Part shown: one piece after another, positions 1-42,103 of the stretch
Numbering within the stretch: the stretch's first letter is position 1
Layout of the letters: the number at the start of each line of letters is the position of its first letter
From: an uncultured Bacilli bacterium
GTDB taxonomy: Bacteria > Bacillota_I > Bacilli_A > RF39 > UBA660
Length of the DNA: 42,103 nucleotides
Direction: 5' to 3'
NCBI GenBank assembly: GCA_944358525.1
Contig: CALVRI010000008.1
Span: 1-42,103, forward strand
Program-made: the position numbers and the translations under genes
The notes under the pieces: model-generated
Database searches by the model: none
What the model saw: only the letters and a program-made list of their open reading frames with translations
What the model was told of the DNA's origin: nothing

Positions 1-34
1 ACATTCTAAATACATAACCTTTTAGTATTTTCAT
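1..34 (-). CDS. tnpB: TnpB RNA-guided nuclease, first 11 codons only
   Basis: The minus-strand start is ATG at 34-32 after GAGGGTGATGTT, and it reads MKILKGYVFRM before the window ends. This matches the usual beginning of TnpB/OrfB proteins, a short basic strand before the helix-turn-helix part. The identification rests on the linked element end and on the related copies at 26607-26844 and 41938-42103, not on these 11 residues alone. Only the 5' tip is visible, so whether the gene is intact cannot be judged. Confidence 0.6.
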   Translation of the reverse strand, partial: MKILKGYVFRM

Positions 35-137
35 AACATCACCCTCTATCATTATTGCAATCAATATATCATGAATAGTTATATTTGTAAATAACTTTTT
101 GCAAACTTTTTTACTTTTACAAAGCAAATTCCTAGTA
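1..137 (-). mobile_element. Left end of a tnpB-type (IS200/IS605 superfamily) element, continues off the window
   Basis: On the minus strand the stretch begins TACTAGGAATTTGCTTTG and runs about 100 bp to a GAGGGTGATGTT-ATG start. The same outer sequence and the same leader recur at 26735-26844, and the outer part recurs at 27280-27305, which defines the left end by comparison. A weak subterminal palindrome lies near 62-84, as expected for IS200/IS605 ends. There is no room for tnpA between this end and tnpB, so this is probably a tnpB-only copy. The outer boundary is good to a few bases. Confidence 0.72.
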
Positions 138-141
138 AATT

Positions 142-170
142 AAAAAATAGAAGTTTTTAAAGCTTCTATT
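142..170 (-). terminator. Rho-independent terminator after the AbiEii gene
   Basis: An 8-bp stem AATAGAAG/CTTCTATT with a 9-nt loop is followed on the minus strand by six T. The hairpin begins directly at the AbiEii stop codon. The IS left end begins about 5 bp beyond the T-tract. Confidence 0.8.
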
Positions 171-1022
171 TTATGTAGTTATCATTTCTGTTTCTAAAAT
201 ATTAATGACTTCTTCGATTGCTATAATTGTATCTTCGTATTTTATTCCTTTAGCATATGGGTTTTTGTTTTGATAATCTTTCCACAATTTTCTAACGTGT
301 TTATCTTCATTTAATTCTTCTATAATAGTTCTAAATTCTTTGATGTCTATTTTAGTATTGCGACTTTGAAAGGTGTTTTCTATAGCCATTATAAGTGTTT
401 GTTTATTAAATGTAACTATATTACCTTTAACCAAAATATACATATCATAATAATCTTTTAATCTTGTTGTTAATGCACCATGAACAATGATGGCATGTAA
501 TTTTTCAGCAATAATTGTTTCTATGCTATATGACATAATAGGAATAGTTTGGTTTTGAAAAAAGCATTTGTAATTATATTTAATTTCTTTTGGGGTAATG
601 ACATCCCCTGTTGTTATTTCAATGGTAATATAAGTTTTATTTTTATCAAACTTTGATAAAACATTTAATCTATATCCACTATAATTACTTTCTATTCTAA
701 TATTTTTTATATCAATTATTTCAAAGGTCACATCATCATTAAGATTTATATTGAAAATATCTTTAAAAATTTTCTCTACTTCTTGCTTATTTAAAGGATA
801 ACCTTTTAATGTTGTATCCATGTCTTTAGTTGTTCTATCATCATTACCAATAATCGAGGTTAAAAGTAGTCCACCTTTTAAAATAATGTAGTTTCTATAT
901 TTACTTTGAGATATTCTTTCTAAAATTCTTTCGAAATAAAATAATTCGAAATATCTTTGTGATAAATCACTGTTACCAATTGATTGTTTAGAAATAATAT
1001 TTTTTAATTTATCATAATTTAT
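171..1022 (-). CDS. AbiEii-family nucleotidyltransferase toxin, apparent AUA start
   Basis: This is the toxin half of a type IV AbiE toxin-antitoxin/abortive-infection pair, a cytoplasmic nucleotidyltransferase. Read from 1022 it gives about 283 residues, the normal family length. It has the LKGGLLL motif near residue 52, the D-M-D acidic pair at 67-69, and a later RLKDYYDMY motif typical of AbiEii. The first in-frame ATG (821) lies inside the DxD motif and would remove the catalytic core, so it is not the start. The frame is open up to GGAGGTGGTATTATAAAT, and family members start M-N-Y/x-D-K-L-K. Here the equivalent codon is ATA, 7 nt after GGAGG. It overlaps the antitoxin stop as ATAA, where an ATGA junction would be expected. 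Either AUA is used or the gene is a start-codon mutant. Family assignment is firm; expression is uncertain. Confidence 0.78.
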   Translation of the reverse strand: MNYDKLKNIISKQSIGNSDLSQRYFELFYFERILERISQSKYRNYIILKGGLLLTSIIGNDDRTTKDMDTTLKGYPLNKQEVEKIFKDIFNINLNDDVTFEIIDIKNIRIESNYSGYRLNVLSKFDKNKTYITIEITTGDVITPKEIKYNYKCFFQNQTIPIMSYSIETIIAEKLHAIIVHGALTTRLKDYYDMYILVKGNIVTFNKQTLIMAIENTFQSRNTKIDIKEFRTIIEELNEDKHVRKLWKDYQNKNPYAKGIKYEDTIIAIEEVINILETEMITT

Positions 1023-1609
1023 AATACCACCTCCATATATTCTCTAACTTTGTTTTCGATTTTTAATTTTTTAGCATATCTCATTAATTTGTTTAGATCT
1101 TTATCTGATGAATTCGCATATTTTTTTAAAGCTTGCGAGAAAATTTCTATATCCATTTTATTTTTATTTTTTATAATATCACATATAGTTCTTTCGGTAT
1201 CATATACTTTTATTTTCATACCAAAAGGAGAATCTATTTCTATAATTCCTACATTCATTGTTTCTAATTTTTGATAATGAAGATTAACATTTTTACTATT
1301 TTTATAACAGTTACCATATCCATATGGTACAGTTATATCATATACTAAAGGACATCTTTCAGAAAGATTGTGTAGATAAAGAGCTGTCGCATGTGAAAAT
1401 ACAGCTTTTTTACATTTTGATAAAATAATATAAAAATTATCTGGAAAACCATTTGGAAGAACATAATAACCTCTTGATACTCTAACTAATTTATTTTCTT
1501 TTACTAATTTACTTAAATAATAAGCATTAATGTTTTTTTTAGATAAATCTTTACTCATAATATATCCTTTTTCATTTACAATACTTAAAATTTTTTCTTC
1601 GTTTTTCAT
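1019..1609 (-). CDS. AbiEi-family antitoxin / transcriptional repressor
   Basis: This 196-residue protein is the usual partner of AbiEii. Residues about 1-50 form a winged helix (SKDLSKKNINAYYLSKLVKEN followed by the wing RGYYVLP), and the remainder matches the AbiEi C-terminal domain (FSHATALYLHNLSERCP, then VYDTERTICDII). AbiEi antitoxins repress their own operon by binding inverted repeats and block the toxin without a stable complex. The gene comes first in the pair, as is normal, and its TAA stop overlaps the presumed toxin start by three bases. Translation starts at an ATG about 8 nt after a weak GGTG. Inverted repeats upstream (1673-1760) are candidate operators. Confidence 0.85.
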   Translation of the reverse strand: MKNEEKILSIVNEKGYIMSKDLSKKNINAYYLSKLVKENKLVRVSRGYYVLPNGFPDNFYIILSKCKKAVFSHATALYLHNLSERCPLVYDITVPYGYGNCYKNSKNVNLHYQKLETMNVGIIEIDSPFGMKIKVYDTERTICDIIKNKNKMDIEIFSQALKKYANSSDKDLNKLMRYAKKLKIENKVREYMEVVL

Positions 1610-1672
1610 ACAATCACCACTACTAAAATAATAACATTTTAATAATAGTTAGTAAATAGTTTTTTAAACTTT

Positions 1673-1760
1673 ATTCACATTTTTTTGAAATTTTGTGAAT
1701 TTTTATTAATTTTTGTTACTTTTTTAATTATTTTTTTATAATTTTAATTTTTTTAGTAAC
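1673..1760. promoter_or_regulatory. Inverted repeats in the abiE upstream region (candidate AbiEi operators)
   Basis: Two inverted repeats lie in the very AT-rich region before abiEi: ATTCACA/TGTGAAT at 1673-1679/1694-1700 and GTTACT/AGTAAC at 1715-1720/1755-1760. AbiEi proteins are known to autorepress through inverted repeats, which makes these plausible sites. The match is by position and symmetry only. No clear -35/-10 pair stands out in this AT-rich stretch. Confidence 0.3.
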
Positions 1761-1833
1761 ACTCATTTATAATACATAATTACATTCTATATATATATAT
1801 AATATACGATGTAGGACTCTTATTTCCTTTTTT

Positions 1834-1861
1834 CGCAAAAAAAGAGGTGTTATGCCTCTTT
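1834..1861 (-). terminator. Rho-independent terminator after the capA-like gene
   Basis: The stem AAAGAGG/CCTCTTT with a 7-nt loop runs into a run of T on the minus strand and overlaps the last codons of the gene. Confidence 0.8.
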
Positions 1862-3007
1862 AAGTGGATTAATTGGAATATCTTTATTATACATTCTAAC
1901 TATTTCACTATATTTATTATAAAGTCTTTGATAATCAGAATTATAATTTGAATTCATCTGGCTAAATGGAATGACTTTAAAATCAGTCCAGCGACTACCT
2001 TTTTTATAATAGTTATATAAAAGTTCGTTATTTAAATTATCTAATTTGATAGTAGCTTGTCCATCTTTTTCTTCTTTAATGACATCAACTGAGGTCATTA
2101 ATTCAACCATTGTATTATAGTCGTTATTAGTGCTTTGAGCTGATATAAAGTTACCTAGTGAATAAATGACTAAAGTATCATTTATATATGTGATTGGTTC
2201 TATTACATGAGGATGGGTTCCGATAATGATATCGACACCTAAAGAGGATAGATAATTAGCTTGTCTTTGTTGTTCTTCGGTAGGTTCGCTTCTATATTCT
2301 GTTCCCCAGTGCATAGATACAATTAATAAATCAACTTTATCTCTAACCTTTTCAATATCGTTTTTAGCTTTTTCATCGCTATATAAGTTGACTAGATATT
2401 CTTTACCAGATGGAACACTAATTCCATTTGTACCATAGGTATAAGCTAATAAAGTGTATTTAATACCGTTTTTTTCTTTTATCTTTATTTCATTTGCTTC
2501 TTCACTAGAACAATAACTTCCGGCAGTTAAGACATCTTTGGTTTTCCAATACTCACATGAATTTATGATTGCTTTTTCTCCTCTGTCCATTGTGTGATTA
2601 TTAGCTAAAGATACTAGATTAAATCCAGCATCTATCATAGCATCACCAAATTCCCACGGTGAATTAAAGGTTGGATAATCTGATAAACCAATTGAAGTTC
2701 CACCTAAAATACTTTCTTGATTATAGAAAGCTAAATCATAGTTTTGGACAATTGGTTTTATGTATTCTAATTGAGGTTTAAAATCATAGACACCATCTTT
2801 ATAAGCATCATTATATACAGAACTATGAAGCAAACCATCTCCTACCATAACTAATGAAAGTTTACTAGTTTTAACTTCTGGTTCTTTTTTTACTTCAGCA
2901 GTTTCTTTTTTGTTTTCTTTTGGCTTTTCTTTATTTTGGGTTAATAGATAAACTCCTAATCCTACAATTACAACAATTAATACTAATATAACATACTTCT
3001 TTTTCAT
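1850..3007 (-). CDS. CapA-family membrane-anchored metallophosphatase-like protein
   Basis: This 385-residue protein has an N-terminal membrane anchor (about residues 4-23), a Lys/Glu-rich linker, then a CapA (PGA_cap) domain. Visible family motifs are VMVGDGLLH, FYNQES, SLANNHTMDRG, SMHWGTEY and GTHPHVIEP, which carry the Asp, Asn and His ligands of calcineurin-like phosphatases. The fold acts outside the cell. In Bacillus CapA takes part in poly-gamma-glutamate export, but many gut Bacillota have stand-alone CapA-like proteins with no cap operon, as here, so the substrate is open. It follows a small lipoprotein gene with a 3-bp gap and cls, giving the order cls-lipoprotein-capA on one strand. 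Confidence 0.85.
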   Translation of the reverse strand: MKKKYVILVLIVVIVGLGVYLLTQNKEKPKENKKETAEVKKEPEVKTSKLSLVMVGDGLLHSSVYNDAYKDGVYDFKPQLEYIKPIVQNYDLAFYNQESILGGTSIGLSDYPTFNSPWEFGDAMIDAGFNLVSLANNHTMDRGEKAIINSCEYWKTKDVLTAGSYCSSEEANEIKIKEKNGIKYTLLAYTYGTNGISVPSGKEYLVNLYSDEKAKNDIEKVRDKVDLLIVSMHWGTEYRSEPTEEQQRQANYLSSLGVDIIIGTHPHVIEPITYINDTLVIYSLGNFISAQSTNNDYNTMVELMTSVDVIKEEKDGQATIKLDNLNNELLYNYYKKGSRWTDFKVIPFSQMNSNYNSDYQRLYNKYSEIVRMYNKDIPINPLKEA

Positions 3008-3010
3008 ATT

Positions 3011-3286
3011 CTAAAAATTACAGCTACCACCAAGTGAATTTACATAGTTTGTTAAAGCTTCCTTTCCTTCTTCGTTTGTTGTACTACTAGTGAAATAAGT
3101 ACCATTTATTTCATCAATAGTACTATTACTTTGTTTTTGTCCATCTAGAGTGTAGGCAGTAATCATACCATTTTTCATGGTAAATATAGCTTCTTTGTTA
3201 TTAACTATACAAGTGAATTCTTCACCACTATTACTACATCCAGTTAAAATAAATATACCAAGCATAATAATTAATATTTTTTTCAT
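3011..3286 (-). CDS. Small lipoprotein of unknown function
   Basis: This 91-residue protein begins with a short signal sequence ending in the lipobox ILTGC, so Cys17 would be lipidated and the protein held on the outer face of the membrane. The mature part is polar, has one more Cys early (FTCIV) and one near the end (GSCNF) that could form a disulfide, and shows no recognised domain. It sits 11 bp downstream of cls and 3 bp upstream of the CapA-like gene, so it is probably co-expressed with both. The start follows a good AGGAGAGAG ribosome site. Confidence 0.75.
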   Translation of the reverse strand: MKKILIIMLGIFILTGCSNSGEEFTCIVNNKEAIFTMKNGMITAYTLDGQKQSNSTIDEINGTYFTSSTTNEEGKEALTNYVNSLGGSCNF

Positions 3287-3297
3287 TTTCTCTCTCC

Positions 3298-4839
3298 TTA
3301 CATTAATGGGGCAAAAGCCTTTAATATTTGTCTTTTTAATGAATTAAACCAATTTAATTTACCCAAATTTTTAAGTTTTATTTCTTTACATTCTTTTAAT
3401 GTTGATGTGAAATCTTTTTTGATTGTGAAGATTACTGAGCAATCATATAGCCAAACTCCACATTCAAAGTGCAGGTAGAGACTGCGATAATCTAAATTAA
3501 TAGTTCCTATAGTAGCATATTCATCATCCACTACAAAGATTTTTTCATGAATAAAACCTTTTGTATATTCATATATTTTAACACCGTTTTTTAAAAGTAC
3601 ATCGTAGTAGGCTTTTGTTACTTCGTTGACAAGTTTTTTATCGGGTATTCCTGGAGTGATAATTCTGACATCAACTCCTCTTTTAGCTGCAGTAGACAAA
3701 GCAGTAATCATTTCATTATCCAAAACTAAATATGGAGTTGTTATATAAATATATCTATTAGCTTTTGCAATTAGATTTAAATAAACTGTTTCACCCACGG
3801 CTTCGTTATCCCAGGGACTATCACTATATGGAATAACAAAACCATCAGAAGATGTTTCGTATTCGTAATTAGAATGATATTTTTCATAATCTTCGTTTTC
3901 TTCTTTTATGAAATCCCACATAGATAAAAACATAACAGTAAAGTTCCAAACGGCTTCGCCTTCTAACATAATACCATTATCTTTCCAATGACCAAATCTA
4001 ACTTTCTCACCAATGTATTCATCGGCCAAATTTATACCACCAGTAAATGCGATATGACCATCAATAACAGCAATTTTTCTATGATCACGATTATTGAATT
4101 TAGATTTTAAATTTGGAACAAAAGGATTAAAAACAGCTGTTTTTATACCTTCTTTCTCTAAAATCTTATTGTAGTGATTAGGTAATGTCATAATACAGCC
4201 AAAATCATCATAAATTATTCTAACTTCAATACCTTCTTCTACCTTTTGTTTTAAAACTTCTAATATATTATTCCACATTTTTCCTTCACTTATGATGAAA
4301 TATTCTAAGAAAATATATTTTTTAGCATTTTTAATTGTTTCTAATAATTTTTGAAAATAAATTTTACCATTTGATAAATAAGTGGTTTTAGTATGTTTGT
4401 ATACATTTGATAGTGAATAATCACTGATGTATTTTACTTGATTGTAAGCGGATAGGTTTTCATATCTTAGTTCATTCATAACAATATTATGATTATCTTT
4501 ATATTTTAATTGTTTGTAATATATATTTTTCATTTTTTCTTTCTGTCTTTTATTTAATTGATTATCACCAAATAAAAAGTATAGAAGAAGGCCAAAGATT
4601 GGAAGTAACATTATTGGAATAATCCAAGCTATCTTGTAACCGGGATTGGCATTACTATTAACGATGTGTAAGACCATAACAAAACTTAAAAGACTACATA
4701 TAATATAAAATACAATGAAATAACTATAGAATTCAAAAGTCATTATAAAAATTATGACTATTTGAATAAACATAAGTAAAGGTACTAAAAATACTCTATG
4801 ACCTAATAAATTTAAGTTTTTTTTCAAAAATTTTATCAT
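3298..4839 (-). CDS. cls: Cardiolipin synthase (phospholipase D superfamily)
   Basis: This 513-residue membrane enzyme joins two phosphatidylglycerol molecules to give cardiolipin and glycerol. Two N-terminal transmembrane segments (about residues 10-60) and a third hydrophobic turn near residue 75 precede two HKD active-site motifs: HRKIAVIDGHIAFTGG near residue 255 and HEKIFVVDDEYATIGT near 430. Both histidine, lysine and aspartate sets are intact. Length and layout match Bacillus ClsA/YwnE. It is first in a minus-strand unit with the lipoprotein and CapA-like genes, and it shares a divergent promoter region with the CmpB-family gene at 4952. Confidence 0.93.
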   Translation of the reverse strand: MIKFLKKNLNLLGHRVFLVPLLMFIQIVIIFIMTFEFYSYFIVFYIICSLLSFVMVLHIVNSNANPGYKIAWIIPIMLLPIFGLLLYFLFGDNQLNKRQKEKMKNIYYKQLKYKDNHNIVMNELRYENLSAYNQVKYISDYSLSNVYKHTKTTYLSNGKIYFQKLLETIKNAKKYIFLEYFIISEGKMWNNILEVLKQKVEEGIEVRIIYDDFGCIMTLPNHYNKILEKEGIKTAVFNPFVPNLKSKFNNRDHRKIAVIDGHIAFTGGINLADEYIGEKVRFGHWKDNGIMLEGEAVWNFTVMFLSMWDFIKEENEDYEKYHSNYEYETSSDGFVIPYSDSPWDNEAVGETVYLNLIAKANRYIYITTPYLVLDNEMITALSTAAKRGVDVRIITPGIPDKKLVNEVTKAYYDVLLKNGVKIYEYTKGFIHEKIFVVDDEYATIGTINLDYRSLYLHFECGVWLYDCSVIFTIKKDFTSTLKECKEIKLKNLGKLNWFNSLKRQILKAFAPLM

Positions 4840-4865
4840 ATTTGTCTCACCTTGACTTTACTTTG

Positions 4866-4915
4866 ATTATACAATATTTTGGTCAGTTTGACAATTGGTA
4901 TAGAAATGATATACT
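4866..4915. promoter_or_regulatory. Overlapping divergent promoters for cls (-) and the CmpB-family gene (+)
   Basis: Minus strand: TTGTCA (4889-4894), 17-nt spacer, TATAAT (4866-4871). Plus strand: TTGACA (4888-4893), 16-nt spacer, TATACT (4910-4915). The two -35 boxes cover almost the same bases, so polymerase probably cannot occupy both at once. Confidence 0.7.
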
Positions 4916-4951
4916 ATGTGTTAGTTATGTGAATTGTTTGTGAGGTAGTAT

Positions 4952-5602
4952 ATGAAGCAAAAAAAAGAAGTATTTGCAAAGGGCATATGCTTTCAAAAGG
5001 CTCTTTGGGTTTTCTTAATCGGCTCAATATTTGGAGTTGTAATGGAAACAATTGTAAGTTATTTTCAATATGGAACTTTTGAAAGTAGAAAAGGTCTAAT
5101 ATATGGTCCTCTTAATCCAGTATATGGGTTTGGAGCTGTTATTTTTATGATATTTTTAGTCAAATATAAAAACCCATTAAAAGTATTTTTTGGGGGAATG
5201 TTACTTGGTGGTGGATTTGAATATTTGTGTTCAATCATACAAGAGAAGGTCTTTGGAACAACTTCTTGGGATTATAGCGGTCATGCTTTTAATATCGGTG
5301 GTAGAACTAGTTTATTTATAATGATATGTTGGGGCCTTATTGCTTTATTATTTGTATTTATTATATATCCACCTATTTCTAAACAAATTGAAAAAATACC
5401 AATTAGAATAGGAAAAATTCTATCTATTTTACTCATAATATTTTTACTTGTCGATTGTGCAATTTCAATTACGGCTTGTTTAAGACAAAGTGAAAGATCA
5501 AAAGGTATAGAACCTAGCAATAAAATTGAAGTATTTTTAGATAAGCATTATCCTGATAAAAGATTAAATGCAATATTTGAAAACGCAAAAAGGCAAAAAT
5601 AA
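4952..5602 (+). CDS. Membrane protein of the CmpB/putative ABC transporter permease family (DUF1113-like)
   Basis: This 216-residue protein has about five transmembrane segments. The conserved early block (GSIFGVVMETIVSYFQYG, then GLIYGPLNPVYGFGAV) and the later TSWDYSGHAFNIGGR block are hallmarks of the family annotated as 'putative ABC transporter permease' (Pfam ABC_trans_CmpB). No ATPase partner is nearby and the true function of the family is not established, so transport is only a database label. The gene stands alone between a divergent promoter and a bidirectional terminator. The start ATG follows GTGAGGTAGTAT. Confidence 0.8.
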   Translation: MKQKKEVFAKGICFQKALWVFLIGSIFGVVMETIVSYFQYGTFESRKGLIYGPLNPVYGFGAVIFMIFLVKYKNPLKVFFGGMLLGGGFEYLCSIIQEKVFGTTSWDYSGHAFNIGGRTSLFIMICWGLIALLFVFIIYPPISKQIEKIPIRIGKILSILLIIFLLVDCAISITACLRQSERSKGIEPSNKIEVFLDKHYPDKRLNAIFENAKRQK

Positions 5603-5613
5603 TTTGCCTTTTT
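5587..5613. terminator. Bidirectional terminator between convergent genes
   Basis: The stem AAAAAGGCAAA/TTTGCCTTTTT with a 5-nt loop contains the stop codon of the plus-strand gene and abuts the stop of the minus-strand Rpn-like gene. It has T-runs on both strands. Confidence 0.8.
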
Positions 5614-5614
5614 A

Positions 5615-6142
5615 CTATTCTAAATTTTGAATATCTTGTTCAGTTAGACCAGTGATTTCTGAAATATCCTTTATACTCATTTTCTTTTTAAGTCCATACA
5701 TCACAATTGTATCTTCTAATATTTCTTCATAGGGACTTGCATTTAAATTAAGCTGATATATATGCTTTGTTTTTAGTTCTTTTAAGTTTTCTCCTTTTTC
5801 AAATATTACATTAGATATTCTATTTTTATATTTATCATTTCTTTCAAATACACTTTCAAACTTACTTCTATTCATTTCAATATCGATAAATATATTTTTA
5901 TTTATAACGACAAATATATCGACAATCTGTTCATGTTCTTTTTTATTTATGATGGGCATTTCACTATCTAATAGATTAATTTTATCTTCTTTAGATATTT
6001 CTATTGGTAGTGTGACATTTAATATATGTTTTAAAAGATTTAGATTAGTTTTAAATGTACTTTTAAAGGCTCTATCATAACTTAAGGGAATTAATTCTAT
6101 TTCCTCATCCAATTTTTTTAAATATTCTTTTGTTAATTTCAT
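5615..6142 (-). CDS. Shortened Rpn/PDDEXK-family nuclease (transposase-like)
   Basis: The N-terminal half resembles the PD-(D/E)XK nuclease family of Rpn recombination-promoting proteins: LSYDRAFKSTF at the start, then HEQIVDIFVVI and FIDIEMNRS carrying the acidic residues, then an ERNDKYKNRI helix. Full members are usually near 280-330 residues; this one is 175. The C-terminal tail SIKDISEITGLTEQDIQNL matches the tail of the broken homologue at 41005-41631 (LEDISEITGLSIDELKKL). That pattern suggests an internal deletion which removed the middle and kept both ends in frame. Activity is doubtful. The start has a good AAGGAGATAT site and is preceded by an ACGTCGTAT motif also found at 29674-29683. 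Confidence 0.65.
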   Translation of the reverse strand: MKLTKEYLKKLDEEIELIPLSYDRAFKSTFKTNLNLLKHILNVTLPIEISKEDKINLLDSEMPIINKKEHEQIVDIFVVINKNIFIDIEMNRSKFESVFERNDKYKNRISNVIFEKGENLKELKTKHIYQLNLNASPYEEILEDTIVMYGLKKKMSIKDISEITGLTEQDIQNLE

Positions 6143-6227
6143 ATATCTCCTTTCTTAGCCCCTTCTATATATAAACATACGACGTTTATTTTTTATTTCT
6201 TTTTTTTAATGAATTTGTTTTTTGAAA

Positions 6228-6258
6228 AAATTAAAAAGACGAAGCAAATTCGTCTTTT
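6228..6258 (-). terminator. Terminator at the end of the mraZ-rsmH-ftsL-pbp operon
   Basis: The 10-bp stem AAAAGACGAA/TTCGTCTTTT with a 5-nt loop is followed by a T-rich tract on the minus strand. The pbp stop codon lies inside the stem. Confidence 0.85.
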
Positions 6259-8440
6259 ATTGTGTTTGATTTTCTCCCTTTTCACTTAAAGTAATTTTAA
6301 CAGTATTATCACCTACTAATTCACCCGCTTTGATGCTTTGGGCAGTGACATAACCATATCCTTCTAATTCATAATTATAACCCAAAGTTCTCATAAGATA
6401 AATAGCATCACTTCTAGAATAACCTAATAAATCAGGCATTTTTCCTTGGTCACCATTTGTTATTAAAAATACTCTATCATAAGATAAAACTGTTTCTCCT
6501 TTGTTTGGATATTGATTAATTACTTTATTGCCATTTCCAATAACTGTCACATTTATGTTATTTTCTTCCATTATTTTTTTTACATCGGCAACTTCTTTAT
6601 TGATATAAGAATCTAACTTTAAAGTAGTAACACTACTGTTATTTTTGTTTGTCTCTTCAAACATATTTCTGTATTTGGCAATGTTTTGCATTAAACTATT
6701 TATTGAAGTACTTAAAGTGCTTGATGATCCAATGTTTGGCTGTTTTATTGCTGCATAAATAATTATTTCAGGATCTTCCTTTGGATACATTCCAGCAAAT
6801 GAATATATATAATCATTTGATCCTTTTAAGTATCCACCTTTTTCTTGGTCATATATCTGTGATGTTCCGGTTTTACCAATAACATTAAAACCATCAATAT
6901 GATATTTTTTTCCTGTGGCTTGTGGATCATCGCTATTAACTACATAATCCATAAGATCTTTTATTTTATCAATAGTACTTTGTTTTACTAGTTTAGCACT
7001 TTTTTCAACCTTTCTTGTATAAGTTGTTTTTCCATTGTTTGGATCTACTATCTTTTTAACAATGTGAGGAGTTAATTCCTGACCATCATTAGCTATCATG
7101 GACAAAGCTTTAAGGTGTTGGATGGCAGTGGTAGTAATCCCTTGACCGAAAGCAGCATTGGCTACTTCGACTGGATATTGGAAACCTAAGTTACCAGATA
7201 ATTCTCTCGATAAATCAATACCTGTTGACTGTCCAAAACCATATTTTCTAAAGCAGTCTTTTAACTCATCCCTATCGATAAAATGATTTATCATAGTACT
7301 AACACCAACATTTGATGAATATTCAAAACCCTTGTCATAAGTAATTGTTCCCCATCCAGTATTATTCCAGTCTCTAATTACGGCATCGGCAACTTCAATA
7401 CTACCTGATTTGAATGTTTCTTCACCGTTATAAGTACCTTTATCAATAGCACACATATATGTATATATTTTCATGGTTGAACCTGGTTCAAAAGCATTTG
7501 ATACTAGTGGATTTTCATAACTTGTAATATTTCTTAAATTCGGATTAAATGATGGAGTTGAGGCACTAGCTAAAATATCTCCTGTTTTAGCATCCATAAC
7601 GGCAATCATTGTCCACTCTGGTTCATATTCATTTTGCATGTTTTGAACTTCAGTTTCAGCAAACCTTTGAATACTTGAATCTAACGTTAGATATATATCT
7701 TTTCCATCTAGGGCATCGATTCTCTCTTCTTTGGTGTCGGGAATTTTATAACCAAAACGATCTTGTTGGTACATCAAATATCCATCTGTTCCTTTTAATT
7801 CATCATCAAATTTAGCTTCGATACCAAGTTCACCATCAATGGATGTATTTGTTTTACCATTCTTATCTACATATTCATTGGTTTTGGCATATCCTAGGAT
7901 GTAAGAGGCAAAATCACCATTCGGATAATATCTTTGATAACTTTCTTCAAAGTCAATACCTGGTAAGTTTAAGGTTTCTATTTCACCTTTTTTTAGTTCA
8001 GTTAAGTTTTTCCCTGCACTACCAAATTCAATTTGATATTTTCCTTCATCTTTACCTTTTTGAAGCATTTTTCTTAGATTTTCTTCATCAGTTTCTAAAA
8101 CTGGAGCAAGAGCTTTAGCGGTAGATTCTATATCTTTAACGTGATTGATTTGAGTTTTAGTACTTCTGTTTTCATCTAAATAAGCTATCAAGGTATAAGA
8201 AGTAACATTTTGAGCTAGAACATTACCACTCATATCGTAAATAGTTCCTCTTTTAGCCGTTAAAACTTTAGATACGGTATTACGACTCTCGGCAAAAACT
8301 TTCATGTTTCTTCCGTTGATGGTTGGTGATAGGGCTAAATAACAGTAGCGGCCAAATAGAACTAAGATTAAAAACAAAAAAACAAGAAATATTTTTCTTG
8401 GGGTTTTCCATTCTATATTTTTTGCTTTTTTCTTTGGCAT
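6257..8440 (-). CDS. Class B penicillin-binding protein with PASTA domains (division transpeptidase)
   Basis: This 727-residue septal peptidoglycan transpeptidase is of the PBP2x/Pbp2b/SpoVD type. It has a short cytoplasmic tail, one transmembrane segment (about 16-36), a dimerisation domain starting with TAKRGTIYD, and the catalytic domain with S321-T-M-K324, S375-S-N377 and K523-T-G525 all intact. Two PASTA domains follow (about 605-660 and 665-722), which bind wall fragments or beta-lactams. It is last in the division cluster, 13 bp after ftsL, as in Bacillus where pbpB follows ftsL. Whether it is the sole division transpeptidase cannot be seen here, so no specific symbol is given. Confidence 0.93.
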   Translation of the reverse strand: MPKKKAKNIEWKTPRKIFLVFLFLILVLFGRYCYLALSPTINGRNMKVFAESRNTVSKVLTAKRGTIYDMSGNVLAQNVTSYTLIAYLDENRSTKTQINHVKDIESTAKALAPVLETDEENLRKMLQKGKDEGKYQIEFGSAGKNLTELKKGEIETLNLPGIDFEESYQRYYPNGDFASYILGYAKTNEYVDKNGKTNTSIDGELGIEAKFDDELKGTDGYLMYQQDRFGYKIPDTKEERIDALDGKDIYLTLDSSIQRFAETEVQNMQNEYEPEWTMIAVMDAKTGDILASASTPSFNPNLRNITSYENPLVSNAFEPGSTMKIYTYMCAIDKGTYNGEETFKSGSIEVADAVIRDWNNTGWGTITYDKGFEYSSNVGVSTMINHFIDRDELKDCFRKYGFGQSTGIDLSRELSGNLGFQYPVEVANAAFGQGITTTAIQHLKALSMIANDGQELTPHIVKKIVDPNNGKTTYTRKVEKSAKLVKQSTIDKIKDLMDYVVNSDDPQATGKKYHIDGFNVIGKTGTSQIYDQEKGGYLKGSNDYIYSFAGMYPKEDPEIIIYAAIKQPNIGSSSTLSTSINSLMQNIAKYRNMFEETNKNNSSVTTLKLDSYINKEVADVKKIMEENNINVTVIGNGNKVINQYPNKGETVLSYDRVFLITNGDQGKMPDLLGYSRSDAIYLMRTLGYNYELEGYGYVTAQSIKAGELVGDNTVKITLSEKGENQTQ

Positions 8441-8452
8441 CTAATCACCACC

Positions 8453-8746
8453 TTATTTATCTATAACGATTATATTATCATTATTATATGCTAGTCCCAT
8501 TTCTTTGACAACTTTTTGAACATTTTCAAAAGATGTTAATTCATTTACTTGCATAGTTAAACTTTCGTTTGTTTTTTCTTGCTGTTCAATATTATATCGT
8601 TTTTCTTCAATACTCATTTTCATCTCACCTATAGAAGCACCACAGAAGATTTTTAATCCAAGCATTAGAAAGAAAGCTATTACAGCATAAAAATATAGTA
8701 ATCTTTCACCTCTGGTAATTTTTGCTTTGTTTTTCTTTTTTGCCAT
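8453..8746 (-). CDS. ftsL: FtsL-like division protein
   Basis: This small bitopic protein of about 97 residues has a basic N-terminus, one transmembrane segment (about 19-39) and a short extracellular coiled coil (SIEEKRYNIEQQEKTNESL) ending in an FtsL/DivIC-like tail. It would act with DivIC and DivIB at the septum. Identification relies on size, topology and its place between rsmH and the division PBP. The ATG at 8746 is chosen over an upstream one at 8764 because AAAGGAG lies 8-9 nt before it, and that site overlaps the end of rsmH. Confidence 0.8.
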   Translation of the reverse strand: MAKKKNKAKITRGERLLYFYAVIAFFLMLGLKIFCGASIGEMKMSIEEKRYNIEQQEKTNESLTMQVNELTSFENVQKVVKEMGLAYNNDNIIVIDK

Positions 8747-8747
8747 A

Positions 8748-9662
8748 TTATAAGCTCCTTTCAATTACTCTTAATCTTGCACTTCTTGAGCGGTTATTTT
8801 TTTCTATTTCTTCTTTTGATGGTTTGATATTGGCAATCACCTTGAACTTAGGTTTATATTCATCTGGAATTATTGGTAAGTTTTGTAATTCTTTGGGAGT
8901 ACTGCTGACTTCACCAAATATATGTTTACAAATTCTATCTTCTAGGGAGTGAAATGTAATTACGCATACTCTACCACCAATATTTATTAAATCTAAAGCA
9001 TCTCTTAAAGCTTTTTCAAAGACGTTTAGTTCATCATTGACTTCTATTCTGATAGCTTGGAAAACTTTTCTAGCAGGATGTCCCATTCTTCTATATTTTT
9101 CTGGAACATTGTCTTTAATAATTTCGGCTAGTTCTAAGGTAGTTTTTATCTCTTTATTTGCTCTTGCCTTTATAATACCTTCAGCAATACTACTTGCATA
9201 TTTTTCTTCGCCATAGGTCTTAAATATTTTGGTTAAATCATTTTTTGAATAAGTGTTTACGACATCATAAGCACTGAAAGTTTGAGTTTGGTCCATACGC
9301 ATATCTAAAGGCGCATCTTTATGAAAACTAAAACCTCTATCTGCTTCATCTAACTGGGGTGAAGAAACACCTAGGTCGAATAAAATACCATCAACTTTGT
9401 TTGTTCTTTTTTTTATTTCTTCTTTTAAATTAACAAAATTAGTGTTTATGATTTCGTAGTTATCTCTAATGGACTTTAGTTTTTTGTCAGCCTCTTTGAT
9501 AGCTTCCTTATCTTGGTCAAAAGCATAGAGATAACCATTTGGTATTTGTTTTAGGATTTGACTGCTGTGACCGGCATAACCTAAAGTACAATCTACAATG
9601 ATGCTTTTGTCGTTTAAATTTAAATTGTTGATACTTTCTGTTAATAGGACACTTTCATGCAT
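8748..9662 (-). CDS. rsmH: 16S rRNA (cytosine-1402-N4)-methyltransferase RsmH
   Basis: This 304-residue SAM-dependent enzyme methylates C1402 in the ribosomal P site. Motifs seen are HESVLL at the N-terminus, the SAM-binding DCTLGYAGHS near residue 24, FDLGVSSPQLDEADRGFSF near 100, the MRMDQ stretch that follows, and ITFHSLEDRICK near 235. Length is normal. It sits 10 bp after mraZ and nearly touches ftsL, the standard dcw order. The start ATG follows AGGAGGAAAATC. Confidence 0.97.
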   Translation of the reverse strand: MHESVLLTESINNLNLNDKSIIVDCTLGYAGHSSQILKQIPNGYLYAFDQDKEAIKEADKKLKSIRDNYEIINTNFVNLKEEIKKRTNKVDGILFDLGVSSPQLDEADRGFSFHKDAPLDMRMDQTQTFSAYDVVNTYSKNDLTKIFKTYGEEKYASSIAEGIIKARANKEIKTTLELAEIIKDNVPEKYRRMGHPARKVFQAIRIEVNDELNVFEKALRDALDLINIGGRVCVITFHSLEDRICKHIFGEVSSTPKELQNLPIIPDEYKPKFKVIANIKPSKEEIEKNNRSRSARLRVIERSL

Positions 9663-9672
9663 GATTTTCCTC

Positions 9673-10104
9673 CTAATTTATATTTTGTGAAAATAAGTTG
9701 TCAGCCATTAAAGAAAAATTGTCTTCGTTTTCTTCAATGAAGTTATTCCATCTGTTTTCACTCCAAATTTCTAGTCTATCACCAACACCTATTACAATAG
9801 TGTCTTTAGATAAATCAGCATATTTAATAAGTGGAGAGGAAATATTTATTCTTCCTTGTTTATCAAAGTTTTGCACATTTGCTCCCGATAAGAAAAATCT
9901 CATGAAGTTTCTAGCTTCTTTAACATTAGGAAGTTCTTGGTAATGATTAATGATTTTTTCCCAAGTTTCTTTTTTGTAGACAAATAAGCATCCGTCTAGG
10001 CCACGAGTTACAATGAAATTATCACCTAACTCATATCTTATTTTAGCAGGTATAGTTAAACGTCCTTTTTCATCAATCTTTTGATGGTATTCACCCATGA
10101 ACAT
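9673..10104 (-). CDS. mraZ: Transcriptional regulator MraZ
   Basis: This protein of about 143 residues is made of two MraZ/SpoVT-AbrB-like half domains, each with the DEKGRLTIPAKIR or DKQGRINISSPL signature. MraZ forms a ring and binds direct repeats in front of its own operon. The ATG at 10104 (MFMGEYHQKIDEKG) is taken as the start; an upstream ATG at 10137 would read into the operator repeats. First gene of the mraZ-rsmH-ftsL-pbp unit. Repeats that fit an MraZ operator lie immediately upstream at 10109-10140. Confidence 0.95.
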   Translation of the reverse strand: MFMGEYHQKIDEKGRLTIPAKIRYELGDNFIVTRGLDGCLFVYKKETWEKIINHYQELPNVKEARNFMRFFLSGANVQNFDKQGRINISSPLIKYADLSKDTIVIGVGDRLEIWSENRWNNFIEENEDNFSLMADNLFSQNIN

Positions 10105-10108
10105 TTTT

Positions 10109-10140
10109 ATCACCCACTTTTCCCCACTTATTTTCACTTT
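10109..10140 (-). promoter_or_regulatory. Putative MraZ operator: three direct repeats before mraZ
   Basis: On the minus strand three near-repeats follow each other with 10-11 bp period: AAAGTGAAAAT, AAGTGGGGAA, AAGTGGGTGA. MraZ of several bacteria, including mycoplasmas, binds direct repeats with GTGG/AAAGTG cores about one helical turn apart before mraZ. Here they lie between the promoter and the start codon, and the last repeat contributes the weak ribosome-binding sequence. Confidence 0.6.
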
Positions 10141-10185
10141 ATACCACTATTTTACTATTACATTTTATAAAAGTAAAGGGAAAAC

Positions 10186-10213
10186 ATATTATTTCTTTGT
10201 TTTTTATTGTCAA
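10186..10213 (-). promoter_or_regulatory. Promoter of the mraZ operon
   Basis: Minus strand TTGACA (10208-10213), 16-nt spacer, TAATAT (10186-10191). The predicted transcript start is near 10179, leaving a leader of about 75 nt that contains the MraZ repeats. Confidence 0.6.
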
Positions 10214-10224
10214 ATTTACAAAAG

Positions 10225-10258
10225 AAAAATATCGTGAATAAATTTTCACGATATTTTT
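10225..10258. terminator. Perfect hairpin isolating the mraZ operon
   Basis: The stem AAAAATATCGTGAA paired with TTCACGATATTTTT around a short loop has T-runs on both strands. It lies just upstream of the mraZ promoter and probably stops transcripts from the scar region. The remaining 10259-10380 holds no gene or convincing signal that I can see. Confidence 0.65.
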
Positions 10259-10380
10259 GATTATACTTGTCTAAAACGTTGACTTACTATTTTGCGGGAT
10301 GTGTTAATGTTGAACGGTTGTAACTGATGAAATGTTATTATTGTACTAAACGTTTTTATTAAATTTAAACAACATGGGTA

Positions 10381-10605
10381 TTATTTGGGTTTATTTCCAC
10401 TAATAGTTCCACCTGTATGTGTAAAAGTTCCAACAACACTTCCCACGCTTGTTCTTGTATTATTAGTAATACTTCCTGCACTCATTGTCATTGTACTATT
10501 ATCAAGCATAATTGCAAATCCATTTCTTCCTTTATTACTTGAGATAGTACCTCCTCGTATATTTATTATGGAACTATCCGATATAATTGCTCCCTCACGG
10601 TACAA
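10381..10605 (-). pseudogene. Fragment of a right-handed beta-helix surface protein
   Basis: The frame encodes about 74 residues of repeated short beta-strand turns (INIRGGTISSNKG, TMTMSAGSITNN, FTHTGGTISGNKP), the pattern of parallel beta-helix adhesin or polymorphic-repeat proteins that are normally hundreds of residues long. There is no signal peptide, no anchor, no ATG and no ribosome site. An in-frame stop lies only a few codons upstream of a TTG. It therefore looks like a leftover piece of a deleted gene. The piece ends where the small plus-strand HTH gene begins. Confidence 0.5.
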
Positions 10606-10622
10606 TTTGTATGGTGGTACTT

Positions 10623-10856
10623 ATGAAAATAATTGCGAATAAACATACTGAGGCTGAAGTTATGAATATGATTATCCAAGCAACAAGAAAGTCAGATAAG
10701 GAAATTGGTGAATTAGTGGGAAAAGCTAAATCAACTATTGAGAAATATAAAAACACAAAAAGTCTAGTTAATTCTAGACCTTATACTTTTAGTACTTTAA
10801 TGAAGATATGTAGGAAATATAATTTTGAAGTAATTATTAAAGAAAAAGAAAAATAA
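10623..10856 (+). CDS. Small helix-turn-helix protein
   Basis: This 77-residue basic protein has a predicted helix-turn-helix (KSDKEIGELVGKAKSTIEKY) followed by a helix and strand (TFSTLMKICRKYNFEVIIK). That layout is common in short XRE-like proteins of gut Bacillota. The ATG at 10623 is preferred over one at 10587, which would lie in the beta-helix remnant; the upstream ATGGTGGTAC is only a weak ribosome site. It sits alone between the remnant and a bidirectional terminator, so its partner or target is unknown. Expression is uncertain. Confidence 0.5.
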   Translation: MKIIANKHTEAEVMNMIIQATRKSDKEIGELVGKAKSTIEKYKNTKSLVNSRPYTFSTLMKICRKYNFEVIIKEKEK

Positions 10857-10862
10857 TATTTA

Positions 10863-10892
10863 AAAAGAGTTACTATTTTCAGTAACTCTTTT
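10863..10892. terminator. Bidirectional terminator
   Basis: The 12-bp perfect stem AAAAGAGTTACT/AGTAACTCTTTT with a 6-nt loop separates the converging HTH gene (+) and thioredoxin-fold gene (-). Confidence 0.88.
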
Positions 10893-10893
10893 G

Positions 10894-12042
10894 TTATGCC
10901 CAAGCCATCATAAAGGCACTTGGAATAAATAGTAATATGGAGGCGGCTATTAACATGACAATACCGGCAATTAATCTATTATAAGTTCCAATTGTATTTT
11001 CAATAAATATTTCTTTAACAATAGTGTTTACAACAGCAAATAAAATAAAGCTTGTTATTAAATAACTTAAGAAGTATAAAATCATATTCATGACATAACT
11101 TACACTTGTAATGTTTTGGATTTCTAAAACCGTTTCAAATAGGGCTGGTGAGCTTCCAGCTTGATTAACTAAAGTAAATGTAGCAATAACACTTGTGATA
11201 ATTATACATATCGCATAAACTAACATCTGTTTTTTACCAAATAATTCTTGAAGTGACTGGAGAATACTTTTTTTAGGAATGTTTATTTTCATGTGAGCAT
11301 CAATACTTATAGCAGCTATAATTATGGCAATGATACTTACGAAACTTCTGATGAATGTTGTTTGATTAATAGTGAATTCGGCATTTGTCAAGGCAAATAT
11401 CATGTAGGTAATTGTACTAGTGAAGACAAATAAACTACCTAATATCCAACGTTTTTTCTTATTGTAAACGGAAAGTAAAATACCGGCTAAAAATAACATT
11501 ACCCATAATGATCCTAAATTAATAGCATCGCTCATTCCTTCGGTTAGTGCTATAGCACCTGTATCTACTTTTGTAGCATCTACGTTTCCTAATAATGAGA
11601 AATGAATAGTTGGGTTTGTTTGAAGAGTTATATTGGTAGGAACACTACTACCTTTTTCTATTATATCTACAACATTTAAATTATTTTGTTTTAAATTGTC
11701 AAAGATGGTCTTTTTTATTTCTTTAGCAATGTCATCATTATAACCGCTAAAGAATTTATTTCCAATAACTAAAAATGGAACACCTGTGTTATCATCATTA
11801 AATGTTGCTCTAACTTTGGATAATAATTCGTTGTTTTCGTCATTATTCCATACTTCATATTGTTCAATATTTAAGTTGTCACCTAGCTGATATTTTAGTA
11901 TATCTAGATATTGCTTTTCATGGGAGCAGTGGGGGCATCCATCACCATAGAATAAAGTTACAGTTACTTCTTCGGCATTTACTTTTGTAAATGGCAATAC
12001 TAAAAATAAAGTTAATATAAATAATATCTTTTTTAATTTCAT
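10894..12042 (-). CDS. Secreted thioredoxin-fold domain fused to a multi-pass membrane domain
   Basis: This 382-residue protein has a signal peptide (to about residue 23, VNA-EE), then a thioredoxin/glutaredoxin-like domain with CPHC at about 35-38 and a cis-proline region (TGVPFLVIG). A linker follows and then about six to seven transmembrane helices (from about 180). CPHC is the DsbA-type dithiol, so an extracytoplasmic thiol redox role is likely, with the membrane part perhaps relaying electrons as DsbD/CcdA-like proteins do. No Cys is visible in the membrane part, which argues against a standard DsbD relay. It is followed upstream by the cysteine desulfurase and mutL genes in one direction (mutL-desulfurase-this gene, gaps of about 12 bp). 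Confidence 0.7.
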   Translation of the reverse strand: MKLKKILFILTLFLVLPFTKVNAEEVTVTLFYGDGCPHCSHEKQYLDILKYQLGDNLNIEQYEVWNNDENNELLSKVRATFNDDNTGVPFLVIGNKFFSGYNDDIAKEIKKTIFDNLKQNNLNVVDIIEKGSSVPTNITLQTNPTIHFSLLGNVDATKVDTGAIALTEGMSDAINLGSLWVMLFLAGILLSVYNKKKRWILGSLFVFTSTITYMIFALTNAEFTINQTTFIRSFVSIIAIIIAAISIDAHMKINIPKKSILQSLQELFGKKQMLVYAICIIITSVIATFTLVNQAGSSPALFETVLEIQNITSVSYVMNMILYFLSYLITSFILFAVVNTIVKEIFIENTIGTYNRLIAGIVMLIAASILLFIPSAFMMAWA

Positions 12043-12053
12043 ATGAATTCTCC

Positions 12054-13160
12054 TTACATTAATTTTTTATAACTATCATCAAAAGCTTTTAGAAAGTTTT
12101 CGATATCCTTTTCAGTTGTTTTCTTAGAAATACTTATTCTGATGCTTGTTTTAGCTTTTTCTTCATCATTAGTAAGAGCTAAAACTGGTTTGGATGCAAC
12201 TCCTGTTGAGCAAGCGCTTCTTGTTGAAATATACACTTCATATTCTTCTAAACTATGGAGTAATGTTTCGGGTTTTATTCCTTTTACACTAATATTTAAA
12301 ATATGGGGTATAGAATTTTCATTACTATTTATAGAGACATTCGGATATTTATATAAGGCTTCTTTTAAGATTTCATTTAATCTTTTTACTTTTATAATAT
12401 CACTATCAATATTTTCATAACTTAGTCTTAGTGCCTTAGCTGTTGAGGCGATTAATTCTAAAGGCGGTGTACCACTCCTAAAGACAGTTGTACTTTTGCC
12501 ACCGGCAATCAATGGTTCAATTGTCAAATTTTCTTTTTTGTATAAAACTCCTATCCCTTTAAAACCAAAGAATTTATGAGCGGAAAAACTTGCTGCATCG
12601 ACATCAGTTAAGTCAAATTTAATTTTGCCGGTAGCTTGGGTTATATCACTATGAAAGATTATTTTGGGATATTTTTTTAATAGCTTGCCGATTTCTTCGA
12701 TAGGCTGGCGAATACCAGTTTCACTACTTACCATGGCAATAGTAACTAAAACAGTATCATCGGTAAGCATTTTTTCTAATTCATCTAGTTTTACTAAGCC
12801 ATTTTCCAAGGGAATATAGTCTATTTTAAAGCCTTTTTCTTCTAACTGTTTTAAAGGAGCATAAATAGATGAATGTTCTAAAGCGGTTGTAATTATGTGT
12901 TTCCCCCTATTTTGGAATTTTTCCATGGCTTTAATAATCGTATTATTACTTTCAGAGGCCCCTGATGTATAAATAATTTCGGTAGGTTTAACATTTAAAA
13001 TATTTGCTATTTGGTTGGTAGATGCATCTATTAAATGTTTTGCTTTAGTTCCTAGTTTATGAAGTGAATTAGGATTACCGATGAATTTGGAAGCTTTAAT
13101 AAAAGTATCTAAAACTTCTTCATCGACAGGTGTTGTCGCACTATAATCTAAATATGTCAT
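12054..13160 (-). CDS. Cysteine desulfurase (NifS/IscS family, PLP-dependent)
   Basis: This 368-residue enzyme removes sulfur from cysteine for Fe-S cluster or thio-tRNA synthesis. It begins with YLDYSATTPVDEEV and has TSGASESNN for cofactor phosphate, HSDITQATGK and the PLP-binding lysine in SFSAHKFFGFKG. The catalytic cysteine lies in STRSACSTG with a short loop, as in NifS/IscS-type enzymes. No scaffold (iscU/sufU) or thiI gene is adjacent, so the sulfur acceptor is open. It lies between mutL and the thioredoxin-fold gene with 11-12 bp gaps, suggesting one transcript. Confidence 0.92.
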   Translation of the reverse strand: MTYLDYSATTPVDEEVLDTFIKASKFIGNPNSLHKLGTKAKHLIDASTNQIANILNVKPTEIIYTSGASESNNTIIKAMEKFQNRGKHIITTALEHSSIYAPLKQLEEKGFKIDYIPLENGLVKLDELEKMLTDDTVLVTIAMVSSETGIRQPIEEIGKLLKKYPKIIFHSDITQATGKIKFDLTDVDAASFSAHKFFGFKGIGVLYKKENLTIEPLIAGGKSTTVFRSGTPPLELIASTAKALRLSYENIDSDIIKVKRLNEILKEALYKYPNVSINSNENSIPHILNISVKGIKPETLLHSLEEYEVYISTRSACSTGVASKPVLALTNDEEKAKTSIRISISKKTTEKDIENFLKAFDDSYKKLM

Positions 13161-13172
13161 ATATACCCCTTT

Positions 13173-14990
13173 CTATTTGATGGTATCAAAACCACTACGT
13201 TTGAATAGTTTTTCTAGATCGTAATTGGAATAATAAATCATTGTTGGCCTGCCATGTGGACAATTAAATGGATTTTTACAGTTTCTCAAATCATTTATTA
13301 AGGCTTCCATTTCTTCCATTGTAATATTCGTATTAGCTTTTATTGCATGTTTACAGCTCATCATGGTTGCAACTTTCTCGTTAAATTTTTCTATACTAAA
13401 ATCTTTTTTTGTATGTATAATTATTTCAATAATATTTCTTATTGATTCTTCTTCAAAACCTTTAGGTAACCAGGCTGGATGTTCTTTTACAATAATAGAA
13501 TTGATTCCGAATTCTTCAATTTTAAATTTTAAATCTTCTAAGATATGCATATTTTCTTTTAAGATAATGAATTCATCATTTGATAGTTCAATCGTAATTG
13601 GGAAAAGTAAAGGTGTGGATGCGATAACAGGTTTACCCATAGCTTCTTTAAACTTTTCATAATTACATCTTTCTTTGGCAGCGTGCTGATCTATGATATA
13701 CATACCTTTTTCATTTTGGGCAATTATATATGTACCATGAACTAAACCAACTGGATACATTTCCGGCATAAATTCTTTTTCTTCTTTGGTGTTTATTTTA
13801 TATTCATCATTTTCCATAACGACTTCGTGAACAATATCACCATTGTTTTCATCTTCATAAATGCTTTCATTTATAGGAATTTCTGGTTCTTCAAATTCTA
13901 TTGATTCAGTTTCAATTTTAGGTGCATTATGAGAATGTCTTTCTAAATCAAAACGTAACTCTTCCCTTTTTGGTTTTTCTTTTCTAACTGATACTTCAGG
14001 AATTAAATTTCTATCAGTGATAGCCGCAAAGATAGTTACTTTAATTAATTCCAATAAAGTATCAATTTTACTAAATTTGATATCCATTTTAGTTGGATGG
14101 ATATTGACATCAATAACACTTGGGTCAACCTCAATATTGATAACGGTAATTGGATACCTATTATCTGGTTTATATGAATGATAAGCATCGTTAATAGTTC
14201 TATTGATATCCATATTTCTAACTACTCTACCGTTGACAATGGTTACCATATTATTTCTACTTGATCTATGAACTTCTGGAAGTGATATATAACCAGTTAT
14301 TTCATAATCGGCATTTTCACCTTTAATTGGAACCATTTTTCTAGCAACATCAGTACCATAAATACTTTGAATGACTTTTAAGATATTACCTGATCCATCA
14401 GTTCTTAAAATTACATTGTCATTGTTTTTTAAAGTAAATCTAATGTTGGGCTGTGATAAAGCTAGTTTATTTATATAATCGGTAATACTAGCAAGTTCAG
14501 TATATAAACTCTTCATATGTTTTAGTCTAGCTGGAGTATTATAGAAAAGTTCACTGACGGTAATTGTTGTACCTTTTCTAGCATCACCTAGTCCTACTTC
14601 TAATATTTTTCCACCATTAATTACTACATGGGTTCCGATTTCTCCCATGCATGTTTTTAAATCGACTTTACTAACGGCGGCAATGGAAGCTAGAGCTTCA
14701 CCTCTGAAGCCTAAAGTGGTTAATCTATATAAATCATCTTCATCATCTATTTTACTAGTAGCATGTCTTGAAAAAGCTAAAACAGCATCATCTTTGTCCA
14801 TACCTTTACCATTATCAATGACTTTTATTTGTCTAGTTCCAGCATCTTCTAATTCAACTTTAATTTCTGTACTTCCAGCATCGATACTATTTTCGACCAA
14901 TTCTTTAACAACTGAAGCGCATCTTTCGACAACTTCACCAGCAGCTATTTTATTGGCAAGAAGTTCATCCATAATTTTTATTACTGCCAT
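13173..14990 (-). CDS. mutL: DNA mismatch repair protein MutL
   Basis: This 605-residue protein has an N-terminal GHKL ATPase with VKELVENSIDAG, DNGKGM and TLGFRGEAL, a variable linker (about 340-400) rich in acidic residues, and a C-terminal endonuclease domain. The metal-binding motif DQHAAKERCNYE matches DQHA(x)2E(x)4E. SCKHAIKA and CPHGRP further support an active nicking endonuclease of the methyl-independent type. No mutS is visible in the window. It is first in a minus-strand unit with the cysteine desulfurase. The 120-bp region upstream up to the tRNA-Thr promoter contains no other gene. Confidence 0.96.
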   Translation of the reverse strand: MAVIKIMDELLANKIAAGEVVERCASVVKELVENSIDAGSTEIKVELEDAGTRQIKVIDNGKGMDKDDAVLAFSRHATSKIDDEDDLYRLTTLGFRGEALASIAAVSKVDLKTCMGEIGTHVVINGGKILEVGLGDARKGTTITVSELFYNTPARLKHMKSLYTELASITDYINKLALSQPNIRFTLKNNDNVILRTDGSGNILKVIQSIYGTDVARKMVPIKGENADYEITGYISLPEVHRSSRNNMVTIVNGRVVRNMDINRTINDAYHSYKPDNRYPITVINIEVDPSVIDVNIHPTKMDIKFSKIDTLLELIKVTIFAAITDRNLIPEVSVRKEKPKREELRFDLERHSHNAPKIETESIEFEEPEIPINESIYEDENNGDIVHEVVMENDEYKINTKEEKEFMPEMYPVGLVHGTYIIAQNEKGMYIIDQHAAKERCNYEKFKEAMGKPVIASTPLLFPITIELSNDEFIILKENMHILEDLKFKIEEFGINSIIVKEHPAWLPKGFEEESIRNIIEIIIHTKKDFSIEKFNEKVATMMSCKHAIKANTNITMEEMEALINDLRNCKNPFNCPHGRPTMIYYSNYDLEKLFKRSGFDTIK

Positions 14991-15104
14991 ACTATCACCT
15001 TTTGTTTAACCTTCTTATAAGATTATACCATTAATTGCTTAGAAAAAACAGATTACTTTACGATGTTTTTAGTAAAATAAAATATACATAAAAAGAAAAT
15101 AAAC

Positions 15105-15133
15105 TGGTCAAATGCATAAAAATATTATATAAT
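15105..15133 (+). promoter_or_regulatory. Promoter of tRNA-Thr
   Basis: TGGTCA (15105-15110), 17-nt spacer, TATAAT (15128-15133). Transcription would begin about 10 nt before the tRNA. Confidence 0.6.
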
Positions 15134-15150
15134 GTAATTGTTTTGAATGT

Positions 15151-15226
15151 GCTGGAATAGCTCAGTTGGTAGAGCAGCTGTCTCGTAATCAGCAGGTCGC
15201 AGGTTCAAGCCCTGTTTCCAGCACCA
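15151..15226 (+). tRNA. tRNA-Thr (anticodon CGU)
   Basis: A complete cloverleaf can be drawn: acceptor GCTGGAA/TTCCAGC, D arm with AGTTGGTAGA, anticodon CGT at 15184-15186 and T arm GCAGG-TTCAAGC-CCTGT. The encoded CCA is at 15224-15226. One T-T mismatch closes the anticodon loop. It is a single tRNA with its own promoter and terminator. Confidence 0.95.
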
Positions 15227-15235
15227 TATGAAAAT

Positions 15236-15260
15236 AAGTCTTGATTTTCAAGACTTTTTA
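15236..15260 (+). terminator. Terminator after tRNA-Thr
   Basis: The stem AAGTCTTGA/TCAAGACTT is followed by TTTTT. Confidence 0.85.
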
Positions 15261-15294
15261 TATAGGAAAAATATGATTTATTATAATTAAACTT

Positions 15295-16023
15295 TTATAT
15301 TTTTTTGGAATTACTTTGAAAAGTTACTTGTTCAGTTGTTTGTTTTAAAAGGTCGCTTGGTCTACCGATTTCAACATCTATTGGTATGTTATATTTTTGT
15401 CTAATTGTATTTATTTGATCAAGTATCTTATTTAATTCTATCTGTTGATAATCATTTATTTTTTCTGGAAGCCATACTGTACTAGATGCATTAGAACATA
15501 ATTGAATAACAATATTACCAAGGGTAACTGCTTCTTCTTGCCAGTAAGTATCATCATTAAAGCTATAATAGTCTTTCATTTTATCTGAATTATTATATAA
15601 CAGATTATAAATGGAATTTAAAGCTGTATAATGGTTAACTTCTGCATTAGCAAAAATTATTTTGTCCTTAGTAATTACCCCAACCGCTCCATCTAACTCG
15701 CCAGTAAAAAAATTTTCCAAATTAAAGTTCGCATTTTCATGTAAAACTTCTTGCTCGATATACTTTTTATCACTTAAGGCTTCAAGAAAAGGAATAGAAT
15801 GCCCATTTTTTTGTAATGAGGCGGTTATAATTTTAAAACCATTTCTCTCTAAGTCTTCACTCACCAAGGGCATTTCAAAATCATATTTCATGTAAATTAC
15901 AATACTATTATTTTCTGGAAATATTTTATAATAACTTATATGATGGTTATTTTGTAAACAAAAGTCTAGTCTGTCAATATCTGCACTGGATATTTTTTCT
16001 AAACAAAGAGTTATTTCTTCCAT
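15295..16023 (-). CDS. Hypothetical cytoplasmic protein, coupled to superoxide reductase
   Basis: I do not recognise this 242-residue protein. It has no signal peptide and no membrane segment, and is acidic overall, with mixed alpha/beta character. It contains no cofactor-binding or nuclease motif that I can name. The central part has a GELDGAVGVITKDKIIFANAEV stretch suggestive of beta strands. Its ATG overlaps the superoxide-reductase stop by one base (TAATG), so the two are translationally coupled and probably functionally linked, for example in oxidative or redox response. There is no typical terminator directly after its stop. Confidence 0.7.
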   Translation of the reverse strand: MEEITLCLEKISSADIDRLDFCLQNNHHISYYKIFPENNSIVIYMKYDFEMPLVSEDLERNGFKIITASLQKNGHSIPFLEALSDKKYIEQEVLHENANFNLENFFTGELDGAVGVITKDKIIFANAEVNHYTALNSIYNLLYNNSDKMKDYYSFNDDTYWQEEAVTLGNIVIQLCSNASSTVWLPEKINDYQQIELNKILDQINTIRQKYNIPIDVEIGRPSDLLKQTTEQVTFQSNSKKI

Positions 16024-16394
16024 TAGTTAATTTCACTTTTCCAAAGACCATGTTTATTACAATATGCATATACTGTAGAATTTTCAACATATTCAAAGAA
16101 CCAAACTGGTTCATCACCTGGTTTAAAATTATGAATTTCAATGGTATCATCATATTCTAAAGCGACAAAGTTAATATAATGATCTTCATCCATTGGGTGC
16201 ATTACTTCACCTACTTTAACAATGATTTTGTTATCTCTAACCTCACAATTTGGTACATGTTTTTCTAAAGCAGCATCAACTGTATTAGGTGTTAATTCTA
16301 CCATTTTTTCACCACAGCAAAATAATGGACCGCCACCATTTACAATTATGGAAACTACATTTCCACATCTTTTGCATAAATAAAATTTTCTCAT
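16023..16394 (-). CDS. dfx: Desulfoferrodoxin-type superoxide reductase
   Basis: This 123-residue enzyme reduces superoxide to peroxide without making oxygen, typical of anaerobes. The N-terminal desulforedoxin centre has four cysteines (CKRCG near 7-10 and FCCG near 26-28). The C-terminal catalytic centre shows the histidine/cysteine ligands in VGEVMHPMDEDHYINF and AYCNKHGLW. Length matches two-centre desulfoferrodoxins. First of a two-gene unit with the unknown protein at 15295. The ATG follows a GGAGATGTTAAA site. A terminator hairpin upstream (16465-16499) separates it from the candidate 6S-like RNA. Confidence 0.93.
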   Translation of the reverse strand: MRKFYLCKRCGNVVSIIVNGGGPLFCCGEKMVELTPNTVDAALEKHVPNCEVRDNKIIVKVGEVMHPMDEDHYINFVALEYDDTIEIHNFKPGDEPVWFFEYVENSTVYAYCNKHGLWKSEIN

Positions 16395-16464
16395 TTTAAC
16401 ATCTCCATTCTTTTTTCTATTATCATTTTAATGGTTTATACAGTTTTAGTCAACTTTTTTATAC

Positions 16465-16499
16465 CAAAAAACGTGCCATCTGTCATAAAGCACGTTTTT
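16465..16499. terminator. Strong hairpin upstream of the superoxide reductase gene
   Basis: The stem AAAACGTGC/GCACGTTTT with a 13-nt loop has T-runs on both strands, six T on the minus strand. Read on the minus strand it would end transcripts coming from tRNA-Leu or the candidate 6S-like RNA before dfx. The 16500-16577 stretch shows no gene. Confidence 0.7.
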
Positions 16500-16577
16500 G
16501 GATGGGTTAAGATGAATTATAAATCGTATTGACAGTTACAACTTATAATTTTGTGTCAAGATCCCATATATGTACAT

Positions 16578-16761
16578 ATTACTTAATAGCTTGACAAATA
16601 GCAAATCCTTTCTTCCCCTATACTATACTTCCACATATAAGGTAAGTAAAGGAAATTAAATACTATCCATATTGTAAAATTTTTAATAAGTAATATATAC
16701 AGATTAAAAACTTTAGTTTATGGAACTGCAAGTAAATAAATATGCTATTCTACTAAGTAAT
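16578..16761 (-). ncRNA. Candidate 6S-like regulatory RNA (~184 nt)
   Basis: There is no open frame, but the minus-strand RNA folds as a long rod. A closing stem of 12 bp (16750-16761 with 16578-16589) continues as 7 bp (16743-16749 with 16597-16603), with a 7-nt bulge on the 3' side. A large asymmetric open loop follows (17 and 25 nt), then an inner stem TTCCATA with TATGTGGAA and a perfect 11-bp apical hairpin. Length, closing stem and central bubble are the layout of 6S RNA, which mimics an open promoter and binds sigma-A RNA polymerase. A consensus promoter places the transcript start at the first paired bases. The identification is from structure and length only; no conserved primary sequence was checked. 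Confidence 0.5.
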
Positions 16762-16764
16762 TTT

Positions 16765-16793
16765 ATAGTATCATGGTTTTTTATATATGTCAA
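16765..16793 (-). promoter_or_regulatory. Consensus promoter of the candidate 6S-like RNA
   Basis: Minus strand TTGACA (16788-16793), 17-nt spacer, TACTAT (16765-16770). The expected start is about 16758, at the beginning of the long closing stem. Confidence 0.7.
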
Positions 16794-16859
16794 TATATAT
16801 GAACATGAATGTGTAAACAAATGTATATGAAGAATCTTTAATAAGACTTTATTTTTTAT

Positions 16860-16945
16860 TGGTGCATGGGATGGGATTTGAACCCACACAAGGTCTCCCT
16901 CACTACCCCCTCAAAGTAGCGCGTCTACCATTCCGCCACCCATGC
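16860..16945 (-). tRNA. tRNA-Leu (anticodon GAG)
   Basis: The minus-strand cloverleaf has acceptor GCATGGG/CCCATGC, D-arm sequence TGGCGGAATGGTAGACGC, anticodon GAG (16910-16912) and a long variable arm as expected for leucine. The T loop is GTTCAAATC and CCA is encoded at 16860-16862. It starts 11 bp downstream of the rhodanese-like gene and is probably processed from that transcript, since no separate promoter stands out. Confidence 0.95.
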
Positions 16946-16950
16946 ATTTT

Positions 16951-16977
16951 GGAAAATTAATTGGTAACTAATTTTCC
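16951..16977 (-). other. Palindromic hairpin between the rhodanese-like gene and tRNA-Leu
   Basis: GGAAAATTA/TAATTTTCC with a 9-nt loop includes the stop codon of the rhodanese-like gene. It lacks a T-tract, so it is more likely an RNA stability or processing element ahead of the tRNA than a terminator. Confidence 0.4.
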
Positions 16978-17352
16978 ATCATATTTGGAGATGTCTCCTT
17001 CATAAATATTAGTATATCCCATATCTTCTAATACAAGTGCTGCTAGATGACTACGAGAATCGTTTTGAGAGTAAACAATGATTAATTTGTCTTTATCGTA
17101 TTTTATTTTACTTTCTAGCTCACTATATGGAATATTAATAGCTTTAGGAATATGAGCTTCATTATATTCGGAATCTGTCCTAACATCAATGATGATAATA
17201 TCATCTTGTTTTAGTAATTCATTGAAACTACTATTATTATTAATAATGGTAACTGGTTTTTGCAAACTTTTTGTGTATAAGATGATTAATATTAATATAA
17301 TTAATATTGCAACAATTATTTTGAATCCTTTATTTGAAAATATTTTTTCCAT
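16957..17352 (-). CDS. Membrane-anchored rhodanese-like protein, catalytic Cys replaced
   Basis: This 131-residue protein has one N-terminal transmembrane segment (about 9-29) and a rhodanese domain facing outside. IIIIDVRTDSEYNEAHIPKA and INIPYSEL are the typical CH2-type features. The active-site loop, normally with Cys (VYCxxGxRS), reads VYSQNDSRS, so the sulfur-carrying Cys is a Ser here. It is therefore unlikely to be a sulfurtransferase and may bind ligand or act structurally. It lies 1 bp after the ABC permease gene at the end of the uppS-cdsA-rseP transcript, with tRNA-Leu following. Confidence 0.8.
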   Translation of the reverse strand: MEKIFSNKGFKIIVAILIILILIILYTKSLQKPVTIINNNSSFNELLKQDDIIIIDVRTDSEYNEAHIPKAINIPYSELESKIKYDKDKLIIVYSQNDSRSHLAALVLEDMGYTNIYEGDISKYDGKLVTN

Positions 17353-17353
17353 A

Positions 17354-18664
17354 TTAATTTCCTTTCAAAGCTTTAAACATTTTTTTCCATAGATCTTTAG
17401 ATGAATAATTCAATATTCCTACTTTATAAATGCGCATTCCATATTTAAGTAAAGCACAGATTGTTATTATTAAAAGGATAATAGCAATTATTATTTCAAT
17501 TATTCCGATTTGTCCTAAAACTAATAATGACGGGGCTAAAATAGCTGAAATAAATGGTACAAACGATAAAATTTTGATAAATATAGAACCTTCAAACATA
17601 CCAGCCATCATAGCTAAGTAATAACCTATTAAAGAAATAATCACAATTGGCATTTGCATTTGTTGAAAGTCTTCAATGTTGGTTGTCATTGAAGCTAGAA
17701 TGCCAGCTAATAAGGCATAAGCTATAAAAGTTAAAATCATTAATATGAGGGCAAGAGGTATGATATAAGCTAAGGAAGAAGCAATATCACTTTGCATAAT
17801 AGAATTGATAATTTGTGATATATCGAAACCACCAGTACTTATAGAGCTACCAATAAAACTTCTAATGACAAAACCTATTATAGCATAAATGACTAAAAGA
17901 GCTGCTTGAATTAGGACAAACAAATTACTAGCAATTACTTTTGAAAACAAATGTGTTTTTGGTGAAACATTTGATATAATTATTTCCATACCTCTAGTTG
18001 TCTTTTCATCATTTATTTCAGCTCCAACCATTTGAACCAAAAACATGGTTAAGGCAAAAAATGGTAAAATTAATACTGGAAATACAGTACTCATAATCAT
18101 TTGAACATTTTCATCTTCACTTTTTTTACTTTTATCTAATATTTTTCTTTCTAAGGTTACTGGTGAAGATATTTTGGCAAGTTCTTCGGGACTTATATTA
18201 CTTTCTTGCATAGCAATAACTGTCTTAGTATTATTAATTATTGTAGATATACCAGCATAGGAAGTTGTATTTATATAGCTATCGGATATTAATGTGACTT
18301 TTATATAATTTTGCTTGTCATTATTAATTGTTAAATACCAAGCATCTTTATTATCTTTATCTTCAAAAATCTCTTCTGAGGATTTATCTGTTTTTTCTAA
18401 TTTAAAAGCATTTTCATCTTCATCGGTTAGATTTTTATAAGCACTATTTTGGTCATTTAAAATTTCATAAGTTTTGTTGGTATTATCTTTGACATAAATT
18501 ATTTGAGTTTCATCAAAATCACCACCAAAGAAACTTATTACTGCATCCATGTTTAAAATACCGATTATTAATATGGCAAATATAATATTAGCTATTAAGA
18601 ACCATTTGGTGTTTATTTTTCTTTTTAAACTTATTTTTGTTAAAAACTTTAATTTATTTGTCAT
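17354..18664 (-). CDS. ABC-2 type transporter permease (NatB-like)
   Basis: This protein of about 436 residues has one N-terminal transmembrane segment, a large extracytoplasmic domain (about 40-190), then five or six transmembrane helices. That layout is typical of NatB/ABC-2 exporters (MVGAEINDEKTTRGMEIIISN is the conserved coupling region). It pairs with the ATPase gene at 18654, overlapping it by 11 bp. The ATG at 18664 is chosen because AGGTGA lies 5 nt upstream; a GTG nine bases earlier is the alternative. The substrate is unknown; NatAB exports sodium, but many relatives handle peptides or drugs. Confidence 0.85.
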   Translation of the reverse strand: MTNKLKFLTKISLKRKINTKWFLIANIIFAILIIGILNMDAVISFFGGDFDETQIIYVKDNTNKTYEILNDQNSAYKNLTDEDENAFKLEKTDKSSEEIFEDKDNKDAWYLTINNDKQNYIKVTLISDSYINTTSYAGISTIINNTKTVIAMQESNISPEELAKISSPVTLERKILDKSKKSEDENVQMIMSTVFPVLILPFFALTMFLVQMVGAEINDEKTTRGMEIIISNVSPKTHLFSKVIASNLFVLIQAALLVIYAIIGFVIRSFIGSSISTGGFDISQIINSIMQSDIASSLAYIIPLALILMILTFIAYALLAGILASMTTNIEDFQQMQMPIVIISLIGYYLAMMAGMFEGSIFIKILSFVPFISAILAPSLLVLGQIGIIEIIIAIILLIITICALLKYGMRIYKVGILNYSSKDLWKKMFKALKGN

Positions 18665-19553
18665 AAGTTTCACCTACTGTTTCGATGAATATTTCGTTTA
18701 AACTTGGTTCATCTACACTAAATTTAGTAATATTTTTGCCTTTACTTACTATTTCAAATACTTTACTGGCAATACTTTCATCTTTTATTTTTATTTGGTA
18801 TGTAAAATTGTTCAAAGTAACTGATAAAACACCATCAATATTTTTTATAGATTCTACATCAATATCGCCAATTACTTCAATATTTTTTTTGCGATATTTT
18901 TGTTTGATATCTTTTAAATAACCAGATAAAACAGTTTTTCCATTTTTTAAAACTACTAACTTTTTACAAAAAAGTTCAACGTGTTCCATCCTATGAGATG
19001 AGAAGATAATAATACTACCATTTTCAGCCATCTCCTTTATTTGATTTTTAAACATTTCAACGTTGAATGGGTCTAAACCGGAAAATGGTTCATCTAAGAT
19101 TAATAATTTTGGATCATTTATGATAGCTGTTATAAATTGAATTTTTTGTTGATTACCTTTGGATAATTCTTTGATTTTCTTATCTTTATACTCTTCGATT
19201 TTGAATTTTTTAAGTAAGTTATCTAATTTGTTTAAGATATCTTTTTCTTTCATTCCTTTTAAAGTACCATAGTAAATGCACTGTTCTTTAACTGTCATTT
19301 TAGTAAGTAAACTACGTTCTTCTGTTAAAAAACCTATTTTATCAGTTATATTATAATCTATGGGCTTACCATTTAAAGTTATTTTGCCACTAATTGGCGC
19401 TAAGAGTCCTATTATCATTCTAAAGGTGGTGGTTTTTCCTGCTCCATTTACACCTAAAAGACCAAAGATTTCTCCTTCTTTAACTTCAAATGACAAATTA
19501 TCAACAGCTAGGAAATCACCATAATATTTTGTAATGTTTTCTACTTTAAGCAT
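18654..19553 (-). CDS. ABC transporter ATP-binding protein (NatA-like)
   Basis: This ATPase subunit of about 299 residues has Walker A GLLGVNGAGKTT, signature LSKGNQQKI, Walker B LLILDEPFSGLD and the switch histidine in IFSSHRM. The C-terminal extension (about 215-299) is typical of the DUF4162/NatA exporter group. It overlaps its permease gene and begins 8 bp after rseP, in the same transcript. The ATG at 19553 has AGGTGA just upstream. It would energise export through the 17354 permease. Confidence 0.92.
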   Translation of the reverse strand: MLKVENITKYYGDFLAVDNLSFEVKEGEIFGLLGVNGAGKTTTFRMIIGLLAPISGKITLNGKPIDYNITDKIGFLTEERSLLTKMTVKEQCIYYGTLKGMKEKDILNKLDNLLKKFKIEEYKDKKIKELSKGNQQKIQFITAIINDPKLLILDEPFSGLDPFNVEMFKNQIKEMAENGSIIIFSSHRMEHVELFCKKLVVLKNGKTVLSGYLKDIKQKYRKKNIEVIGDIDVESIKNIDGVLSVTLNNFTYQIKIKDESIASKVFEIVSKGKNITKFSVDEPSLNEIFIETVGETYDK

Positions 19554-19561
19554 CAAATCAC

Positions 19562-20608
19562 CTATTTAATTAGTCTAATTATATCGTTATATGTTATTAA
19601 AATCATTAGAGCCATAAGCAAGAAGAAGCCTATGGAATGAATAGTATTTTCTAATTTTGGATCCACTGGTTTTCCTTTGATTTTTTCAATTATAATAAAT
19701 AGTAATCTTCCACCATCAAAGGCTGGAAGTGGTAATAGATTAATAAATCCAACATTAACACTTAATAAAGCTGTTAGACTTAAAAGTGACCATATACCTG
19801 AACTGGCAGCTGTTCCAACAATACCAAATATACCAACAGGTCCTGATAAAGCTGTTAAGTTTAAATTACCAGTTACTAAGTATGCAATTATTAAAATCAT
19901 TTGATGGAGTAAACTTAAGGTTTTAGAAAAAGCATATTTTAGTGATGCGAAAAATCCTGTTTCTACTTCATCGGTAATCGTAAAACCATATCTATATATT
20001 TCTTCCCCATTTTCTTTTACTTTTTTTGGAGTTAGATTAATAGTTTTGGTTTCACCATCACGTTCTACTTCTAACTTGATATCTTCACCCGTATTTACTT
20101 GAAGCTGTAAAGCTAAAGTATCATAGGTACTGGCATCTTTACCATTTAATTTTAAAATTCTATCTCCTGTTTTTAAACCAGATGTATATGCGGGATATTC
20201 TTTATCGATTTCCCCAACTAGAGCTTTGTTTTGTGGAGCACCAGTAAATAAAGCAATAATAAAGAAAAGAACAATAGCTAAAATAAAGTTATTCATAATA
20301 CCAGCAATAACTGTCATAAATTTTTGTCCAAAGGTTTTAACACTAAATTTTTTATCCTTCGGAACTTCTGGATCATCTTCGATTTCTTCTCCAGCCATTT
20401 GGACAAAACCTCCAATTGGAATCAATCTAATGGAATATTCAGTCTCATCATTTTTTCTTGTCCATTTAAATATTCTCGGACCCATGCCGATTGAAAATTC
20501 ATAAACATAAATTCCTGCTTTTTTAGCAAATATAAAATGACCAAATTCATGAATTAAAACTATTACACCTAAAATTAGAATAAAATAAATAAATGTAAGT
20601 AATGTCAT
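19562..20608 (-). CDS. rseP: RIP site-2 zinc metalloprotease RseP
   Basis: This 348-residue polytopic protease cuts proteins within the membrane. HEFGH near residue 20 in the first transmembrane helix and LPLPAFDGGRLLF near 295 supply the metal ligands. A single PDZ domain lies at about 130-215. Length matches the Gram-positive type (RasP). In Bacillus it cleaves anti-sigma factors, FtsL and signal-peptide remnants. It follows cdsA by 13 bp. The usual dxr gene between cdsA and rseP is absent here. Confidence 0.95.
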   Translation of the reverse strand: MTLLTFIYFILILGVIVLIHEFGHFIFAKKAGIYVYEFSIGMGPRIFKWTRKNDETEYSIRLIPIGGFVQMAGEEIEDDPEVPKDKKFSVKTFGQKFMTVIAGIMNNFILAIVLFFIIALFTGAPQNKALVGEIDKEYPAYTSGLKTGDRILKLNGKDASTYDTLALQLQVNTGEDIKLEVERDGETKTINLTPKKVKENGEEIYRYGFTITDEVETGFFASLKYAFSKTLSLLHQMILIIAYLVTGNLNLTALSGPVGIFGIVGTAASSGIWSLLSLTALLSVNVGFINLLPLPAFDGGRLLFIIIEKIKGKPVDPKLENTIHSIGFFLLMALMILITYNDIIRLIK

Positions 20609-20621
20609 TAAATCACCCCTT

Positions 20622-21422
20622 TTATATAATTGTTATAAAGAACATAAATCCTAATAATACAAAGATTATGCTGTCTAATCTATCTAGTATTCCGCCATGA
20701 CCTGGTATTAAGTTAGAAAAATCTTTTTTACCAAAATAACGTTTAATTGCTGAGAACACTAAATCACCATATTGTCCAAGTAATGATAGGAATGTACAAA
20801 TGGCAAGTATTTCTATTTTTGAAAAGGTTGGATCTATTACAGTATGGTGGAACATAGCTCCAATAAATACTCCCATAATTGTTCCGCCTATCATTCCTTC
20901 AACTGTTTTCTTTGGTGATATTTCTTCTAGTAATTTATGTTTACCGATAAGCATTCCTGTTACATAAGCGAAAATATCGGTGGCCATTGGTATTAATAGT
21001 AAAAATATTAGTAAATTTAAATCAATTGAACGAACTAAAATCAACAGTGACATGGATATTCCTAAAAATAGTAATGCGCCAATTAAGAAGAAAGCATCAT
21101 TAATACTATATTTAGAACGTTCGTGATAAAATACTGTAGGTATTAGAAAAGCCATAAATAAAGCAGATAAAATACGATAATCTAAAGTAAAAACATTTGA
21201 TGGATCTTTAGAATTAGCAACTAATATTACGGTTATAAAAATATATGCGATTAATTGAATAAAAATTGGCAATTGTTTTTTACTTGATTTAATATCTAAA
21301 AATTCTTTTAAGGCAATTAGTGAAATGACATAAACTCCTATATTGAAGGCTGCTTCACCTATAGCAATTAATGGAACAACTATAGCTAGAGCAACTATTG
21401 CACTAATTATTCTTGTTTTCAT
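20622..21422 (-). CDS. cdsA: Phosphatidate cytidylyltransferase
   Basis: This 266-residue integral membrane enzyme makes CDP-diacylglycerol, the precursor of phosphatidylglycerol and cardiolipin. It has about seven to eight transmembrane segments and the CDS signature at the C-terminus (SAIKRYFGKKDFSNLIPGHG then GILDRLDS). The ATG at 21422 follows GGAGGTATCGATT. It overlaps uppS by 20 bp. Its product feeds, through PG, the cardiolipin synthase at 3298 and the sulfatase at 32088. Confidence 0.95.
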   Translation of the reverse strand: MKTRIISAIVALAIVVPLIAIGEAAFNIGVYVISLIALKEFLDIKSSKKQLPIFIQLIAYIFITVILVANSKDPSNVFTLDYRILSALFMAFLIPTVFYHERSKYSINDAFFLIGALLFLGISMSLLILVRSIDLNLLIFLLLIPMATDIFAYVTGMLIGKHKLLEEISPKKTVEGMIGGTIMGVFIGAMFHHTVIDPTFSKIEILAICTFLSLLGQYGDLVFSAIKRYFGKKDFSNLIPGHGGILDRLDSIIFVLLGFMFFITII

Positions 21423-22134
21423 AATCGATACCTCCAAATCTTCTATCGCGTTTTGTATATTCTATAATAGCTTTATCGAATTCTTTTTCATCAAAGTCTG
21501 GAAAATAGGTTTTTGGAAAATAGAATTCAGCATATGAATTTTGCCATAACATGAAGTTACTTAATCTTTGCTCGCCAGATGTTCTTATCATTAAATCAAC
21601 TGGTGGTAAATCTTGATATAAATATTTACTAAACGTATCTTCATCTAATTTATTTATATCTAATTTACCATTTTCGACATCTTCAACTATTTTTTTTGTA
21701 GCATCTATTATTTCAGCATGACCGCCATAATTGAAACAAATATTAAATACTCTATCTTTGTATATACTTGTTTCTTCTTCAATTTTTTTCATGGCTTTAA
21801 CAACCTTGTCTGATAGATTGTCTTTCCTTCCTGAAAAAATAGCTTTTATTTTTTCTTCGTGACAAAATTCTAATATTTCTTTTAATTTTCCTACCAATAA
21901 ATTCATTAGGAAACTTACTTCCCTTTGACTTCTTTTGAAATTTTCAGTTGAAAATAAATAAGCACTTAAATATTTTATATTTTTGGAAAATATATAGGCA
22001 CTTAATCTTTTTACATTTAAAAATCCCTCATTATGTCCTTCACTTCTAGACATCCCTTTTTCAGTAGCCCATCTTCCATTACCATCAACAATGATAGCAA
22101 CGTGATTTGGAACTTTTAATTTTGAATAATCCAT
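21403..22134 (-). CDS. uppS: Undecaprenyl (isoprenyl) diphosphate synthase
   Basis: This 243-residue cis-prenyltransferase makes the C55 lipid carrier for wall synthesis. HVAIIVDGNGRWATEKG near residue 12 carries the catalytic Asp and the Asn-Gly-Arg-Trp set. LMIRTSGEQRLSNFMLWQ and AEFYFPKTYFPDF near the end bind the second substrate. It is the first gene of the uppS-cdsA-rseP-ABC-rhodanese transcript. The frr and pyrH genes that often precede it are not here; an L,D-transpeptidase and tsf are upstream instead. Confidence 0.96.
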   Translation of the reverse strand: MDYSKLKVPNHVAIIVDGNGRWATEKGMSRSEGHNEGFLNVKRLSAYIFSKNIKYLSAYLFSTENFKRSQREVSFLMNLLVGKLKEILEFCHEEKIKAIFSGRKDNLSDKVVKAMKKIEEETSIYKDRVFNICFNYGGHAEIIDATKKIVEDVENGKLDINKLDEDTFSKYLYQDLPPVDLMIRTSGEQRLSNFMLWQNSYAEFYFPKTYFPDFDEKEFDKAIIEYTKRDRRFGGIDYENKNN

Positions 22135-22235
22135 TTTACTACCTCACTATCCATTATTAATTATAATATATTTTTACTTTTAAAACAATGATATTGATGA
22201 TTTTTAAAGCGGTTTACAAAAAATAAAGCTTTGAT

Positions 22236-22829
22236 TTAATTGTATTTTCTTTTTATAATTATTTGAGGATTTTTATTTCTATTTAAAAAGTTTAAGATAA
22301 AAAGCATTTCTTCTTTGGGAATAGCGACACATCCACCAGTATATCCTTTATCACCTAGGCAGTGGAGGAATATAGCAGAGCCTTTACCTACTCCATCATC
22401 GTATTTTTCACCATCGACATTATATTCAATATAAACAGCATATTCATATTGTTTCGGATAATCTATTAGGTGCTCAGCGGATGAAAATTCTTTTTGATTT
22501 GTATTTACTATATACGGATATTTAAAAGTATTTATGTATTCATTTAAGCTCACTAAATTATTATAATACTTGGAATTTGGATCATCGACCCAATAATGGT
22601 TTGAACTTATTTTAATGTATGGGTATTTTATTTTTAAATCATGAGTTCCAAAGGCAATTCCAAGATTAAATTTACCTAGTGGGGTTGTGACAGAGCCTTC
22701 ATAGGTATGATTACTTACACCATTTTGTCCTATTTCAACATGGTTTATCTCTTTAATAAGATTATTATCTTCATAGATTTTCATGATGTTTGTGTTTCCT
22801 ACTTCTATGATAATTAATTGATTATTCAT
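22236..22829 (-). CDS. L,D-transpeptidase catalytic domain (YkuD-like) protein
   Basis: In this 197-residue protein the C-terminal part has IFLHCLGDKGYTGGCVAIP, the YkuD/ErfK pattern with catalytic Cys in GGCV and an upstream His. TPLGKFNLG earlier is the conserved TPxGxF block. Such enzymes form 3-3 crosslinks in peptidoglycan or anchor proteins to it. Odd points: no signal peptide or membrane anchor is seen, and the His-Cys spacing is short. It may be exported by another route, start upstream of what is visible, or work on a cytoplasmic or released fragment. It is a single gene between tsf and uppS. Confidence 0.75.
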   Translation of the reverse strand: MNNQLIIIEVGNTNIMKIYEDNNLIKEINHVEIGQNGVSNHTYEGSVTTPLGKFNLGIAFGTHDLKIKYPYIKISSNHYWVDDPNSKYYNNLVSLNEYINTFKYPYIVNTNQKEFSSAEHLIDYPKQYEYAVYIEYNVDGEKYDDGVGKGSAIFLHCLGDKGYTGGCVAIPKEEMLFILNFLNRNKNPQIIIKRKYN

Positions 22830-22844
22830 ATTTTTTCTCCTTTA

Positions 22845-22871
22845 GAAAAAAAAGTATCACTTTGGATACTT
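22845..22871 (-). terminator. Terminator after tsf
   Basis: The stem AGTATC/GATACT with a short loop is followed by eight T on the minus strand and abuts the tsf stop codon. Confidence 0.85.
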
Positions 22872-23739
22872 ATTTCATTTGTTTTGCTACTTCTTCGGCA
22901 AAGTTTTCTTCTTTCTTTTCCATTCCTTCGCCTACTTCAAAGCGGTACATAGCAACGACTTTTCCACCGTTATTTTTAGCATATGTTTTAACATTAATAT
23001 CGCTATCTTTAACAAATGGTTGTTCTTCTAGGCAAATTTCTTTATAGAATTTATTAAGTCTACCTTGTACCATTTTTTCAGCGATTTCAGCTGGTTTTCC
23101 TTCGTTCATAGCTTGTTCTTTTAGAACTGTTTTTTCTTTTTCTAATACATCAGCTGGAACATCAGATTCACTTACATAACTTGGACGCATTGCAGCAGCA
23201 TGCATAGCAATATCTTTAGCAACAGTACTGTCTGTTCCTTCTGTTACGATTAAAACTGCAATTTTGCCACCCATGTGGATGTATTCACCAAAGCTTTCAC
23301 TATCATTTTTAGTTACTTTAGCAAATCTTCTTAATGATAATTTTTCACCAATTTTAGCAGTTTTTGCAATAATGAAATCATTGATAGTTCCTTCTTCATA
23401 AGGTAAGTTTAAAACTTCATCTAAAGTTTTGGCATCACTTTTAATAATAGTTTTTAAAGTTTCGCTTACTAATTCTTGGAACTCAGCATTTTTAGCAACA
23501 AAATCTGTTTCAGAGTTCATTTCTAAAATAACAGCATCATTTCCTTCAGTTAAAATAGCAGCAACACCTTCGGCAGCAATTCTATCAGCTTTTTTAGCGG
23601 CTTTAGAGATACCTTTTTCTCTTAACCAATCAACAGCTTCATCAATACTACCATTTGTAGCTTCTAATGCTTTTTTACAATCAAGCATTCCTGCTCCAGT
23701 TTTCTCTCTTAGTTCTTTGACTAAACTTGCACTAATCAT
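22870..23739 (-). CDS. tsf: Translation elongation factor Ts
   Basis: This 289-residue guanine-nucleotide exchange factor recycles EF-Tu-GDP. The N-terminal UBA-like domain contains LREKTGAGMLDCKKALE. The core has VILEMNSETDFVAKN, the Asp-Phe pair that inserts into EF-Tu. Length is typical of Bacilli. It follows rpsB as in nearly all bacteria, with a hairpin in the gap that may lower read-through. The ATG follows AGGAGGATAAAT. Confidence 0.97.
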   Translation of the reverse strand: MISASLVKELREKTGAGMLDCKKALEATNGSIDEAVDWLREKGISKAAKKADRIAAEGVAAILTEGNDAVILEMNSETDFVAKNAEFQELVSETLKTIIKSDAKTLDEVLNLPYEEGTINDFIIAKTAKIGEKLSLRRFAKVTKNDSESFGEYIHMGGKIAVLIVTEGTDSTVAKDIAMHAAAMRPSYVSESDVPADVLEKEKTVLKEQAMNEGKPAEIAEKMVQGRLNKFYKEICLEEQPFVKDSDINVKTYAKNNGGKVVAMYRFEVGEGMEKKEENFAEEVAKQMK

Positions 23740-23761
23740 ATTTATCCTCCTCTTTTTATTT

Positions 23762-23785
23762 AAAAAAGATGACTTTACGTCACCT
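23762..23785 (-). terminator. Hairpin between rpsB and tsf (attenuator or partial terminator)
   Basis: The stem AGGTGAC/GTCATCT with a 5-nt loop is followed by TTTTT on the minus strand. It sits in the 53-bp gap between two genes normally co-transcribed, so it probably reduces tsf relative to rpsB. Confidence 0.65.
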
Positions 23786-23792
23786 TTATTTA

Positions 23793-24824
23793 CTATTTTA
23801 AAGCTTCAATTAATTCAGCTTTTTTCATTGTAGAATATCCTTTAATTTCCTTAGCTTTAGCTAGTTCGCGAAGTTCAGCTACAGTTTTAGATGTTAAATC
23901 TTCTTTAGCGGCTTTTTTAGTTTCTGATTTAACGTCTTTTACTTCTTTAACTTCTTCTTTCTTAGCTTCTTCTTTAGGAGCTTTTTCTACTTTTTCAGAT
24001 GACTTATTATAACTTTTTTTATCGGATTTACGGTCAAATTTTGGTTTTCTATCTTCTTTACGTTTAACGGTTTCTAAGGCTTTTTTCATAATATCTTCGC
24101 CTTTTTCATCTTTACGGTTATCGCTTGTGTAATCAACAATTTTTCCACCATTTGCTTCAACGATAGCATTATTCATAACACCAACGATTAATTTTACAGC
24201 TCTGATAGCATCATCATTACCTGGGATTACATAGTCAACCATATCAGGATCGCAGTTAGTATCAACAATACCGAATACTGGGATGTTTAATTTTCTTGCT
24301 TCTCTGATAGCAATTTCTTCTTTAGATGGATCAACAATGAACATTGCTTGTGGTAATTTATACATATCTCTAATACCACATAATAATTTATTTAATTTAT
24401 TGTATTCTTTTTTGATGTGAACAACTTCTTTTTTAGGTAGAAGTTCAAATGTTCCATCTTTTTCCATTTTTTCGATTTGTTCTAATCTTTTAACTCTTCT
24501 TCTAATTGTTTTAAAGTTAGTTAATGTTCCACCTAACCATCTTTCGTTAACATAAAATGAACCAGATCTTAAAGCTTCTTCTTTAACGGCTTCTGATGCT
24601 TGTTTTCTAGTTCCAACAAAGATAACCTTTCCACCATTTGCAGCTATTTCTTTTAAAGCTGCATATGCTTCTTCAATTTTTTTAGCTGTTTTTTGTAAAT
24701 CGATAATATAAATATCATCTCTAGCTGTAAAGATGTACTCTTTCATTTTAGGGTTCCATCTTTTTGTTTGGTGTCCGAAGTGAACACCTGCTTCTAATAA
24801 ATAACTCATTGACACAACGGCCAT
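23793..24824 (-). CDS. rpsB: 30S ribosomal protein S2 with a long C-terminal extension
   Basis: Residues 1 to about 230 are a normal S2 ([67 protein letters not shown]). The protein goes on to residue 343. About 80 highly charged residues ([17 protein letters not shown] and similar) lead to a final 32-residue SAP/Rho-N-like helix-extended-helix motif ([20 protein letters not shown]). Ordinary S2 ends near 240-250. The motif could bind nucleic acid at the ribosome surface. The start has AAAGGAGGAAGAGAAA upstream. It leads the rpsB-tsf unit. Confidence 0.95.
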
Positions 24825-24866
24825 TTTCTCTTCCTCCTTTTGTTATTTCCTCTGAATATTTTAACA

Positions 24867-24888
24867 AGTGCACCACCTTGAAGGCACT
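24867..24888 (-). promoter_or_regulatory. Hairpin in the rpsB leader
   Basis: In the roughly 100-nt leader AGTGC pairs with GCACT around a 12-nt loop that itself has CCTT/AAGG complementarity. It could be an S2-binding autoregulatory site, as ribosomal protein leaders often are, but I recognise no specific family. Confidence 0.3.
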
Positions 24889-24934
24889 AGGCACACAAAT
24901 CCATATTCATGTGTTCTTTAAAAAAGCCAATAAT

Positions 24935-24962
24935 ATTATAACATAACTTTATGATTTTACAA
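24935..24962 (-). promoter_or_regulatory. Promoter of rpsB-tsf
   Basis: Minus strand TTGTAA (24957-24962), 16-nt spacer, TATAAT (24935-24940). It gives a leader of about 104 nt. Confidence 0.6.
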
Positions 24963-24989
24963 TAGATTTTAGAATTTAATTTTGCTTTT

Positions 24990-25018
24990 TTGGTGTTTTT
25001 AATTGTTTAATTTATAAT
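24990..25018 (+). promoter_or_regulatory. Likely promoter of the collagen-like gene
   Basis: TTGGTG (24990-24995), 17-nt spacer, TATAAT (25013-25018), about 60 bp before the AAAGGAGAG ribosome site of the gene. Confidence 0.5.
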
Positions 25019-25082
25019 TTAATACAAAAATACTAAACTTTATTAATTTAAAACATAAAATAGTAAAGAAAGGAGAGCGATT

Positions 25083-26075
25083 ATGGACAATAGATGCAAC
25101 AATAAAATAGATCAAATACTTGAAGAAGGAAGACGCTGTCAAGCAAAAATCGGAAATGTAGGTCCTACTGGACCGACTGGTCCTACTGGACCTGCAACAG
25201 TAGTAGTTGGAACAACGACAACCGGGGCTCCCGGAACTCCTGCCACTGTATCTAATACTGGAACAAATCAAAATGCAATATTAACATTTACTATCCCAGC
25301 AGGTGCGACTGGGGCAACAGGTGCGACTGGAGCAACTGGGGCTACAGGGCCGGCTGGCTCTACCGGTCCTACTGGACCTGCTGGTGCAACTGGGGCAACA
25401 GGTGCCACTCCTAATATTACCATAGGAACGGTTACTACTGGAGCGCCGGGTAGTCAAGCAAGTGCAAGTATAACAGGTACTACTCCAAATTTATTTTTGA
25501 ACTTAACTATTCCTGCTGGTGCTACAGGTCCTACCGGGGCTGCTAGCACAGTCTCTGGACCTACTGGACCGGCTGGTGCTACAGGGCCTACTGGGGCAAG
25601 TGGAGCCACTGGAGCTACAGGACCGACTGGACCTACTGGACCTAATGGTGCAACTGGAGCTACTGGTCCTACTGGTGCAAGCGGACCTACTGGACCAACA
25701 AGTACAGTGGCTGGACCGACTGGCCCTACTGGACCTACGGGACCTGCAAGTACTGTTACGGGGCCTACTGGACCAGCTGGTGCTACAGGGCCTACTGGGG
25801 CAAGTGGAGCTACTGGTCCTACTGGTGCAAGTGGACCTACCGGACCTACGGGACCTGATGGTGCAACAGGACCAACTGGAGCTAGTGGAGTAACTGGTCC
25901 TACTGGTGCAAGTGGACCTACCGGACCTACGGGACCTGATGGTGCAACGGGACCAACTGGAGCTAGTGGACCTACTGGACCTACTGGACCTACTGGACCT
26001 GATGGTGCGACTGGAGCTACAGGACCTACTGGACCTACTGGACCAACTGGAGCAACAGGACCTACTGGACCATAA
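25083..26075 (+). CDS. Collagen-like repeat protein (Gly-X-Thr/Pro), no C-terminal globular domain
   Basis: In this 330-residue protein residues 1-23 are a charged head ([20 protein letters not shown]), with two Cys but no signal peptide. Then Gly-Pro-Thr / Gly-Ala-Thr triplets make up most of the rest. Two non-collagen inserts (about 38-70 and 107-142), each with TTGAPG and ending in TIPAGATG, interrupt the triplets and look like repeats of one beta-rich module. It resembles BclA-type exosporium or surface filaments of Bacillus/Clostridium, but it ends inside the triplets (GPTGP, stop) without the usual trimerisation domain. The coding DNA is far more GC-rich than its neighbours and is internally repetitive, so copy number may vary. 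How it leaves the cell is unclear. Confidence 0.9.
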
Positions 26076-26084
26076 TAATAAAAG

Positions 26085-26157
26085 TAGACTTAAATGATAT
26101 GAACCCCATTTCTTTTTCTAAGAAACAGAGTTCAATTCATAAAAGTCTATTTTTTTT
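26085..26157. terminator. Long imperfect hairpin terminator after the collagen-like gene
   Basis: TAGACTT (26085-26091) pairs with AAGTCTA (26143-26149). Inside it ATGA..TGAAC pairs with GTTCA..TTCAT, and ATTTCTT with AAGAAA. T8 follows on the plus strand. The stop codon of the converging yqeY gene lies at the base of the stem. Confidence 0.7.
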
Positions 26158-26590
26158 CAATCTTATTTTTGACTATTTTACTAACTAAGCCCATGTCAGC
26201 TTTTCCACTGACTTGTGGTTTTAATTCTTTCATCACTTTGCCCATATCTTTAGATGATTCTGGTTTTACCTTATTAAAAACTGCATCAATAATCTCAGTT
26301 ATTTCTTCTTCGGTTAATTGTTTTGGTAAGTATTCAGATAAAATGTTAATTTCATTTTGAGTTTTTTGAATTAAATCTTCTCTACCACCTTTTTTAAACT
26401 CATTAATTGAATCTTTTCGAGATTTTATCTCTTTAGAAATCACTTCAATTACTTCTTCATCAGATAATTCATGTTTTTTGTTCAGCTCACTCATTTGAAT
26501 GGAACCTTTAACCATTCTAATTACTGCTAGTCTTTCTTTATCTTGATTTTTCATAGCTGTTTTTAAATCTTCTAAGATTTGATTACGCAT
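26147..26590 (-). CDS. yqeY: GatB/YqeY domain protein
   Basis: This 147-residue protein of the YqeY family resembles the tRNA-binding tail of the GatB amidotransferase subunit. It shows the characteristic RNQILEDLKTAMKNQDKERL start, EEVIEVISKEIKSRKDSI middle and GKADMGLVSKIVK end. The cellular role is not settled. It normally lies directly after rpsU, as in Bacillus. Here a decayed IS derivative (26607-26844) separates the two, and the element's right end lies only about 4 bp upstream of its AGGAGGGTAAAAT ribosome site. Any ancestral promoter or read-through from rpsU has therefore been altered. Confidence 0.9.
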   Translation of the reverse strand: MRNQILEDLKTAMKNQDKERLAVIRMVKGSIQMSELNKKHELSDEEVIEVISKEIKSRKDSINEFKKGGREDLIQKTQNEINILSEYLPKQLTEEEITEIIDAVFNKVKPESSKDMGKVMKELKPQVSGKADMGLVSKIVKNKIEKK

Positions 26591-26606
26591 ATTTTACCCT
26601 CCTTTT

Positions 26607-26844
26607 GAACAAAATAAATTGTTCTATTCCTTTCATATATTTTTTTAAACTTTTAAACATTATATTAACTGCCACATTATATGCATTTTTACTTTTGGGT
26701 GCTAACTTATATTCTTTTATCTTATCATTTTAGTATTTGCATAGCATCACTCTCTATCATTGCTATAACAACTATAACACCTGTATGTGTTATAGTAAAT
26801 GATTTTTTGCAAATGTTTATCTTTTACAAGGTAAATTCCTAGTA
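26607..26844 (-). mobile_element. 238-bp decayed tnpB element with internal deletion
   Basis: The left end TACTAGGAATTT, the leader and the ATG of tnpB (26742-26740) match the copy at 1-137. The frame reads M-Q-I-L-K and then TGA. A few dozen bases later comes a stretch equal to the last ~25 codons of tnpB (NVAVNIMFKSLKKYMKG, compare [17 protein letters not shown] at 41938-42103). Then only the terminal right-end bases AATTTATTTTGTTC remain. The middle of tnpB and the omega-RNA region are gone. A subterminal palindrome CTATAACAC/GTGTTATAG sits at 26772-26795. It splits the rpsU-yqeY pair and cannot encode a protein, though it could still be moved in trans. Confidence 0.8.
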
Positions 26845-26848
26845 TATG

Positions 26849-26870
26849 AAAAAAGCCATGTATAATAGCT
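26849..26870 (-). terminator. Terminator after rpsU
   Basis: The stem AGCTAT/ATGGCT with a 5-nt loop is followed by TTTTTT on the minus strand, 4 bp after the rpsU stop. The IS-derived element starts about 5 bp beyond the T-tract. Confidence 0.75.
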
Positions 26871-26873
26871 TTA

Positions 26874-27077
26874 TTAATATCCGCGATTTTCACGTCTATT
26901 TCGACGACGAGTGTTTTTAATGCCTTCTTTTTTAGCATTTCTTCTTCTAACTCCTGGTTTTAAGTAACCGTCTTGCTTTTCTCTTAATTGTGCTAGGGAG
27001 CCATCTTTACTATTAGCAACTTTTAGGTTTCTAAGAGCACCATCAACATTGCCGTTTCTAACTACTACTTTTGTCAT
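26874..27077 (-). CDS. rpsU: 30S ribosomal protein S21
   Basis: This 67-residue, strongly basic protein starts TKVVVRNGNVDGALRN and ends in an arginine-rich tail (NTRRRNRRENRGY). The ATG at 27077 has GGGAGGGATTTTT upstream; an ATG at 27134 lies inside the promoter and is rejected. The tail is a little longer than the Bacillus protein. It is transcribed from a strong promoter (27106-27134) just outside a 163-bp tnpB-less element. Confidence 0.95.
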   Translation of the reverse strand: MTKVVVRNGNVDGALRNLKVANSKDGSLAQLREKQDGYLKPGVRRRNAKKEGIKNTRRRNRRENRGY

Positions 27078-27105
27078 AAAAATCCCTCCCTTCTTGGCTA
27101 AAGAT

Positions 27106-27134
27106 ATTATAACACGCAAGTTGTTGGTTTTCAA
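27106..27134 (-). promoter_or_regulatory. Promoter of rpsU
   Basis: Minus strand TTGAAA (27129-27134), 17-nt spacer, TATAAT (27106-27111). The -35 box starts 9 bp from the right end of the 163-bp element. Confidence 0.75.
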
Positions 27135-27142
27135 GGCTAAAA

Positions 27143-27305
27143 GAACAAAATGTCGAAATAAATTTTGGCATTAGCTTACCTCACGATAAACTTTTTCTAC
27201 TTAAATGGGATCTAAGGTCCCTCCATAGGTCAGTATTGGATAGTCGATACCCTAATTTATATATTGTTTGTAAAAATTTACCTTTTGCAAAGCAAATTCC
27301 TAGTA
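27143..27305 (-). mobile_element. 163-bp tnpB-less element carrying an omega-RNA-like right end
   Basis: Left end TACTAGGAATTTGCTTTG (27305 downwards) is joined after about 26 bp to a sequence matching what follows the tnpB stop at 41938. It continues through the whole right-end region to TTTTGTTC at 27143. tnpB is exactly missing. The right-end part aligns over about 115 nt with 41795-41937 and keeps the hairpin GTTTATC-GTGA-GGTAAGC (GCTTGCC-GTGA-GGTAAGC in the other copy). The substitutions keep every pair. This is the position and form of the omega/re-RNA of IS605-type elements. It lies between the bacteriocin-like genes' terminator and the rpsU promoter. Confidence 0.75.
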
Positions 27306-27310
27306 TATAA

Positions 27311-27333
27311 GAAAAAGTAAGCTTTTGCTTACT
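27311..27333 (-). terminator. Terminator of the bacteriocin-like operon
   Basis: The 7-bp stem AGTAAGC/GCTTACT with loop AAAA is followed by TTTTT on the minus strand. The stop codon of the second peptide lies in the stem. The tnpB-less element begins about 6 bp further on. Confidence 0.88.
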
Positions 27334-27493
27334 CTATACTGCAGGTTTGACCGGATGTTATTCTTCTAAATGATGAACCAAGGCTTTTTCCAAGTTCAAT
27401 TAATAAACTTAATCCTTTGACAATGGCATTAATGAAAGTGGCAGTTATACTTCCACCACAAACTTTTTTCAGTTCACTATCTTTTAAAATCAT
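27329..27493 (-). CDS. Double-glycine-leader peptide 2 (bacteriocin-like)
   Basis: This 54-residue peptide has a 14-residue leader MILKDSELKKVCGG of double-glycine type (E-L-x-x-V-x-G-G), the site cut by C39 peptidases. The mature 40-residue part begins SITATFINAIVKGL and contains a GKSLG (GxxxG) motif, then a basic RR pair and one Cys near the end. That is the profile of a helix-forming class II bacteriocin or signalling peptide. The start ATG overlaps the stop of peptide 1 (ATGA), so the two are translationally coupled, as two-peptide bacteriocins usually are. I do not recognise a named relative. Confidence 0.8.
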   Translation of the reverse strand: MILKDSELKKVCGGSITATFINAIVKGLSLLIELGKSLGSSFRRITSGQTCSIE

Positions 27494-27624
27494 TTACCAC
27501 ACTCTATTGGATTTATAAAGCCTTCTATAGCACTTATTAGAAACGTTATGAAGCCTCCTATGGCTGCCCATAATCCATAACCTCCACCATTTACCCGCAT
27601 TAATTCATTATTTGTTAAATACAT
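27490..27624 (-). CDS. Double-glycine-leader peptide 1 (bacteriocin-like)
   Basis: This 44-residue peptide has leader MYLTNNELMRVNGG ending in the double glycine (E-L-x-x-V-x-G-G). The mature part is GYGLWAAIGGFITFLISAIE followed by a short tail with one Cys (ECGK). It is hydrophobic and glycine-rich, like membrane-active class II bacteriocins. AAAGGGG precedes the ATG by 5 nt. It starts 11 bp after the stop of the C39 transporter gene and overlaps peptide 2 by four bases. TGA is its stop; under a UGA=Trp code it would gain only two residues. Confidence 0.8.
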   Translation of the reverse strand: MYLTNNELMRVNGGGYGLWAAIGGFITFLISAIEGFINPIECGK

Positions 27625-27635
27625 GATACCCCTTT

Positions 27636-29648
27636 CTAGTTATTACGTTTAGTATCTACAACCACTTTTCCTTTTTGCATTTTAATATATTGATTAAATA
27701 AATCTAAGTTGTCTAGCCTATGTGAAATATAAATTATTGTTTTGTTTGAATAGTTATTAAACAGATTTTTTAGTATTCTCCTTTCCATGTCTATACTTAC
27801 TTGGTTTAATCCCTCATCAATAATTAAAATGTCAAAGTTGTTTAATGCACGAGCTAATACAATACGTTGTTTTTGTCCTCCTGATAGATTAAAACCATCT
27901 TCTTCTATTAATTCGTTATGATCGCCTTTAGAAAACTTATCTATTTCACATATTTTTATATTCTTGAGATTTTCTGATTTTAAATTTAAATTATCTTTTA
28001 AGGTTCCTGTAAATAATATTTCTTTTTGTGAAACATAAATAATATTATCAAAATAATTTTTATTTATTTCATTATTTTCTATTTTAACACTACCCTCATA
28101 ATCATTATAATAGCCTTTAATTATTTTAAATAGTGTTGATTTGCCGCTTCCACTATTTCCAGTAACCATAACTTTACTTTTGCTTTTTATAGTTAGATTT
28201 ATGTCTTTTAAAACGTAATCTTTTTTATTATAGGAGTAATTTAAATTTTTAATAACTATATCGCCACATGTTTTTAAGGTATTTATGTTTTCTGATTTTT
28301 TTGTTATTAATTCGATTATATTAATTAAGGCTGATTTTACTTCATTTATTTGGTAGTTAAAATCTAAAATATTTTTTATCGAAGATATAAGAAAGCTAGA
28401 TAAAATAAACAAAATTACAAAAAATTTTAAATCATTACTAATTTTAAAAATTGTTATAGCAATTAATAAAATACCTAAATCGTTAATTATATTTTTTAAA
28501 AACTCAGAATTAGTTTCATACGTAAAAACTTTTTGAGTGATTTTTAAGAAATTTTGATATTTTTCTTTAAAGATTCCTTGCACCTTATCAATTATATTCA
28601 AGTTTTTTATTGTTTCAAACCCTATAATATTTTCGGTAATATATGAATTTATTATAGCTTTATGTCTGATACTTTCGCTTATCCAAATATTTTGCTTTTT
28701 TTGATAGGTTAATGTTGTTATAAAAACAAGGAGAATAATTGCTATAGTTATTATGAAGATAAAAATATTAATTTTTAAAATAGATATTATAAGAAGCAAT
28801 ATTAAAGGTAATTCGATGAGCGATATCTGAGTAAAATTGCTTATAGCATTTCTAATTGTATAAAGATCATTAAAATAGCTAGTGATTTCTCCAGTGGTTT
28901 TCCTTCGGTAATAACGATAAGGAAGGTTTAATATTTTGGTAAAAATATCCACTTGAAGTTCTTGATTTAAGTCCAAATTAAGTTTTGTCAGAAGTCTATT
29001 TTTTATGAATGAAAGAATATTTTTTATACTAAAGATGAACAGAAATAATAAAAATACGGTATAAATTTTTTCTTGATCATCTAATAATGAAATAAGTAAA
29101 GGAAAAAACATAGAAGAAGAAACTGTTAATAAACTTATGAATATAGAAAGTATTTGTATAACAACAACCAGTTTTAAATGTTTTTTTATATAATACCAGA
29201 TAAATTTTAGAGTTTTGGGCTTTGGTTCATAAACTATATGGGTGGCTGGATACATATGAATAGTAACACCGCTCCATATTTGTTGGAACTCATTAAAAGA
29301 AAGTTTTTTTAATCCAGTTGAGGGATCAGCTATCAGCATGGTTTTTCTTTTTAAATTAACTTTGTATATAACTACATAATGTTTGTAGGAGTGTTTTATT
29401 ATTACATGTGCTATACAAGGTAATTTTAATTCATCTATATTTTCTGATTTGAATCCATAACTATTAAATCCTAATTCTTTTAGTGTTTCTTTTAAATTAT
29501 AGGCGGTAGTACCATTTTGTGTTGTATTCATCATTTCACTTAGCTTGTCCAAACTAACATATCCTTGATAGTACATTAATATCATTTGAACACAAGCTGG
29601 AGCACAATCTTTTAAACCACGTTGTTTAACAAATGGATATTTTTTGAT
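27636..29648 (-). CDS. C39-peptidase-containing ABC transporter (bacteriocin/peptide processing, PCAT), apparent AUC start
   Basis: From 29648 the protein has about 670 residues, normal for a PCAT that cuts double-glycine leaders and exports the core peptide. The C39 domain has the catalytic Cys15 in GLKDCAPAC, His in HYVVIY and Asp in IADPSTG. Five to six transmembrane helices follow (about 150-410). The ATPase has VTGNSGSGKST, SQKEILFTG, LSGGQKQRIVLA, ILIIDEG and YISHR, all intact. The first ATG (29585) lies after the catalytic Cys, so it cannot be the functional start. The frame is open to GGGAGGTGA, and the codon aligned with the usual M-K-K-Y-P start is ATC, 7 nt after GGAGG. No ATG, GTG or TTG is available there. 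It is first in an operon with the two peptides; no immunity gene was found. Confidence 0.85.
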   Translation of the reverse strand: MKKYPFVKQRGLKDCAPACVQMILMYYQGYVSLDKLSEMMNTTQNGTTAYNLKETLKELGFNSYGFKSENIDELKLPCIAHVIIKHSYKHYVVIYKVNLKRKTMLIADPSTGLKKLSFNEFQQIWSGVTIHMYPATHIVYEPKPKTLKFIWYYIKKHLKLVVVIQILSIFISLLTVSSSMFFPLLISLLDDQEKIYTVFLLFLFIFSIKNILSFIKNRLLTKLNLDLNQELQVDIFTKILNLPYRYYRRKTTGEITSYFNDLYTIRNAISNFTQISLIELPLILLLIISILKINIFIFIITIAIILLVFITTLTYQKKQNIWISESIRHKAIINSYITENIIGFETIKNLNIIDKVQGIFKEKYQNFLKITQKVFTYETNSEFLKNIINDLGILLIAITIFKISNDLKFFVILFILSSFLISSIKNILDFNYQINEVKSALINIIELITKKSENINTLKTCGDIVIKNLNYSYNKKDYVLKDINLTIKSKSKVMVTGNSGSGKSTLFKIIKGYYNDYEGSVKIENNEINKNYFDNIIYVSQKEILFTGTLKDNLNLKSENLKNIKICEIDKFSKGDHNELIEEDGFNLSGGQKQRIVLARALNNFDILIIDEGLNQVSIDMERRILKNLFNNYSNKTIIYISHRLDNLDLFNQYIKMQKGKVVVDTKRNN

Positions 29649-29718
29649 TATTTCACCTCCCTCATATATTTATATACGACGTTTAATGGCAGATTCCTTT
29701 TAAAAAAACAAAAAAAAG

Positions 29719-30240
29719 TTATTTTTCGAAAATTTTTATTTTTTTCGGTCCATAACTTTTTTCTTTTATTAGTTTTAAGTTGGTTTTAGGTTCTCCTATT
29801 TCATATTCACAAATGACAATTCCACCATTATTTAACAATTTTCTTTCTTCAATTATTCTCAAAGATTTATCTAATTGATTTTCCTTATATGGTGGATCTA
29901 GAAAAATTATGTCAAATGTTTCATCAGTTGTTTTTAAAAATTTTTTATAATCAATTTTTAAAATTTTTAAATTTTCATCAATATTTTGGCTATTGTCTTT
30001 GATAGTTTGAATAGCCATTTGATTATTATCAATTAAGTAACATTTTTTAGCCCCATTACTTATAGCTTCTAAACCTAAAGCTCCACTTCCAGCAAATAAG
30101 TCTAAAACTATACTACCAGGTATATAGGTTTGAATCATTCCAAATAAAGATTCTTTCACTCTATCCATAGTGGGCCTAGTACCTTCAATATTAAATCCTT
30201 TTAATTTTTTTCCTTTATATTTACCGCTAATAATACGCAT
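29719..30240 (-). CDS. rsmD: 16S rRNA (guanine-966-N2)-methyltransferase RsmD
   Basis: This 173-residue SAM-dependent methyltransferase (YlbH in Bacillus) has MRIISGKYKGKKL at the start, RPTMDRVKESLFGM, the SAM loop VLDLFAGSGALGLEA and catalytic LDPPY. It sits after ylbD-ylbE with the same order as in Bacillus, where coaD usually follows. Here the next gene downstream is the unrelated peptide transporter, so synteny breaks at this point. Confidence 0.94.
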   Translation of the reverse strand: MRIISGKYKGKKLKGFNIEGTRPTMDRVKESLFGMIQTYIPGSIVLDLFAGSGALGLEAISNGAKKCYLIDNNQMAIQTIKDNSQNIDENLKILKIDYKKFLKTTDETFDIIFLDPPYKENQLDKSLRIIEERKLLNNGGIVICEYEIGEPKTNLKLIKEKSYGPKKIKIFEK

Positions 30241-30266
30241 AAAATCACCAATTATATTTTAACACA

Positions 30267-30488
30267 TTATTTAAAACTGACCAATATTTTTTCTAGCATT
30301 TCAAAAGTGCCTAAGGCTCGTTCTAACCTATCAACTTTAGATAAATGATATTCTCTTTTAACTTCTTCTTCAAACCTTTTAAATTCCCATGGGGTTCTAT
30401 TTAAGATTTTATACCATTGGGCATGCTGGCGAAGATATCTTAAATAGGCTTCATTTTCTTTTATTTTAAATTGTAATTCTAAAGTCAT
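30267..30488 (-). CDS. ylbE: YlbE-like protein
   Basis: This 73-residue protein has an N-terminal QFKIKENEAYLRYLRQHAQW, a helical stretch with NRTPWEF, and a basic helical end. It matches the short YlbE family of Bacilli, whose function is unknown. The stop of ylbD and its ATG share a base (TAATG-type junction), and rsmD follows 26 bp later, so the trio is one unit as in Bacillus. Confidence 0.8.
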   Translation of the reverse strand: MTLELQFKIKENEAYLRYLRQHAQWYKILNRTPWEFKRFEEEVKREYHLSKVDRLERALGTFEMLEKILVSFK

Positions 30489-30838
30489 TAATCATCAAAG
30501 TGTTTATATATTGGTCTAGGTTTATAAGTGCTGGTGGGATTAGTTTGCTTATTTGAAGACATATCTTGAAGTAAACTTAGAACTCTTTGTAAGCTAGTAA
30601 CACCATTTTGAATACCATCTAAATCTAATCCTTTAATAAAACTGGCTAAATCAAATGTTGTGGCTGCTTTAACTGGGGCTGAATCTTTAACTAAATAATC
30701 TTTCCAAGCTTCTTTATCTTCTCCATATAAATCATAAATTTCGTAAAATTGTTGCCAAGTCATTTTACCATCTTTAACGTGTTTTAATAATATTGGATTA
30801 CTTTTGACAAAGTCTTTAAACTTTTCTTTTGTTTCCAT
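30488..30838 (-). CDS. ylbD: YlbD-like coat-family protein
   Basis: This 116-residue protein begins with the family core FKDFVKSNPILLKHVKDGKM and TWQQFYEIYDLYGEDKEAW. In Bacillus the family is described as a putative spore-coat protein, but homologues occur in non-sporulating relatives, so it is not proof of sporulation. The rest (about 60-116) is variable. It is translated from an AGGTGA site that lies inside a hairpin (30846-30874). Confidence 0.8.
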   Translation of the reverse strand: METKEKFKDFVKSNPILLKHVKDGKMTWQQFYEIYDLYGEDKEAWKDYLVKDSAPVKAATTFDLASFIKGLDLDGIQNGVTSLQRVLSLLQDMSSNKQTNPTSTYKPRPIYKHFDD

Positions 30839-30845
30839 ATAAAAT

Positions 30846-30874
30846 CACCTATATTAATATATTCAATATAGGTG
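30846..30874 (-). promoter_or_regulatory. Hairpin that sequesters the ylbD ribosome site
   Basis: CACCTATATT pairs perfectly with AATATAGGTG (10 bp, 9-nt loop). The 3' arm contains the AGGTG Shine-Dalgarno sequence of ylbD. No T-tract follows, so it is not a terminator. Confidence 0.5.
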
Positions 30875-30901
30875 AAAAAAGCACAAAATTTATTTACTAT
30901 T

Positions 30902-31396
30902 TTAAGAATTTTGAACATAATTTAATTTAACTGTTAAAGTTTTTGACATTTCTTCTGGTTGAGAGGTAACGTTTTGATTATAGGCAACTGTAACATCAAA
31001 AGTCTGGGTTTCTCCAGCTTTTAATAGATCGTTTTCATTAATACCAGTTGTTGAAAATATAATAGCTGGATTTTGTGACTCGGTCTTTTCAATACTGCCA
31101 ACTTTAGCATCAATTGTTCCGGCATTAGTTATTGTTACCGAATAGGTCATACTATCTCCTGGCTGAATTAAATTAGTTTTGAATGTTACTGAAGTATCAG
31201 ATACTACTGGTTCAAATGCTTTTGTGGCATCACCAACAATATTTTTTGTGGAGACATTAGTAATTTTAATATTCCAGGTGCTATCAATAGCCGCAGAACC
31301 TGTTATATTTAATGTTTGGGAAAATGAGGCATAAGCAATTGCCATAATACAAACTATACCAACTAAGAATGTAATTATTATATTCTTTTTTTTCAT
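30902..31396 (-). CDS. Secreted camelysin/TasA-like (SipW-type) protein
   Basis: This protein of about 164 residues has an N-terminal signal or anchor IIITFLVGIVCIMAIAYASF followed by SQTLNITGSA. Then a beta-sandwich-like domain carries VTFKTNLIQPGDSMTYSVTI and NAGTIDAKVG, the pattern seen in TasA/CalY and SipW-dependent proteins that form matrix fibres. No sipW-like signal peptidase is in the window. The ATG at 31396 has AGGTGAGTACG upstream; a GTG three codons earlier is less likely. It stands between an anchored unknown and ylbD. A structural or matrix role is inferred. Confidence 0.65.
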   Translation of the reverse strand: MKKKNIIITFLVGIVCIMAIAYASFSQTLNITGSAAIDSTWNIKITNVSTKNIVGDATKAFEPVVSDTSVTFKTNLIQPGDSMTYSVTITNAGTIDAKVGSIEKTESQNPAIIFSTTGINENDLLKAGETQTFDVTVAYNQNVTSQPEEMSKTLTVKLNYVQNS

Positions 31397-31440
31397 CGTA
31401 CTCACCTATATTAATTATAACATAATATTGAAAAAAAGTC

Positions 31441-32091
31441 CTATTCACTAGCACTTTTTTCACTCATAGAAGCAACTTCTATTTTTTGTCCATTATGAAT
31501 TAAGATTAAACTTCCTTCAGTTTGATAACCTAGATCATCTTTATATTCAATTTTAAAGTTATAAACATAAGCATTATCATCTGAGTTTTCACCATAAGTA
31601 TAATTTTGATTGCCCACTTTTGTTACTTCAACATTACTAACTATTGGAAGGTCTTGATTACGATCATTATAAACATCACTTTCAACTGATTTATACATGG
31701 AATCCATGGCAAACTTTTCAAAATCACTTTGATAATCTGCATAGACAAATTGTTTACCACCCACATCATTTTTACTTATTTTATTATCTAGGTTAAAGAA
31801 ATCAGCAATAAACATTTGAGCAACTAATTCAGAATATTTTTCTTCATCTACTTTATCAGCATTTAATGTTTTTTCTAATTCTTTAAATAGTTTTTTATAA
31901 TAAGCTGTAGCATTATCTTTTAAAGTATATCCATATGCATCGATAGAAGCGACCTCTTGAATTTCTTTTGTCTTAGTTTCTTTTTTAGTTAGTTTGTTTA
32001 CAGCAAGTACAATACCTGCAATAATAAGTAAAAGTAATATGATTAATATTGCTACCCTTTTGACATTGATTTTACGTTTTTTAGTTTTCAT
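31441..32091 (-). CDS. Membrane-anchored protein of unknown function
   Basis: This 216-residue protein has a basic N-terminus, one transmembrane segment (about 12-31) and an extracytoplasmic domain of about 180 residues with no recognised motif. It is rich in Asp, Lys, Tyr and Glu, probably alpha/beta. Its ATG overlaps the sulfatase stop (ATGA), so the two are translationally coupled. A role in modifying or helping the LTA-synthase-like enzyme can be suggested from the coupling only. Confidence 0.7.
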   Translation of the reverse strand: MKTKKRKINVKRVAILIILLLLIIAGIVLAVNKLTKKETKTKEIQEVASIDAYGYTLKDNATAYYKKLFKELEKTLNADKVDEEKYSELVAQMFIADFFNLDNKISKNDVGGKQFVYADYQSDFEKFAMDSMYKSVESDVYNDRNQDLPIVSNVEVTKVGNQNYTYGENSDDNAYVYNFKIEYKDDLGYQTEGSLILIHNGQKIEVASMSEKSASE

Positions 32092-34136
32092 TTTTGCCCT
32101 CCTTTTATTACTTTTTCTGATTCCTCAGTCTTTTTAATTAAATCGTGAACAATAATATCATTAGAAACAGCAATTTCTTGTTCAGCTATTGCACTATATT
32201 TTGTAATGTAATCTTTACTGATAACTGATTTTTCATCAAAGACAATAGCTTGTCCATTTTGACTGTCATAATACATTTTATCAGTAATCCAGTTTCCATT
32301 AGGAAAAACTACATAATGGTCATCAGTACTAAAGATATCATGGCCCAATGCATACTTATCATAAATACCCAACATATTACCTAGGGTTGGAAGCACATCA
32401 TACATACCAGTTACAGTGGTAATTTCTTTGTTGATTTGTTTTCTTAAATCCTTGTCTTTAGTCCATATAATAAGTGGTACTTTACGATTTAACTCATAAT
32501 CATATTTTGTAAATTCATCATACTCTGGATCTGCTTTAGAACGTTTTGAATCAGTTTCTGGGTTATAGTTATAGTAGTAATCATACTCTCCTCTTTTGAT
32601 TTTAGCATCATGGTCACCATATATAACTAAAACTGTATTTTCTAGTAATCCTTCTTTATCTAATTCATCAACTAATTCTCCAATTGCTTCATCCGCATAA
32701 TGAGCTGTTGTGAAATATTTACCTAAAGTTGTGTTTGATAAGTAGTCATTGATTACTTCTGTTTGCTCTCCTGTTATTTCATCGGTTTTAGTGTAATGAT
32801 AAGTTAAATCTAAATCAGTTGTATCTTCTACACCTTCAAATGGTGTATGGTTTGTAAGCATTATTAATGTTCCATAATATTTTTCATGTTTTTCAGATAT
32901 ATTTTTTATCTTTTGGACTGATTGTTTAAAGAATGATTTATCTGATAAACCTAGACCTATTGTTTCATCTATTTTGTAGTCTTTATCATAGTAGTAGAAA
33001 CGATCATATCCTAATTGTTTATGCATGACTTCTCTATTCCACATATTGCCTTTATTGGCATGCATACTAAAAACATAATAATCTTCTTGTTTTAAAAATT
33101 TTTGAATTGATGGATATTCTCTATCCCAATAACTTACAAAGACCGTTCCACTACTTGCAGGAAGTAAGGAAGTGCTGTAAGTAAATTCTGTATCACTACT
33201 TGTTCCAACACTTTCTTGAGAATAAAAATTAGAAAAATACATTCCTTCTTCAGATAATCTCTTTAAGTTTGGAGTAATAGCTTTTCCATTAATCTCAGTA
33301 TCTAACAAATAATTTTGGATACTTTCAGCATGAATAACTATGACATTTTTATCTTTAAAAATATCTGAATATTTGTTGGTACTATCCTCTCTAGTATTTT
33401 CTTTATAATACTCACGGAATTCTTTAGCAGCTGTATCATAACCAAATAATGGGCTGATTTGCGGCTTTAAGCTTGCAATCAAATCATTTCCTTGGTAAAC
33501 ATATATACCAAATTTCATAACAACGTATTCCCTATTCCACTGTTTATATAATCTACTTATATCGGTACCCGTTAAGGTTGATACAAAGAACCCTAGAACG
33601 ATTGCGGCTGCTACTAAGACTTTTAAAACGGCTACTTTTGGTTTTTCTTTCATTTTTAAGTTAGTATAATAACTTTGTTTTAAAAGTTTACGATGAATAA
33701 ATATCAAAGTTAAAGGTCCCCATATATAGCAAAAATCTTTTAATTCCATTATAGTCTTTAAGGCACCTGTCACTCCACCTAATTGAAGCGAGGTTGCTAA
33801 AAGTGAAAATGATGTAAATGATACATAGTTTGTATAATAAACTGAGTTTATTATACATATTAAGGTCAAAATAAATGACAAAGTCATATAATATTTGAAT
33901 CTATTTTTAGGTTTAAAGAAGTAAGCAAAAGATCCAACAAATAAAATAAAGGCTAAATCAGCTAAGATTGGAGAAATAGCTGTATAGTTTTTTACTGTTA
34001 AAAAACGAATCAAACAACCATTAATTAAGGAAGTTATGATAAATGTTGTAAATAAAATATTGTTTTTAAAAAAGTATATTACATTATCTTTTGACTTGTT
34101 TAAAATGCCTATTAATTTATGGCCAAATTTTTTCAT
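32088..34136 (-). CDS. LTA synthase family sulfatase (glycerol-phosphate transferase)
   Basis: This protein of about 682 residues has four or five N-terminal transmembrane helices and then a large extracellular sulfatase-like domain with a Mn-binding, catalytic-threonine set. Visible parts are DKNVIVIHAESIQNYLL, SVGTSSDTEF (Thr nucleophile region), HTPFEGV and VIYGDHDAKI. LtaS enzymes polymerise glycerol phosphate from phosphatidylglycerol into lipoteichoic acid, but relatives include primases and other phosphotransferases, so the exact activity is open. The ATG at 34136 follows GAGGTGGAAT. An extended -10 promoter lies about 25 bp upstream. It ends in TGA overlapping the next gene. Confidence 0.88.
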   Translation of the reverse strand: MKKFGHKLIGILNKSKDNVIYFFKNNILFTTFIITSLINGCLIRFLTVKNYTAISPILADLAFILFVGSFAYFFKPKNRFKYYMTLSFILTLICIINSVYYTNYVSFTSFSLLATSLQLGGVTGALKTIMELKDFCYIWGPLTLIFIHRKLLKQSYYTNLKMKEKPKVAVLKVLVAAAIVLGFFVSTLTGTDISRLYKQWNREYVVMKFGIYVYQGNDLIASLKPQISPLFGYDTAAKEFREYYKENTREDSTNKYSDIFKDKNVIVIHAESIQNYLLDTEINGKAITPNLKRLSEEGMYFSNFYSQESVGTSSDTEFTYSTSLLPASSGTVFVSYWDREYPSIQKFLKQEDYYVFSMHANKGNMWNREVMHKQLGYDRFYYYDKDYKIDETIGLGLSDKSFFKQSVQKIKNISEKHEKYYGTLIMLTNHTPFEGVEDTTDLDLTYHYTKTDEITGEQTEVINDYLSNTTLGKYFTTAHYADEAIGELVDELDKEGLLENTVLVIYGDHDAKIKRGEYDYYYNYNPETDSKRSKADPEYDEFTKYDYELNRKVPLIIWTKDKDLRKQINKEITTVTGMYDVLPTLGNMLGIYDKYALGHDIFSTDDHYVVFPNGNWITDKMYYDSQNGQAIVFDEKSVISKDYITKYSAIAEQEIAVSNDIIVHDLIKKTEESEKVIKGGQK

Positions 34137-34158
34137 ATTCCACCTCAATTACTTTAAC

Positions 34159-34167
34159 ATTATAGCA
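34159..34167 (-). promoter_or_regulatory. Extended -10 promoter before the LTA-synthase-like gene
   Basis: Minus strand TGCTATAAT, an extended -10, with only a T-rich -35 region, 23 bp before the start codon. Confidence 0.45.
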
Positions 34168-34225
34168 CGTTTTTGGTATAAAAAAAAGTAGTTAGCACAC
34201 ACTTTAAGAATGCTTTACTTTTAAT

Positions 34226-34252
34226 CAAAATAAAAGTGGCATTTAAGCCACT
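34226..34252 (-). terminator. Terminator after the YihY-family gene
   Basis: The stem AGTGGC/GCCACT with a 6-nt loop is followed by TTTATTTT on the minus strand. The 34253-34352 stretch downstream of the YihY stop has an AT-rich GTATATAT/ATATATAC hairpin near 34326-34350 but no gene. Confidence 0.7.
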
Positions 34253-34352
34253 AGGAGACTATTACCTTTAATACTTATTTTGATTCACTGTTAAATCTTT
34301 TAAGTACTAGTAGTCTGGGGGTGAGTATATATCGGTAATATATATATACCCA

Positions 34353-35195
34353 TTAATTATTTTGAATTGTTTTTTGTTTTTTATGCACAGTTTTATAGCG
34401 ATTATATTCATCAGCATTTATGGCAATGCCCATAACAAATATATAGGTTAACATATAAATCCAGATCATCATAACGATAATACTTGATATACTACCATAA
34501 AACAAACTGTAATTAGCTATATTTGATACATAATATGAATATATAGATGTGGTCACTATCCAGCATACTGTTGTAAATAATGCACCTTTATTCATAAATT
34601 TACTAGGTATTTTTTCATCAGGTGATATTGTATATATAATTTTTAGTATCCAAAAAATTAAGACAAAGGCAATTGGCCATTTTAATAAAACAAATACTAT
34701 ATATACATGTTGACTAATAGAGGCAATTGCTTCAATTTCCATTATTTTTTCAATAATAATATTTCCATAAGCAAGAACAACAAATATAAAGATAAATAAG
34801 AACATTAGAAGAATAATCATAAAGAAGGCTTTTACTCTATCTTTGATATAATCATCATTTTTTAAATTATATAATTCATTAGATGTGACAATTATGGAGT
34901 ATGTTCCATTTGATATTAAAATAAATCCAACTATCATGAAAAATAAAACATTACCAGTAATATGACTATTTTCTACAAATGGCAAAATTATTTGTAAAAC
35001 ATTTTCTGGAACAAATCTAATTAAAACATCGACTAGTGGCTCTACAAAGAACAACATTTTAGAACCAATATAACCAAATAAAGTTAAAAGCGGAAAAATA
35101 GCTAAAACTAGAAAAAAGGCAAGTTGACCCGGTAATATTTTCATTTCTGGTCTTGTTATTAGATTAATTATTCGTTTTAAATAAGATTTAATCAT
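34353..35195 (-). CDS. YihY/BrkB-family membrane protein
   Basis: This 280-residue protein has six transmembrane helices, beginning with LPGQLAFFLVLAIFPLLTL (conserved early block). A later GSISSIIVMMIWIYMLTYIF and INADEYNRYK match the YihY/virulence factor BrkB (formerly RNase BN) family. Function is unsettled; a transport or envelope role is usually suggested. It begins 20 bp after the two-SBP/GGDEF gene and may be co-transcribed with it. Confidence 0.9.
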   Translation of the reverse strand: MIKSYLKRIINLITRPEMKILPGQLAFFLVLAIFPLLTLFGYIGSKMLFFVEPLVDVLIRFVPENVLQIILPFVENSHITGNVLFFMIVGFILISNGTYSIIVTSNELYNLKNDDYIKDRVKAFFMIILLMFLFIFIFVVLAYGNIIIEKIMEIEAIASISQHVYIVFVLLKWPIAFVLIFWILKIIYTISPDEKIPSKFMNKGALFTTVCWIVTTSIYSYYVSNIANYSLFYGSISSIIVMMIWIYMLTYIFVMGIAINADEYNRYKTVHKKQKTIQNN

Positions 35196-35215
35196 CTTGC
35201 CTCTTTCCTTTCATT

Positions 35216-37246
35216 TTAATTTTTTACTTCTTCTTTGTTGTTTCTCATGTCTAGTGTAGCTTCATTAATGGCATCATCAATGGTTTTTATTTCATCATTT
35301 ATCATGCTGTAACCAATAGCGGCTCCAAAACCATGGGATAGTTCTTTAAATTCTTTATTTAATTTTCTAATATATGTAACAACTGATTTTTCATCGTGGC
35401 CTATGATAAAAATTAAAAATTCATTTCCATTTGTTCTAACTATTTCACTATCTTTTAACTGGTGATTAATTAAGATGCTAGCTGCTTCAACAATAACTTT
35501 ATCTCCTTCAGCATGGCCAAAATTATCATTAATGTATGCGATATTATTTAAATCAATAATGATTATTGATTGTGGGTAAGCTTCGCTATTATCCCATGTT
35601 GCCATATTATCATTTAAATAATTTCTATTTTTTAAAGATGTTAAAGTATCAACGTAACGAAGTTTATCGGTTTTTGAAAACTTATAATTGATACGTTTTT
35701 TCTTTCCAAATACAATCTTTGTAATTATAGCTGCTATTGCGAGTAAAACAATAACAATACAACTTAATATTAATTGTAGATTCTTACTATTATTATTTGA
35801 TAAAAGTAATTCTTTATAACTATTATTGATATTTTCTTTAGTATTTATAAATGATAAGTAGAAATTAAAGAATTCATTTAAATTTTTATTATCATTATTG
35901 TCTTTTGATACAAAGCCATAGTTATCTTCAATGTCTAAAGTATGAAGATTTTTATAATTTTTTAAATCTGTTCTAACATAATAATCATATGTGTATTCGT
36001 CAATAGCAGCAATATCAGTTGATTTTATATTATTAATTAAGTCTTTAATGTTATCATATTCTTTAGTATCTATGTCATTTGATTTTAAATATTTAGAAAT
36101 TTTACTGTTTTTTATAGCTAAAACTGTTTTTCCATTTAAAGATGTAACATTGTTGACAATTAAATCAGTGTTTTTGTCAGTTATGATGGCTATTTTACTA
36201 TCATAGACAGGTACAGTTTTATATGTACCTTTTAAATTATTACTAAAATTTTCTAAGATTAAATCTATTTTGCCATTTTCGAAATCATTAAGCATGTTTT
36301 GAGTAGAAGAATACTGTTTATAATCAATTTCAATGCCAGCAGCTGAAGCAAAGTTGTTAACTAAGGTACGATTAAAGCCTTTTAGACTACCATTTACTGT
36401 AATATCATATGGTGGGTTGGCTACAAACCCATATATATACCTTCTACTTCTAAACTCAGTTTGGTTTTTTTCAGAGATTTCTTTATATGTAAAATAAGTA
36501 CTAGCTAAATATTTATTAAATGATGTTTCTAATTGTTCTTGTTTCCATTTTTTAAAATACTTTGTAAGAATTTTATTTAATCTTTCATTATCTCCCAAAG
36601 TAATTACATAATTTATTTTGTACTCAGTTATATTATAAGCAATATACATATCATCAGAAGTTAATATATTTTCTAAATAGTCTAATTTAGGTAAAACTAT
36701 GGCATTTACTTCATTATTATTTAAGGCAGTTAGTAATTCATCGTTAGAGTTGTAACCTCTATAAGTTAAATTAACTGATCCTGTCAAGTAATTTTCAATA
36801 GTTTTTAAATCATTGTTTAAAGTTCCAACATTTAAATCTTTTATTTCTGTGATGTCGGCATAATAGTTATTTTCTTTAGTTATTAAAACATAGTTATCTT
36901 GATATAAAATTAAATCACTATTTTTTACATCAGTCTTTTTTTCAAGAAGATACTTAGCTTGGGTATCATTTTTTGATTCATAAGATAATTTATTGAATTC
37001 TAATTCTGTATCACTTTCCAAAGAATCTAAAAAGTCAAAAAATAATCCATTCCCGTTATCGCTAACAATAGGTATATTATTTAAAGCGGCGAAGTCAATA
37101 ATATTATTTTTATTATTTTCAATCCATCTTTTTTCGCTGACTGTCAAAGTGGTTTTTTGGTCTTCTTTAGTAAAAAAACGGACAATGCCGATAGAACCTA
37201 AAACCAATATAACTATTGTGGCAATTATTCCGATTTTTTTATTCAC
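35216..37246 (-). CDS. Membrane receptor with two solute-binding (SBP3) domains and a degenerate GGDEF domain
   Basis: In this 676-residue protein an N-terminal anchor (about 4-23) is followed by two extracellular periplasmic-binding-like modules (about 40-250 and 268-480). The second contains YGFVANPPYDITVNG, typical of bacterial SBP family 3. A transmembrane helix (about 497-517) leads to a GGDEF-like domain (about 530-676). The signature reads N-G-N-E-F instead of GG(D/E)EF. FGHAEGDKVI and the IIDLNNIAYIND block are kept. The change makes cyclic-di-GMP synthesis doubtful; it may be a sensor or effector. It starts with GTG, overlapping the preceding gene by 8 bp. Confidence 0.82.
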   Translation of the reverse strand: MNKKIGIIATIVILVLGSIGIVRFFTKEDQKTTLTVSEKRWIENNKNNIIDFAALNNIPIVSDNGNGLFFDFLDSLESDTELEFNKLSYESKNDTQAKYLLEKKTDVKNSDLILYQDNYVLITKENNYYADITEIKDLNVGTLNNDLKTIENYLTGSVNLTYRGYNSNDELLTALNNNEVNAIVLPKLDYLENILTSDDMYIAYNITEYKINYVITLGDNERLNKILTKYFKKWKQEQLETSFNKYLASTYFTYKEISEKNQTEFRSRRYIYGFVANPPYDITVNGSLKGFNRTLVNNFASAAGIEIDYKQYSSTQNMLNDFENGKIDLILENFSNNLKGTYKTVPVYDSKIAIITDKNTDLIVNNVTSLNGKTVLAIKNSKISKYLKSNDIDTKEYDNIKDLINNIKSTDIAAIDEYTYDYYVRTDLKNYKNLHTLDIEDNYGFVSKDNNDNKNLNEFFNFYLSFINTKENINNSYKELLLSNNNSKNLQLILSCIVIVLLAIAAIITKIVFGKKKRINYKFSKTDKLRYVDTLTSLKNRNYLNDNMATWDNSEAYPQSIIIIDLNNIAYINDNFGHAEGDKVIVEAASILINHQLKDSEIVRTNGNEFLIFIIGHDEKSVVTYIRKLNKEFKELSHGFGAAIGYSMINDEIKTIDDAINEATLDMRNNKEEVKN

Positions 37247-37706
37247 TGCTTCCTACCCCACTTCCATAATTGAAGTCTTTTTCTGTTTTGTGTTTATATC
37301 CGGCAATTGGATAGTTTTCATTTTCGTCTTCGGTGTCGATTAAAACTTGAATATCATAGTATTCTTTATCACTGTCAGAAATTTTATCTAAAATGACATC
37401 ATCTAATGCTTTTGCATCCTCGACATTCATTTCACTGCTTACAGTTATTATGAAATTTAAAATACGTCCTTCATTATGATACTCAATATCTGATACCATT
37501 TGGTTTTCTTTAATGGTGTTTTCAATGTCGTTAATAGTATCTGATGATATTTTATGATCTTCGATACCATCTAGACGATCACCATATTTATTGTTACCAA
37601 AAAGAGGTACTATAAATAGCCAAATAATTATTACTAAAAATAAGACTAGAAATATAGCTCCACCTATTAAACATTGTTTTTTATGTGTTCTAATAAAATT
37701 TTTCAT
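37239..37706 (-). CDS. Single-pass membrane protein, unknown
   Basis: This 155-residue protein has a basic tail, one transmembrane segment (about 14-35) and an acidic extracytoplasmic region of about 115 residues (many Asp and Glu) with no recognised domain. Its end overlaps the start of the two-SBP/GGDEF receptor gene, so they are coupled and likely act together. A consensus promoter (37722-37750) precedes it. The pilin-like gene upstream ends inside that promoter. Confidence 0.7.
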   Translation of the reverse strand: MKNFIRTHKKQCLIGGAIFLVLFLVIIIWLFIVPLFGNNKYGDRLDGIEDHKISSDTINDIENTIKENQMVSDIEYHNEGRILNFIITVSSEMNVEDAKALDDVILDKISDSDKEYYDIQVLIDTEDENENYPIAGYKHKTEKDFNYGSGVGSSE

Positions 37707-37721
37707 TGTATCACCTCAAAC

Positions 37722-37750
37722 ATTATACTATATTTTATATTTATTTTCAA
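37722..37750 (-). promoter_or_regulatory. Promoter of the receptor operon, overlapping the pilin-like stop codon
   Basis: Minus strand TTGAAA (37745-37750), 17-nt spacer, TATAAT (37722-37727). The -35 hexamer overlaps the TGA of the pilin-like gene. Confidence 0.7.
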
Positions 37751-38787
37751 ACTTCACTAATTATATACGGATTTTCTTTAGATCCTGTACCACCTATTAT
37801 TTGAGTCTCTTCATTGATTGTCAAAACTGGTCTAACATTGAGAATTTCGTTTGAATTTTTTTTATTTATTAATCCACTATCAATAACATATATATTATTA
37901 TTTACAGAATTTAAAGTATATTCTGGTCCATTTGTTTCTGAAAAATCTGAGAGGTAGTTACCTACTGTACATTCAGGTTCAGTTCCATAAATACATTTTA
38001 AATTATTAGAGGCATTTAAATAATCTTCGGTGGTTAAAAGTCCAACGGTGATTTTTTCTTTTTGAATGCATTTTTCATCATCATAAGTTAGACAGAAATC
38101 AGCGGTTTTAAAGTTTGTAACATTATCTAAACTGGTATAGAATGTATTATTTAGATATGTTTTTACAGTGGAATTATCAAAGTCAGTATTACCGTTTTGA
38201 TCCCAAGATATTTGAGTGGATTGCGTATCACTTATAATTTTAATACTGCCATCATCATTATTACTAATTATTCTCCACAGTTTGCCATCTAATTTTATAT
38301 AGTTATCAGGATTATCACCTTTATATATGCCATTATTTGCTAATAAAATATCTTTTTTTTTAGAGTTATTTGTAATGGTTGTGGCCAAATCGTTCATAGA
38401 TATTTCGTTTGTATCAGTGGCATTATCAACATATGTGTACGTGAACTGATGAATAGAACTATCATATTTTATTTCAACATTACCAGTTAAATTTTTACTA
38501 CTGTTACGAGGATCTTTAACTTCTTCATTTGAAATATATCCTCCATCAACTAAGGTGTCAACTGATACTCTATATATAGTTCCATCATCTGGTAAAGTAT
38601 TGGCATTATCGATACTCCATTCTTTGGCGGCTTTGACAATAACATTTACTTGGTCATTATAAGCACTTTCTCTAGAGTTTCTTATGACTGATGTGATAGC
38701 TGGATAAACGATTAATGCGATTAAACCTAAAATAGCAATTACGGCAATTAATTCGATTAGTGTAAAGCCCTTTGCCTTTTCTTTCAT
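37747..38787 (-). CDS. Type II pseudopilin/prepilin-like protein with large C-terminal domain
   Basis: This 346-residue protein has a prepilin leader ending in G, then FTLIELIAVIAILGLIALIV with the conserved Glu at +5, the class III signal cut by PilD/ComC-type peptidases. After the helix comes a long soluble domain (about 60-346) with four clustered Cys near positions 230-280 (FCLTYDDEKC; LKCIYGTEPEC). It is much larger than usual pseudopilins (about 150). No pilus ATPase, peptidase or other pilin gene is in the window, so partners must lie elsewhere. It has a strong promoter (38809-38837) divergent from the U32 gene. Confidence 0.82.
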   Translation of the reverse strand: MKEKAKGFTLIELIAVIAILGLIALIVYPAITSVIRNSRESAYNDQVNVIVKAAKEWSIDNANTLPDDGTIYRVSVDTLVDGGYISNEEVKDPRNSSKNLTGNVEIKYDSSIHQFTYTYVDNATDTNEISMNDLATTITNNSKKKDILLANNGIYKGDNPDNYIKLDGKLWRIISNNDDGSIKIISDTQSTQISWDQNGNTDFDNSTVKTYLNNTFYTSLDNVTNFKTADFCLTYDDEKCIQKEKITVGLLTTEDYLNASNNLKCIYGTEPECTVGNYLSDFSETNGPEYTLNSVNNNIYVIDSGLINKKNSNEILNVRPVLTINEETQIIGGTGSKENPYIISEV

Positions 38788-38808
38788 AGCATCACCTATT
38801 CTATTTAA

Positions 38809-38853
38809 ATTATAATGTAAATAGTGTTCAAAGTCAACTGACCGTGATATAAT
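38809..38853. promoter_or_regulatory. Divergent promoters for the pilin-like gene (-) and the U32 gene (+)
   Basis: Minus: TTGACT (38832-38837), 17-nt spacer, TATAAT (38809-38814). Plus: TGTTCA (38825-38830), 17-nt spacer, TATAAT (38848-38853). The two overlap, so polymerase binding may be mutually exclusive. The plus -35 is the weaker. Confidence 0.6.
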
Positions 38854-38880
38854 ACTTTTGTAAATTTGTAGGTGATATTT

Positions 38881-40977
38881 ATGGTTAAGACAGAACTATT
38901 AAGTCCGGCTGGAAATATGGAAACTTTGATTTGTGCGGTTAATAACGGTGCGGATGCGGTTTATATTGGTGGTAAGGTGTTTGGAGCCCGTGCTTTTGCT
39001 ACTAATTTTTCTTTAGATGAACTTAAAGAGGCTGTAAAATACTGTCATTTATATGGAGTGAAACTTTATGTGACAGCTAATACGGTAGTGTTTGAAAATG
39101 AAATTGAAGAGTTTTTAAATTATATGAAAAGTTTATATGAGATGGGTGTCGATGCAGTTATTATGCAGGATTTAGGAATGATTAGTTTAGTTAGAAGATT
39201 AATTCCTAATTTAGAAATTCATGCATCTACACAGATTAATTGTCACAATGATGAGAGTTTATATTTACTTAAAAATATGGGAGTTACAAGGGCTGTGTTG
39301 GCTCGTGAGATGAGTTTAAATGAGATTAATGAGTTGAAATGTCCTATTGAAAAGGAGATATTTATTCATGGAGCTTTATGTGTTTCTTATAGTGGGCAGT
39401 GTTTATTTAGTAGTTTGAATGGTGGAAGAAGTGGTAACCGGGGAAGCTGCACCGGCTCATGCCGTTTACCATATGAGATTTATGATGGTAAAAATAAAAT
39501 TAAAACTGATGGAAAATATTTACTTAGTACTAAAGAATTATGTTCAGTATTTAATATTAAAGATATTTTGGATGCGAATATCGACAGTTTAAAAATTGAA
39601 GGAAGAATGAAAAGCCCAGAGTATGTTGGTTATGTAACGAGGGTTTATAGAAGATTAATCGACGAATATTATACTGGTGGTAATCCTAAAGTTACTGAGG
39701 AAGAAGTATATAATTTAAAGACCCTTTTTAATAGAGAGTTTACAAAAGGATATTTATTTGAAGATGATATTTACAACAGTAAAACACCTAATCATTTGGG
39801 ATCTAAACTCGGTAAGGTTATTAAGGTTAACGATAATAAGATATACATTAAATTAGGTAATGAACTATATCAAGAAGATAGTATAAGGTTTTGTGAAAGC
39901 TTTAAAGGAATGACTGTTAATAAGCTTTATAATGAAAAAGGTTTACTTGTAAACCACGTGGATAAAGGCGGAGTTGCTATAGTGGATAATAAAGTTGGTC
40001 TTAATAGTAAAGATAACGTAAATAAAACGATTTCTAAGAGTTTAATGAGTATGATAAATAAAGTTAAACCTAAGAAGATAGCTATTTCTTTTAATCTTAA
40101 AGCCTTATGTAATAAAGAGTTAGAAATTACAATTAGCGATGGTATGAACGTTATAAGTGAAAAATCTATCTTGTTAGATAAGGCTAAAAATAAAGCAACA
40201 ACTAAAGAAGAGGTTTACTCTAAATTAAGTAAATTAGGTACTACTCCATTTTATTTAGATAAGTGTGATATTGAATTAGATAATGTTTTTATTCCAATGA
40301 GTTATTTAAATGAACTTAGAAGAAGATTATGTGATAAACTTATTTCTAAAAGATGTGAGTGTAATAATATGGTTAATTTTAAATACGAGAAAAAGATTAT
40401 AGATGAGAGTAACGACAGTGTAAGTGTTTTAGTTAGAAATGAAAAGCAATTAAAATTAGTTTTGGGTAAGTGCCGGATATATACCGAAGACTATAATTTA
40501 TATAAAAAATATAAAGGTAAAAATGTGTTTTATAAATTACCTAGGATAATGAATAAGTTTCCAGATTTTAAAAATGAAAATTTGTTAGTTAGTGAACTTG
40601 GGGGTATTTATAAATATTGTCATGATAATTATGTAATTGCGGATTATCCACTTAATATTACAAACAGTGAGACAGTTAATTTCTTACATAGTTTGGGGGT
40701 TAAAATATCGACTATTTCTCCTGAAGTTACTGATTTTGAAATGGAAAAATATAGTTATCCTACTGAAAAAATTGTTTACGGTAAACCTGATTTAATGATA
40801 TTAAAAACTTTTAGAAAAGATGGCAAATATTTAAAAAATAATATGAATAATTATTTTCCAATTATCCATGGTAACTATACAACTATTTTACATCATCAAA
40901 ATATTGATTTAAGGAAATATAAAGGCCGATATATTTTATTTGATGAGACAGAAAAAGAGATTAATGATATATTTTAA
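38881..40977 (+). CDS. U32 peptidase family protein (YrrN/YrrO/RlhA type)
   Basis: This protein of about 698 residues starts ELLSPAGNMETLICAVNNGAD, has EIHASTQINCHN and the U32 signature EIFIHGALCVSYSGQC with CLFSSLNGGRSGNRG and C-x-x-x-C-R after it. E. coli relatives (RlhA, TrhP) act in hydroxylation of rRNA or tRNA rather than as proteases, and the conserved Cys set fits an iron-sulfur type enzyme. The second half (about 330-698) resembles the C-terminal collagenase-like domain. The ATG at 38881 follows AGGTGATATTT; an earlier GTG is less likely. It ends in a strong terminator. Confidence 0.88.
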   Translation: MVKTELLSPAGNMETLICAVNNGADAVYIGGKVFGARAFATNFSLDELKEAVKYCHLYGVKLYVTANTVVFENEIEEFLNYMKSLYEMGVDAVIMQDLGMISLVRRLIPNLEIHASTQINCHNDESLYLLKNMGVTRAVLAREMSLNEINELKCPIEKEIFIHGALCVSYSGQCLFSSLNGGRSGNRGSCTGSCRLPYEIYDGKNKIKTDGKYLLSTKELCSVFNIKDILDANIDSLKIEGRMKSPEYVGYVTRVYRRLIDEYYTGGNPKVTEEEVYNLKTLFNREFTKGYLFEDDIYNSKTPNHLGSKLGKVIKVNDNKIYIKLGNELYQEDSIRFCESFKGMTVNKLYNEKGLLVNHVDKGGVAIVDNKVGLNSKDNVNKTISKSLMSMINKVKPKKIAISFNLKALCNKELEITISDGMNVISEKSILLDKAKNKATTKEEVYSKLSKLGTTPFYLDKCDIELDNVFIPMSYLNELRRRLCDKLISKRCECNNMVNFKYEKKIIDESNDSVSVLVRNEKQLKLVLGKCRIYTEDYNLYKKYKGKNVFYKLPRIMNKFPDFKNENLLVSELGGIYKYCHDNYVIADYPLNITNSETVNFLHSLGVKISTISPEVTDFEMEKYSYPTEKIVYGKPDLMILKTFRKDGKYLKNNMNNYFPIIHGNYTTILHHQNIDLRKYKGRYILFDETEKEINDIF

Positions 40978-40989
40978 TCTCTTTTAATT
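40953..40989 (+). terminator. Terminator after the U32 gene
   Basis: The 12-bp stem AAAAGAGATTAA/TTAATCTCTTTT with a short loop includes the stop codon and ends in T-rich sequence. Confidence 0.85.
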
Positions 40990-41004
40990 TTCATGGGTAA
41001 CCTT

Positions 41005-41631
41005 TTATAGTTTTTTGAGTTCATCAATAGATAGACCAGTAATTTCTGATATATCTTCTAATTTAATCTTTTTTGCAATCATTTTTTTAGCTAAATCTAA
41101 TTTTGTTTCTTTTTCTCCAGCTTCTACTCCATTCTCATAACCTTCACGCATGTAAGCTTCAATTTTTAATCTTGTTTCTTCTTTGTCGGTTAAAAAATTA
41201 ATGACTGTCTTATCATCATTTAATCTTTCCACATTTTCTTTGAACTTTTCCATCATTTTATCCCCCTTACAGAGTTTTTCTAGCTCTTTGCCTCCAAAGT
41301 CTAACATCAGTAGATGTTTTGGCGCATCTTTTTTAAATTCACTATTATAAACACTAGTAATATAACAAAAGTTTCTTTCATTTAGATATTTATAATGGCA
41401 ACTATTAACTTCTAGATTAACTGTTTTATCCTTAAACGTGACAAGCAAATCGACGGTGTTTTGATTTTCTACGGTTTTACCTATTGGCAGGACTGGGGTT
41501 TTTAATGATTAAATCGGTTACTTTTTGATTAAAGAGTTTTCCGATAAACCAAGATAAGACATCTTTATCTTTTTCAAGACAGAGTGCTTGTTGGAAGATG
41601 AGGTCTGATCTAGCTGTGAAATATTTTTCAT
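41005..41631 (-). pseudogene. Rpn/PDDEXK-family nuclease broken by two frameshifts
   Basis: Joined reading frames give an Rpn-family protein. The start ATG at 41631 has AAAGGAG 7 nt upstream and reads into A5; the expected continuation M-K-K-Y-F-T-A-R-S-D needs six A. The next frame (KYFTARSDLIFQQALCLEKD) runs to AAAAACCCC near 41493-41501, where one extra base throws it out (NPSPANR, stop). The right frame resumes as PVLPIGKTVENQNTVDLLVT. The C-terminal part (to 41005) is intact, with KGDKMMEKFKENVERL and the LEDISEITGLSIDELKKL tail. Both lesions are in homopolymers, so phase variation, decay and sequencing error are all possible. Confidence 0.7.
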
Positions 41632-41681
41632 ATATTTTCTCCTTTCGAGAGATACTATATATTAAAGTTTTTAACAATGCA

Positions 41682-41716
41682 AAAGGGCAAAATGTCATTT
41701 TACCCTTTATTTTTTT
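41682..41716 (+). terminator. Hairpin with T-tract upstream of the broken Rpn gene
   Basis: AAAGGGCAAAAT pairs with ATTTTACCCTTT with one mismatch and a 3-nt loop, followed by ATTTTTTT on the plus strand. No plus-strand gene ends here in the window, so its role is unclear. Confidence 0.45.
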
Positions 41717-41739
41717 CGAAATTTACCCATTTTCCTATA

Positions 41740-41759
41740 GGCAATTTGGGTAAATTGCC
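41740..41759. other. Perfect palindromic hairpin near the element end
   Basis: GGCAATTT-GGGT-AAATTGCC, an 8-bp stem with a 4-nt loop, lies about 35 bp outside the right end of the tnpB element. Function unknown. Confidence 0.4.
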
Positions 41760-41794
41760 TCATTTTTATGCCGCAATTTAGAGATTTACAAGTT

Positions 41795-41937
41795 GAACAA
41801 AATACCAAAATAAATTTTGGCATTAGCTTACCTCACGGCAAGCCCTTTCTACTTCATCGGGACCTAAGACCCCTCCATAGACCAGTATCGGATGGTCGCC
41901 ACCCTAATTTATATTATTTGTTTGTCAAAATTTATGT
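41795..41937 (-). ncRNA. Omega-RNA (reRNA) scaffold region of the tnpB element
   Basis: IS605-type elements make a guide RNA from the end of tnpB through the right end, with the guide read from the flanking host DNA. The region aligns over its whole length with the tnpB-less element at 27143-27270. The hairpin GCTTGCC-GTGA-GGTAAGC near the 3' end and the CCAAAATTTATTTTGG palindrome are clear. The guide would start at about 41794 and read AACTTGTAAATCTCTAA. The true 5' end, inside tnpB, cannot be fixed. Confidence 0.6.
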
Positions 41938-42103
41938 TTAGATACCTTGCTTTATTTCTTTCATATATTTTTCTAACCCCTTAAACATTATATTAACTGC
42001 TGCATTATAATCACGTTCATGCTCTGTATGACATATTGGACATTCCCATTTTCTTATACTTAAATCTTTGACTTCCTTATTTTGATAATTACAAACATTG
42101 CAT
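41938..42103 (-). CDS. tnpB: TnpB RNA-guided nuclease, C-terminal 54 residues
   Basis: The partial frame shows the zinc ribbon C-N-V-C ... WECPIC followed by the last RuvC motif in [12 protein letters not shown], with its catalytic Asp, and ends in KEIKQGI, stop. Cys spacing and DxNAA order are diagnostic for TnpB/Fanzor-type nucleases. The gene continues beyond the window. In the decayed copy at 26607 the equivalent Cys pair is lost. Confidence 0.92.

Follow-up and report, generated by a model that had tools for sequence, protein, structure and literature searches.

The window, by which we mean the whole 42,103-nucleotide stretch of DNA that was analysed, carries on its minus strand a three-gene operon encoding an ABC transporter and two very small peptides, here called P1 and P2 (Table 1). 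The transporter combines a C39 peptidase, an ABC membrane domain and an ATPase domain (Pfam) and is followed after 11 bp by the P1 gene, which in turn overlaps the P2 gene by 4 nt in the motif ATGA (27490-27493). Both precursors begin with a 14-residue leader of the double-glycine type, and each mature part holds a single cysteine. A first-pass annotation had described these features from the sequence, and its frames, overlap, leaders, spacing, C39 transporter and single cysteines were all verified, as was the terminator at the end of the operon, a hairpin that overlaps the P2 stop. It had also assigned a GxxxG motif to one of the mature peptides; this is correct for P2 (GKSLG), whereas mature P1 of the window has no strict motif of this kind and the P1 of relatives does. 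The downstream "IS lacking tnpB", by contrast, is a dispersed repeat. It spans about 190 bp and is matched, in full or in part, 27 times in the genome; a 53-nt module of it also occurs after rpsU (26802-26854). The region consists mostly of minus-strand housekeeping genes, and among its few plus-strand genes is one for a collagen-like protein with GXT repeats (330 aa, 25083-26075). No regulator gene lies beside the operon, and an Rfam scan of the window from 20 to 36 kb gave no match. An AlphaFold model of P2 consists of one helix (residues 5-46, pLDDT 70) and adds nothing beyond the sequence. The metagenome-assembled genome (MAG) from which the window comes is 1.3 Mb in size and 80% complete, and its single C39 domain is that of the operon's transporter.

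Table 1. Features of the operon and its surroundings in the window.
Feature	Position	Strand	Evidence or remark
C39 peptidase-containing ABC transporter, 671 aa	27636..29651	-	PF03412 E 1.6e-33, PF00664 1.2e-18, PF00005 9.9e-23
P1 precursor, 44 aa	27490..27624	-	homologues at the same place in 119/122 loci
P1 leader MYLTNNELMRVNGG	27583-27624	-	
P1 mature part GYGLWAAIGGFITFLISAIEGFINPIECGK	27493-27582	-	
P2 precursor, 54 aa	27329..27493	-	homologues in 266/291 family genomes
P2 leader MILKDSELKKVCGG	27452-27493	-	
P2 mature part SITATFINAIVKGLSLLIELGKSLGSSFRRITSGQTCSIE	27332-27451	-	
Terminator-like hairpin, 9 bp stem and T-rich tail, at P2 stop; closes operon	27314..27335	-	
Ribosome-binding site GGGAGGTGA, then near-cognate start ATA	29649..29660	-	
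Dispersed repeat 3' of operon, MITE-like, no ORF	27140..27330	-	27 matches in own genome
rsmD, upstream neighbour	29719..30240	-	PF03602 E 1.4e-54; same neighbour in many relatives
rpsU (S21), downstream neighbour, conserved in relatives	26874..27062	-	
yqeY, after rpsU	26147-26590		PF09424

From the upstream stop to the catalytic Cys, the transporter frame is free of ATG, GTG and TTG codons. GGGAGGTGA precedes the codons ATA ATC, and the start must be either ATA at 29651 or ATC at 29648; initiation at the first ATG further along the frame (29585) would cost the protein its catalytic Cys. In relatives of the same genus, ATG stands at the position of the window's ATA. By a strict test, a canonical start is missing from 9/108 transporter genes of the family as opposed to 0/69 rsmD and yqeY genes (p 0.013), a comparison that excludes rpsU, P1 and P2 because their anchors lie mostly in the ribosome-binding site. 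Near-cognate transporter starts (ATA, ATT or ACG), correctly spaced from a strong ribosome-binding site, are found in the window and in loci L088, L015, L024, L101, L077, L109, L150 and L081. Such a start may act as a translational brake, or the missing canonical starts may be sequence errors in single MAGs. Since the start codon is non-canonical, expression in the window's strain is uncertain.

Relatives of the peptides were found throughout the family to which the window belongs, a family that may lie within RF39 of GTDB. A P2 profile matched 266/291 genomes of this family, covering 144/150 genera, and 195 of its 206 well-assembled genomes; an order-wide draw of genomes consisted of members of this family only. 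In a class-wide draw, P2 was found in 51/54 family genomes, and the 341 genomes of other families in that draw gave no convincing P2, with one marginal match confined to the leader part. P1 gave a like result, 49/53 in the family and nothing convincing outside it. Where relatives occur in named records, these are MAGs with labels such as Bacilli, Mollicutes and Tenericutes. The C39 domain, mostly in one copy per genome, is present in 275/291 family genomes and closely tracks P2: 266 genomes have both, none has P2 without C39, nine have C39 without P2 and 16 have neither (Fisher p 2e-20), with five of the P2-negative genomes scored as such from their absence in the P2 match list. The figure of nine is an upper bound, because one of these genomes (G152) has diverged P1 and P2 behind its transporter and in another (G242) the transporter lies at a contig end. 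Some of the 16 genomes with neither are 93-96% complete, and the operon is thus not essential. The viral contigs scanned held no relative and the plasmids searched no P1; cargo of a mobile element was considered as an explanation and dropped, given that the operon occupies a fixed core site. The operon is a core, vertically placed trait conserved in one bacterial family.

In a set of 122 non-redundant loci, the gene order at this core site is rsmD - transporter - [X] - P1 - P2 - [P3] - rpsU - yqeY, where brackets mark genes of variable presence and the flanking rsmD and rpsU-yqeY are found often but not always. P1 lies directly 5' of P2 in 119/122 loci. The first-pass annotation had suggested looking for linkage of transporter and peptides in relatives, and both frames are indeed kept, in order, behind the transporter; the two outcomes that it had named as speaking against its reading, leaders that are not conserved and disrupted frames beside an intact transporter, were not seen. 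In one locus (L165 of genome G045, minus strand, between 1881 and 2451) the pair has been duplicated as a unit, giving a tandem P1-P2-P1-P2. In another (L187 of genome G152, 1839-2569) P1 and P2 are strongly diverged and X is present, and the genome was scored P2-negative.

The two additional genes, X and P3, co-occur more often than expected by chance (p 3e-5), and a Pfam search with both gave no family for either. X lies between the transporter and P1, where it takes up roughly 400 bp, is matched by its profile in 67/122 loci, and encodes 120-150 aa predicted to form a transmembrane helix and a beta domain (model pLDDT 85). Foldseek alone gave no E < 0.05 for X, while in a comparison with the PDB the best 21 entries are all efflux membrane fusion proteins, with Z from 8.9 (BesA) to 6.7. 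As modelled, X resembles a shortened membrane-fusion-protein fold, with a membrane-proximal beta domain after the transmembrane helix; it shares these two elements with membrane fusion proteins of the BesA, Spr0693, MacA and HlyD class and differs from them in having no hairpin, no lipoyl domain and no sequence-family match. An assignment of X to TIGR01000 was rejected, with no match in the three genomes examined. P3, detected in 63/122 loci, has no double-glycine leader; its basic N-terminus and single transmembrane stretch are followed by a motif like that of mature P2 (GRxxGTxIR, often with a Cys), and hhalign aligns P2 with P3 over 30 columns (probability 93%, E 3e-7). By analogy, this makes P3 a good, if only possible, candidate for an immunity protein, as a mimic of mature P2. 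Both genes are absent from the window's genus (four loci), and nothing elsewhere in the window's genome is a credible P3, the best match (E 0.015) falling within a frame of 552 aa. The earlier statement that no immunity gene is visible holds for the window and the rest of its genome; about half of the relatives have the candidate P3.

The cysteines are nearly invariant, with a Cys in mature P1 in 119/119 loci and the C-terminal Cys of P2 in 121/122. With one Cys per mature peptide, an intramolecular bond is impossible and an intermolecular one likely, and from the sequences P1 and P2 are probably a disulfide-linked heterodimer joined through the single C-terminal Cys of each. The exceptions come in pairs: in the second pair of L165 the usual C-terminal Cys is gone from both peptides and cysteines appear at new places (...GVFCGFFGK, ...AGICETIFE...), and in G152 neither mature peptide has a Cys. 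The joint loss of the C-terminal Cys in both exceptional pairs gives p 1.4e-4 in a post hoc test on these two events only.

Estimates of dN/dS, for which related loci were compared in 13 independent pairs and the results pooled (7 pairs for P3), are 0.19 for the P1 core, about 0.25 for nearly the whole of P2, 0.32 for P3 and 0.22 for the transporter, values that are rough in absolute terms because synonymous differences are near saturation. By this measure the operon is under purifying selection (dN/dS about 0.2), and diversifying selection, which had been considered, was dropped on the same value. Between genera, the P1 core and P2 are at least as conserved as the transporter (median identity 0.42 versus 0.34).

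The first-pass annotation recognised neither peptide, and this is true of P2, which scores above the cut-off of no family model and gave weak leader-type matches only. P1 of the window, on the other hand, scores 20.9 bits against TIGR03949, just below the cut-off of 21.5, and 21/25 of its homologues match this model, which is that of the class IIb family of lactobin A and cerein 7B, at E<=0.01 (best 8e-8). Much of the match is leader, so that it speaks for a relationship to class IIb precursors but says nothing of function. A search of solved structures with the P1 and P2 profiles gave only chance-level and leader-only matches. As far as gene layout goes, the adjacent, overlapping small precursors with double-glycine leaders are arranged as in class IIb, and domain assignment and co-occurrence point to a dedicated C39 exporter of the double-glycine-cleaving type. 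The earlier description of a two-peptide bacteriocin-like operon stands with respect to the pair, its own exporter and the class IIb matches; as a bacteriocin, and as an agent of killing, the pair is putative.

The reading that we prefer, with roughly even confidence, is that of a class IIb-like, disulfide-linked two-peptide export system that most likely antagonises neighbouring cells. From what is known of its family, the C39 domain of the transporter would cut both precursors after the double glycine during export. Mature P1, predicted to be one hydrophobic helix, and mature P2, which would be hydrophobic and then form an amphipathic cationic helix with GxxxG, would act as a pair, probably covalently joined, and would insert into membranes as class IIb bacteriocins do. 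In relatives, X as a short membrane-fusion-protein domain would assist export, and P3, which carries the P2 motif on a membrane anchor, would bind P1 and so shield the producing cell. Both genes would have been lost in the genus of the window.

A simple weapon is at odds with several of the observations above, namely the core distribution, the fixed site, the purifying selection and the absence of P3 from half of the loci. These same features lend themselves to a more tentative reading, in which P1 and P2 form a housekeeping secreted membrane heterodimer retained family-wide for envelope maintenance, self-directed lysis, adhesion or host interaction, and P3 is an anchored partner and not an immunity protein. 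Near-universality in the well-assembled genomes of one family, a position beside rsmD and rpsU-yqeY, an immunity gene that is not constant, and the negative scans of viral contigs and plasmids all fit such a role, whereas the 16 genomes with neither C39 nor P2 argue against it, and the leaders, C39 exporter and class IIb model matches indicate a bacteriocin ancestry. It is possible, though we would not presume it, that such an ancestor gave rise to a family-defining pair that is no longer a weapon, a disulfide-linked secreted heterodimer in the membrane accompanied by P3 as a membrane-tethered copy of one subunit.

That the peptides are instead signals, double-glycine pheromones with a receptor elsewhere, appears unlikely. 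The pheromones ComC and BlpC do use the same leader and C39 route, and a few P1 homologues have weak ComC matches; however, against this reading stands the joint conservation of two hydrophobic peptides, each 30-40 aa long, they diverge little between genera whereas pheromones diversify, and no kinase or regulator is adjacent, the neighbours in the window being housekeeping genes when read by eye. Chance open reading frames beside an unrelated transporter have nothing but the small size of P1 and P2 in their favour, and are refuted by conservation in 144 genera, a dN/dS of about 0.2 and co-loss with C39.

In either case, a bacteriocin-like pair is a core trait of a very large clade of common uncultured gut bacteria. 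If it is a weapon, it is family-wide and has consequences for community structure; if it is not, it would be a toxin that has been domesticated for housekeeping and belongs to the core biology of uncultured gut Bacilli, in a clade spanning 150 genera. Direct, testable predictions on assembly and immunity follow from the single cysteine of each partner and from the likeness of the third protein to P2. The papers searched gave no account of the family-wide operon. Large-scale mining of class II bacteriocins from the gut exists (IIBacFinder; PMC12648078), and single precursors may therefore already be catalogued.

Accessory status, mobility and variability are the norm among bacteriocins, and the known class IIb loci are patchy and variable. 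The operon shares with the lactobin A/cerein 7B (TIGR03949) and lactococcin G (NF038034/5) types the leader, the paired peptides, GxxxG-like motifs and a neighbouring C39 exporter, and P1 is like the former by its model match. It differs in that P1 of the window does not quite reach the cut-off and P2 has no match, in the one conserved Cys of each peptide, in its core and vertical distribution, and in an immunity gene that is not constant. CibAB/CibC of pneumococcus is likewise a two-peptide double-glycine bacteriocin exported by a C39 transporter and is widespread within its species, but to our knowledge it is competence-regulated and limited to streptococci, and its exporter is encoded apart. 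Gallocin A (GllA1/GllA2) also comprises two peptides with double-glycine leaders and an ABC transporter that cleaves after the double glycine, and disulfides are important to it (PMC10100652). Immunity to gallocin A is provided by a third gene product, GIP, which has been modelled as resembling the gallocin peptides and proposed to protect by competition (PMC10100652), and enterocin DD14 offers a further example in which immunity is linked to the peptides themselves (PMC7332713). The gallocin A peptides are longer hairpins with two cysteines and one intramolecular bond each, whereas nearly all loci here have one Cys per mature peptide; unlike GIP, P3 resembles P2 at the level of sequence and is missing from many loci. 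We know of no comparable family-wide core status for gallocin. By analogy with GIP, P3 would nonetheless fit a protective role of the same kind.
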